NCBI GenBank assembly: GCA_024641475.1 | Contig: JAHECZ010000001.1 | Location: 101,759 to 143,098 of the forward strand | Origin: Gammaproteobacteria bacterium | GTDB lineage: Bacteria > Pseudomonadota > Gammaproteobacteria > UBA6429 > Thiohalophilaceae | DNA length: 41,340 bases | Direction of reading: 5' to 3' | Program-made: the position numbers and the translations under genes | The notes under the pieces: model-generated | The model's input: the letters and a program-made list of their open reading frames with translations, nothing else | Told to the model about the DNA's origin: nothing | Database searches by the model: none | In this document: positions 1 through 41,340 of the stretch, piece by piece | Position numbering within the stretch: the first letter of the stretch is position 1 | How the letters are laid out: every line of letters starts with the position of its first letter

Positions 1-45
1 CGGCGCGCGCTTCTAGCGCCAATACTGGACACCATTTCGGAACAG

Positions 46-828
46 TTATTTAGTCTGATTTGTGGCCTGCACAGGCGCTGGCGTCAGTATTTTGCGATTT
101 TGCATATCGACCTGGCCATCACGTAACTGCTGAACAGTATACGTAAAATAATCCTTCGGAACGAAATAAAATTTTTCATTTACCGTTTGCGATTCTTGAT
201 AATCCTTTAACATACGTGAATATCCTGACGGTCGCCATTCTCGAAGGGGGAAACCAAATGAATATTCACGAATCGGTGAAAACGTATTGCTGGTAATTTC
301 ACACGGGGTCAGCATATCTGCCGGGATTTGATTAAATGTACGGGCACTATCGGCCGCCAGTAACAATTGATATTCCCTGAGTGCTTGCACCAGTTCCGGC
401 AGTAATCCTGGCACACTGATGACATCCATGCATAATGTTTCATTGGATAAAAACTGATGATGAATCGGTGTAGTATTATTAATTTTTGGTGCATCCTTTA
501 ACGGCCCAAGGTCTTTAACTACGTGTGTTAGTGCAAATGGCGGCTGTAATTCGCTGGGCGGTGGCGCAACCAGCATTACTGTCTGCAACGAATTATTGAT
601 ATTGATAATTATTTTTTTATGGCGATCATACAGAATATAGCCACTCGCGCCCTCCCCTTCATCAACACGCAGATAGTCCTGGTTCGCCGTCATACGAACC
701 ACATATGGATCAATACCCCGTTCTGCCTCAATAAATTCCGCACGCTGATTAATCACTGCTGAGTGATGACATGCAGTTAGCAGAAACATAGCTGTTGTCA
801 TAATTAATATTTGATACTGAGTTAACAT
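46..828 (-). CDS. Putative lipoprotein of unknown function
   Basis: A 260-residue protein that I do not recognise. The N-terminus has a short hydrophobic segment ending in the lipobox LTAC, with the cysteine at residue 20, so it is probably a lipoprotein of the cell envelope. The rest is soluble-looking with no repeats or transmembrane segments. The gene begins 3 bp after the stop of the DUF455 gene and is very likely cotranscribed with it. Its ribosome binding site would have to lie inside the upstream coding region. A short GC-rich inverted repeat (GGCGC/GCGCC, 2-20) follows the stop. The lipoprotein call rests on the signal only; the function is unknown. Confidence 0.7.
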   Translation of the reverse strand: MLTQYQILIMTTAMFLLTACHHSAVINQRAEFIEAERGIDPYVVRMTANQDYLRVDEGEGASGYILYDRHKKIIININNSLQTVMLVAPPPSELQPPFALTHVVKDLGPLKDAPKINNTTPIHHQFLSNETLCMDVISVPGLLPELVQALREYQLLLAADSARTFNQIPADMLTPCEITSNTFSPIREYSFGFPLREWRPSGYSRMLKDYQESQTVNEKFYFVPKDYFTYTVQQLRDGQVDMQNRKILTPAPVQATNQTK

Positions 829-831
829 GTC

Positions 832-1638
832 TTAACCAACCTGCCTGAAATAGTCGAGTTCGGCATCAGTAAATCCGGCTTCGCGGCGAATATCCAACGC
901 AAATGGGCCATGCAAGTGGCCACGATAAACCTGTTGTAGTAATTCATGAAATACAGTGAGTGGATCCAGTTGGCGTTGGTGACACAAATAATTAAACCAG
1001 TGATTGCCAATTTTTACATGGCCAATCTCATCACGTAGAATAATTTCCAGTATCGTCACAATCTGATCCATGCCACTTTGCCTAAAACGCGCAATCATAC
1101 CTGGCGTAACATCCAGACCATGCGCCTCTTGCACGCGCGGCACCAGTGCCATTCGTACCAAGGGATCATAATCGGTTGAAACAGCCAGTTCCCATAAACT
1201 GTTATGGCCGTTAAAATCACCATAAGCAAAACCCAGACTATTCAAATGAGTCGACAGCAATGTAAAATGGTATGCCTCTTCTGCTGCAACGCGCAACCAA
1301 TCGGTATAAAACGCATAAGGCAAATCTCGAAATCGGTACACCGCATCCAGTGCCAGATTAATCGCATTGAATTCGATATGACACAGTGAATGCACCATCG
1401 CCGCGTAACCCTGAGGGGTGTTCAAACTACGTCGAGGTAAATCTCGGGGCGCTACCAATTCCGGTTTAACTGGACGTCCTGGGTCATCTAATCGAATAAC
1501 CGGTGTATCATTAACGCAAGATAACTCTGTGGCAGTAGTGAGTTGGTGTATTACATTCACCTCTTTACATTTTCTGGAGGGCTCAGTCTCACATAGAGCA
1601 GAATATGCCAGCGTATGGATCGATTTATTTTGTAACAT
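832..1638 (-). CDS. DUF455 family ferritin-like protein
   Basis: A 268-residue protein of the DUF455 family, which belongs to the ferritin-like di-metal carboxylate fold. The likely metal ligands are visible in order: HIEFNAI (about residue 88), EEAYHF (about 119) and DEIGH (about 205), the E..H pattern expected of a four-helix di-iron bundle. The family resembles the tRNA hydroxylase MiaE, but its own substrate is not established. The N-terminal part before residue 70 contains the family feature of a proline-rich linker (RPVKPELV) leading into the bundle. The start at 1638 gives the usual family length. It is followed 3 bp later by the lipoprotein gene, and glycerate kinase lies upstream with a 56 bp gap. 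Confidence 0.85.
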   Translation of the reverse strand: MLQNKSIHTLAYSALCETEPSRKCKEVNVIHQLTTATELSCVNDTPVIRLDDPGRPVKPELVAPRDLPRRSLNTPQGYAAMVHSLCHIEFNAINLALDAVYRFRDLPYAFYTDWLRVAAEEAYHFTLLSTHLNSLGFAYGDFNGHNSLWELAVSTDYDPLVRMALVPRVQEAHGLDVTPGMIARFRQSGMDQIVTILEIILRDEIGHVKIGNHWFNYLCHQRQLDPLTVFHELLQQVYRGHLHGPFALDIRREAGFTDAELDYFRQVG

Positions 1639-1694
1639 GCAGATATTGTAACAAAGTCGGTGCCTGCTGTGAGCACTGATTCCTCTACCGGAGT

Positions 1695-2936
1695 TTACAT
1701 TTTTAGGGCAATGACCAAATCCATCACGTTTGTACCAGTGTGTCCTGTGTCGATCAAATCACCGGTTTCGTGTAAATACGTCCCGGCATCCGCTTGTGCC
1801 AATGCAGCGACGACATTATAGCCAGCCAACCTACCTCGCTCACAGGAAGCACCATCCACCAGTGCACCGGCTATGCCCGATGAACCGTCGCTCCCATCGG
1901 TGCTGGCAGCAAGCAACACGATATCCTCGCGACCATCAAGGTGCTGTGCGGCAGACAAGGCCAGACTTTGACAACGGCCGCCGATTCCTGGTGATGCGGG
2001 CAATGTCATTACGGTTTCACCACCATAGAGGTAAATTCCTGCGCCTCCGGCAATAACTTGTTGAGCAATGTCAGCCCCGGCGACAATGGCATCACCGCTG
2101 ATATCAATATTGCATTGCACCGTTAAATTGGTTAGTTGCGCAAACTGCACAACTGCTGAACGCGCCAGCGAGTTACTCGCCACAATTCGTGTTTGGATAT
2201 GAGCATTGACTGCAGATTCATTCGGCAATGCAGGCGAATTCATTTTTAATGAACTGATCCAGTCAGGCAGGCTCGCTGGCAAAATACTATCAGCACTATC
2301 AGCAACTAATAATCCAGAACCAATATCAGCGGGACGGTCCCCGGGCACATCCGAGATTAGATACTGAGTAATGGTATGCATTGCAAACAGCGCCGCAAGT
2401 CGGCCACCTTTGATCTGCGACACAGCTTTGCGTAATCGATTCATTTCATCTATTGGCATGGCATTAGCAAGCAACCAATGATTTAATCGTTGCAGATCCT
2501 GCAACGTCACTGTCTCAGGCAGCACTTCCACCATGGCTGACGCGCCGCCGGAAATGAGAAATATAATTGGCGTCGCAACATCCGCTGCTGAAAGAAATTT
2601 TAACAACCGCTGCCCCGCAGCAAGGCTAAGTCCACTCGGAACGGGATGACTTGATTCAAACATTTCAATATTTGCCGGCGGGTTTAGCCACAACATGGCT
2701 GCATCCTTTGGAGCAATCACCAAGCCACACTCAATTAATTTTGCAGATGTTTTCCACACGCCTTGTGTCATTGAAACAGCCGCCTTGCCAATCGCAACAA
2801 GTCGATAACGTTGTTTTTCCAGGGGATATTTTTCAAGGTAGTTTGCCATTACTACCGATGCATTGACTGCATGTAGTGCAACCGCATAACTGTCGAGCAC
2901 ATATTTTCTTGCTGTACCAATGCTGTATATATTCAT
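1695..2936 (-). CDS. Glycerate 2-kinase (MOFRL/DUF4147 family)
   Basis: A 413-residue member of the GckA/TtuD glycerate kinase family, often annotated as hydroxypyruvate reductase. It phosphorylates D-glycerate to 2-phosphoglycerate with ATP in the cytoplasm. The N-terminal DUF4147 domain shows AIGKAAVSM (about residue 48) and the glycine-rich LISGGASAM (about 127). The C-terminal MOFRL domain shows the STDGSDG motif (about 345) and HTGTNVMDL near the end. Length fits the family. The start lies in an AT-rich region shared with the divergent small membrane gene. Its substrate link with the downstream DUF455 gene is unclear. Confidence 0.85.
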   Translation of the reverse strand: MNIYSIGTARKYVLDSYAVALHAVNASVVMANYLEKYPLEKQRYRLVAIGKAAVSMTQGVWKTSAKLIECGLVIAPKDAAMLWLNPPANIEMFESSHPVPSGLSLAAGQRLLKFLSAADVATPIIFLISGGASAMVEVLPETVTLQDLQRLNHWLLANAMPIDEMNRLRKAVSQIKGGRLAALFAMHTITQYLISDVPGDRPADIGSGLLVADSADSILPASLPDWISSLKMNSPALPNESAVNAHIQTRIVASNSLARSAVVQFAQLTNLTVQCNIDISGDAIVAGADIAQQVIAGGAGIYLYGGETVMTLPASPGIGGRCQSLALSAAQHLDGREDIVLLAASTDGSDGSSGIAGALVDGASCERGRLAGYNVVAALAQADAGTYLHETGDLIDTGHTGTNVMDLVIALKM

Positions 2937-2999
2937 AGAGTTAGCAATTTTACCTAAAGTAAATATATAGCTTATGTAAAAACGGTTTTTGTGATCCAG

Positions 3000-3027
3000 T
3001 TGACAATATGGTGGAGCGGTGTAAATT
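3000..3027 (+). promoter_or_regulatory. Sigma70-type promoter of the small membrane gene
   Basis: TTGACA (3000-3005), a 16 bp spacer and TAAATT (3022-3027) on the plus strand. Transcription would start near 3034 and give a leader of about 74 nt before the ATG at 3108. The leader contains a perfect 6 bp hairpin, AGGCAG/CTGCCT, at 3064-3078. Predicted by eye only. Confidence 0.55.
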
Positions 3028-3107
3028 AACAGAAATCATCTATTTGCCTGCCAAGCATTATTAAGGCAGCCACTGCCTAGTCAATCCAATTTCTACGGAG
3101 GTGTGCT

Positions 3108-3308
3108 GTGCGAATACCAAGCGTAATTTATGAAATCTATCCATGGCTGTATGTTTCCGGAGGCGCTGGAGCAGTCAGCATCGGCACCAACACGGTAGCA
3201 ATATTTTCCGGTACTATATTGCTTGTAAGCGGTGTCGCCATTTTATTTTTGCGACGGAATTATCGCACCACTCAACAAATCATACATAAACTCCAGCCCA
3301 ACAGTTAA
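3108..3308 (+). CDS. Small membrane protein, conserved-looking
   Basis: A 66-residue protein starting with MRIPSVIYE and carrying two hydrophobic stretches (about residues 13-30 and 31-48), followed by a basic RRNYR segment and a polar tail. It looks like a small inner membrane protein with a positively charged cytoplasmic end. Proteins with this N-terminus and the RRNY motif occur, as I recall, as uncharacterised small proteins in Gammaproteobacteria; no function is assigned. A good Shine-Dalgarno (ACGGAGG, 3095-3101) precedes the ATG. It has its own promoter and an intrinsic terminator 20 bp after the stop, so it forms a single-gene transcription unit. Confidence 0.75.
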   Translation: MRIPSVIYEIYPWLYVSGGAGAVSIGTNTVAIFSGTILLVSGVAILFLRRNYRTTQQIIHKLQPNS

Positions 3309-3327
3309 CGATACTCCCCCCCCATCC

Positions 3328-3363
3328 AGCCCGGCACGGAAACTTCCCGCCGGGCTTTTTTTT
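3328..3363 (+). terminator. Intrinsic terminator after the small membrane gene
   Basis: Stem AGCCCGGC (3328-3335) and GCCGGGCT (3349-3356), a 13 nt loop, and a run of eight T from 3356 to 3363. It separates the small membrane gene from the Nudix gene. Confidence 0.9.
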
Positions 3364-3423
3364 ACGCGTAAAATAACGAATAATACTAACGTTTTCGTTT
3401 TGATTCAGGAAATTATCCTCGGC

Positions 3424-3843
3424 ATGGCAAATAGCAACACACCAACTCTAGGCGTTGGCGCAGTGGTACTCCATCACGATGCCGTACTTCTGGTAAAGCG
3501 CAGCAATCCACCTAATGCAGGACAATGGGCCATACCCGGTGGCAAAGTAAATCTTGGTGAGACGTTGCAGCAAGCCGCCGAACGCGAAATCCTGGAAGAA
3601 ACCGGGTTACACATTCGCGCCAACGAAGTGATATATCATTTTGAAATCATCGAGCGCGACAATACTAACAATGTTAAATGGCACTATGTCGTATTGGATC
3701 TCAAGGCGATATATCTAAGTGGAGATCCACACGCCGCCAGCGATGTTAGCGAGGCACGCTGGATTACTCGCAGTGAATTTCCAGGTTTACCTGTTAACCA
3801 GACAACACGCGAATTACTCAAAACCCATTATCAGTTTCCTTGA
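3424..3843 (+). CDS. Nudix hydrolase
   Basis: A 139-residue Nudix hydrolase. The complete Nudix box is at residues 40-62, with G40, E46, R54-E55, E58-E59 and G61 in the expected G-X5-E-X7-REUXEEXGU spacing. Such enzymes cleave nucleoside diphosphates linked to another moiety, using Mg2+ held by the glutamates. The beginning (TLGVGAVVL...VLLVKR) and the WAIPGG just before the box resemble the ADP-ribose pyrophosphatase/MutT-like subgroup, but the substrate cannot be read from sequence. The open frame extends upstream to 3232, but that part crosses the terminator at 3328-3363, so the ATG at 3424 is the sensible start; its Shine-Dalgarno is poor. It ends 35 bp from the convergent metZ. Confidence 0.9.
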   Translation: MANSNTPTLGVGAVVLHHDAVLLVKRSNPPNAGQWAIPGGKVNLGETLQQAAEREILEETGLHIRANEVIYHFEIIERDNTNNVKWHYVVLDLKAIYLSGDPHAASDVSEARWITRSEFPGLPVNQTTRELLKTHYQFP

Positions 3844-3878
3844 CTATTTGCGGCGAGGTTACCCCGCAGCTGAACAAT

Positions 3879-5063
3879 TCATTTAATCTTGGCCAAACCT
3901 CGGTGCAGATCGGCTTTGATATCACGGATATCTTCCAGTCCCACTGCAACACGCAACAGATTGTCACGTATCCCAGCCTGCGCGCGTTCAGCTTCGCTGA
4001 TACGGCCGTGTGTGGTTGTCGCCGGATGCGTGATCGTGGATTTGGCGTCGCCGAGATTGGCAGTAATAGAAAGCATGCGAGTATTGTCGACTACTTGCCA
4101 CGCCTCATTTTTACCACCTTTTACTTCGAATGCCAGCACGCCACCAAACGCCGTTTGTTGTTTGCGTGCCAATAAATGCTGCGGGTGTTGCGGCAGGCCT
4201 GGGTAGTATACTTTTTGCACTGCTGGATGTTCCTGTAAAAACACAGCCAGCTCCAATGCTCGCGCACTATGTACCTGCATACGTAATGACAAGGTTTCCA
4301 GGCCTTTCAAGAAAACCCAGGCATTAAATGGACTCAAACTGGGACCGGCAGTTCGAATCACACCATAGATCTCTTCGCCGACACGGTGTTTATCGCCAAC
4401 CACAGCGCCGCCCAAACACCGCCCCTGTCCATCGATATATTTTGTAGCGGAATGAATTACCAGATCCGCGCCTAGTTTTAGTGGCTGTTGCAGTGCCGGC
4501 GTACAAAAACAATTATCCACTGCGAGCACACAACCGTGCGCATGTGCTATTTTGGCGATGGCCTCGATATCGGCAACCTCAATTAATGGATTTGATGGTG
4601 TCTCGACAAAAAACAGTTTGGTGTTTTTTTGTACTGCCTTTTCCCATTCAGTCACATCGGTCTGTGATACATACGTGACAGAAATTCCAAAACGCGCCAG
4701 GTATTTATTGAAAAGAATCACGGTAGAACCAAAAATACTGCGCGATGAGACGATGTGATCGCCCGCCTGCAACAACGCAAGACAGGTACTTAAAATCGCG
4801 GCCATGCCAGAAGCAGTCGCCACACAGGATTCGCCACCTTCGAGCGCAGCCAAACGCTCCTCAAAACTGCGCACTGTTGGATTGGTAAACCGCGAATAAA
4901 TATTTCCCGGCGTTGTACCCTTAAAACGCGCCTCCGCCTCCGCTGCATTTTTAAAAACATAACTGGAGGTTAAATATATCGGCTCACTGTGCTCACCTTC
5001 GGCACTGCGATGTGTACCCGCTCTTACCGCCAGGGTATCAAATTCATAATCTTCAAAATCCAT
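3879..5063 (-). CDS. metZ: O-succinylhomoserine sulfhydrylase
   Basis: A 394-residue PLP enzyme of the Cys/Met metabolism family. It makes homocysteine directly from O-succinylhomoserine and sulfide in methionine synthesis. The PLP lysine is K208 in SATKYIDGQGR, and the tyrosine/arginine of YSRFTNPT (about 56) that binds the neighbouring subunit's PLP phosphate is present. Full length. MetZ following purF is the order known from Pseudomonas. The start has a good Shine-Dalgarno (GCGAGG). The 192 bp leader before it carries a promoter, a SAM-II-like aptamer and a terminator hairpin, so expression is probably reduced when S-adenosylmethionine is high. MetB-type cystathionine synthase is the main alternative; the context favours MetZ. 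Confidence 0.93.
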   Translation of the reverse strand: MDFEDYEFDTLAVRAGTHRSAEGEHSEPIYLTSSYVFKNAAEAEARFKGTTPGNIYSRFTNPTVRSFEERLAALEGGESCVATASGMAAILSTCLALLQAGDHIVSSRSIFGSTVILFNKYLARFGISVTYVSQTDVTEWEKAVQKNTKLFFVETPSNPLIEVADIEAIAKIAHAHGCVLAVDNCFCTPALQQPLKLGADLVIHSATKYIDGQGRCLGGAVVGDKHRVGEEIYGVIRTAGPSLSPFNAWVFLKGLETLSLRMQVHSARALELAVFLQEHPAVQKVYYPGLPQHPQHLLARKQQTAFGGVLAFEVKGGKNEAWQVVDNTRMLSITANLGDAKSTITHPATTTHGRISEAERAQAGIRDNLLRVAVGLEDIRDIKADLHRGLAKIK

Positions 5064-5102
5064 ACTGGCCTCGCTTTAGCTAAGATTAATTCGAGCAGGC
5101 AC

Positions 5103-5148
5103 AAAAAAACCCGCTTCGCTACCGTTTAATATCGGGCTAAAGCAGGCT
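5103..5148 (-). terminator. Terminator hairpin in the metZ leader (attenuator)
   Basis: On the minus strand GCCTGCTT (from 5147) pairs with AAGCGGG (to 5110), extended by GC pairs with one bulged A, and is followed by seven T (5109-5103). It lies downstream of the metZ promoter and of the SAM-II-like aptamer, and shares the segment GCTTTAGC (5143-5136) with a competing hairpin formed with GCTAAAGC (5165-5158). It therefore fits a riboswitch-controlled attenuator. It could also end purF transcripts. Confidence 0.75.
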
Positions 5149-5154
5149 CTGAGG

Positions 5155-5207
5155 CTCGCTTTAGCAGAATTTATTAAGCGCCCGCAAGCTGAATTCAAAT
5201 CGGCGCA
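5155..5207 (-). ncRNA. SAM-II riboswitch aptamer upstream of metZ
   Basis: The minus strand matches the conserved parts of the SAM-II (SAM-alpha) aptamer in the right order. P1 5' strand GCGCC (5206-5202) is followed directly by GATTT (5201-5197). Then come CTTGC (5188-5184), the P1 3' strand GGCGC (5182-5178), AATAAAT (5176-5170) and GCTAAA (5165-5160). From memory, the crystallised environmental SAM-II RNA has the same blocks GAUUU, UUGC, AUAAAU and GCUAAA in this order and at nearly the same distances. SAM-II binds S-adenosylmethionine through a pseudoknot and is typical of methionine genes, mostly in Alphaproteobacteria. The gene controlled here, metZ, is a methionine gene, which supports the call. 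Confidence 0.85.
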
Positions 5208-5214
5208 TGAATAG

Positions 5215-5243
5215 ATACTAGTGAACCAATTTTAAGAAGTCAA
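5215..5243 (-). promoter_or_regulatory. Sigma70-type promoter of metZ
   Basis: On the minus strand TTGACT (5243-5238), exactly 17 bp, then TAGTAT (5220-5215). The predicted start near 5208 would put the first transcribed bases at the beginning of the SAM-II-like aptamer. This close spacing supports both calls. Confidence 0.7.
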
Positions 5244-5255
5244 TAGTCCCTGAAG

Positions 5256-6779
5256 TTAGGCATTATTATAAAGCTCAACAACTTCACTATCCGTCATCTG
5301 GCTGTCTTTATTACGAGCAGCATCATTACGCTGCATTTCAAGCTGGCGCAAATAATCTGCCGTGATATCGCCGGTCACGTAATCACCGTTGAATACCGAG
5401 GTATCAAAACGTTGAATCGGCTTCTTCGCCTTTTTCATGACAGCCTGAATAAGATCCGGCAACTCCTGGTAAACAAGCCAATCAGCGCCAATTAATTTGG
5501 CGATTTGTTCCTCATTGCGATCATGGCCGATTAATTCACTGGCAACCGGCATATCAATCCCATAGACATTGGGAAAACGCACCGGCGGAGCAGCTGATGC
5601 AAAATACACTTTGTTGGCACCGGCATCGCGTGCCATTTGAATAATCTGCTGTGAGGTGGTGCCGCGCACAATAGAATCATCCACCAACAGCACGTTCTTG
5701 CCTTTGAATTCCAGATGAATCGGATTGAGTTTCTGTCTTACCGATTTTTTACGTTGGGTCTGGCCAGGCATGATGAAGGTGCGACCGATATACCGATTCT
5801 TGATAAACCCTTCGCTGTATTTCAATCCCAGTGTATAGGAGAGTTGTAGTGCCGAGGTGCGACTCGTATCCGGAATAGGCAATACTACATCGATATCATG
5901 CTGTGGATACAGTCGCTGGATCTTCTTGGCCAGAAACTCACCCATACGCATTCGCGCCTTGTGTACCGAAATACCATCCATCATCGAATCTGGCCGGGCG
6001 AAATAAACATGTTCGAAGATGCAGGGTGAAAGCATGGGCTTGTCAGCGCATTGACGCGCATACATTTGGCCATCAGCATCAAAGTAAATCGCTTCGCCGG
6101 GTTCGACGTCACGTAATAACTCAAATCCCAGCACATCAATGGCAACACTTTCCGAGGCAGCCACGTATTCAACACCCAGCTCAGTATCACGTTTACCGAT
6201 TACCAGGGGCCGAATTCCATGTGGGTCGCGAAACACCAGAATGCCACGACCGACAATCATCGTAACGACTGCATAAGCACCTTTACAACGACGATGCAAT
6301 GCTGCCACGGCAGCGAACAGATCATCCGGGTCAACATTCAGTTTATTCGATACCTGCACATGCAGTTCATGTGCGAGTACGTTCAACAGTACTTCGGAAT
6401 CAGAAGAGGTATTGATATGCCGTTTATCCGTAACAAACAACTCACGCTTCAGTTGTTCGGCATTGGTTAAATTACCATTGTGTGCCAGGGCGATTCCAAA
6501 CGGTGAGTTTACATAAAACGGTTGCGACTCGGCAGAGGAAAAACACCCTGCTGTGGGATAACGCGTATGCGCGATACCCATATTGCCCTTTAAACGCATC
6601 ATGTGGCGAGTATGGAATACATCACGCACCAGGCCATTACTTTTACGTAGATACATCACATCGCCATCGCTGGTCATCATCCCGGCGGCGTCCTGACCAC
6701 GATGCTGCAGCACGGTCAGACCATCATATAAATGCTGGTTAACCGGACCCTTGCCTACGATACCCACAATGCCACACAT
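5256..6779 (-). CDS. purF: Amidophosphoribosyltransferase
   Basis: A 507-residue PurF, the first committed enzyme of purine synthesis: it transfers glutamine amide nitrogen to PRPP to give 5-phosphoribosylamine. The N-terminal class II glutaminase domain starts MCGIVGIVG, so Cys2 becomes the nucleophile after removal of Met1. The C-terminal phosphoribosyltransferase domain has the PRPP signature [12 protein letters not shown] (about residue 366). Length and domain order match the E. coli-type enzyme without an N-terminal propeptide. It lies 25 bp downstream of cvpA, the usual cvpA-purF pair. A Shine-Dalgarno (GAGG) precedes the ATG. Confidence 0.97.
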
Positions 6780-6804
6780 AAGAACCTCGCGTGTGTTGAT
6801 TGAT

Positions 6805-7296
6805 TTATTTAAAAATAAAATTCTTCGCCATGGGTTCGGGCAAAAAGCCCGTCATCCAAATCGCGACTGACTGAAATCGACTCACCAGCAATGCATCCTG
6901 CCAACTCGTACTATGTGGTAGCGTTGTCAGACCGGCAAAAGCCACCAGCGCTACAGCAACGACCAGACCACGCACTAACCCAAATACGACACCAATCGCA
7001 CGATCTGTGCTGGTTAACCCGGTACGTTGCACCAGACGAGTTGCAAAAAAGATGACCAGGGCAAACATTAGCATGGATAAAATAAACAGAATGACAAATC
7101 CTACGAGAAATTGCAGATTGGGATTGGCGATGAAGCCATGCAGAAACGTGGCCAGCCCGGCATTGAATCGCCAGGCGATAATGAAAGAGGCTATCCAGCC
7201 TGTCAGCGACAATGATTCCTTGACGAAGCCGCGCACCACGCCAAAGACCGCTGAAGTAAGAACCACACCGATAATGAAAAAATCAACCCAGGTCAT
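6805..7296 (-). CDS. cvpA: CvpA family membrane protein
   Basis: A 163-residue inner membrane protein of the CvpA family. It begins [10 protein letters not shown] and has four hydrophobic segments (about residues 5-20, 28-45, 60-88 and 100-122). The conserved motif [13 protein letters not shown] is at about residue 98. CvpA is named for its role in colicin V production in E. coli, and homologues affect envelope stress tolerance; the molecular activity is not known. Its position directly before purF is conserved in Gammaproteobacteria. Confidence 0.92.
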
Positions 7297-7359
7297 GTGC
7301 CTGCCGACGCTGTGTAAAAGAGGATTCTACCAGAAGCTGTGCAATGACCACACCACTGA

Positions 7360-7965
7360 TTAAGGGTGAGGTAGTACCACGCCCTTAAGCTTGAATTCTT
7401 TTGCCAATTTAATTGCCTGAGCATCGGCGTCCGCCCGACGCACATGTGGACCAACCCGCACCCGGTAGGCGGTCCCCTGGCCTTGCTTTACGGAGTCGAC
7501 AAAAGCGGCGTATTTCTTTTTGATTAATTTATCGCGCAGGCTAATCGCATTGGATTGCTGATTAAAACTTCCCATCTGCACAATCCAGGCACGTTCAGAA
7601 GCGGGTTTAACCGCTTCTGCCACTACATTTGTAGATGTTGGCTGCGGTTCGGTATTCGTAACAGTAGCTGCAGGCGGAGCCACAGTAGCCACCGGTGTGG
7701 GTGATGCAGATTCATGGGGTGTCTCAACCGGGGGCTTACTTTCCGTATTTGCAGGTACGCCCGAACCAGCATTTGGGTGGGGCGGCATCTCCGGCATGGA
7801 TTTCTCAGCCAGTGCCTGCAATGCCTTGGGTTTGTCTGGAACATTACTTCCCCAAATACCACCCGTATCATTGTCCCCGGAAAGAATCATCGGGATAAAA
7901 ATCACACCTAGCGCGACCAGAACAATGGCGCCGACGATACGTTTTTTCAGATGTTCTTTATCCAC
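7360..7965 (-). CDS. dedD: SPOR domain cell-division protein, DedD-like
   Basis: A 201-residue protein with a short cytoplasmic basic start (MDKEHLKKR) and one transmembrane helix (residues 10-28). A proline/threonine-rich periplasmic linker (about 30-125) leads to a C-terminal SPOR domain (about 127-201, beginning WIVQMGSF). SPOR domains bind glycan strands stripped of stem peptides at the division septum. The architecture and the folC-dedD-cvpA-purF order match DedD. The SPOR domain is complete. Confidence 0.9.
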   Translation of the reverse strand: MDKEHLKKRIVGAIVLVALGVIFIPMILSGDNDTGGIWGSNVPDKPKALQALAEKSMPEMPPHPNAGSGVPANTESKPPVETPHESASPTPVATVAPPAATVTNTEPQPTSTNVVAEAVKPASERAWIVQMGSFNQQSNAISLRDKLIKKKYAAFVDSVKQGQGTAYRVRVGPHVRRADADAQAIKLAKEFKLKGVVLPHP

Positions 7966-8022
7966 AAGTCACACCGCTGAGAGACAAGGCGCAAATTATA
8001 TCGAGTACTGTCTAAAAGTCGA

Positions 8023-9297
8023 TTAATCATGTTGAATTTTTAATACTTCGGTTGCGGCGTAGAAGGAGCCATATACCAGAATCCAGTCACCCGCCTGTGC
8101 CGTAGCACGGGCTTGTTGATAAGCATCAGCAATTGAAGTTGTACAAATAACATTTGCTTGTGGGTCATTCCGGACGATGGCCGCGGCTATCGCTGCTGCA
8201 GTGCGCGAACGTGCGGAGTTCACTGGTGCGACAAACCAGCTGTCAATGAATTTGCGTAATGGCTGAATGAGTCCCTCAATATCTTTATCCGCCAGTACGG
8301 TAAACACTGCATAAATACGGCCGGTACGGGTATGCGGTTGTTCAGCCAGCGTCGCTGCCAATATCTGCGCCCCAGCAGGGTTGTGTGCCACATCCACGAC
8401 AGTAGTCACTTCGCCAGGAAGCAATTCAAAACGCCCGGGCACATAGGCGTTTAACAATCCTTCACGTAAATGCGACTGACTCACCGGGTGCTGGGGCTGT
8501 AATAGTTCCACCGCCATAATGACGCCCGCTGCATTTTGAAACTGATGTTGACCGGTTAAGGCCAGACGTGGCAAACCGGGTCGTTGTGAGTGCTGTGACC
8601 ACCACTGCCAACCTCCGTCAGCCACGCGATAGCCATATTCATGTCCCAAACGCCATAGTGGCGCGCCAATTTGTTGAGCGTAATTAACGATACTCTCAGG
8701 CAAGAATGGATCACTGCACACCCCTGCTCTACCATGGCGCAGAATACCGGCTTTTTCGAATCCAATACTGGCACGATCCGGTCCGAGCCATTCCTGGTGA
8801 TCCACGTCAATTGCAGTTATCAAGGCGACATCGGCATCGATGATATTAACGGCATCCAGTCTGCCACCCATGCCCACTTCCAGAATAACCATGTCCAATG
8901 GAATTCGTGTAAATAACCATAGCGCGGCAAGTGTGCCAAATTCAAAGTAAGTTAAGCTCACATCGCCACGCGCATGATCAACATGGGCAAATGCCTCACA
9001 TAACTCAGCATCACTCGCCGCCTCTCCCTGGATTTGAATGCGTTCGTTATAGCGCAGCAAATGCGGTGAGGTGTAGGTAGCGACTTTATATCCTGCAGCG
9101 CGATAGATGGCGGAGAGCATGGCAACGGAAGAGCCTTTGCCATTCGTGCCCGCGACAGTGATGACAGTGGCAGGAAATTGTTGCGAATAAAGCCGCTGCC
9201 AAACCAGCTTGACCCGCGTCAGACCCAGCTCAATCGTCGCAGGATGCAGTGTCTCCTGCCACGACAACCATTGCGCCAGAGTTGGGAAACGAGACAT
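8023..9297 (-). CDS. folC: Bifunctional folylpolyglutamate/dihydrofolate synthase
   Basis: A 424-residue Mur-ligase family enzyme. It couples dihydropteroate to glutamate and then adds further glutamates to folates, using ATP. The ATP-binding loop TVAGTNGKGSS is at about residues 47-57, the conserved YTSPHL follows at about 76, and the Mur-ligase C-domain motif DVAHNPAG is at about 305. Length fits the bacterial bifunctional type. It lies between accD and dedD in the conserved order. The 102 bp gap upstream of its start contains short repeats (9318-9344). Confidence 0.95.
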   Translation of the reverse strand: MSRFPTLAQWLSWQETLHPATIELGLTRVKLVWQRLYSQQFPATVITVAGTNGKGSSVAMLSAIYRAAGYKVATYTSPHLLRYNERIQIQGEAASDAELCEAFAHVDHARGDVSLTYFEFGTLAALWLFTRIPLDMVILEVGMGGRLDAVNIIDADVALITAIDVDHQEWLGPDRASIGFEKAGILRHGRAGVCSDPFLPESIVNYAQQIGAPLWRLGHEYGYRVADGGWQWWSQHSQRPGLPRLALTGQHQFQNAAGVIMAVELLQPQHPVSQSHLREGLLNAYVPGRFELLPGEVTTVVDVAHNPAGAQILAATLAEQPHTRTGRIYAVFTVLADKDIEGLIQPLRKFIDSWFVAPVNSARSRTAAAIAAAIVRNDPQANVICTTSIADAYQQARATAQAGDWILVYGSFYAATEVLKIQHD

Positions 9298-9317
9298 GTA
9301 TCAAGCACCAGGGGAAA

Positions 9318-9344
9318 AGTAACGAGTAACAAGAAACGAGTAAC
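9318..9344. repeat. Short repeats of the type AGTAACGAG in the accD-folC gap
   Basis: The segment contains AGTAACGAGTAAC and, after AAGAA, ACGAGTAAC. A very similar array occurs just upstream of the MFS gene (30645-30668). Both lie immediately before a minus-strand start codon. The same gap also holds an imperfect hairpin GGGAAG/CTTCCC (about 9362-9395). Confidence 0.6.
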
Positions 9345-9399
9345 TGTCTAGTGATTTACACGGGAAGGATTGATTACTTGTCACGCTTCCCTGGGATTT

Positions 9400-10260
9400 T
9401 TATGCCGCTGGACGCCGCATCAAAATTGTCAGCACTTTGGCAACACGATCACGCAGATCACGGCGATCTACCACCATGTCGATGGCACCGTGTTCGAGCA
9501 GGAATTCACTGCGTTGAAAACCTTCCGGTAATGTCTCACGCACCGTCTGCTCGATCACGCGTGGACCGGCAAAACCGATCAATGCATTGGGTTCCGCAAT
9601 ATGAATATCACCCAGCATTGCCAAACTGGCGGAGACGCCACCCATGGTGGGATCGGTCAGAATTGAAATATACGGCAGACCACGTTTGTGCATACGGGTT
9701 AATGCGGCAGAAGTTTTAGCCATTTGCATTAACGAGAACAGCGCTTCTTGCATGCGCGCCCCACCACTTGCCGAAAAACAGACGAGCGGAAGATTTTGAT
9801 CCAGACAAGCGTTGACGGCTCGTACAAACCGCTCACCGACCACAGAACCCATCGAACCACCCATAAATTTGAATTCAAACGATGCTGCCACCAAGGGAAC
9901 GCCTTTCACTTGTCCCTTGATCACAATCAATGCATCGTTTTCACCGGTGGCCTTTTGGGCTTGTACGATACGGTCCTTGTATTTCTTGATATCTTTAAAT
10001 TTCAGTGCGTCCACCGGTTTGAGATTTTCACCGATCTCTAACCGCGGGGCTGGATCCAGAAAACTGTCGAGCCGCCGACGCGCATCGATGCGCAAGTGAT
10101 GACTGCATTTGGGACACACATCCAGATTACGTTCCAGATCGGCGCGATACAAGACGGCACTGCACGCATCGCATTTGGTCCACAGACCTTCGGGTACGCT
10201 GGTACGTTTGGCACCTTCGGTGTTGATTTTGGTAGGGAGTAATTTGCTAAACCAGTTCAT
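9400..10260 (-). CDS. accD: Acetyl-CoA carboxylase carboxyltransferase beta subunit
   Basis: A 286-residue AccD. With AccA it transfers the carboxyl group from biotin-BCCP to acetyl-CoA, giving malonyl-CoA for fatty acid synthesis. The N-terminal zinc ribbon has C30, C33, C49 and C52. The crotonase-like carboxyltransferase domain follows, with [12 protein letters not shown] (about 131) and the glycine-rich [10 protein letters not shown] (about 162) that forms the oxyanion/CoA site. Full length. It is 28 bp downstream of trpA, and accD-folC next to the trp genes is standard in this lineage. Confidence 0.96.
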
Positions 10261-10288
10261 AGGGGTAAGTTTATTCTATCTCGGTTAG

Positions 10289-11122
10289 TTAAACACCTGC
10301 CACACGACTGGCAGCCATGGGCGTATCCATCGCAGTACGCATACCCTTAATCAGCCGGGTCACAGCTTGGGTCATCGCAACCGCATCATGCTGATTGGCT
10401 TCGATCTGCTTCACTAAGGCACTACCGACAACCACGGCATCCGCCACCTGAGACACAGCTTGGGCAGAAGCCGCATCGGCGATGCCAAAACCCACGCCAA
10501 CTGGCAATGACACCATGGATTTAATATGACGCACACGTCGCTGCACCAGCTCGGTATCCAGATTCGCTGCACCGGTAATACCTTTGAGGGACACATAATA
10601 GACAAATCCCCCGCATGCCGCAGCGATACGCTGGATCCGATGATCGGTAGTCGTAGGCGATACCAGGAAGATCATATCAAGCTGGTACTTATGGGTTTCT
10701 GACAGCAGCGCAGTAGCTTCTTCGGGTGGCATATCAACAATTAACACGCCATCCACACCCGCCTGACTGGCCGCTGTAGCAAACTCCGGATAGCCCATCA
10801 CTTCAATTGGATTCAGATAACCCATCAGTACAATTGGCGTAGTCATGTCCTTTTGCCGGAAAGTACGCACCATTGTCAGCACCTGGGATAAAGTGACCTT
10901 CTGGGCCAGAGCGCGTTCCATGGCCCGCTGAATCACCGGCCCTTCGGCCATCGGATCTGAAAAAGGCACGCCAATTTCCAGAATATTGGCTCCGGCTTCG
11001 ACTAAGGCATGCAACAGTGGCACAGTCAGCTGCGGATCGGGGTCCCCTGCAGTGACATAGGGAATCAGTGCCTTGCGGCCGGTCTTGCCAAGTTCAGTAA
11101 ACCGCGTGTTGATACGGCTCAT
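10289..11122 (-). CDS. trpA: Tryptophan synthase alpha subunit
   Basis: A 277-residue TIM-barrel protein that cleaves indole-3-glycerol phosphate to indole and glyceraldehyde-3-phosphate, feeding indole to TrpB. The catalytic acid E49 is present (ANILEIGVP). The second catalytic carboxylate, D60 in the well-studied enteric enzymes, is a glutamate here (SDPMAEGP, codon GAA), with no numbering shift. The phosphate-binding region GVGFGI (about 210) is intact. The start overlaps the trpB stop as ATGA, implying translational coupling. Otherwise full length and ordinary. Confidence 0.95.
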
Positions 11123-12357
11123 AAAGTAATTCCTTCCCGTTCAGCCACGGTATGAATATCTTTATCACCACGACCGGATAAGTTGACTACCAGTAATTGG
11201 TTTTTGCGCATTGTCGGTGCCAATTTGGTCGCATAGGCCAAGGCATGGCTGGACTCCAGGGCTGGAATAATGCCTTCGGTACGAGTCAAATCATGGAAAG
11301 CCGCCAGTGCTTCATCATCACTGATAGCTACATAGTTGGCACGACCGGTATCTTTCAACCAGGCATGCTCGGGACCGACTCCGGGGTAATCCAGTCCAGC
11401 TGAAATCGAATGGGTCGGAATAATCTGACCATCCTGGTCTTCGATGAGGTATGTCCGGTTACCATGTAATACCCCCGATTTGCCGGCACATAAGGTCGCC
11501 GCATGTTGTCCTGTGGCAATCCCTAAACCGGCTGCTTCCACGCCATAAAGCTGTACGCTGGTATCTTCAATGAATGGATAAAACAATCCTATGGCATTGG
11601 AGCCACCTCCAACACAGGCGACTAAAGCATCGGGTAGCCGGCCTTCCTGAGCCAGTACCTGATCGCGTGCTTCCCGGCCAATAATGGCCTGAAAATCCCG
11701 CACCATCGCCGGATACGGATGGGGGCCAGCCACCGTCCCGATAATATAAAACGTGGAATCCACATTGGTTACCCAATCACGCATGGCCTCATTGAGCGCG
11801 TCTTTAAGCGTTTTCGAACCCGCTGTTACCGGCACCACAGTGGCTCCCAATAGCTTCATACGAAACACATTCATGGCTTGGCGATGGATATCTTCTTCAC
11901 CCATGTACACCACACATTCCATGCCGTAACGCGCAGCGACGGTAGCTGTTGCCACCCCGTGTTGACCCGCACCGGTTTCAGCGATAACCCGCTTTTTGCC
12001 CATGCGCCTGGCCAATAGTGCCTGGCCAACGGTGTTGTTGATTTTATGTGCGCCGGTGTGATTCAAATCTTCACGTTTTAGATAAATCTTTGCGCCGCCC
12101 AAACGCTCGCTCCAACGTTTGGCATAGTACAGTGGGGACGGACGGCCCACATAATTACGTAGCTCATCATCGAATTCAGCGATAAATGCCGGATCTGTTA
12201 TGCACTGCGCATAAGCGGTAGTCAGCTCATCGATCGGGGCCATCAAAGTTTCTGCGACAAAGCGGCCGCCATAAGGACCAAAATGACCAAATTCATCCGG
12301 GTAATGATAGGGATGGGATAACTGGGATTTAATTGCCGTCAAGGGCACGTACCTCAC
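11119..12357 (-). CDS. trpB: Tryptophan synthase beta subunit
   Basis: A 412-residue PLP enzyme that joins indole and serine to make tryptophan. The PLP lysine is in HKINN (K105 with the start used here), and the phosphate-binding loop GGGSNA is at about residue 248. The GTG at 12357 lies 29 bp inside trpF and has no visible Shine-Dalgarno. A GAGG lies better placed for in-frame GTG 12348 or TTG 12342, so the true start may be 9-15 bases further in. The stop overlaps trpA by 4 bp. The trpF-trpB-trpA block lacks the other trp genes, as in Pseudomonas. Confidence 0.95.
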
Positions 12358-12955
12358 GTATGAAAGCGCGTATTTTAGCGTGATCTTTGATCCCTTTGCT
12401 CGCCTCTACACCACCACTGACATCCACGGCATAAGGATGGGTTTGGCGGACCGCACTGGCAACATTTTCCGGATTGAGGCCCCCGGCCAGGATCAATGCC
12501 CTCGCCAGGCCTTGTGGTATACGTGACCAGTCAAAAATCTGGCCCGTACCACCAGGTTTTTGGGGATCATAGGCATCCAGTAATATTCCCTGCGCTGTCG
12601 AGTAGCGCCGTATTGCTGATTCAACAACCAAATCAGGCTGCATGCGAATGGCTTTGATGTAGGGCCGCCGAAATTGTGAGCAAAATTCCGGAGATTCATC
12701 ACCATGAAATTGCAGACAGTCTAGCGCGACCTGCCCCAGTATTTGTTGCACTGCCGCGGACTCAGCATTCACGAATAAACCAACTCGCGTTACAAATGGT
12801 GGAATCCGGGTTGCAATTGCCGATGCAACAGCTGTTTCTACGTAGCGTGGGCTATCTGGGTAAAACACAAATCCAAGGGCATCCGCTCCTGCAGTCACCG
12901 CCGCTTGTGCATCTTCGAGGCGGGTAATCCCGCAAATTTTAATTCGCGTGTGCAT
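12329..12955 (-). CDS. trpF: Phosphoribosylanthranilate isomerase
   Basis: A 208-residue TIM-barrel enzyme that converts phosphoribosylanthranilate to CdRP in tryptophan synthesis. The N-terminal RIKICGITR contains the catalytic-base cysteine (C8), and the general-acid aspartate is expected in LLDAYDP (about 125). The phosphate site GGLNPENV and the C-terminal DVSGGVE are both visible. It is a stand-alone enzyme, not fused to TrpC. It starts 31 bp after truA and its end overlaps trpB. No trp leader peptide or attenuator is visible before it. Confidence 0.95.
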
Positions 12956-12986
12956 GATTCATCAATTCCGTATTCAGACAAACAGC

Positions 12987-13766
12987 TTAACAAAGCGGGG
13001 CAAATGACTCCATCTGTGGGATAGCAAAATGCACTGGATAATATGCTGTCATGAAGTACAAACCATCTGCTGGAGCAGTCATACCAGCCTGACTGCGATT
13101 GCGGCACTCCAGAATTTCTTTTGCCCACTGTGGCAGCTGTTCACCAGCACCAATGTCCATTAATACACCGGCAATATTACGCACCATGTGATGTAAAAAA
13201 CCATTAGCATCGATATCGAGTATCACCTGATCTCCGGCACGGTGTAGCTCGAGCCTATGTATTGTGCGGACCGGAGATTTTGCCTGACAAGCCTGGGCAC
13301 GATACGCACTAAAATCATGTTCGCCAAGTAAATCCTTGGCCGCTGCTTGCATACGCGCCACATCCAATGGGCGATATTCCCAGCTTACGCGCCTGGTTTG
13401 CAACCCCGGCCGAATTGGCCGGTTAAGAATGATATAACGATACGCGCGTCGTTCTGCGGCATAACGTGCATGGAATGTCTCCGGGACTTCTTTTGCCCAT
13501 AATACCGCAACATTGTTAGGCAAGTTTGCATTGCAGCCAAACACCCAGCCACGCATGTCACGTTGCGCGGTTGTATCAAAGTGTACAACCTGACAAAGTG
13601 CATGTACGCCTGCATCAGTGCGACCGGCACAATGCAGCCGAATATTTTCATTGGCAACCTTTGCCAGTGCAGTCTCGACAGTTGCCTGTACGGAACGGCA
13701 ATGATCCTGATATTGCCATCCGCAATACGCGGAACCATCGTACTCAATTCCCATGGCAATTCTCAT
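12987..13766 (-). CDS. truA: tRNA pseudouridine(38-40) synthase
   Basis: A 259-residue TruA, which makes pseudouridine at positions 38-40 of the tRNA anticodon arm. The catalytic aspartate is D51 in CAGRTDAGVHA. The frame is open further upstream to 13844, but that extension lies inside the preceding gene. ATG 13766, giving MRIAMGIEYDG, matches the usual TruA N-terminus and sits 8 bp after the upstream stop. TruA between fimV and trpF is the conserved gammaproteobacterial arrangement. Confidence 0.95.
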   Translation of the reverse strand: MRIAMGIEYDGSAYCGWQYQDHCRSVQATVETALAKVANENIRLHCAGRTDAGVHALCQVVHFDTTAQRDMRGWVFGCNANLPNNVAVLWAKEVPETFHARYAAERRAYRYIILNRPIRPGLQTRRVSWEYRPLDVARMQAAAKDLLGEHDFSAYRAQACQAKSPVRTIHRLELHRAGDQVILDIDANGFLHHMVRNIAGVLMDIGAGEQLPQWAKEILECRNRSQAGMTAPADGLYFMTAYYPVHFAIPQMESFAPLC

Positions 13767-13774
13767 AGTCTGAT

Positions 13775-14464
13775 TCAACGCCAAGAAAAAATAACTTGCT
13801 GCAAGCCAGTCAGACCAAGCGTCATCAGCAGTGGATAAGACCACTCATACCATTGCGGTGGTGTATCGGCATCAATATTTATTTGTTGTATCGGCATTTG
13901 CATTGCCTGTTGTTGTGCGCGAATTAATGTTGTTGTGATTCGTTCAATATACGAATGAATCACATGTCCTTTTAGTTCGGTTTGCTGCAGGGTAACCTGT
14001 TGTTGCATCTCAATCACTGCCTGCATGGTCAATGCCATTCGCAACGTTACGCGTTCCGCCATCCGGTTTGGCCAGCGGATCGAGTTAAGAAGCCAGTAGA
14101 TACCACTTTGCCATTGTGCAGGCGTCGTCATCAAAGAAAACAGTGCGAACAAATATAATATGACCAGCCAGCCTGACAAGCGTTGCAGTACGAGTAACAC
14201 TCCTTCATATGCAGGTGACCATGGCAAAAACTTTTGCTCGAGAGGCGTACCAGGGGTAACCAGTAAATAAAGTATCGTGATGGATAAAAACAACCAGCGT
14301 AACCGCCAAAATAGTCTCCAGGTGCGAAGCAATCCATGGAAGCTATGCTGAGGGAAAATTAATACAGCGACAGTAAAAATGATTAGCGGGACATAAATCC
14401 GGGCGTGCGCTAACACGCCCAGTAATATCAGAAAAATAACAATCCGGATGGCCGGATGCATCAA
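13775..14464 (-). CDS. Polytopic membrane protein, CbiQ/EcfT-like
   Basis: A 229-residue protein with about four to five hydrophobic helices in its first 120 residues and a more polar, helical C-terminal half ending in another hydrophobic stretch. The pattern (MHPAIRI start, LRWLFLSI...LYLLVTPGTPL) resembles CbiQ-like ECF transporter T components, which couple ATPases to a vitamin- or metal-binding membrane subunit. No ATPase or substrate-binding partner is nearby, and I cannot place the family's two short arginine coupling motifs with certainty. It lies between fimV and truA, with 6 and 8 bp gaps, so it is part of that operon. An unrelated membrane protein is possible. Confidence 0.55.
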   Translation of the reverse strand: MMHPAIRIVIFLILLGVLAHARIYVPLIIFTVAVLIFPQHSFHGLLRTWRLFWRLRWLFLSITILYLLVTPGTPLEQKFLPWSPAYEGVLLVLQRLSGWLVILYLFALFSLMTTPAQWQSGIYWLLNSIRWPNRMAERVTLRMALTMQAVIEMQQQVTLQQTELKGHVIHSYIERITTTLIRAQQQAMQMPIQQINIDADTPPQWYEWSYPLLMTLGLTGLQQVIFSWR

Positions 14465-14470
14465 GCGATG

Positions 14471-17400
14471 CTAGCCGATTTGTGACATCAGCTGACGTGC
14501 TTCCTGCTTTTGGCCTTCACTGCCTTCGGTAATCACTTCATCGAGGATACTACGAGCTCCATCGGGATCACCCATGTCGATATAAGCGCGCGCCAGATCC
14601 AGTTTGGTACCGACTTCATCTCCGCCAGTAGGCATATCCAGATTGATCGCGTCACTGGCATCGAGATCCATCGCCATGCTGGACTTGTTGGTTCCACGAC
14701 CAGCACTACCGGGGCCAGGGGACTCAAGATCAAAATCAAGCTCACCGGTTACATCGTCATCTGAATCAAATTTAAGGTCAGTGGCAGTTGGTTCCTCGTC
14801 TTGATCCATGTTGATGCTGAAATCCAGACCATCATCGTCACTTGCTGCTGCAGGTGCTGACGCTGAACTTGACGCCTTACCAGAACCGCTATCTGTACCA
14901 AAATCAAGATTAAAATCCAGACCACCCTCAGTATTGTCATCGCCACTCGTTTGCGCTGCTTTGGGCGGCGGAATAACTGTTTTATCGTCAAAGTCGAGAT
15001 TGAAGTCGAGGCTATCATCGGCTTTCGCCGTTGCAGGCTTATTCTTCGGTGCGGGTGTTGCAAAATCACTCTTACTGAAAGCTCCCGTATCCAGACCAAT
15101 ATCCATGACCTTGCTATCATTGAGATTGGCTGTACTGTTGGTGAAGTTGTTGCCACCACCACCGCTACCGCCTTTAAATAAAGGATTATTCGGTGCGATA
15201 TCGGAACCCATTGATACCACTTTTTGCCACAACGGATTACTTCCCGTTTGACCACCCAACGCAGCGTAATAGTCTTCCGCTGCCGTCTCAAAAGCTTTTT
15301 TGTTCTTGGTTGTAGAGAATAATTCCAACAACTTAACACGCAATTCACCACGATTAGGGTCGTGTCTGATCGCTTCATTGAGACGTTCTTCGGCTGCCTC
15401 ATAACGGCCATAAGCCATAAAGACGTCGGCTTCGGTCAGCGGATCAACTTCAGAATCTTCTGCTTGAATAGCACTCACGCCACTGATTGCAAAATCACTC
15501 AGGAACGATGACTCTCCACCGGTCATCAAACTGGACTGTGATGAAACTGGTGCAGATGCTGATGTGCTATTTAATTGCGAATCCATTGTTGTCGCACCAC
15601 CTTTCAGGATACTTTCCTGGAAGTGGATCTTGTTGCGACGACGCACCCAAACAAACAACAAAATGATTAACAACAGCAATACAATACCGCCAATCATCAA
15701 ATACATACCCAGGCCACCCAGCATACCCAGGACATTGGCAATAAAACCGCTGCCGCGTTGCTCAACCGGCTTCACAGATGTAACCGAAGGCGTCGCCTTT
15801 GGAGTTGCGGCGGGAGCAACAGGTTCTACCTTCGGTTCTTCAGGTTTGGCTGCTTCGCTAACCGGTGGTGGTGTCACCTGTTCCGGTGGAGCTGTTGCAG
15901 CAATTTCTGTTGGTGCTGGTTTTGGTGTTTCAACCGGTGCAGGTGCTACTTCAGGTTCGGGTTTAACCGGTGCAGGAGGAACTTCTGCAACTTCCACAGG
16001 CTTCGATGGTTTTGCACCAGTACGTTGTTTTTGTACTTCTTCCAGTTTGCGCTGAAGCGCGGCGAGATCGCTGTCTTTAACGGTAACCAGATTCTCCAGA
16101 CGTTTTAACTCTTTTTCGAGATCTTCCACCCGTGAGGATAGTTCGGAACTCTTGCGGCGTTCCGATTCGGCATCAGCGACGGCTTTTTGAACCTGCTTAC
16201 GCAACTGATCAGTATTTTGCTTTTTGGCAAGTTTGTCGCTCTTACCACTACCTGCGCCCTCTCCTTCACCTGTGGGTGGTGACAGGGTCAATTCACCGGA
16301 TGGAATACTGCCGGTTGCTTCAGTACCAGTACCGGCATCACCAGCAACAATGGCCTGTCTTGGTACCTGCGCACCAACACTGGTTAAATAATCCTGCCAT
16401 TCACGCGTCTGCTCTTCATAACGTTTGGAAGCCTGTTGCTTCGTCATGGCCGTCAGTAAACGCGGATCTTCGATGCGTAAGACCTGATTGGCTTTGAGTC
16501 GATGAATATTGCCTTTCACAAAGGCATCAGGATTACTTTGCTGTAATGCCATCATAACCTGGTAAATAGTGACTTCCTCACTGGGTTTGAGTTTGGAAGC
16601 TACCGTCCAGAGATTATCGCCTTTGCGAGTAATTCCATAATCCAATGATCCAGCCGGTGCCGGTGTTGCCGATACGGGCGCCTTAGCGTCACTTGGCTCA
16701 GCCGCTGTTACGGGTTCGGGTATTTTTGCCGGTTCAGCAGTAACAGGTTCAGCTGCGGGAACTGGTTCGACTGTGGGTGCTGGAATCGCTTCTGGGGTAA
16801 TTTGCGCAGACGGTGTTGCAACCGGCACTTCTTCTTTATGTTCAGCCTCAGACTGTTTGATGGATTCTTCAAGAGCTTTGACATCGACATCATTATTTTC
16901 ATCCAGGGGCAACCGCGGGAACAAACCGTCATCTTGTACTGGTGCCGTGGCTGCTGTACTTCCAGAAACTCCAGCAGCAGGCACAGGTGCCGTCTCAGTA
17001 GTTGCAGCTGGTTCGGCAGAAGGCAGCGGCGCTTCTGCAGGTGTGGCTGATTCTTTTGCCGCGTTTTTAGATTTCTTTTTACTTTTCTTCTTGCTTGCCT
17101 TCGGTGTTTCCGGAGCAACCGCTGCCTCTGGCGCAGCCGCAGGCTCTGCAACAGGTTCAACAGCAGGACTTACCTTAACAGGCTCAGCAGCAGCGGGAGG
17201 AGTTGCTTGAGCGGCTTCAATCGATGGTTCAGGCGCAACAGTTGGTGATACTGGCGCAGGTGCCGGTTCAGGTTGCACTGCGACACTGGGTAATGTCGGT
17301 TCTGGTGCTGCAGCGACTTGAGGTGGTTTACGATTTGGTGGATCAAGTAAGACGGTGTACTCACGTAACATCCGCCCGTTTTTCCAATTCATTTCGAGCA

Positions 17401-17743
17401 GGAAATTCATAAACGGTTCGCGCACCGATTGCGGTGTTTTTAGATACACATAATATTTACCGTTATGTTTGCTAACCGTAAATTTAATCGCAGTAAGCTG
17501 TGCCGAACGATCGACACCGGCACGCAAAAATGCCTCGCGTGAGGCAAGTTTGACTTCGAGATCTTTGACATCTTCATCTGTTGCCGAAAGTAATTCGATT
17601 TCAGCATCCAGCGCTTCATTCAAAGCCGATTTAACTTTGATATTTCCAAAGCCGAGGGCGTCGGCGTAAAGAGGTAATATCAGTAACGCGGCAACAATCG
17701 CACCGATTAAAATTTTTCCGCTTTTCATTGCCCATTCCTGCAT
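14471..17743 (-). CDS. fimV: FimV/HubP-type polar landmark protein
   Basis: A protein of about 1090 residues with FimV architecture. It has a signal peptide (IGAIVAALLILPLYADA) and an N-terminal FimV domain starting LGFGNIKVKS. A long Pro/Ala/Glu-rich region leads to a LysM peptidoglycan-binding domain (ITRKGDNLW, about 370). A coiled coil (about 525-580), one transmembrane helix (about 675-700), a tetratricopeptide-like segment, acidic DFNLDF repeats and the C-terminal FimV helix motif (LDLARAYIDMGDPDGA) follow. Such proteins organise the cell pole: type IV pilus assembly, chemotaxis and flagella. ATG 17743 follows GGGAG at good spacing; ATG 17728 is the alternative. A 7 bp hairpin (17774-17792) lies in the leader. 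Confidence 0.93.
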   Translation of the reverse strand: MQEWAMKSGKILIGAIVAALLILPLYADALGFGNIKVKSALNEALDAEIELLSATDEDVKDLEVKLASREAFLRAGVDRSAQLTAIKFTVSKHNGKYYVYLKTPQSVREPFMNFLLEMNWKNGRMLREYTVLLDPPNRKPPQVAAAPEPTLPSVAVQPEPAPAPVSPTVAPEPSIEAAQATPPAAAEPVKVSPAVEPVAEPAAAPEAAVAPETPKASKKKSKKKSKNAAKESATPAEAPLPSAEPAATTETAPVPAAGVSGSTAATAPVQDDGLFPRLPLDENNDVDVKALEESIKQSEAEHKEEVPVATPSAQITPEAIPAPTVEPVPAAEPVTAEPAKIPEPVTAAEPSDAKAPVSATPAPAGSLDYGITRKGDNLWTVASKLKPSEEVTIYQVMMALQQSNPDAFVKGNIHRLKANQVLRIEDPRLLTAMTKQQASKRYEEQTREWQDYLTSVGAQVPRQAIVAGDAGTGTEATGSIPSGELTLSPPTGEGEGAGSGKSDKLAKKQNTDQLRKQVQKAVADAESERRKSSELSSRVEDLEKELKRLENLVTVKDSDLAALQRKLEEVQKQRTGAKPSKPVEVAEVPPAPVKPEPEVAPAPVETPKPAPTEIAATAPPEQVTPPPVSEAAKPEEPKVEPVAPAATPKATPSVTSVKPVEQRGSGFIANVLGMLGGLGMYLMIGGIVLLLLIILLFVWVRRRNKIHFQESILKGGATTMDSQLNSTSASAPVSSQSSLMTGGESSFLSDFAISGVSAIQAEDSEVDPLTEADVFMAYGRYEAAEERLNEAIRHDPNRGELRVKLLELFSTTKNKKAFETAAEDYYAALGGQTGSNPLWQKVVSMGSDIAPNNPLFKGGSGGGGNNFTNSTANLNDSKVMDIGLDTGAFSKSDFATPAPKNKPATAKADDSLDFNLDFDDKTVIPPPKAAQTSGDDNTEGGLDFNLDFGTDSGSGKASSSASAPAAASDDDGLDFSINMDQDEEPTATDLKFDSDDDVTGELDFDLESPGPGSAGRGTNKSSMAMDLDASDAINLDMPTGGDEVGTKLDLARAYIDMGDPDGARSILDEVITEGSEGQKQEARQLMSQIG

Positions 17744-17850
17744 GTATGAGTCTCCCGCTTCCAAAGCAAAAGGGCCAAAATAATCTTTTGGCTCATGGAG
17801 TTGGTCCTAAAAACCTAGAATGCCCTTTATAAGTGTTTGGTAACTATAGC

Positions 17851-18870
17851 TTATAAATAGCCTTTTACCAAAATTTCTGCAATTTGAACACTCCCCATTG
17901 CCGCACCCCGCCGGATATTATCGGCCACCAACCACATGCCCACACCGTGTAAGGGCTCAGGGAGACTGCGGAGTCTGCCAAGGTATACCTCTTCATGGCT
18001 CGCCGCATGGGTAACGGCCGTTGGTATTAACGCATCAATTTGTTTGTCATGAACCAGTCCTGGCATTCCAGCCAGTAGATTACTGGCATCTTCCACTGAA
18101 ATATTTTCTTTAGTTTCAATAGTTAAGGTCTGGGAGTGCCCAAAAAAGACCGGTGCATCGATATGCCAGGGTGCAATACTTATATCGGGATCAGCCAGAA
18201 TTTTTTGAGTTTCTTTAATAAATAAGGATTCCTGCCTGCTCAAATCTGCATCGGCAAATTCCGTATCTTGAGGTAGTAAATTAAATGCAATTTGTTGAGA
18301 AAATTGCTTGGCTTGCAATTTTTTCAGGTTGAGCAGCGCAATGGCTTGTTTCGACAATTCCTCAATGCCGATCTTACCGATTGATGAAACGGCCAAACAG
18401 GTGGTGACATCAATACGTTTAATTCCAACTTCTTGATATATAGGGTAAATTGCCAGCAACATTTGCGTCGTGGCACTATCCGGACAACTGATTAAATCCC
18501 CTGGTCGGCATGTCTCCAATAAATGTGGATTGATTTCAGGAATCACCAGGGGGACCGAATCATCCAGACGAAAATAATCAGAATGATCAATAACTGTACA
18601 ACCCGCAGCTTGAGCAACCGGCACATAGTGCGCGGCGACCTTGGCAGGAGCACAAAATATCGCCAATTCTACCTGGCTGAAATCAAATCCCGCCAGATCA
18701 CGGACGCGATGGGATTTTTCATTAAATTCAATTGGTGTCCCGGCTGATTCTGCACTCGCCAGTAAATAAATCTGATCTATTGGAAACTCACGCGCCGCCA
18801 GCAAGTTCACTACGGCGTCACCGATCAACCCGGTTGCGCCGACTATCGCCAAAGAAACAGGATTTTTCAT
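17851..18870 (-). CDS. usg: USG-1 protein, Asd homologue lacking the catalytic cysteine
   Basis: A 339-residue paralogue of aspartate-semialdehyde dehydrogenase. The Rossmann start AIVGATGLIG is intact. At the active site, where Asd has NCST-Q, this protein has D-S-A-T-T-Q (residues 131-136), so the catalytic cysteine is a serine (S132). The substrate/hydride-region histidine is kept (GHSQTLT). Usg proteins of this kind, next to asd, fimV or truA, are known in Pseudomonas and enterics and are thought not to be dehydrogenases; their role is unknown. The sequence is otherwise well conserved, which argues against decay. Confidence 0.88.
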   Translation of the reverse strand: MKNPVSLAIVGATGLIGDAVVNLLAAREFPIDQIYLLASAESAGTPIEFNEKSHRVRDLAGFDFSQVELAIFCAPAKVAAHYVPVAQAAGCTVIDHSDYFRLDDSVPLVIPEINPHLLETCRPGDLISCPDSATTQMLLAIYPIYQEVGIKRIDVTTCLAVSSIGKIGIEELSKQAIALLNLKKLQAKQFSQQIAFNLLPQDTEFADADLSRQESLFIKETQKILADPDISIAPWHIDAPVFFGHSQTLTIETKENISVEDASNLLAGMPGLVHDKQIDALIPTAVTHAASHEEVYLGRLRSLPEPLHGVGMWLVADNIRRGAAMGSVQIAEILVKGYL

Positions 18871-18887
18871 AGGAAAAAACAGGAAAT

Positions 18888-18917
18888 CATCGTGCGCGTA
18901 TTATAGCGCGCACGATG
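18888..18917. promoter_or_regulatory. Perfect hairpin with TATAAT in its loop, asd-usg gap
   Basis: CATCGTGCGCG (18888-18898) and its exact complement (18907-18917) flank an 8 nt loop. Read on the minus strand the loop contains TATAAT. The hairpin lies in the 71 bp between asd and usg. The minus-strand T run comes only after about 8 further bases, so it is not a standard terminator. It may be a -10 element inside an operator-like dyad, or an RNA processing hairpin. I see no good -35. Confidence 0.5.
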
Positions 18918-18941
18918 CAGTAATATCTCGATTAAATAAAA

Positions 18942-20051
18942 TTACTTATTGATGAGGATCCGCAAGGTACGACGTAATGGTTCAGCCGCACCCCACAGCA
19001 GTTGATCACCTACCGTAAAGGCAGATAAATAGTCCTTACCCATGGTCAATTTACGCAAACGGCCCACCGGTACTGTCAACGTACCTGTCACTGCGGCAGG
19101 AGTAAGTTCCTTCATGGTGATCTCGCGATCATTGGGTATGACTTTCACCCACTGATTGGCCTGCGCCAAAATATCGTGAATTTCGTCCAGCGGGACATCT
19201 TTCTTCATTTTGATGGTTAATGCCTGACTATGACAGCGCATCGCGCCAACCCGGACACACAATCCATCGATCGGAATAGCCTTGCTGGTACCCAGTATTT
19301 TATTGGCTTCCACCTGGGCCTTCCATTCTTCACGTGATTGACCACTCTCCAGTTGTGAATCGATCCACGGGATCAGGCTGGCTGCCAATGGTGCTGGCCA
19401 GACGTTCAATGGATATTTATCGCTGCGCAAGAAACTGGTGATCTTGCGATCGATTTCCAGAATCGCCGACGCCGGATCATCCAATAAAGTTTTGACTTCG
19501 CTGTTTATCGCACCCATTTGTTGAATCAGCTCGCGCATGTTTTGTGCGCCGGCACCCGAAGCCGCCTGATAAGTCATTGGTGAAATCCATTCTATTAAAT
19601 CTTTTTGGAACAAACCGCCCAGCGCGATCAACATCAAACTGACGGTACAGTTGCCACCGACATAGGTCTTGATGCCATTTTTAATCCCATCCTGCATGAC
19701 CTGCAGATTCACCGGATCCAGCACAATGATGGCATCTTTCTCCATGCGCAACGTCGAAGCGGCATCGATCCAGTAACCCTTCCAACCGGCACTACGTAAT
19801 TTTGGAAAGATATCCTTAGTGTAATCACCACCCTGACAGGTGATGATGATGTCCATCTGTTTCAGCTCGTCGATATTTTTGGCATCCTTCAGCGGCGGTA
19901 CCGTTTTACCGATATTCGGCCCAGCCTGTCCTGCCTGTGAAGTGGTAAAGAAGACGGGATCAATGCCATCAAAATCCTTTGCTTCCCGCATACGTTGCAT
20001 CAGCACCGAACCCACCATACCGCGCCAACCAATTAATCCTACCTTGTGCAT
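18942..20051 (-). CDS. asd: Aspartate-semialdehyde dehydrogenase
   Basis: A 369-residue Asd of the E. coli type. It reduces aspartyl phosphate with NADPH to aspartate semialdehyde, the branch point to lysine, threonine, methionine and diaminopimelate. The dinucleotide fold starts [12 protein letters not shown], the nucleophile is C135 in GGNCTVSLM, and the active-site histidine is in RCHSQALT (about 275). Full length, no anomalies. It lies 32 bp downstream of leuB and upstream of its non-catalytic paralogue usg. Confidence 0.97.
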
Positions 20052-20083
20052 AGTTGCTTCCTCGTAAAATAGATTTGAATTCG

Positions 20084-21163
20084 TTAACCGTGACGCAGCG
20101 CGGCAATGATGGCATCGCCCATTTGCATGGTGCCAACCTTCGTTGTGCCATCGGTGTAAATATCCGCAGTACGATAGCCTTGATCCAACACCTTACGTAC
20201 CGCACGCTCAATGTGATCAGCCAATTCCGGTTGCGCCAATGAATAACGTAACATCATCGCGACCGATAAAATCGTTGCAATTGGATTGGCAATGCCTTTA
20301 CCGGCAATGTCTGGCGCGGAGCCATGGATTGGCTCGTACATGCCCTGGCCTTTTTCATTTAGCGACGCTGACGGCAGCATGCCAATCGAGCCGGTCAGCA
20401 TCGAGGCTTCATCCGAAAGAATGTCGCCAAAGATATTGCCGGTCACCATCACGTCGAATTGTTTGGGGGCGCGCACCAATTGCATCGCGGCGTTGTCGAC
20501 ATACATGTGCGATAGTTGCACGTCCGGATAGTCCTTCGCGACCCGCGTCACCACTTCACGCCACAGTTCGGTACATTCCAGGACATTGGCCTTATCGACT
20601 GAACAAACTTTCTTGTTGCGCTTACGCGCACTGTCAAACGCCACACGGGCAATGCGCTCGATCTCGCTCTCACGATACACCATGGTATTGAACCCTTCAC
20701 GTTCACCATTGGGCAAGGTACGGACACCACGTGGCTGACCAAAATAAATATCCCCGGTAAGTTCGCGCACAATCAGGATGTCCAGCCCTGCGACGACTTC
20801 CGGCTTTAAGGTCGATGCTGAAGCGAGTTGCGGATACAACAAGGCCGGACGCAAATTCGCAAATAAGCCCAGTCCGGCACGCAAGCCTAACAGACCTTTT
20901 TCCGGTCGTACCGCAATCGGCAGACTTTCCCATTTTGATCCGCCGACGGCACCAAGTAATACGGCATCCGCCGCTTTGGCTTTTGCTAATACATCATCGG
21001 GTAACGGTGAGCCTTTTTGATCATAAGCGGTACCACCAACCACATCATGTTCGAGCGTTACCTGCAAACCATGTTGTTGCTGCAGAACCGTAATCACTTT
21101 GACGGCTTCAGCCACGATTTCCTGACCGATGCCATCACCAGGTAGTACCAATATCTTTTTCAT
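20084..21163 (-). CDS. leuB: 3-Isopropylmalate dehydrogenase
   Basis: A 359-residue NAD-dependent decarboxylating dehydrogenase. It oxidises 3-isopropylmalate to 2-ketoisocaproate in leucine synthesis. It begins [15 protein letters not shown]. The substrate arginines are in [14 protein letters not shown] (about 93-106), the catalytic tyrosine region is [12 protein letters not shown] (about 160), and the metal/NAD region [12 protein letters not shown] is at about 275. Full length; third gene of leuCDB, 42 bp after leuD. Confidence 0.97.
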
Positions 21164-21205
21164 CTCAATCTTACCCTATTGTTTCCAGGCTGCTCGCCAT
21201 TATTC

Positions 21206-21841
21206 TCAAAACAACCACGGCGCAGCTTGTTTGCGCTTGGTTTCATAAGTACGTATATCTTCAACATGTTCCAAGGTCAGCCCGATATCATCCAGCCCAT
21301 GCAATAAGCAATGTTTACGGAAACCATCCACTTCAAATGCCACGCTGTGATCTTTTGGTGTGCGCACGGTTTGACTTGGTAAATCCACCGTTAACTGATA
21401 ACCGGAATTAGCCTGTACTTCATTAAATAACTGATCAACCGTTCTTGCATCCATAACAATCGGGAGGATACCATTCTTGAAACAGTTATTATAAAAGATA
21501 TCGGCATAACTCGGCGCAATGATCGCACGAATCCCGTAGTCCAGTAATGCCCATGGGGCATGTTCACGTGAGGAGCCGCAGCCAAAATTCTCGCGCGCCA
21601 ATAAAATCTGTGCACCTTTATAGCGCGGTTGATTCAATACAAACTCCGGATTGAGTTTGCGTTTACTGTTATCCATGCCGGGCTCGCCGTGATCCAGATA
21701 ACGCCATTCATCAAACAAGTTCGGTCCAAAGCCGCTGCGTTTAATCGACTTTAAAAATTGTTTGGGAATGATCGCATCGGTATCGACGTTGGCGCGATCC
21801 ATCGGCACCACAATCCCGGTTAAGGTTTCAAATTTTTGCAT
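21206..21841 (-). CDS. leuD: 3-Isopropylmalate dehydratase small subunit
   Basis: A 211-residue LeuD, the swivel-domain subunit of isopropylmalate isomerase, which pairs with LeuC. Signature segments: [20 protein letters not shown] at the start and the conserved [15 protein letters not shown] (about 85-99). Length is typical for the gammaproteobacterial LeuD. It begins 14 bp after leuC. Confidence 0.97.
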
Positions 21842-21855
21842 AATATATGTTCGCC

Positions 21856-23256
21856 TTATTTTATGTCGCGCACATCGACAAAATGACCCTGCACCGCGGC
21901 GGCGGCGGCCATCGCCGGACTCACCAGATGGGTACGCCCACCCTGGCCCTGCCGGCCTTCAAAATTCCGATTCGATGTTGAAGCACACCGCTCACCCGGC
22001 TCTAATCGATCGGCATTCATCGCCAAACACATTGAACAACCCGGATCGCGCCATTCAAAACCGGCGTCGCGGAAAATTTTATCCAGACCTTCCTGTTCGG
22101 CTTGTTGTTTCACCAATCCCGAACCCGGCACCACCATCGCGAGTTTCACGTTCTTCGCGACTTGACGACCTTGCGCGATCGCCGCCGCCGCGCGCAAATC
22201 TTCGATACGCGCATTGGTACACGAACCGATAAACACTTTATCAATTGCAACGCTGCTAATCGGCACATTCGCCTGCAAACCCATGTACTTTAATGCGGCA
22301 CTGGCACCTTCACGCTTGACAGTGTCTGCAAATGAATTGGGATCGGGAATCTTGCCATCAATACCAATCACCATTTCCGGTGAGGTGCCCCAGGTAACCT
22401 GCGGTTGGATGTCCGCAGCATTCAGTATCACCACGCTGTCAAACTTCGCACCGGCATCACTGACCAAGTCACGCCACGACTGCACGGCCTGTTCCCACAT
22501 TGCGCCCTTGGGTGCAAACGGCCGACCTTTAACATAGTTTATCGTTGTGTCGTCAACCGCGACCATTCCCGCGCGCGCACCGGCTTCGATTGCCATGTTG
22601 CACAAGGTCATGCGACCTTCCATCGACAAGGCACGAATCGCCTCGCCACCGAATTCAATCGCATAACCTGTCCCACCGGCCGTGCCGATCTTGCCAATGA
22701 TCGCCAGGATAATGTCTTTCGCCGTGACGCCATTGCCGGCCTGACCATCAACGCGCACCAGCATCGATTTGGATTTTTTTAAAATCAAACATTGGGTTGC
22801 GAGCGCATGCTCGACTTCCGAGGTGCCGATACCGAACGCCAACGCACCGAATGCACCGTGCGTCGAGGTATGCGAATCACCGCAGACCACGGTCATACCG
22901 GGCAACGTCGCACCCTGTTCGGGACCGATCACATGTACGATGCCCTGACGGATGTCATTCATCTTGAATTCGGTGATACCGAATTCGGCACAATTCTGAT
23001 CGAGCGTATCAACCTGGATCTTCGAGATCGGATCAGCGATGCCTTTGGCACGTTGCGTCGTCGGTACATTGTGATCCGGTGTGGCTAAATTGGCATTCAC
23101 GCGCCAGGGCTTGCGGCCTGCCATACGTAAACCGTCAAAAGCCTGCGGCGAGGTTACCTCGTGCACCAAATGCCTGTCGATATAGATCAACGCCGTGCCG
23201 TCGCCGTTATCGCGCACCACATGGCTGTCCCAGAGTTTGTCGTAGAGTGTCCGCAT
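21856..23256 (-). CDS. leuC: 3-Isopropylmalate dehydratase large subunit
   Basis: A 466-residue aconitase-family protein that holds the 4Fe-4S cluster and isomerises 2-isopropylmalate to 3-isopropylmalate with LeuD. The cluster cysteines are in [11 protein letters not shown] (about 347) and [13 protein letters not shown] (about 407-419). [19 protein letters not shown] (about 129) is intact. It is the second gene of a DUF1330-leuC-leuD-leuB unit that faces a LysR gene, so activation by that regulator is likely. Confidence 0.97.
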
Positions 23257-23288
23257 AAATCGTTCGCTATATCCTGATTAACATTAAT

Positions 23289-23597
23289 TCAAGGTGAAGG
23301 CTGTGTGCCGTCGTAACCCTCAATGATGACGAGATTCACCACCGCCGCCGGTTGCCGTAATGTGATCGCATGCTGGTATTCCGCTGAGTTCCAGCAATCC
23401 AGCGCCGCCTGATAGGAGGGAAACTCCACCACGGTATTACGTGTACGGGCGGTGCCTTCAGGATTTTCAAAACGACCTGCCCGCGTTAAAAAGCGTGCGC
23501 CGTATTTATTGAGCGCAGCTGGTGCAGCAGCAAGGTAGGCCTTGAACTGTTCGGCGTCAGTCACATCGACCTGTACGACCCAATATCCCTTAACCAT
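23289..23597 (-). CDS. DUF1330 family protein
   Basis: A 102-residue protein of the DUF1330 family, a small alpha/beta-barrel of the dimeric ferredoxin-like type. Family features are the start GYWVVQVDVTDAEQFKAYLA, the central RFLTRAGRFE and FPSYQAALDCWNSAEYQ. No enzymatic role is established for the family. It is the first gene after the lysR-leu divergent promoter and lies 32 bp before leuC, so it should be expressed with the leucine genes. Whether it matters for leucine synthesis is unknown. Confidence 0.9.
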   Translation of the reverse strand: MVKGYWVVQVDVTDAEQFKAYLAAAPAALNKYGARFLTRAGRFENPEGTARTRNTVVEFPSYQAALDCWNSAEYQHAITLRQPAAVVNLVIIEGYDGTQPSP

Positions 23598-23665
23598 CAG
23601 TTACTCCCGAGTTTGTCGCTCAATGAATTAAAAGCCTGACTGAGCGCAACGATAGCGCAAGTTTT

Positions 23666-23712
23666 AATATAAAACTAATTCATTATTTTCATAATATGTA
23701 TTACTATTAGTT
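23666..23712 (-). promoter_or_regulatory. Candidate leu operon promoter with LysR box
   Basis: On the minus strand TTATGA (23694-23689), 17 bp, TATATT (23671-23666). The -35 lies inside the dyad ATTAT-4-ATAAT (23682-23695), which fits the T-N11-A form of LysR-type sites. A second, wider dyad is AACTAAT (23673-23679) and ATTAGTT (23706-23712). The AT-rich gap separates DUF1330-leuCDB from the divergent lysR gene. Confidence 0.5.
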
Positions 23713-23756
23713 ATACACAATATGGCCCTCGCCCCTGTAACCCCGGAACTGGATTG

Positions 23757-24626
23757 ATGGATATCGCCAGCCTGCACGCTTTTATTACTGTTGCCGACTC
23801 CGGCTCGTTTTCGCTGGCCTCCGATAAGCTGTATCTGACCCAACCTGCCATCAGCAAGCGCATTGCGTCATTGGAAAACGAACTGAATAACCGTTTGTTT
23901 GACCGCATAGGCCGGCAGATCAGCCTTACCGAGGCCGGGCGCACGCTGTTGCCACGCGCACGCCTCATCCTGCAAGAAATCGAAGACAGTCGTCGGGTAT
24001 TACAAAATCTGTCGGGACAGACCGCTGGCGAATTGCATATCGGTACCAGTCATCACATCGGTCTGCATCGCCTGCCACCGGTATTGCGTGCCTTTACCAA
24101 ACAATTTCCGGATGTCGAATTGGATATCCAGTTCATGGATTCCGAACTGGCCTGTCGTGCTGTGGAACAAGGTGAGTTGGAACTGGGTATCGTCACACTG
24201 CCGTTAAACCCGAGCCCGCTACTGCTGTCACAACGCATCTGGCCGGATCCGATGTCGATCATCGTCAGCAAGAGTCATCCACTGGCGAGCATGAGGAATG
24301 TCACGCTGACGCAACTGATGGAACATAAAGCAATCCTGCCCGCGCACGGTACCTTCACGCGGCAGATCATCGAACAGGTATTTGCCAAACAACACTTGCA
24401 TGTGAACATTGGTTTGGTGACTAATTATCTGGAAACCATCAAAATGATGGTCAGCGTCGGTTTGGGTTGGAGTGTATTGCCGGATTCGATGTTGAGTAAA
24501 GATATCAAACCACTGCGCTTGAAAGGTTTACAGATGCAACGTGAGTTGGGTATCGTTTGGCACGGTGGACGTACGTTGTCGAATGCGGCGCTGGCGATGC
24601 AGAAGATGTTACGAGACAATCAGTAA
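23757..24626 (+). CDS. LysR-type regulator, probable leucine operon regulator
   Basis: A 289-residue LysR-family protein. The N-terminal winged helix-turn-helix (residues 1-60: SFSLASDKLYLTQPAISKRI) is followed by the periplasmic-binding-like effector domain (about 90-289). ATG 23757 is used; a TTG one codon upstream is in frame. It is transcribed away from DUF1330-leuCDB across a 156 bp gap. The same neighbourhood (LysR next to leuC) is known in Pseudomonas, so it probably senses a leucine pathway intermediate and activates leuCDB. The effector is inferred, not seen. Confidence 0.88.
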   Translation: MDIASLHAFITVADSGSFSLASDKLYLTQPAISKRIASLENELNNRLFDRIGRQISLTEAGRTLLPRARLILQEIEDSRRVLQNLSGQTAGELHIGTSHHIGLHRLPPVLRAFTKQFPDVELDIQFMDSELACRAVEQGELELGIVTLPLNPSPLLLSQRIWPDPMSIIVSKSHPLASMRNVTLTQLMEHKAILPAHGTFTRQIIEQVFAKQHLHVNIGLVTNYLETIKMMVSVGLGWSVLPDSMLSKDIKPLRLKGLQMQRELGIVWHGGRTLSNAALAMQKMLRDNQ

Positions 24627-24634
24627 GATGAGGC

Positions 24635-24694
24635 GTTGGTATCTCCCCATTTGGTGTGACACGCGTGAATACATCCATATGGAGAGATACCAAC
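24635..24694. repeat. Palindromic intergenic element, copy A
   Basis: Arms GTTGGTATCTCCCCAT (24635-24650) and ATGGAGAGATACCAAC (24679-24694) pair over 16 bp with one mismatch. The 28 nt interior contains GGTGTGACACGC-GTGAATACATCCAT. That interior reappears, with one inserted base and one substitution, in copy B near 33008-33033 on the opposite strand, but the arms do not. It lies between lysR and rlmKL. There is no T run, so it is not an ordinary terminator. Confidence 0.8.
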
Positions 24695-24736
24695 ACCCGC
24701 TATGTTCAACATAAACCGAATAAACCGACAAATACA

Positions 24737-26884
24737 ATGACAAATTTTTTTGCCACATGCCCCAAAGGTCTGGAAGAGTTACTGGCGCAGGAACTCACGG
24801 CGCTAGGTGCGCACAATATTAAAATTACTCGTGCCGGCGTGAATTTCGAAGGCCAGATGATCGATGCCTATCGGGTGTGTTTGTGGTCGCGCCTGGCGAG
24901 CCGTATTTTAATGCCGCTGTTATCCTGCGAAGTGTTATCGGCGCAGGCACTCTACGATCAGATCCGCACCATCCCTTGGGATCAACATGTCACGGCGTTT
25001 GGCACATTGGCGGTGGATTTCAGTGGCACCAATAGCGCGATTACACACAGTAACTTCGGCGCGCTCAAAGTCAAGGATGCCATATGCGATCAATTGCGGG
25101 ATCAGCATGGCGAACGCCCCAGTGTCGATACGGTGACACCGGATCTGCGACTCAATGTGTATTTGCAACGTGACATCGCCACCGTCAGTCTGGATTTATC
25201 CGGTGACAGTTTACATCGCCGCGGTTATCGGCTGGATTCGGTCGCCGCCCCATTAAAGGAAAATCTCGCCTGCGCGATTTTGTTACGCGCCGATTGGCCG
25301 AACATCGCTGCGCATGGTGGCACGCTGGTCGATCTGATGTGTGGTTCTGGCACGCTGTGTCTTGAAGCCGCACTGATCGCTGCCGACATCGCGCCGGGAT
25401 TAACGCGGGATCATTTTGGTTTCCTGCGTTGGCCGCAACATGATCGCAACACCTGGATCACCCTGGTCGATGCCGCCAAGACGCGCCGCGCCGAAGGACT
25501 GGCACGCTTGCCGACGATTGTCGGTTACGATCAGGATGACGAAGCGATTCGCAGTGCGCGACACAATGCCGAACGATTGGGTCTGGAAAATCATTTACGT
25601 TTTGTCCGCCGCGAACTGACCAATACCAGCGGTGAATCAACTGCCGCTGGTTTGGTGATCATCAATCCACCCTATGGTCACCGCATGGGTGAAAAAGACA
25701 CGTTACCCGCGTTGTATCGGGAACTCGGCCAGCAATGCAAAACGCATTTTCCCAACTGGCGCGTTGCCCTCTTCACCGGCAATCCCGATATGGGACGTCA
25801 TGTCGGCATCCGGCCGCAACGCAAGCACTCACTGTATAACGGTGCGATCGAATGCAAATTGCTGCATTACCTGGTCAGCGAAGAACACTACGCCATTGAC
25901 AATCCCAAACCACGCGCACCACAAACTTTCAGCGCCAGTGCTGAAATGTTTGCCAACCGCCTGCACAAAAACATCCGCAAGTTCGGTGCATGGGCGCAGC
26001 GGGAAAACATCAGCTGCTATCGTTTATATGACGCTGATATGCCCGAATACAATCTCGCCATCGATCTGTATCACAGCGATCGTTTGTATGTGCACATCCA
26101 GGAATACGAAGCACCCAAAACCATCGATCCGGATAAAGCACATCAACGCCTCGCCGAGGCCGTGGCGATCACCGCCGAGGTATTGCAAGTTCCCAGTGCG
26201 GATGTGTATTTAAAACACCGTCGCCAACAAAAGTCTGGCGGGCAATATGAAAAACTGGCCGAACGCAATGAATTCCATGAAGTCAGCGAAGGTCCTGGGA
26301 AATTCCTGGTGAACTTCACCGATTACCTCGACACAGGTTTATTTCTGGATCACCGTCTCACCCGTCAGCTGATCCAGGATATGGCCAACGACAAACATGT
26401 GCTGAATCTGTTTGCCTACACCGGCACTGCAACCGTGTATGCCGCACTCGGTGGCGCGGAATCAACAACCACGGTTGATATGTCGAATACCTATTTGGAA
26501 TGGGCGCAACGCAATCTGGAATTAAATGGAATTGACAATAACAGCCACGAATTCATTCAAGCGGATATCTTGCAACTACTCAGCGAACCTACTGCGCGCC
26601 GCTTTGATCTGATCTTTCTGGATCCGCCAAGTTTCTCGCGTTCCAAACGCATGCAAGGCACGCTGGATATTCAACGGGATCACGTTGAACTGCTGCGTGA
26701 TGTCGCCAAGGTATTAGCGCCAGATGGCGTGATCGTCTTTTCCAACAATTTCCGTAAATTCAAGCTCAATACCGACAATCTGACTGAATTCGACATCACC
26801 GATATCACCGCCAAAACCATACCGGAAGATTTTGCTGGCAATGCGAAGATTCATCACTGTTTCTTATTATCGCGGCGCAAATAG
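24737..26884 (+). CDS. rlmL: Fused 23S rRNA m2G2445/m7G2069 methyltransferase
   Basis: A 715-residue fusion protein, RlmKL. The N-terminal THUMP domain (about 1-160, TNFFATCPKGLEELLAQEL) is followed by the RlmL methyltransferase. This has the SAM motif VDLMCGSGTLCLEAA (about 198) and catalytic NPPYG (about 306). The C-terminal RlmK domain has SAM motif LNLFAYTGTATVYAA (about 555) and LDPPSFSRSKR (about 630). In E. coli the two halves make m2G2445 and m7G2069 of 23S rRNA. The open frame begins at GTG 24656, but that part runs through repeat copy A; ATG 24737 matches the family start. Its end overlaps convergent rlmM by 31 bp. Confidence 0.95.
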   Translation: MTNFFATCPKGLEELLAQELTALGAHNIKITRAGVNFEGQMIDAYRVCLWSRLASRILMPLLSCEVLSAQALYDQIRTIPWDQHVTAFGTLAVDFSGTNSAITHSNFGALKVKDAICDQLRDQHGERPSVDTVTPDLRLNVYLQRDIATVSLDLSGDSLHRRGYRLDSVAAPLKENLACAILLRADWPNIAAHGGTLVDLMCGSGTLCLEAALIAADIAPGLTRDHFGFLRWPQHDRNTWITLVDAAKTRRAEGLARLPTIVGYDQDDEAIRSARHNAERLGLENHLRFVRRELTNTSGESTAAGLVIINPPYGHRMGEKDTLPALYRELGQQCKTHFPNWRVALFTGNPDMGRHVGIRPQRKHSLYNGAIECKLLHYLVSEEHYAIDNPKPRAPQTFSASAEMFANRLHKNIRKFGAWAQRENISCYRLYDADMPEYNLAIDLYHSDRLYVHIQEYEAPKTIDPDKAHQRLAEAVAITAEVLQVPSADVYLKHRRQQKSGGQYEKLAERNEFHEVSEGPGKFLVNFTDYLDTGLFLDHRLTRQLIQDMANDKHVLNLFAYTGTATVYAALGGAESTTTVDMSNTYLEWAQRNLELNGIDNNSHEFIQADILQLLSEPTARRFDLIFLDPPSFSRSKRMQGTLDIQRDHVELLRDVAKVLAPDGVIVFSNNFRKFKLNTDNLTEFDITDITAKTIPEDFAGNAKIHHCFLLSRRK

Positions 26885-27900
26885 ACCGTTATCTCGTCGC
26901 GATCATGATAAAGCTGTTTTGCCGCCAGATGGTAATCAATTTTCTTTTGTTTAAACTGCTTATCGATTAACGTGAAACATTTCTGCACTTCCGCATAACG
27001 TTGCTTCATCGGCAGTTTCAGATTAAAGATACAATGCTGGCACCAGCCGTTGATAAACCATTTGGCCACCAGCTCGGCCACACGAATTGGTTTTTCGACG
27101 ATATCACACACCATCCAGTCGACCGGACGTTGTGGTTTGTAATTAAACCCATCGGCGCGTTGATGCTCGACCATTTCAGTGGCCATGAGTACCGGGTCCA
27201 TCTTGCCGTTATCGATGGCAATCACCAGCATGCCGCGTTTGACCAATTGATAGGTCCAACCACCGGGTGCGGCGCCCAGATCGATCGCGCGGCGTCCGGG
27301 TTTAAAGACATGCTCTTGTTGTTTGCGATCAATCAACACCAGAATGGCTTCTTCGAGTTTTAACGTAGAACGACTCGGCGCGTCCTGGGGAAATTTCAGG
27401 CGCGGGATGCCCATTTGCCAGGGCGAGCTGTTATGCCGATCCGAAATACCGATCCACACTTCATTGGTTGCAGTAAAACAGATATGCAAACGCCACGGTG
27501 AATTCTTTTGCAGCTTACCGGCTTTTTGCAGCGCCATATCCAAGGGTCGACCGATACCCCTACACAAAGGTGTCAGCACTTTTGCAATATCGGTATCCGG
27601 AGTTTCGATAAACACTTCGTGTACCCGATTCCGCATCGGTTGGCACGCTTGCACAATGGCCGTGACACGGTCATTGGTATTGAGTTCGGTCAGGTGGGCA
27701 ATCACATCAAACCACTGGCGGGCAAAGATCAGATGTTGAAAGTCTGTTTGCGCCATCAGGTCCACATCGGTGTCACTATGGCATACCACCAGACCAGACA
27801 GAATTTGTGTTTGCACATTCTCAGCAGCTAATACCTGCTGGATTTCCTGGGCACATTCGGATTCGAATCCGGGGCGACAATATAGAAGTAACGACGACAC
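26854..27900 (-). CDS. rlmM: 23S rRNA 2'-O-ribose C2498 methyltransferase
   Basis: A 348-residue RlmM, which methylates the 2'-OH of C2498 of 23S rRNA. It has an N-terminal THUMP-like domain (LLLYCRPGFESECAQEI) and a C-terminal Rossmann methyltransferase of the RrmJ/fibrillarin kind. The SAM site is AIDLGAAPGGWTYQL (about 208-222), followed by DWMVCDIVEKP (about 265). The K-D-K-E tetrad family members are represented by aspartate in CDIV and a lysine in FNLKLPM. Full length. Its last 31 bp are antisense to the end of rlmKL. Confidence 0.94.
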   Translation of the reverse strand: MSSLLLYCRPGFESECAQEIQQVLAAENVQTQILSGLVVCHSDTDVDLMAQTDFQHLIFARQWFDVIAHLTELNTNDRVTAIVQACQPMRNRVHEVFIETPDTDIAKVLTPLCRGIGRPLDMALQKAGKLQKNSPWRLHICFTATNEVWIGISDRHNSSPWQMGIPRLKFPQDAPSRSTLKLEEAILVLIDRKQQEHVFKPGRRAIDLGAAPGGWTYQLVKRGMLVIAIDNGKMDPVLMATEMVEHQRADGFNYKPQRPVDWMVCDIVEKPIRVAELVAKWFINGWCQHCIFNLKLPMKQRYAEVQKCFTLIDKQFKQKKIDYHLAAKQLYHDRDEITVYLRRDNKKQ

Positions 27901-27952
27901 AAATAATTATCCCGGTATAATATTGAGACGATTGTATAATTCGTGCAAAGGC

Positions 27953-28054
27953 TTGCCGGGCAGTTAACCCGCTTTTCGCAGCGACATGACATCCTGTCTT
28001 CACGCTGCGCGCTCGACTTCCCTGTCTCGCTGTCGCAGGTTAACTGCCCGGCAA
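27953..28054. repeat. Palindromic intergenic element, copy C
   Basis: Perfect 17 bp arms TTGCCGGGCAGTTAACC (27953-27969) and their complement (28038-28054) enclose 68 nt. The interior has two smaller hairpins: GCAGCG/CGCTGC (about 27978-28008) containing GACA-TCC-TGTC, and a weaker one with CTTCCCTG in the loop (about 28012-28030). The CTTCCCTG loop is also in copy B; the arms and other bases differ. It lies between mqo and rlmM. No T run follows. Confidence 0.8.
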
Positions 28055-28103
28055 CCCTCGATACAATCGAGTAAAGTTTACGTTCAGCCTATTACATCTG
28101 TTG

Positions 28104-29429
28104 TTAATATTTTAATTCTTTCGCTAACAATTCTTCATTAATCTGACACTGCAAATACGCCGCAATACTCCGCATATCCTGCTCACCGTTCTGCAAACAA
28201 CTGGTCGCACCCGGTGAGGGCGTCATGTTAAAAATGATCCCGGTGCCCGGATTGATCTTCGCCTCACCCAAATGCAATTTACGATTGGCTTTATCGACCA
28301 TCACCGGTCGCACGCCACCGAAGCCTTTCGCAAACGTCAGATCACTGACCTGAATGCTCGGTACGATTTTCTTCACATCGTCCACGAATAATCGTTCGCG
28401 TACGACGGGGACCTCGAACAACATATTGCGCATCATATAGGCGCGGATTTCACTGTCCTTCATCAAATCCCACATGACACCACGCACGCCTTTACCAAAG
28501 CTGAAAGTTTCAAAAAATTCCGGAATTGTGGCCCAGTTGTGCCTTTCCAGCATCGGCAGAACGAGTGCGGTTGGACCGAAGCGGGTTTTACCCGGTACCA
28601 AAATATCCGGATCACCATGCACAGCGGCAAATGGTAATTTATCTTTTTGGATTGTATACACTTTACCGTTCAATACCTGCGGGGCAAAGTAAAAACTGCC
28701 CGCCACCGGTAAACAGGCATATTCGTTACCATAACCCATACGTTGCGCAAACAACAGGCTGTGACCACCGGTCGACACCACGACAAACCGTGCGCGCAGT
28801 TCACCGTTATTTGTTTGCACAACATAAACCGAATCTTCCTGACGGATATGTGTGACCTGGGTATTCGTCTGCACCTGCACGGATTTACTTTCTGCCACAC
28901 GCGCTGCTCCCACCATCGCATCCGAGACAGCCTGAAAATTCACTGTGGTGTAATGATCCGTGGTAGCCAGCGCCAGAATACGTTCAGTGCGCCCTTCGAC
29001 CAATTTCGGTTCGAGTCTGGCGATGCCATCTTTTTCCAGACATTGCATCGCGGGAAAATGTGGGCTAAACGCGGCAAAGCGTTTGTGCAGGAACTCACAT
29101 TCCTGCTCACCCACACCCAGCACCATTTTTTGGTTTTTATAAATCAATTTGTCGCGTTGTGGCGACTGCAACGCAAAACGCTCCAACATGGCTGCGCCAG
29201 CTTTAACCTTGACAGCCTTCTCTAAAGTGTAATTAGTTTCGATATCACCACAATGCAATGTTTGACTATTATTGCTGCCATGCGTATTCAACGAGGCGAT
29301 CGTCGCATATTTCTCGACCAGTGCCAGAGATTTCACATCGGTATAGCGCGCCAAAAGATATAACAATGCACTGCCGGAAATGCCACCGCCAATTATCAGG
29401 ACATCATGTGTTTGTGTTGCCATCGACAT
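28104..29429 (-). CDS. mqo: FAD-dependent oxidoreductase, malate:quinone oxidoreductase-like
   Basis: A 441-residue flavoprotein. The FAD-binding Rossmann motif VLIIGGGISGSALLYLLARY (about residues 10-29) and the central RARFVVVSTGGHS (about 212) are typical. NTHGSNNSQTLHCGDIETNY (about 48) and GFGGVRPVMVDK (about 365) resemble malate:quinone oxidoreductases, membrane-associated enzymes that oxidise malate to oxaloacetate and pass electrons to quinone. It is about 50-100 residues shorter than the large Mqo type. The related L-2-hydroxyglutarate oxidases are the main alternative. A second ATG two codons in has a slightly better Shine-Dalgarno. Confidence 0.75.
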   Translation of the reverse strand: MSMATQTHDVLIIGGGISGSALLYLLARYTDVKSLALVEKYATIASLNTHGSNNSQTLHCGDIETNYTLEKAVKVKAGAAMLERFALQSPQRDKLIYKNQKMVLGVGEQECEFLHKRFAAFSPHFPAMQCLEKDGIARLEPKLVEGRTERILALATTDHYTTVNFQAVSDAMVGAARVAESKSVQVQTNTQVTHIRQEDSVYVVQTNNGELRARFVVVSTGGHSLLFAQRMGYGNEYACLPVAGSFYFAPQVLNGKVYTIQKDKLPFAAVHGDPDILVPGKTRFGPTALVLPMLERHNWATIPEFFETFSFGKGVRGVMWDLMKDSEIRAYMMRNMLFEVPVVRERLFVDDVKKIVPSIQVSDLTFAKGFGGVRPVMVDKANRKLHLGEAKINPGTGIIFNMTPSPGATSCLQNGEQDMRSIAAYLQCQINEELLAKELKY

Positions 29430-29493
29430 ACCTACTCTATCGTGCTTGTGCCTGGTTGATCATAGTCAGGCAATCCCTATCTTGCCAGCCAGG

Positions 29494-30630
29494 TTAATGT
29501 GCGGGTCGCACATATTTCCACGTAAAAAACCATCCCAGCGCGGCGAATCCGGCTGAGATCAGAAAAATAGTCGGGCGATTGATGTTATCCCAGACTAATC
29601 CGCTGTAGATACTGCCAAGCGCGCCACCCGCGCCAAAACTGATGCCGCTGTATAAAGCCTGTCCCTTACCTTGATGCCGTCCGGTGAAATGCTGATGGAT
29701 TAACCGAATCGCCGTGGCGTGATAAATCCCAAAGGTGGCTGCATGCATGATTTGCGCAAGCAGCATCAATGGTAATGACGTTGGAATCAAGGCAATCAGA
29801 CCCCAGCGCACGACACCGATGAGCAAACTAAAACTGAGCAGTTGCCACAAACTGAAATGCTTGTTCAATTTTGCCATGGTGAGAAAAACGCCGACTTCGG
29901 CAATGACACCCAGTGCCCAAAAACCACTGATCATACTCACGCTATAGTGGTAACTTTCCATGTAACGCGAATAGATGGCGTAATACGGTCCATGGCTGGC
30001 CTGCATGCAGAAACATGCAATCAGCAAACCCAGGACCTGTGGTTTTTTTAAAATCCTGTGTAAAGGCTCATGATCTAAAGGCAGATGCCTGGCCGCATTC
30101 TCCGGTACGATCAAGCTGGCCAGCCAAATCGCAATCAATAACGACAGGACAAACCACGGCAAGCTGCTGACACTCAACCAATGTTCAAAGGTGTAACCCA
30201 ATACCACCACAGCAAGGATGAATCCAATCGAGCCCCACACGCGGATGCTACTGTACTGATGATGCTCATCACCCAGATGCGACAGCGTGGTGGCCTCAAA
30301 TTGCGGCAGTGCGGCGTTCCAGAAAAAACTGAACAGAAACATCACAACCAACATCCAGAAAAAATGCTGGCCCAGCAAGATACCCGCATAGCTGATGGCA
30401 GCGAACAAACAGCCGAAGCGCACGATACGCATGTGTTTGCCGGTGTGATCGGCAATCCAGCCCCAGATGTTCGGCGCGACGATCTTGGTCAACATCACCG
30501 TACCGATGATTAAACCGGTTTCAGTCGGCGTAAACTGCAGTTGTTTGAGATACAGATTCCAGTAAGGCACAAACGCGCCGAGACTGGCAAAGTAGAAAAA
30601 ATAAAAATTCGACAGGCGCCAGTAAGGCAT
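29494..30630 (-). CDS. MFS transporter, HcaT/MFS_1-like
   Basis: A 378-residue 12-helix major facilitator protein. The N-terminus YWRLSNFYFFYFASLGAFVPYW is typical of the MFS_1-like group that includes HcaT and NupG-related carriers. The loop motif between helices 2 and 3 is WGWIADHTGKHMRI. The substrate cannot be assigned; HcaT-type proteins are annotated as phenylpropionate carriers without certainty. It lies 64 bp upstream of mqo, on the same strand, so joint transcription is possible. An imperfect inverted repeat (TGCCTG/CAGGCA, 29449-29472) lies in that gap. Confidence 0.82.
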   Translation of the reverse strand: MPYWRLSNFYFFYFASLGAFVPYWNLYLKQLQFTPTETGLIIGTVMLTKIVAPNIWGWIADHTGKHMRIVRFGCLFAAISYAGILLGQHFFWMLVVMFLFSFFWNAALPQFEATTLSHLGDEHHQYSSIRVWGSIGFILAVVVLGYTFEHWLSVSSLPWFVLSLLIAIWLASLIVPENAARHLPLDHEPLHRILKKPQVLGLLIACFCMQASHGPYYAIYSRYMESYHYSVSMISGFWALGVIAEVGVFLTMAKLNKHFSLWQLLSFSLLIGVVRWGLIALIPTSLPLMLLAQIMHAATFGIYHATAIRLIHQHFTGRHQGKGQALYSGISFGAGGALGSIYSGLVWDNINRPTIFLISAGFAALGWFFTWKYVRPAH

Positions 30631-30644
30631 AAGATCCAGTAGTT

Positions 30645-30668
30645 AATGACGAGTGACGAGTAGCGAGG
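30645..30668. repeat. Short repeats of the type GTGACGAG before the MFS gene
   Basis: The array reads TGACGAG, TGACGAG, TAGCGAG in tandem with a 7 bp period. It lies just upstream of the MFS start codon (30630). It matches in type the array upstream of folC (9318-9344). Confidence 0.6.
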
Positions 30669-30680
30669 AATTGCACCAAA

Positions 30681-31784
30681 TCATTCAGGAATATGGCCGG
30701 GGATGATTGGCGTGGGTGAGGTCACATCCATATTCTGGGCGCGATGACGCAAGACATGATCCATCAAGACAATCGCTAACATGGCTTCGGCAATCGGCGT
30801 GGCGCGAATGCCAACGCAAGGATCATGACGCCCTGTCGTGATGACCTCAACCGGTTTGCCGTGCACATCAATACTCTGTCCAGGTAAGCGGATACTGGAG
30901 GTCGGCTTCAGCGCCATACTCACCACGATATCCTGCCCGGAAGAAATACCACCGAGAATGCCACCGGCGTGATTACTGAGAAATCCTTGTGGCGTCATCA
31001 GATCACGATGCGCGGTGCCCTTTTGTTCGACACTGGCAAAACCCGCACCGATCTCCACGCCCTTGACTGCATTGATACACATCATCGCATGCGCGATATC
31101 GGCATCGAGCCGATCAAAGATCGGCTCGCCCAGGCCGGGAAACAGATTGCTTGCGACGACATTGATGCGTGCGCCGATGGAATTGCCTTCCTTGCGCAAG
31201 GCGTCCATGTAATCTTCCAATTCCGCAACCTTATCGGGATCGGGAAAAAAGAACGGATTGGTTTCCACCGCATCCCAATCAAACTTGGCTGGCTTGATGG
31301 GCCCCAGTTGCGCCATGTAACCGCGAATCACGATACCGTAACGTACCTTCAAATATTTCTTGGCAATCGCACCGGCGGCAACGCGCATCGCGGTTTCGCG
31401 TGCCGAGGATCGTCCACCACCACGGTAATCACGGAAGCCGTATTTCTGTTGATAGGTGTAATCGGCGTGACCGGGGCGGAATTGATCTTTAATGTCGGAA
31501 TAATCTTTGGAACGTTGATCGGTATTGTGAATCAACAAACCGATCGGTGTGCCGGTGGTCTTGCCGTCAAACACACCGGACAATATCTGAACCTGATCTT
31601 CTTCCCGGCGTTGTGTGGTGTGGCGGGTCTTGCCGGGCTTGCGCCGTTCCAGATCCTGTTGCAGATCCGCTTCGGACAATTCCAGTCCGGGTGGGCAGCC
31701 ATCGACCACGCAACCCAGCGCCGGGCCATGGCTCTCGCCAAAGCCGGTGACGGTAAAGAGTTTTCCTATTGAATTTCCGGACAT
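30681..31784 (-). CDS. aroC: Chorismate synthase
   Basis: A 367-residue AroC that converts EPSP to chorismate with reduced FMN as cofactor, the last step of the shikimate pathway. Signatures: GESHGPALG (about 15), [14 protein letters not shown] (about 103), [20 protein letters not shown] (about 126-145) and the C-terminal [13 protein letters not shown] (about 322). Full length. A TACAAT on the minus strand near 31827-31832 could be its -10. Chorismate feeds the tryptophan and folate genes in the same window. Confidence 0.97.
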
Positions 31785-31832
31785 AGCGCGTTTTTATCGA
31801 GTGTTAGTTAGCCGCATCTGGCCCGTATTGTA

Positions 31833-31901
31833 GCATCCCGCCCATTCTTATATATAGAGGGAGCGGGTCTGTCCTGCTTAACCGTCCGCATCCCGCCCAT
31901 T
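31833..31901. repeat. 14 bp direct repeat in the aroC-prmB gap
   Basis: GCATCCCGCCCATT occurs at 31833-31846 and again at 31888-31901, 55 bp apart. An inverted CCCGC/GCGGG pair (31837-31867) lies in the first half. The 236 bp gap holds no clear gene. It contains a 48-codon open frame (31878-32024) that overlaps the prmB stop as ATGA, and in another frame a protein-like stretch (VELVRQAIFEVEES) interrupted by stops. Confidence 0.6.
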
Positions 31902-32024
31902 ACGGTGGGTCTGGTAGATCACGCTGAGCAAATTGCGAAACAGATGCACGCGATTCTTCGACTTCGAAAATGGCCTGCCTGACCAGTTCGACCTAAGCTT
32001 CAGGTGTGCGGGACGTTTAATCAT
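31878..32024 (-). CDS. Doubtful small ORF overlapping the prmB stop
   Basis: A 48-residue frame starting MIKRPAHLKLRSNW whose ATG overlaps the prmB TGA by 4 bp, the usual geometry of coupled genes, with AGAAG upstream as a weak Shine-Dalgarno. The product is strongly basic and matches nothing I recognise. A second frame over the same DNA reads VELVRQAIFEVEESRASV, looks more protein-like, but has stop codons before it. This may therefore be a decayed gene rather than a real small protein. Confidence 0.25.
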   Translation of the reverse strand: MIKRPAHLKLRSNWSGRPFSKSKNRVHLFRNLLSVIYQTHRNGRDADG

Positions 32025-32947
32025 GGTTCTTCTCCCAGTGCTGCTCTGAAAACATCGTGATATTGCCGTAATAATACCGCATCAAGCAAGAACACGCCGT
32101 CGTCACCCTGTTCAAAAGCCAGCCAGGTGAACGGTACTTGCGGAAAGGTTTCGGCCAGTGCGATTTCGGAATTACCCACTTCCACGATCAGGATGCCGTG
32201 CGGTTGTAAATAATCCACGGCGTCGCGCAGGATGCGTCGTACCAGATCCAGGCCATCGCCACCGGCGGCCAAGCCCAATGAAGGCTCACGTTGATATTCC
32301 GCGGGCAACTCCGCCATGTCGTGTGCATCCACGTAGGGTGGATTGCTAATGATGATGTCATAACGTTTTGCCGGCAGTTGATCTAACAGATCTGATTTAA
32401 ATAACCGCACGCGATCTTGCAGGTGATGCCGCTGAATGTTTTGTTGTGCGACCGCCAGTGCACCATCAGAGATATCGCAGGCATCGACCTGGACATTCGG
32501 TAAATAATGGGCGATGGCAATCGCAATACAACCCGAACCTGTTCCAATATCCAGCACGTGATGCATATCATTGGCATCGATCCAGGGCTGAAACTGATCG
32601 TGGATCAATTCGGCTGTTGGTGAGCGCGGCACCAACACACGTTCATCAACATAAAATGGTATTCCGGCGAACCAGGCCTCGTGCGTCAAATACGGCGCCG
32701 GCATACGTTGCTCGATGCGCGTCTGTACAATTTTTTGAATGGCCTGTTGATGTGCCGCCGTCAATACTGCATCGACATCAAACCCGGCATAATCCCACGG
32801 TACCTGCAACACATGCGCAACCAGATAGGCTGCTTCATCCCAGGCATTGTCGGTGCCGTGCCCGAAAAACAATTTGGCAGCATCAAATTGATCAGCCGCC
32901 CATTGCACGGCTTCACGTGCTGAACTAAAGGTGGTGCGTTGATTCAC
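32021..32947 (-). CDS. prmB: Ribosomal protein L3 glutamine methyltransferase
   Basis: A 308-residue PrmB, which N5-methylates a glutamine of ribosomal protein L3 using SAM. The N-terminal domain shows LFFGHGTDNAWDEA (about 27-39). SAM motif I is DIGTGSGCIAIA (133-144), and the catalytic glutamine-binding NPPY is at 202-205. FFGHGTDNAWDEA distinguishes PrmB from the release-factor enzyme PrmC. The start is GTG at 32947 with no visible Shine-Dalgarno; the arm of repeat copy B ends 3 bp upstream. Its stop lies 236 bp from aroC, a conserved neighbour. Confidence 0.93.
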   Translation of the reverse strand: MNQRTTFSSAREAVQWAADQFDAAKLFFGHGTDNAWDEAAYLVAHVLQVPWDYAGFDVDAVLTAAHQQAIQKIVQTRIEQRMPAPYLTHEAWFAGIPFYVDERVLVPRSPTAELIHDQFQPWIDANDMHHVLDIGTGSGCIAIAIAHYLPNVQVDACDISDGALAVAQQNIQRHHLQDRVRLFKSDLLDQLPAKRYDIIISNPPYVDAHDMAELPAEYQREPSLGLAAGGDGLDLVRRILRDAVDYLQPHGILIVEVGNSEIALAETFPQVPFTWLAFEQGDDGVFLLDAVLLRQYHDVFRAALGEEP

Positions 32948-32950
32948 GGT

Positions 32951-33047
32951 TGTTGTACTTTATTGGGGTGACCGATCGGCCGCAGGGAAGCGGCCGGAGA
33001 ACGTACATGGACGTATTCACAGCGTGTCACACCAGAAAAGTACAACA
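32951..33047. repeat. Palindromic intergenic element, copy B
   Basis: Arms TGTTGTACTTT (32951-32961) and the exact complement (33037-33047). Inside them GGGGTGAC/GTCACACC pair with one mismatch. Then a perfect 7 bp hairpin CGGCCGC-AGGGAA-GCGGCCG (32977-32996), and a segment whose minus strand reads GGTGTGACACGC-T-GTGAATACGTCCAT (33033-33008), nearly identical to the interior of copy A. It fills most of the 144 bp between mog and prmB. Confidence 0.85.
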
Positions 33048-33091
33048 GCAGTGAATAAACAATTTTATTCTGAACGGCCATGACGCAATGT

Positions 33092-33643
33092 TTAAGATTT
33101 TTTCTTGGCGTGTGCCGGACGAAACGCTTTGACCATGTCTGCATCGGTTTCAATATACGGCCCTTCCAATAGATCAATACAATATGGCACAGCGGGAAAC
33201 ACCGCATTGAGGCAATCAGCGATAGCCGAAGGTTTGCCGGGTAAATTAATGATTAGCGTCTTGCCGCGAATCCCGGCAATCTGCCGTGACAGGATCGCGG
33301 TCGGCACAAACTTTAATGATACGGCGCGCATCTGTTCGCCAAATCCATCAAGGATCTTGTCACATATCGCTGCGGTCGCTTCAGGAGTTACATCGCGTAT
33401 AGCCGGACCGGTACCGCCAGTGGTCACAACCAGACAACATTGGTTTTCATCGCACAGTTCTTTCAAGGTGGCCTCAATCACCGCTTGCTCATCGGCGATC
33501 ACTCGCGTCGCGGATTGCCAGGGTACGGTTAACGCACGCTTAAACCAGTCCAGCATCGCCGGACCACCCAGATCCTCATACTCACCGCGACTGGCGCGAT
33601 CTGACACGGTAACAAAACCGATACGTACGATAGAGTCTGACAC
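33092..33643 (-). CDS. mog: Molybdopterin adenylyltransferase
   Basis: A 183-residue MogA-type protein that adenylates molybdopterin before molybdate insertion. The family motif VVTTGGTGPAIRDVTPEAT (about 72-90) and the dithiolene-site SRGEYEDLGGPAM (about 18-30) are present, with INLPGKPSAI (about 134) near the end. The start codon is GTG. Length matches stand-alone Mog. No other molybdenum cofactor gene is in the window. Confidence 0.93.
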   Translation of the reverse strand: MSDSIVRIGFVTVSDRASRGEYEDLGGPAMLDWFKRALTVPWQSATRVIADEQAVIEATLKELCDENQCCLVVTTGGTGPAIRDVTPEATAAICDKILDGFGEQMRAVSLKFVPTAILSRQIAGIRGKTLIINLPGKPSAIADCLNAVFPAVPYCIDLLEGPYIETDADMVKAFRPAHAKKKS

Positions 33644-33722
33644 CTGAATTCCCCGCCTGGCCTGTTTCGGCTGGGAATGATACCTGAGATCGCCCTGGTT
33701 GGGCAGCGCCTGCGATATTACG

Positions 33723-34250
33723 CTAGGGGATTTTTTCTTTCAGCAGGGCCTGGATTTGTTGCTCGGTGGTCGCATAGTCACCTTCGCCGACATGCAGATA
33801 ACGCAGTTGTCCCTGCTTATCGATCAAATACATGGCTGGCCAGTAGCGATTGTTATAGCGTTTCCAGATGGCAAAATCGTTATCCATGACCACCGGGTAC
33901 GTTATGTCGTTGGCTTTGATATAGCGCTGGACATTCTCAGGCTGCTTCTCGTGATCGAATTCCGGGGTATGCACGCCGATCACGGTAAATCCCTGTGATT
34001 GATAACGTTGCTGCCATTGTTTGACATAGGGTTCGACATTGCGGCAGTTGTAACACCCAAAGGTCCAGAATTCCACCATCACGACCTTGCCCTTGAGTTG
34101 CGTCAGGCTCAGTGGTGAACTGTTGAACCACGGTGCACCCTGTATATCGGACGCAGGAGTCGGTGACAGTGTCATGGCGGTATTACGCCCAGCAAATAAA
34201 AACACCACCACTACAGCAGAAACAAATACCAGCGCATTCCGCCACATCAT
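33723..34250 (-). CDS. Membrane-anchored thioredoxin-like (TlpA/redoxin) protein
   Basis: A 175-residue protein with one N-terminal transmembrane or signal segment (residues 4-20) and a periplasmic thioredoxin fold of the redoxin/TlpA kind. The redox motif is C66-Y-N-C69 in FWTFGCYNCRN, and the cis-proline loop is YWPAMYLID. FWTFGCYNC is typical of thiol reductases that act outside the cytoplasm. Its AGGAG Shine-Dalgarno directly follows the T run of the terminator behind the spondin gene. It is therefore probably expressed by read-through from that gene and may act on the same envelope system, whose spondin protein has two cysteines (CINIPGPTC). Confidence 0.88.
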   Translation of the reverse strand: MMWRNALVFVSAVVVVFLFAGRNTAMTLSPTPASDIQGAPWFNSSPLSLTQLKGKVVMVEFWTFGCYNCRNVEPYVKQWQQRYQSQGFTVIGVHTPEFDHEKQPENVQRYIKANDITYPVVMDNDFAIWKRYNNRYWPAMYLIDKQGQLRYLHVGEGDYATTEQQIQALLKEKIP

Positions 34251-34258
34251 TTTCTCCT

Positions 34259-34288
34259 AAAAAAACAGTGGCACGGGCGTGCCACTGT
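34259..34288 (-). terminator. Intrinsic terminator between the spondin and thioredoxin genes
   Basis: A perfect inverted repeat ACAGTGGCACG (34265-34275) and CGTGCCACTGT (34278-34288), followed on the minus strand by six to seven T. The T run runs straight into the Shine-Dalgarno of the thioredoxin-like gene, leaving no room for a promoter. Confidence 0.88.
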
Positions 34289-34307
34289 AAAGCACTTACG
34301 ACTTACT

Positions 34308-34976
34308 TCACTTCACTCTTTCAATCTGGATACGCACAACCGGATTGCGCCAATCGTATTCGGCCGGCGCCAAATTGCCAACACCATGGATGCCGGCATG
34401 GATATGCACAAAGCCTTCGCCATCGCCTTCATTGAACCCTTCACCACCACAAGTTGGACCCGGAATGTTAATGCACAATTCGTCATTGGGTTCACTACCG
34501 GCATCATAGGCAGGCGAGAATACTTCAACAGCATTTTTTGACTCGGGGCCACGCACGCCATTCACAGAAATAAATCCATCATTGGTCGGCAGCAACATGG
34601 CAGCGACACTGACGTAATCAAAGTCATCACTCATTTTAACCATGACACTGACCGATTGACCTGGCGGTAACAACGCGCCATTGGTCGCGGTATCATATGC
34701 CACGCCCTGTGAAAATAACGCATCACTCAATGGACCGAAATTGCCACCTTCGGCCAGCATCGCCAGTTCACGGCTGGCTGGTTTACCCAGATCAAATAAT
34801 TGCACGCCTCGTTTGTGGGTTGTCACCATTAATGGTGTAATGCTGATGCCACGGGTAATATTGGTGACGGTGACTTTATACATTCCGTCTTTGGCATGCA
34901 CCGGGTGGGCATAGGCTTGCAGACCGGCGGATAAAATCAGAATGGTAAAAATGGAACGTAAAGATCGTGATTTCAT
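34308..34976 (-). CDS. Secreted spondin-domain protein
   Basis: A 222-residue protein with a clear signal peptide (MKSRSLRSIFTILILSAGLQ..., cleavage near AHA, about residue 27) and a spondin_N-type domain. The core is YKVTVTNITRGISITPL, then LAEGGNF, then DDFDYVSVAAMLLPTNDGFISV, and at the end EGFVHIHAGIHG. From memory the bacterial spondin family shows the same N-L-T-x-G-Q, PTNDAF and H-x-G segments. The domain binds extracellular partners in animals; bacterial roles are unknown. The start at 34976 has a strong GGAGAT Shine-Dalgarno; the longer frame to 35057 runs through its promoter. It is probably controlled by the adjacent two-component system. Confidence 0.87.
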   Translation of the reverse strand: MKSRSLRSIFTILILSAGLQAYAHPVHAKDGMYKVTVTNITRGISITPLMVTTHKRGVQLFDLGKPASRELAMLAEGGNFGPLSDALFSQGVAYDTATNGALLPPGQSVSVMVKMSDDFDYVSVAAMLLPTNDGFISVNGVRGPESKNAVEVFSPAYDAGSEPNDELCINIPGPTCGGEGFNEGDGEGFVHIHAGIHGVGNLAPAEYDWRNPVVRIQIERVK

Positions 34977-35043
34977 AATTATCTCCTTATTGGAACAGCG
35001 AAAGATTCCGATTGAACATCTGATATACTCAATCACAGCCTTC

Positions 35044-35097
35044 ACTTTACTTGCCATATTTCACAGACTCCTCACGAAATCATCACATTTGTATCAC
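35044..35097 (-). promoter_or_regulatory. Spondin promoter with four GTGA repeats (regulator operator)
   Basis: Read on the minus strand, GTGA occurs four times at exactly 11 bp spacing (35097-35094, 35086-35083, 35075-35072, 35064-35061). Eleven nt after the last unit comes TAAAGT (35049-35044), a -10-like hexamer. The 11 bp period is one DNA turn, as expected for OmpR/PhoB-type regulators that bind direct repeats as head-to-tail dimers. The first unit overlaps the end of the histidine kinase gene. Confidence 0.7.
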
Positions 35098-36599
35098 GGC
35101 TGGCAAATCGGCATCGAGAAACTGAAGCTCGTGCCCTGGTTAACCGTACTTTGCGCATCGATCGTGCCGCCATGCAAAGCCACAATGCGTTTCACAATCG
35201 CCAAACCCAATCCGGCATGTTGCCGACTATCACCGCGACTTTTTTGCACGCGATAAAATCGATCGAAGATATGGGGTAATTCGTCTGGCTTGATACCACA
35301 ACCGGTATCAACCAAACGCACGGTGATATTGTTATTGCCGGGAACCAATGCCAGCGTAATCACACCATTGGCCGGAGTGTGCCTCAAAGCATTTTCCAAT
35401 AAATTTTCCAGTACCCGTTGAATCAGGCCGATATCGCCATAGGCAAACGGCGAGTGTTTTCCCAGCTCGGTGCGCAATGTAATATGGTGCTCAGCCGCCG
35501 CAAGTTGATATTTTTGCGCAACATCCTGGAGTAACTCGGCCAGTGAAAAGGGTTCGATGTTCAACAGAGTCTCGACCGAATCCAGCCGCGCCAATTCGAA
35601 TAATTCCGCAACTAATTGTCCGAGATCTTTACTGTGACTATACGCAATCTGGATATAGCGGCGGCGTTCTTCCTCGTCAAGCCGGTCATCCTTTAGCAAT
35701 AGCGTTTCGAGATAGCCGGTCATCGATGCCAGAGGGGTGCGCAGATCATGTGAAACACTGGCAATAAGTTCACGCCGTTTGGCATCAACCTGACGTAATT
35801 CATCTACGGCAGAATCGATGCGTGCCGCCATACTCTTGAAGCTGCGCGACAATCGTTCCACTTCGTCACCCGACTGTAACACCGTATCTGACTGTTGCAG
35901 CGCAGCATTATTGTCAACCGAGGAAATATTGAATTGGGCATACTTATCCATTTTTTCACTCAGCCGCGACAAACGATGCGTCAGGATGCCAAAGATCAAC
36001 AAACCAAACACCAGTGCAATCAGCAGACTGAGAAACAACCCCGCCATTCCCATGCGCAGGATATAACTGCCCTGCAACATCGATGCGACACTGTCGTAAT
36101 CTTCGCCACCGAGGATGGCATAGAGATAGGCTTTACGACTGTCTCCAATTTTTACTTCTGCCACAGAAAAAATCTTTTGTTTATCCAGCGCACGTGGGTC
36201 ATCGCCAAGCAATGGATAGTTTCTGGCTCCGCTAAGGAATTGTTTAAGCGGTAGCAGATTTATCCTGTCACGTTTAACACGATTCTCCGGCGCCGCATCA
36301 GCCAATATATTTCCTTGCGCATCGAGCAAATACACTTCAATCGCCGGATTATGCACCATCAAGCGATGAAACATCTCCTTCAGCGCCTGTTGATTGATTT
36401 CGCCGGATTTGAATAATTCGGTTTCCTTGACGATGTTTTTTGTCATCGAGGCATTCAGGCGTTGATTGACTTCCTGCTGATAAAGTTGACTGGTATAACT
36501 CACCAGATAAACTATGCCGATACCAACCAGCAACAGCAACAGCAATAATGCCAGCGCCAATTTCGCATACAGGGTATTAATACGCGGAATGAATTTCAT
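35094..36599 (-). CDS. Sensor histidine kinase
   Basis: A 501-residue membrane sensor kinase. TM1 is at about 13-33, a periplasmic sensor region at 34-180, TM2 at about 181-205, and HAMP at about 206-260. The dimerisation domain has the phospho-accepting H284 in SVSHDLRTPL. The ATPase domain has the N box (ENLLENALRH, about 398-407), G1 DTGCGIKP (431-438) and G2 GLGLA (463-467). All catalytic parts are intact. The ATG overlaps the stop of the response regulator by 4 bp, so the two are coupled. The periplasmic signal is unknown. Confidence 0.95.
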   Translation of the reverse strand: MKFIPRINTLYAKLALALLLLLLLVGIGIVYLVSYTSQLYQQEVNQRLNASMTKNIVKETELFKSGEINQQALKEMFHRLMVHNPAIEVYLLDAQGNILADAAPENRVKRDRINLLPLKQFLSGARNYPLLGDDPRALDKQKIFSVAEVKIGDSRKAYLYAILGGEDYDSVASMLQGSYILRMGMAGLFLSLLIALVFGLLIFGILTHRLSRLSEKMDKYAQFNISSVDNNAALQQSDTVLQSGDEVERLSRSFKSMAARIDSAVDELRQVDAKRRELIASVSHDLRTPLASMTGYLETLLLKDDRLDEEERRRYIQIAYSHSKDLGQLVAELFELARLDSVETLLNIEPFSLAELLQDVAQKYQLAAAEHHITLRTELGKHSPFAYGDIGLIQRVLENLLENALRHTPANGVITLALVPGNNNITVRLVDTGCGIKPDELPHIFDRFYRVQKSRGDSRQHAGLGLAIVKRIVALHGGTIDAQSTVNQGTSFSFSMPICQP

Positions 36600-37327
36600 A
36601 ATTCCGCATCCACTTCCGCGAATTTATACCCGACACCCCACACAGTTAATATATAGTGTGGATGCGCCGGATCAGATTCGATCTTGGCACGCAAGCGATT
36701 GATGTGAGAATTAACCGTATGTTCATAGCCATCGTGTCCATAACCCCAGACACTATCGAGCAATTGCAGTCGAGAGTAAACGCGGCCAGGATGCATCGCA
36801 AAGTGATATAGCAACTCGAATTCGCGTACTGTTAGATCAATCGAGTTGCCGCGTTGCGTCACGGTACGGCGCTGTCGATCAATCTCCAAATCCTGCACAC
36901 ACAGTTTATTGTTTTCAGCAGTCATTGCGACTTCGTAATTCGCCTGACCGCGTCGCAAAATTGCCTTGACCCTGGCCAACAATTCACGAATTCCAAACGG
37001 TTTTGTCAAGTAATCGTCCGCGCCGATTTCCAGACCCAACACCCGATCCTGCTCGGTACTGCGTGCCGTCAACATTAATATTGGTGTCGGATTGTGTTGC
37101 TCACGCAGACGTCGACAAATTTCCAGACCATCGACACCCGGCAACATCAAGTCCAGAATGATGAGTTGATAGTGATTTGCCTGCAGCGTCCGCAATCCCT
37201 CATCACCATCATGCACCATACTGACCTCATAACCACCATCACGCAGATGCATCGCGGCCAAACCGGCGATATCGCGATTATCCTCGATGATTAACAGATG
37301 CGGGGTAGTGCCGATTTGAACTTGCAT
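36596..37327 (-). CDS. OmpR-family response regulator
   Basis: A 243-residue response regulator. The receiver domain (about 8-125) has the acidic pocket E15-D16, the phosphorylated D59 in LIILDLMLPG and K109 in YLTKPFG. The C-terminal winged-helix DNA-binding domain (about 145-240) contains LTVREFELL and the recognition region SRLQLLDSVWG. This fold binds direct repeats spaced by one helical turn, and such repeats are seen at three promoters here, including its own. The ATG has either a TAGGA Shine-Dalgarno or, if TAGGAT is the -10, an almost leaderless start. It is cotranscribed with the kinase. Confidence 0.95.
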   Translation of the reverse strand: MQVQIGTTPHLLIIEDNRDIAGLAAMHLRDGGYEVSMVHDGDEGLRTLQANHYQLIILDLMLPGVDGLEICRRLREQHNPTPILMLTARSTEQDRVLGLEIGADDYLTKPFGIRELLARVKAILRRGQANYEVAMTAENNKLCVQDLEIDRQRRTVTQRGNSIDLTVREFELLYHFAMHPGRVYSRLQLLDSVWGYGHDGYEHTVNSHINRLRAKIESDPAHPHYILTVWGVGYKFAEVDAEL

Positions 37328-37333
37328 GGATCA

Positions 37334-37365
37334 ATCCTAAGGGTAATTTTTCACAAAAGTATCAC
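37334..37365 (-). promoter_or_regulatory. Response-regulator promoter with two GTGA repeats
   Basis: On the minus strand GTGA (37365-37362), 7 nt, GTGA (37354-37351), 11 nt, TAGGAT (37339-37334). This is the same layout, and the same hexamer, as the promoter of the two-repeat exported protein. It suggests autoregulation. TAGGA could instead be the Shine-Dalgarno of the regulator gene. Confidence 0.6.
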
Positions 37366-37504
37366 GACCAGCCCATACAGACCCACCCTCGATTGAATTC
37401 CTTACCTGAATGGCCAACAAATCGAATAAATATTTTTTGTGTCTGAACGACTCGATCCAGAGATTATTACGACAACTATTCAGCATTAAACTCGTCACTT
37501 TGGC

Positions 37505-37536
37505 GTGATAACGGCGTGATAGTTACTACCTAGGAT
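37505..37536 (+). promoter_or_regulatory. Exported-protein promoter with GTGA repeats
   Basis: On the plus strand GTGA (37505-37508), 7 nt, GTGA (37516-37519), 11 nt, TAGGAT (37531-37536). A degenerate third unit, GTCA, lies another 11 bp upstream (37494-37497). The repeats occupy the -35 region, as in PhoB-type activated promoters. The leader to the ATG at 37605 is about 62 nt, with its own Shine-Dalgarno (AGGAGA). Confidence 0.7.
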
Positions 37537-37604
37537 AGGCATGTCATCGAGATAACTAGCAACATCTCGTCTGGACGTAAACTTATTGCACAGGAGATCG
37601 AATC

Positions 37605-38591
37605 ATGGAACCAACTTTAACACAGACAAATATTTCACTGGCACGCCGCATAGGTATGCTGGCTGCGATATCACTATTAGCCTTATCCGGTGTCGCCCAG
37701 GCAGCCACAAAAATCACCATGCCGCTGGTAACGGGATATTATAATGATCAAAAGATTTATTACGTAAATACCGAAGCATCGGATGCCGGTGTCGCCGCTG
37801 CCGATGGCACAACATTCGTTCCCAAGCTCACCAACTCAATTCGGGTTGGCGCAACGGCGGATATTTATGTGGTTACCAATAACAACCAGCACAACATCGT
37901 TGACTCCGTACCCAGCCCTTTTGGTCCTGCCAATGCCGATCCGGATTATAGTCCGCTATGGCGTGTAACCTTGATTACATGGCAATCGGGTTTTACACCT
38001 AAAACACTGACATCAGAAGCCGCTGTGCTGGCAGCCCGTGATGCCGGCATGATTACTCTCACCGCTACTGACATCGTCGTCAACTGCCCTGTCGTCGCCA
38101 CTCCCTGGGGACATTTGCCGAGCGCCATTGCAATTAATATCGAAGAAGATGATGAAACAGAAACCAGCACGGTAACACTGCCATTAACCAAAGGATTCAT
38201 TAATGGCAAAGCCACGTTCTACATCAATACCGATACCTCGGACGCGGGCGTTGCCGCCGCTGACGGCACCAATTTTGTGCCCAAACTCGCGGGTACACAT
38301 GCCAGTGGTTCGGAAGCGGATATTTTTCCATTTTTTGGCAAAACCAATCCGGCGCAACGTAATGTGGTTGATTCCGTACCAACGCCAGTTGGCCCAGGCA
38401 ATACCGATCCTCAATATAGCCCGCTCTGGGATGTGGTACCCGTGATGTTTACCAATCAAGCGCGCAAAAACTTCCCGTTGGTCAATTCCATCGCCAAAAT
38501 CGACGAATTGAAAGCGAGTGGTGACCTGACGGTTGGCCCAGAGGCAAATATTATTATTAATTGCCCGGTAGTGCGGGCACCAAAACGCTAA
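37605..38591 (+). CDS. Exported protein with two homologous repeats
   Basis: A 328-residue secreted protein of unknown function. The signal peptide ends in the segment LLALSGVAQAATK (about residues 24-36). The mature part is a tandem duplication of about 120 residues (about 37-160 and 188-325). Each half shows GY/GF...YYVNT or FYINT, SDAGVAAADGT, FVPKL, VVDSVP or IVDSVP, then D-P-Y-SPLW and V/I-NCPVV. The halves are joined by an acidic linker (EEDDETE, about 183). Each half has one cysteine. I tentatively associate it with the DUF7482-like family but cannot confirm it. Promoter layout links it to the adjacent two-component system. A strong terminator follows. Confidence 0.85.
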   Translation: MEPTLTQTNISLARRIGMLAAISLLALSGVAQAATKITMPLVTGYYNDQKIYYVNTEASDAGVAAADGTTFVPKLTNSIRVGATADIYVVTNNNQHNIVDSVPSPFGPANADPDYSPLWRVTLITWQSGFTPKTLTSEAAVLAARDAGMITLTATDIVVNCPVVATPWGHLPSAIAINIEEDDETETSTVTLPLTKGFINGKATFYINTDTSDAGVAAADGTNFVPKLAGTHASGSEADIFPFFGKTNPAQRNVVDSVPTPVGPGNTDPQYSPLWDVVPVMFTNQARKNFPLVNSIAKIDELKASGDLTVGPEANIIINCPVVRAPKR

Positions 38592-38635
38592 GCCATCCGC
38601 GTGGATTGAACACACATGGAAGTGTGAATATAAAT

Positions 38636-38662
38636 AGCCCGGCCATGCCGGGCTGTTTTTTT
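38636..38662 (+). terminator. Intrinsic terminator after the two-repeat exported protein gene
   Basis: AGCCCGGC (38636-38643), loop CAT, GCCGGGCT (38647-38654), then G and seven T (38656-38662). A second small hairpin CACAC/GTGTG (38611-38626) lies before it. Confidence 0.93.
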
Positions 38663-38672
38663 ATTTAACATT

Positions 38673-38861
38673 TCAAAAATCGTAAACCAGCGTTACCGCT
38701 GTCTGCGTATCCGAATTGCTTTTCTCCACCGGGACATCGCTGTTGTTTTTAATGGTAATACCCAATTTCATTGCCAGACTGGCATTGATTTTTAGTTTCA
38801 GTTCGGTAACTGATTCAATCAACAGCGTTTGCTGTGTTAGTTTGATTAATTTCTGCTGAGT
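38673..38861 (-). pseudogene. 3' remnant of a DUF481-like outer membrane protein gene
   Basis: The minus-strand frame gives 62 residues ending in LVYDF and a stop, with no start codon near its 5' end and a stop just upstream (38864-38862). The text ESVTELKLKINASLAMKLG followed by NNSDVP and TAVTLVYDF matches, from memory, the last two beta strands of DUF481 (YdiY-like) outer membrane beta-barrel proteins, which end in an aromatic residue. Only the C-terminal end is left; the rest has been lost, and amrS now begins to be read 17 bp beyond. It is probably a relic of a deletion. Confidence 0.7.
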
Positions 38862-38877
38862 TCAAGCGTGTTAGTCA

Positions 38878-39996
38878 TCATATTTTAGCCGTGGATACGA
38901 CCATATCGCTCAATCTTACCGGTAACCGCCTGGCACCCCAGGTGCCGGGTTTGGCATCAAATACACCGGCACAGGTCGTGCCACACTGGTTGCACTTGCC
39001 GTCAGTGGTGAGATTCCAGTCACTGAGGACATACCAGTCACGCCCAATCAGTTTGTTACCACAGGAATGACAGTAGGTACTGCCACCTTGCGGATCATGT
39101 ACGTTGCCGGTGTATACATACCGCAAGCCATTCGCCAGCGCAATTTTACGTGCGCGGGTTAATGTCGTTGCAGGCGTTGGCGGCACGTCCATCATTTTAT
39201 AATCGGGATGAAATGCCGAGAAATGTAATGGCACATCGGGGCCGAGTTTTTCCGCAATCCATTTACTCAATTGTGTCAGTTCCTGATCGGAATCGTTCTG
39301 ACCAGGAATAAGTAGCGTTGTAATTTCCAGCCACACCCTGGTTTCATGTTGCAAATATTGCAAGGTATCCAATACCGGTGCCAGATGACCGCCGGTGAGC
39401 TTGTGATAAAATTCTTCGGTAAACCCTTTCAGGTCCACATTGGCGGCATCCATATGTGCATAGAATTCCTTACGTGGCTCCGGCGTCACATAGCCCGCCG
39501 TCACTGCAACGGATTTGATCCCTACTGCATGACACGCCTTGGCCACGTCGATGGCATATTCGTGAAAGATCACCGGATCGTTATAGGTATAGGCCACACT
39601 CTTACAGTTTAATTTTTGCGCAGCCTGCGCGATCATCTCCGGCGTGGCTTGATCCGCCAGTGTATCGAACTCGCGCGATTTGCTGATGTCCCAGTTTTGA
39701 CAGAATTTGCAGGCAAGATTACAACCTGCCGTACCAAACGATAAAATCGGTGTGCCAGGTAAAAAATGATTCAAGGGTTTTTTCTCGATGGGATCCACGC
39801 AAAACCCGCTGGAACGTCCATAGGTCGTCAACACCATGGTGTCGCCGACACGACCGCGGACAAAACACAGGCCACGTTGCCCATCATGTAGTTTACAAAA
39901 GCGTGGGCACAGATCGCATTGCACGCGGCCATCCTCGAGTGGATGCCAGTAACCCACAGGGCGGGCAGTCGCAGGATCGATAGCGGTATCTGACAT
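38878..39996 (-). CDS. amrS: AmmeMemoRadiSam system radical SAM enzyme
   Basis: A 372-residue radical SAM protein. The 4Fe-4S motif C92-x3-C96-x2-C99 (GCNLACKFCQNWDIS) is complete. An N-terminal cysteine set (CDLC, CKLH, GLC; residues 27-44) and a C-terminal one (CHSCG, CNQCGTTC) probably bind metal or further clusters. It belongs to the AmrS family found with AMMECR1 and MEMO1 homologues; the reaction is unknown. It is divergent from amrB with a 77 bp gap. The gene is full length. Confidence 0.92.
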   Translation of the reverse strand: MSDTAIDPATARPVGYWHPLEDGRVQCDLCPRFCKLHDGQRGLCFVRGRVGDTMVLTTYGRSSGFCVDPIEKKPLNHFLPGTPILSFGTAGCNLACKFCQNWDISKSREFDTLADQATPEMIAQAAQKLNCKSVAYTYNDPVIFHEYAIDVAKACHAVGIKSVAVTAGYVTPEPRKEFYAHMDAANVDLKGFTEEFYHKLTGGHLAPVLDTLQYLQHETRVWLEITTLLIPGQNDSDQELTQLSKWIAEKLGPDVPLHFSAFHPDYKMMDVPPTPATTLTRARKIALANGLRYVYTGNVHDPQGGSTYCHSCGNKLIGRDWYVLSDWNLTTDGKCNQCGTTCAGVFDAKPGTWGARRLPVRLSDMVVSTAKI

Positions 39997-40073
39997 GGCA
40001 AAAATCCGTCACTTGATGTTTGGCTGAAAAAGTTATACTTATATATGTAGCACACTCAGCGGAATTCAACGCC

Positions 40074-40865
40074 ATGACCACATTGATTCGCCAACCTGCC
40101 GTCGCCGGTCAGTTCTATCCGGATAATCCTGCCGAACTCGATGCCATGCTGACCGAGTTTTTAGGTCAGGTATCGATTAAACCTGGCCCAACACCCAAAG
40201 CGATTATTGCGCCACACGCCGGATACATCTATTCAGGCCCTGTCGCCGCCAGTGCCTATGCGCAATTAATACCATTACGTGAACAGATTACTCGCGTTGT
40301 GCTGCTCGGCCCATCACACCGCGTCTATCTCACCGGTCTGGCGGCAAGTCATGCCAGTCACTTCGCCACGCCATTGGGATTAATACCATTAGATCAAACC
40401 GCGATAGCCAAAACCCTGACCTTACCGCAGGTGCGCTACATGGATGACGCGCACAGCCAGGAACACAGCCTGGAAGTGCACCTGCCATTTTTACAAAAAG
40501 TTCTGGGAGATTTTTCATTGGTGCCACTGGTCGTGGGCGAAACCGAACCCGATGACGTCGCTCAAGTATTAGAGTTGTTTTGGGACAATCCGCACACACT
40601 GATTGTGATTAGCTCAGACCTGAGTCACTATCATGATTATCACACCTCGCAACAGCGCGATCGTGCTACCACCAGAGCCATTGAAGCACTCGCACCCGAA
40701 CGCATCAGCTATGAAGACGCTTGCGGTCGCAATCCGGTCAATGGTTTATTGCAGTTAGCACGCGCCCATCACCTGCACGTCACTACATTGGATCTACGTA
40801 ACTCTGGCGACACTGCCGGGCCACACGACCGCGTCGTGGGTTATGGCGCGTATAGCGTGCATTAA
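40074..40865 (+). CDS. amrB: AmmeMemoRadiSam system protein B (MEMO1 family)
   Basis: A 263-residue MEMO1-family protein, related in fold to class III extradiol dioxygenases. The start RQPAVAGQFYPDNP is the family signature, then APHAGYIYSGPVAASAY (about 48) and LLGPSHR (about 81). HSQEHSLEVHLPFLQ (about 127) and SSDLSHYHDY (about 182) follow, and together supply the histidine and aspartate ligands of the metal-like site. The open frame extends to 40020, but ATG 40074 gives the family start. A weak promoter TTGATG...TATACT (40013-40039, 15 bp spacing) precedes it. Confidence 0.93.
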   Translation: MTTLIRQPAVAGQFYPDNPAELDAMLTEFLGQVSIKPGPTPKAIIAPHAGYIYSGPVAASAYAQLIPLREQITRVVLLGPSHRVYLTGLAASHASHFATPLGLIPLDQTAIAKTLTLPQVRYMDDAHSQEHSLEVHLPFLQKVLGDFSLVPLVVGETEPDDVAQVLELFWDNPHTLIVISSDLSHYHDYHTSQQRDRATTRAIEALAPERISYEDACGRNPVNGLLQLARAHHLHVTTLDLRNSGDTAGPHDRVVGYGAYSVH

Positions 40866-40869
40866 CACA

Positions 40870-41340
40870 ATGTTCAATGAAACTGATCGAAATACCCTGC
40901 TCGGTATTGCCCGCGAATCAGTACGCTACGGTCTGAAACATGGTAAACCATTACCACTGACACTCGATGATTACAGTAAAGCGTTACAGGAAAATCGTGC
41001 CACGTTTGTTACATTGAAAATAAATGATGACTTACGTGGTTGCATCGGCACCCTCGCTGCTTATCGTCCGTTAGTGGAAGACGTCGCCCACAATGCCTTC
41101 GCCGCAGCATTTCGCGATCCGCGCTTTAGCCCGTTGACCGGTGGCGAATTTTCTTTGTTGCACTATCACATCTCGGTACTCAATCCGACGGAACCGTTTC
41201 CAATTGAGAATGAAGCCGATCTGTTAACTAAACTGCAACCCGGCAAGGATGGATTGGTATTGGAAGACGGTTATTATCGCAGTACTTTCTTACCGTCAGT
41301 ATGGGAAAGCCTGCCACTACCTGAGCAATTCGTGCAACAT
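40870..41340 (+). CDS. amrA: AmmeMemoRadiSam system protein A (AMMECR1 family), cut by window end
   Basis: The first 157 residues of an AMMECR1-domain protein, running off the window. The start MFNETDRNTLLGIARESV and the core TFVTLKINDDLRGCIGTL (about residue 52-69), followed by AAFRDPRFSPL (about 86), are the family signature (LRGCIG). AMMECR1 homologues have no established reaction; in bacteria they occur with amrB and amrS. ATG 40870 lies 4 bp after the amrB stop, so the two are one operon. Confidence 0.92.
   Translation, partial: MFNETDRNTLLGIARESVRYGLKHGKPLPLTLDDYSKALQENRATFVTLKINDDLRGCIGTLAAYRPLVEDVAHNAFAAAFRDPRFSPLTGGEFSLLHYHISVLNPTEPFPIENEADLLTKLQPGKDGLVLEDGYYRSTFLPSVWESLPLPEQFVQH

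Follow-up and report, generated by a model that had tools for sequence, protein, structure and literature searches.

Which regulatory element lies ahead of metZ in this gammaproteobacterial genome, and how might it act on the gene? Within the 41,340-nucleotide stretch analysed (hereafter, the window), purF and metZ are separated by 192 bases on the minus strand (Table 1), for which the original prediction had proposed a SAM-II riboswitch. All six of the sequence blocks that it had read as standing in SAM-II order and spacing were recovered on the minus strand: GCGCC (5206–5202), GATTT (5201–5197), CTTGC (5188–5184), GGCGC (5182–5178), AATAAAT (5175–5169), and GCTAAA (5165–5160).

The SAM-II aptamer between purF and metZ

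By sequence and comparison, the element between the two genes was confirmed as a SAM-II aptamer placed directly behind a sigma-70-like promoter. With an open threshold, the Rfam model RF00521 (SAM_alpha) matched 5216–5139 over its full length (E 9e-5 in a 261-base stretch); genome-wide, the same match reached E 2.6e-4 and was the sole one at E 0.001. RF01726 (SAM-II long loop), likewise at an open threshold, gave 15.4 bits in the metZ leader. Scanning the whole window at Rfam gathering thresholds returned 0 matches, as the 28.4 bits of RF00521 fall below its gathering score of 36. The original prediction had named a covariance-model hit above threshold as its own touchstone, by which the Rfam result would speak against it: the match is there, the score is under the cut-off. 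That cut-off is a curator's threshold and no biological feature. Model R2, built from 19 aptamers that all come from outside the host's family (clade-excluded), found the window aptamer genome-wide with E 2e-19 (76.2 bits; next best, E 0.03). A search with RF00521 at E 0.01 hit 57 of 96 related genomes, with 20 of these exceeding the cut-off; 14 control genomes gave no match. For at least one of the 57, G080, the hit looks fortuitous. Because related leaders pass the cut-off and R2 is decisive, the SAM-II identity is upheld despite the low RF00521 score. One candidate second copy in the host genome (L153; R1 21.6 bits, R2 E 0.03) was rejected, as it looked like coding sequence by eye.

From the 72 RF00521 matches in the related genomes, 71 leaders were taken (G066:C8 was left out), and three that looked chance-like (L149, L150, L151) were excluded downstream. 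The alignment comprises 55 of 67 extracted aptamers, without four cut short by the search pattern (L014, L115, L126, L131) and eight close copies; L148, which carries Ns in the aptamer, was kept out of the alignment and did not match the pattern used for the antiterminator count below.

Around the SAM pocket, U10–12, U20, U21, G22, C23, G42, C43, U44, and A45–47 are described as completely conserved (PMC3764141). With the window positions fitted to this numbering in the present analysis, all 13 pocket nucleotides are present in the window and invariant in 55/55 aligned aptamers. P1 is paired in 100% of the alignment cells, with changes on both sides at three of its five pairs (a count of three was reached in 1 of 500 shuffles); these changes are confined to two of the 55 sequences, both divergent, and the covariation is thus thin. 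In the pseudoknot helix P2, 96.7% of cells pair, five of six pairs are invariant, and the sixth, a C-G pair, is lost in 11 of the 55 sequences; since P2 hardly varies, its covariation says little.

The promoter that the original prediction had placed at the head of the aptamer held up as the only promoter-like match within 5040–5300, on the minus strand (one found; shuffle mean, 0.4), and the leader RNA is predicted to start at ~5208, seven nucleotides past the –10 box and two bases ahead of P1. Promoter-like pairs with at least 9 of 12 matches, 3–12 nt ahead of P1, recurred in 51 of 93 leaders as compared to 93 of 4650 shuffles; here, as in the leader counts below, the sequences share ancestry and are not independent, and shuffles ignore kinship. 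Already in 2005, a near-consensus promoter just ahead of P1 was reported as usual for SAM-II (PMC1273637).

Table 1 Features of the metZ leader and its flanking genes; positions are those of the window.
Feature	Positions	Strand	Basis
purF, neighbour upstream	5256–6779	–	TIGR01134 524 bits, cut-off 350
Sigma-70-like promoter TTGACT-17-TAGTAT	5215–5243	–	TTGACT 5243–5238, TAGTAT 5220–5215
SAM-II aptamer	5155–5206	–	RF00521 28.4 bits; R2 76.2 bits; 13/13 pocket positions
P1	5206–5202 with 5182–5178	–	5/5 pairs
Pseudoknot P2	5191–5184 with 5165–5157	–	Sequence/alignment
SAM-pocket nucleotides	5199–5197, 5187–5184, 5165–5160	–	List in PMC3764141
GCUAAAGC copy 1: pseudoknot 3′ strand and putative antiterminator 5′ strand	5158–5165	–	Sequence
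Putative antiterminator hairpin GCUAAAGC...GCUUUAGC	5136–5165	–	–13.3 kcal/mol predicted
Putative intrinsic terminator CCUGCUU...AAGCGGG; stem includes GCUUUAGC (5143–5136), seven U at 5109–5103	5103–5150	–	Core stem –12.0 kcal/mol
Hairpin AGCGGG-UUUUUUUGUG-CCUGCU (loop U7GUG) around the U-run	5094–5115	–	Read-through RNA only
GCUAAAGCGAGG: second copy of the aptamer 3′ strand, metZ Shine-Dalgarno region	5069–5080	–	Sequence
metZ, O-succinylhomoserine sulfhydrylase, controlled gene	3879–5063	–	NF006003 705 bits, cut-off 522

Putative terminator and antiterminator, and the metZ Shine-Dalgarno region

Past the aptamer, GCUUUAGC on the 5′ strand of the terminator is the exact complement of GCUAAAGC on the aptamer's 3′ side, and the terminator region reads CCUGCUUUAGCCCG...AAGCGGG followed by seven U, a layout similar to that of related leaders. 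A simple terminator scan, which allowed only loops of 3–8, reported none at the leader. When prefixes of increasing length were folded, the antiterminator was part of the minimum-energy fold at nt 73–97 and the terminator from nt 100 onwards; blocking the strands of the pocket and P2 likewise gave the terminator. Sequence and folding, together with the comparison to related leaders, give a terminator and an antiterminator that exclude each other, the antiterminator strand being one that the bound aptamer would occupy. The free full-length prefix at equilibrium favours the terminator (–29.4 kcal/mol), and the ON state would therefore need kinetics, that is, an antiterminator that forms first. 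Compared with shuffles, the whole leader had no extra stability (z –0.38), and the 45-nt terminator stretch had it mildly (z –1.59).

Related leaders often share these elements. Of 102 supplied leaders, 94 were distinct and counted: an antiterminator complement of at least seven Watson-Crick pairs was present in 63 (versus 174 of 1880 shuffles, the leaders again being related and not independent) and lacking in 31, and a run of at least five U was present in 84 and lacking in 10. In 76 of these 84, the best complement lay no more than 45 nt ahead of the U-run. Of 117 leaders that have a U-run, 44 also have arms bracketing it, as against 405 of 5850 shuffles, a comparison that again involves related leaders, not independent ones; the variants GCGGG, GCAGG, and GTGGG were matched by their downstream arms, and the hairpin of the window also appeared in the whole-leader fold.

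We consider it very probable that the element is a SAM-II riboswitch that shuts off metZ via transcription attenuation; SAM binding, termination, and the direction of control are what we infer for the metZ leader from its sequence. Under this model, the aptamer, comprising P1 and the pseudoknot P2, would be the first part of the nascent RNA to fold. At low SAM, GCUAAAGC would pair with GCUUUAGC, and the resulting antiterminator would occupy the 5′ strand of the terminator, allowing read-through into metZ. At high SAM, the pseudoknot would keep GCUAAAGC, leaving GCUUUAGC free for the terminator stem CCUGCUU/AAGCGGG ahead of the seven U. Such a scheme is the usual one for an OFF switch.

The aptamer's 3′ strand has a second copy, GCUAAAGCGAGG, in the Shine-Dalgarno region of metZ. 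Such a copy directly ahead of the metZ start was seen, among 136 leaders, only in the window and in one genome of the same genus (L119, the same as L032); in ten leaders with a metK-type aptamer (see below) and in L161, the strand copy sits in the 3′ strand of the terminator instead. When the strands of the pocket and P2 were kept from pairing in the fold, the Shine-Dalgarno region was paired with its complement CCUGCUUUAGC, save for a bulged G (0.73 unpaired), and enforcing the antiterminator partly opened it (unpaired, 0.10–0.44). In read-through RNA, and in this genus only, a freed CCUGCUUUAGC might thus pair with GCUAAAGCGAGG and also shut translation. As the Shine-Dalgarno region is largely paired in the free full-length RNA too, this second layer is weakened to a possibility, and that one SAM-II aptamer has two outputs—with GCUAAAGC in the pseudoknot, GCUUUAGC in the terminator, and GCUAAAGCGAGG at the metZ Shine-Dalgarno—is a tentative reading that we hold to be rather unlikely. 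If true, SAM would first halt transcription, after which the freed complement would close the ribosome site in RNA that had escaped, and a single aptamer would do the work of two in tandem SAM-II leaders.

The same pairing can be taken further, to an aptamer that acts mainly on translation, with a weak or bypassed hairpin and U-run and the Shine-Dalgarno copy as the true output. The complementarity of GCUAAAGCGAGG to CCUGCUUUAGC, the responses of the Shine-Dalgarno region to blocking and enforcing, and the retention of the copy in the same-genus relative all speak for it, and the introduction of PMC9373788 covers SAM-II translation control. However, a U-run behind a stem is common to the leaders, the copy has been seen in a single genus, and the Shine-Dalgarno region is mostly closed without any constraint, so we regard a chiefly translational switch as improbable and favour attenuation. 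In either case, the original prediction had missed the terminator and antiterminator as well as the second strand copy, sound as it was on identity, promoter, and target.

Distribution, target genes, and variants

In the class sample, 182 of 369 genomes carry the element according to model R1; in the phylum sample, 62 of 299 do. The sampled class is, by inference, the Gammaproteobacteria of GTDB, which we take to include the former Betaproteobacteria. RF00521 matched 118 of the 369 class genomes and exceeded its cut-off in 30; the form seen here often scores under it. Consequently, the view that a SAM-II copy is unusual in this background, on which the claim to novelty had rested, did not survive: besides these counts, Coxiella and Bordetella are among the sequences in a figure legend of the founding SAM-II paper (PMC1273637), and SAM-II outside the alpha group also features in a 2007 survey (PMC2258182). 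On its own, the metZ site is an ordinary SAM-II switch of known type, and the wider annotation corrections outweigh it in worth.

The element preceded 34 of 80 named metZ loci according to R1, which was built partly from these leaders. Among 141 leader rows (redundant), 131 had a downstream ORF: 93 clustered with metZ and 17 with metK, three were metF, metX occurred singly, two were metN-like (best family TIGR02314, under its cut-off), and the rest were none of these. The survey shows SAM-II in about half of the sampled class genomes, mostly on methionine genes where inspected, which agrees with the original prediction of metZ as a fitting target. It also bears on whether the RNA, while SAM-II-shaped, could have changed its ligand or lost binding altogether. 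The sub-threshold RF00521 score and the known ligand-switched variants that lead from SAM-I to spermidine (PMC10853860) would allow for this, yet the full set of pocket nucleotides is kept and the genes behind the element are metZ in the window and metZ, metK, metF, metX, and metN-like ORFs in relatives; we judge such a change highly improbable and retain SAM as the probable ligand.

A second SAM-II target is metK, in the host's family and in others (L009, L010, L019, L021, L113, L114, L127, L130, L138, L140, L141, L144). In metK-type aptamers, CAGATTGC replaces CAGCTTGC, which turns one P2 pair into A-G, and most of them repeat the aptamer strand in the 3′ strand of the terminator.

Tandem SAM-II aptamers were seen in four genomes (L194–L198 in G284, L217 in G396, L209 in G161, and L175/L233 in G368). 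By eye, a terminator lies behind the first aptamer of a pair and none behind the second; G284 has ten matches. The ORFs behind the tandem aptamers L195, L209, and L217 had no Pfam match. Behind L175/L233, the first ORF is bpMoxR-like (30.4 bits, cut-off 27) and a SAM-synthetase-like ORF follows; the idea of a defence-system switch was rejected, since the latter ORF makes a normal SAM-linked operon equally likely. In L048, two SAM-II aptamers (443–501 and 1238–1296) lie 795 bases apart upstream of metZ and are identical over the 43 printed bases.

Plasmids carry the element as well. A Legionella adelaidensis plasmid record of 15 kb has SAM-II (L193, 2498–2558) directly ahead of a metN-like ORF that is absent from the PLSDB table, which omits genes crossing the record start. 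In the alphaproteobacterium Paracoccus seriniphilus, a plasmid-borne gamma-type SAM-II (L192, 2499–2558) precedes a short hypothetical ORF. One Paraburkholderia plasmid (L191) has a SAM-I/IV element at 2331–2439 (57.5 bits) and, ~565 bases on, a SAM-II element at 3004–3063 (R1 40.4 bits).

RF02424, metXZ, and known SAM-II systems

The opposite strand of the leader matches a further Rfam family, the Burkholderia sRNA RF02424 (Bp2_287), at 5104–5243 on the plus strand (22.6 bits, E 0.0026; cut-off, 70). Only Burkholderia stagnalis (201.4 bits) and Caballeronia sp. SBC2 (96.4 bits) exceeded this cut-off (L190 2966–3139 and L189 2972–3177, both on the minus strand), and in both of these Burkholderiaceae the match lies opposite SAM-II (R1 38.0 bits over the full length, 35.2 bits over the first half) with a metZ-like ORF downstream. 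Reverse-complemented, the conserved blocks of RF02424 turn into SAM-II blocks and its first hairpin into the leader terminator. In the class sample, RF02424 matched 41 of 369 genomes, 42 times in total and never above the cut-off: 38 of the matches overlap R1 on the opposite strand and 0 on the same strand, and another three face partial R1 matches (L228, L229, L231), giving 41 of 42 opposite SAM-II; for the remaining one (G316, L230), no SAM-II was found opposite even with filters off. Because both strong Burkholderiaceae matches and 41 of 42 class matches oppose SAM-II, the RF02424 "sRNA" appears to be a SAM-II leader with its terminator read on the wrong strand. This plus-strand sRNA, antisense to the metZ leader, might instead be the functional RNA, and its source paper backs the candidate by RT-PCR (PMC3521395), but with the window match so far under the cut-off, the blocks and hairpin explained by the other strand, and the sole promoter-like site of 5040–5300 on the minus strand, we rejected this as the least probable reading of all.

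Some SAM-II variants have the A-rich third loop swapped for an insert (L190 2999–3063, L189 3002–3095, L228, and L231), which in L190 may form a small hairpin, GGGG-CUUC-CUCCCC. RF00521 at E 0.1 had no match in L189 and L190.

In beta-proteobacteria, the metXZ element—a conserved metX/metZ leader with a proposed pseudoknot and terminator—was published as new without a ligand (PMC4239095). Going by this published description, metXZ is likely the SAM-II element. Both are metX/metZ leaders with a terminator. The beta species named here contribute metZ leaders; ahead of metX, SAM-II together with a terminator-like hairpin was found in three genomes of one family. Searching plasmids with MetX by tblastn returned 28 records, whose beta group consists of two Neisseria gonorrhoeae records only. 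Among the PMC titles and openings of abstracts listed by literature searches, none stated that metXZ or RF02424 is SAM-II. The antisense reading of RF02424 and metXZ as a probable SAM sensor are direct annotation corrections, and the missing ligand of metXZ becomes testable through the SAM-II link. In that same 2014 regulon study (PMC4239095), searches with Rfam profiles placed SAM_alpha in Rhizobiales and Rhodobacterales alone, a restriction that fits the Rfam threshold effect seen here.

How, then, does the present element compare with known systems? With SAM-II as modelled in RF00521 it shares P1, the pseudoknot, the 13 pocket nucleotides, the promoter ahead of P1, a terminator past P2, and a methionine gene. 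Unlike RF00521, the consensus here reads GCGCC-GATTTGA-CAGCTTGC-GGGCGC with short P2 arms, and many members score below the cut-off. With the RF02424 candidate it has the type of locus in common, as purF, metZ, and metX are among the neighbours in a figure legend of PMC3521395, whereas RF02424 is catalogued as an sRNA and on the other strand; in addition, the RF02424 loci of B. stagnalis and Caballeronia have the A-rich loop replaced by an insert (in B. stagnalis, with the possible small hairpin). The metZ SAM-II leader of Sinorhizobium meliloti controls the same gene, but in an alphaproteobacterium: there, high SAM raises riboswitch sRNAs and lowers read-through mRNAs for metZ and metA, and a transcription terminator is predicted to form in the metZ leader upon SAM binding; a strand copy at the Shine-Dalgarno goes unmentioned in the abstract and two sections of PMC9373788 that were consulted. 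Finally, the tandem bi-mechanism SAM-II systems (PMC9481103) regulate both transcription and translation from the same leader, as may be the case here, yet they do so with two aptamers, whereas the metZ leader has a single aptamer and an extra copy of its strand.
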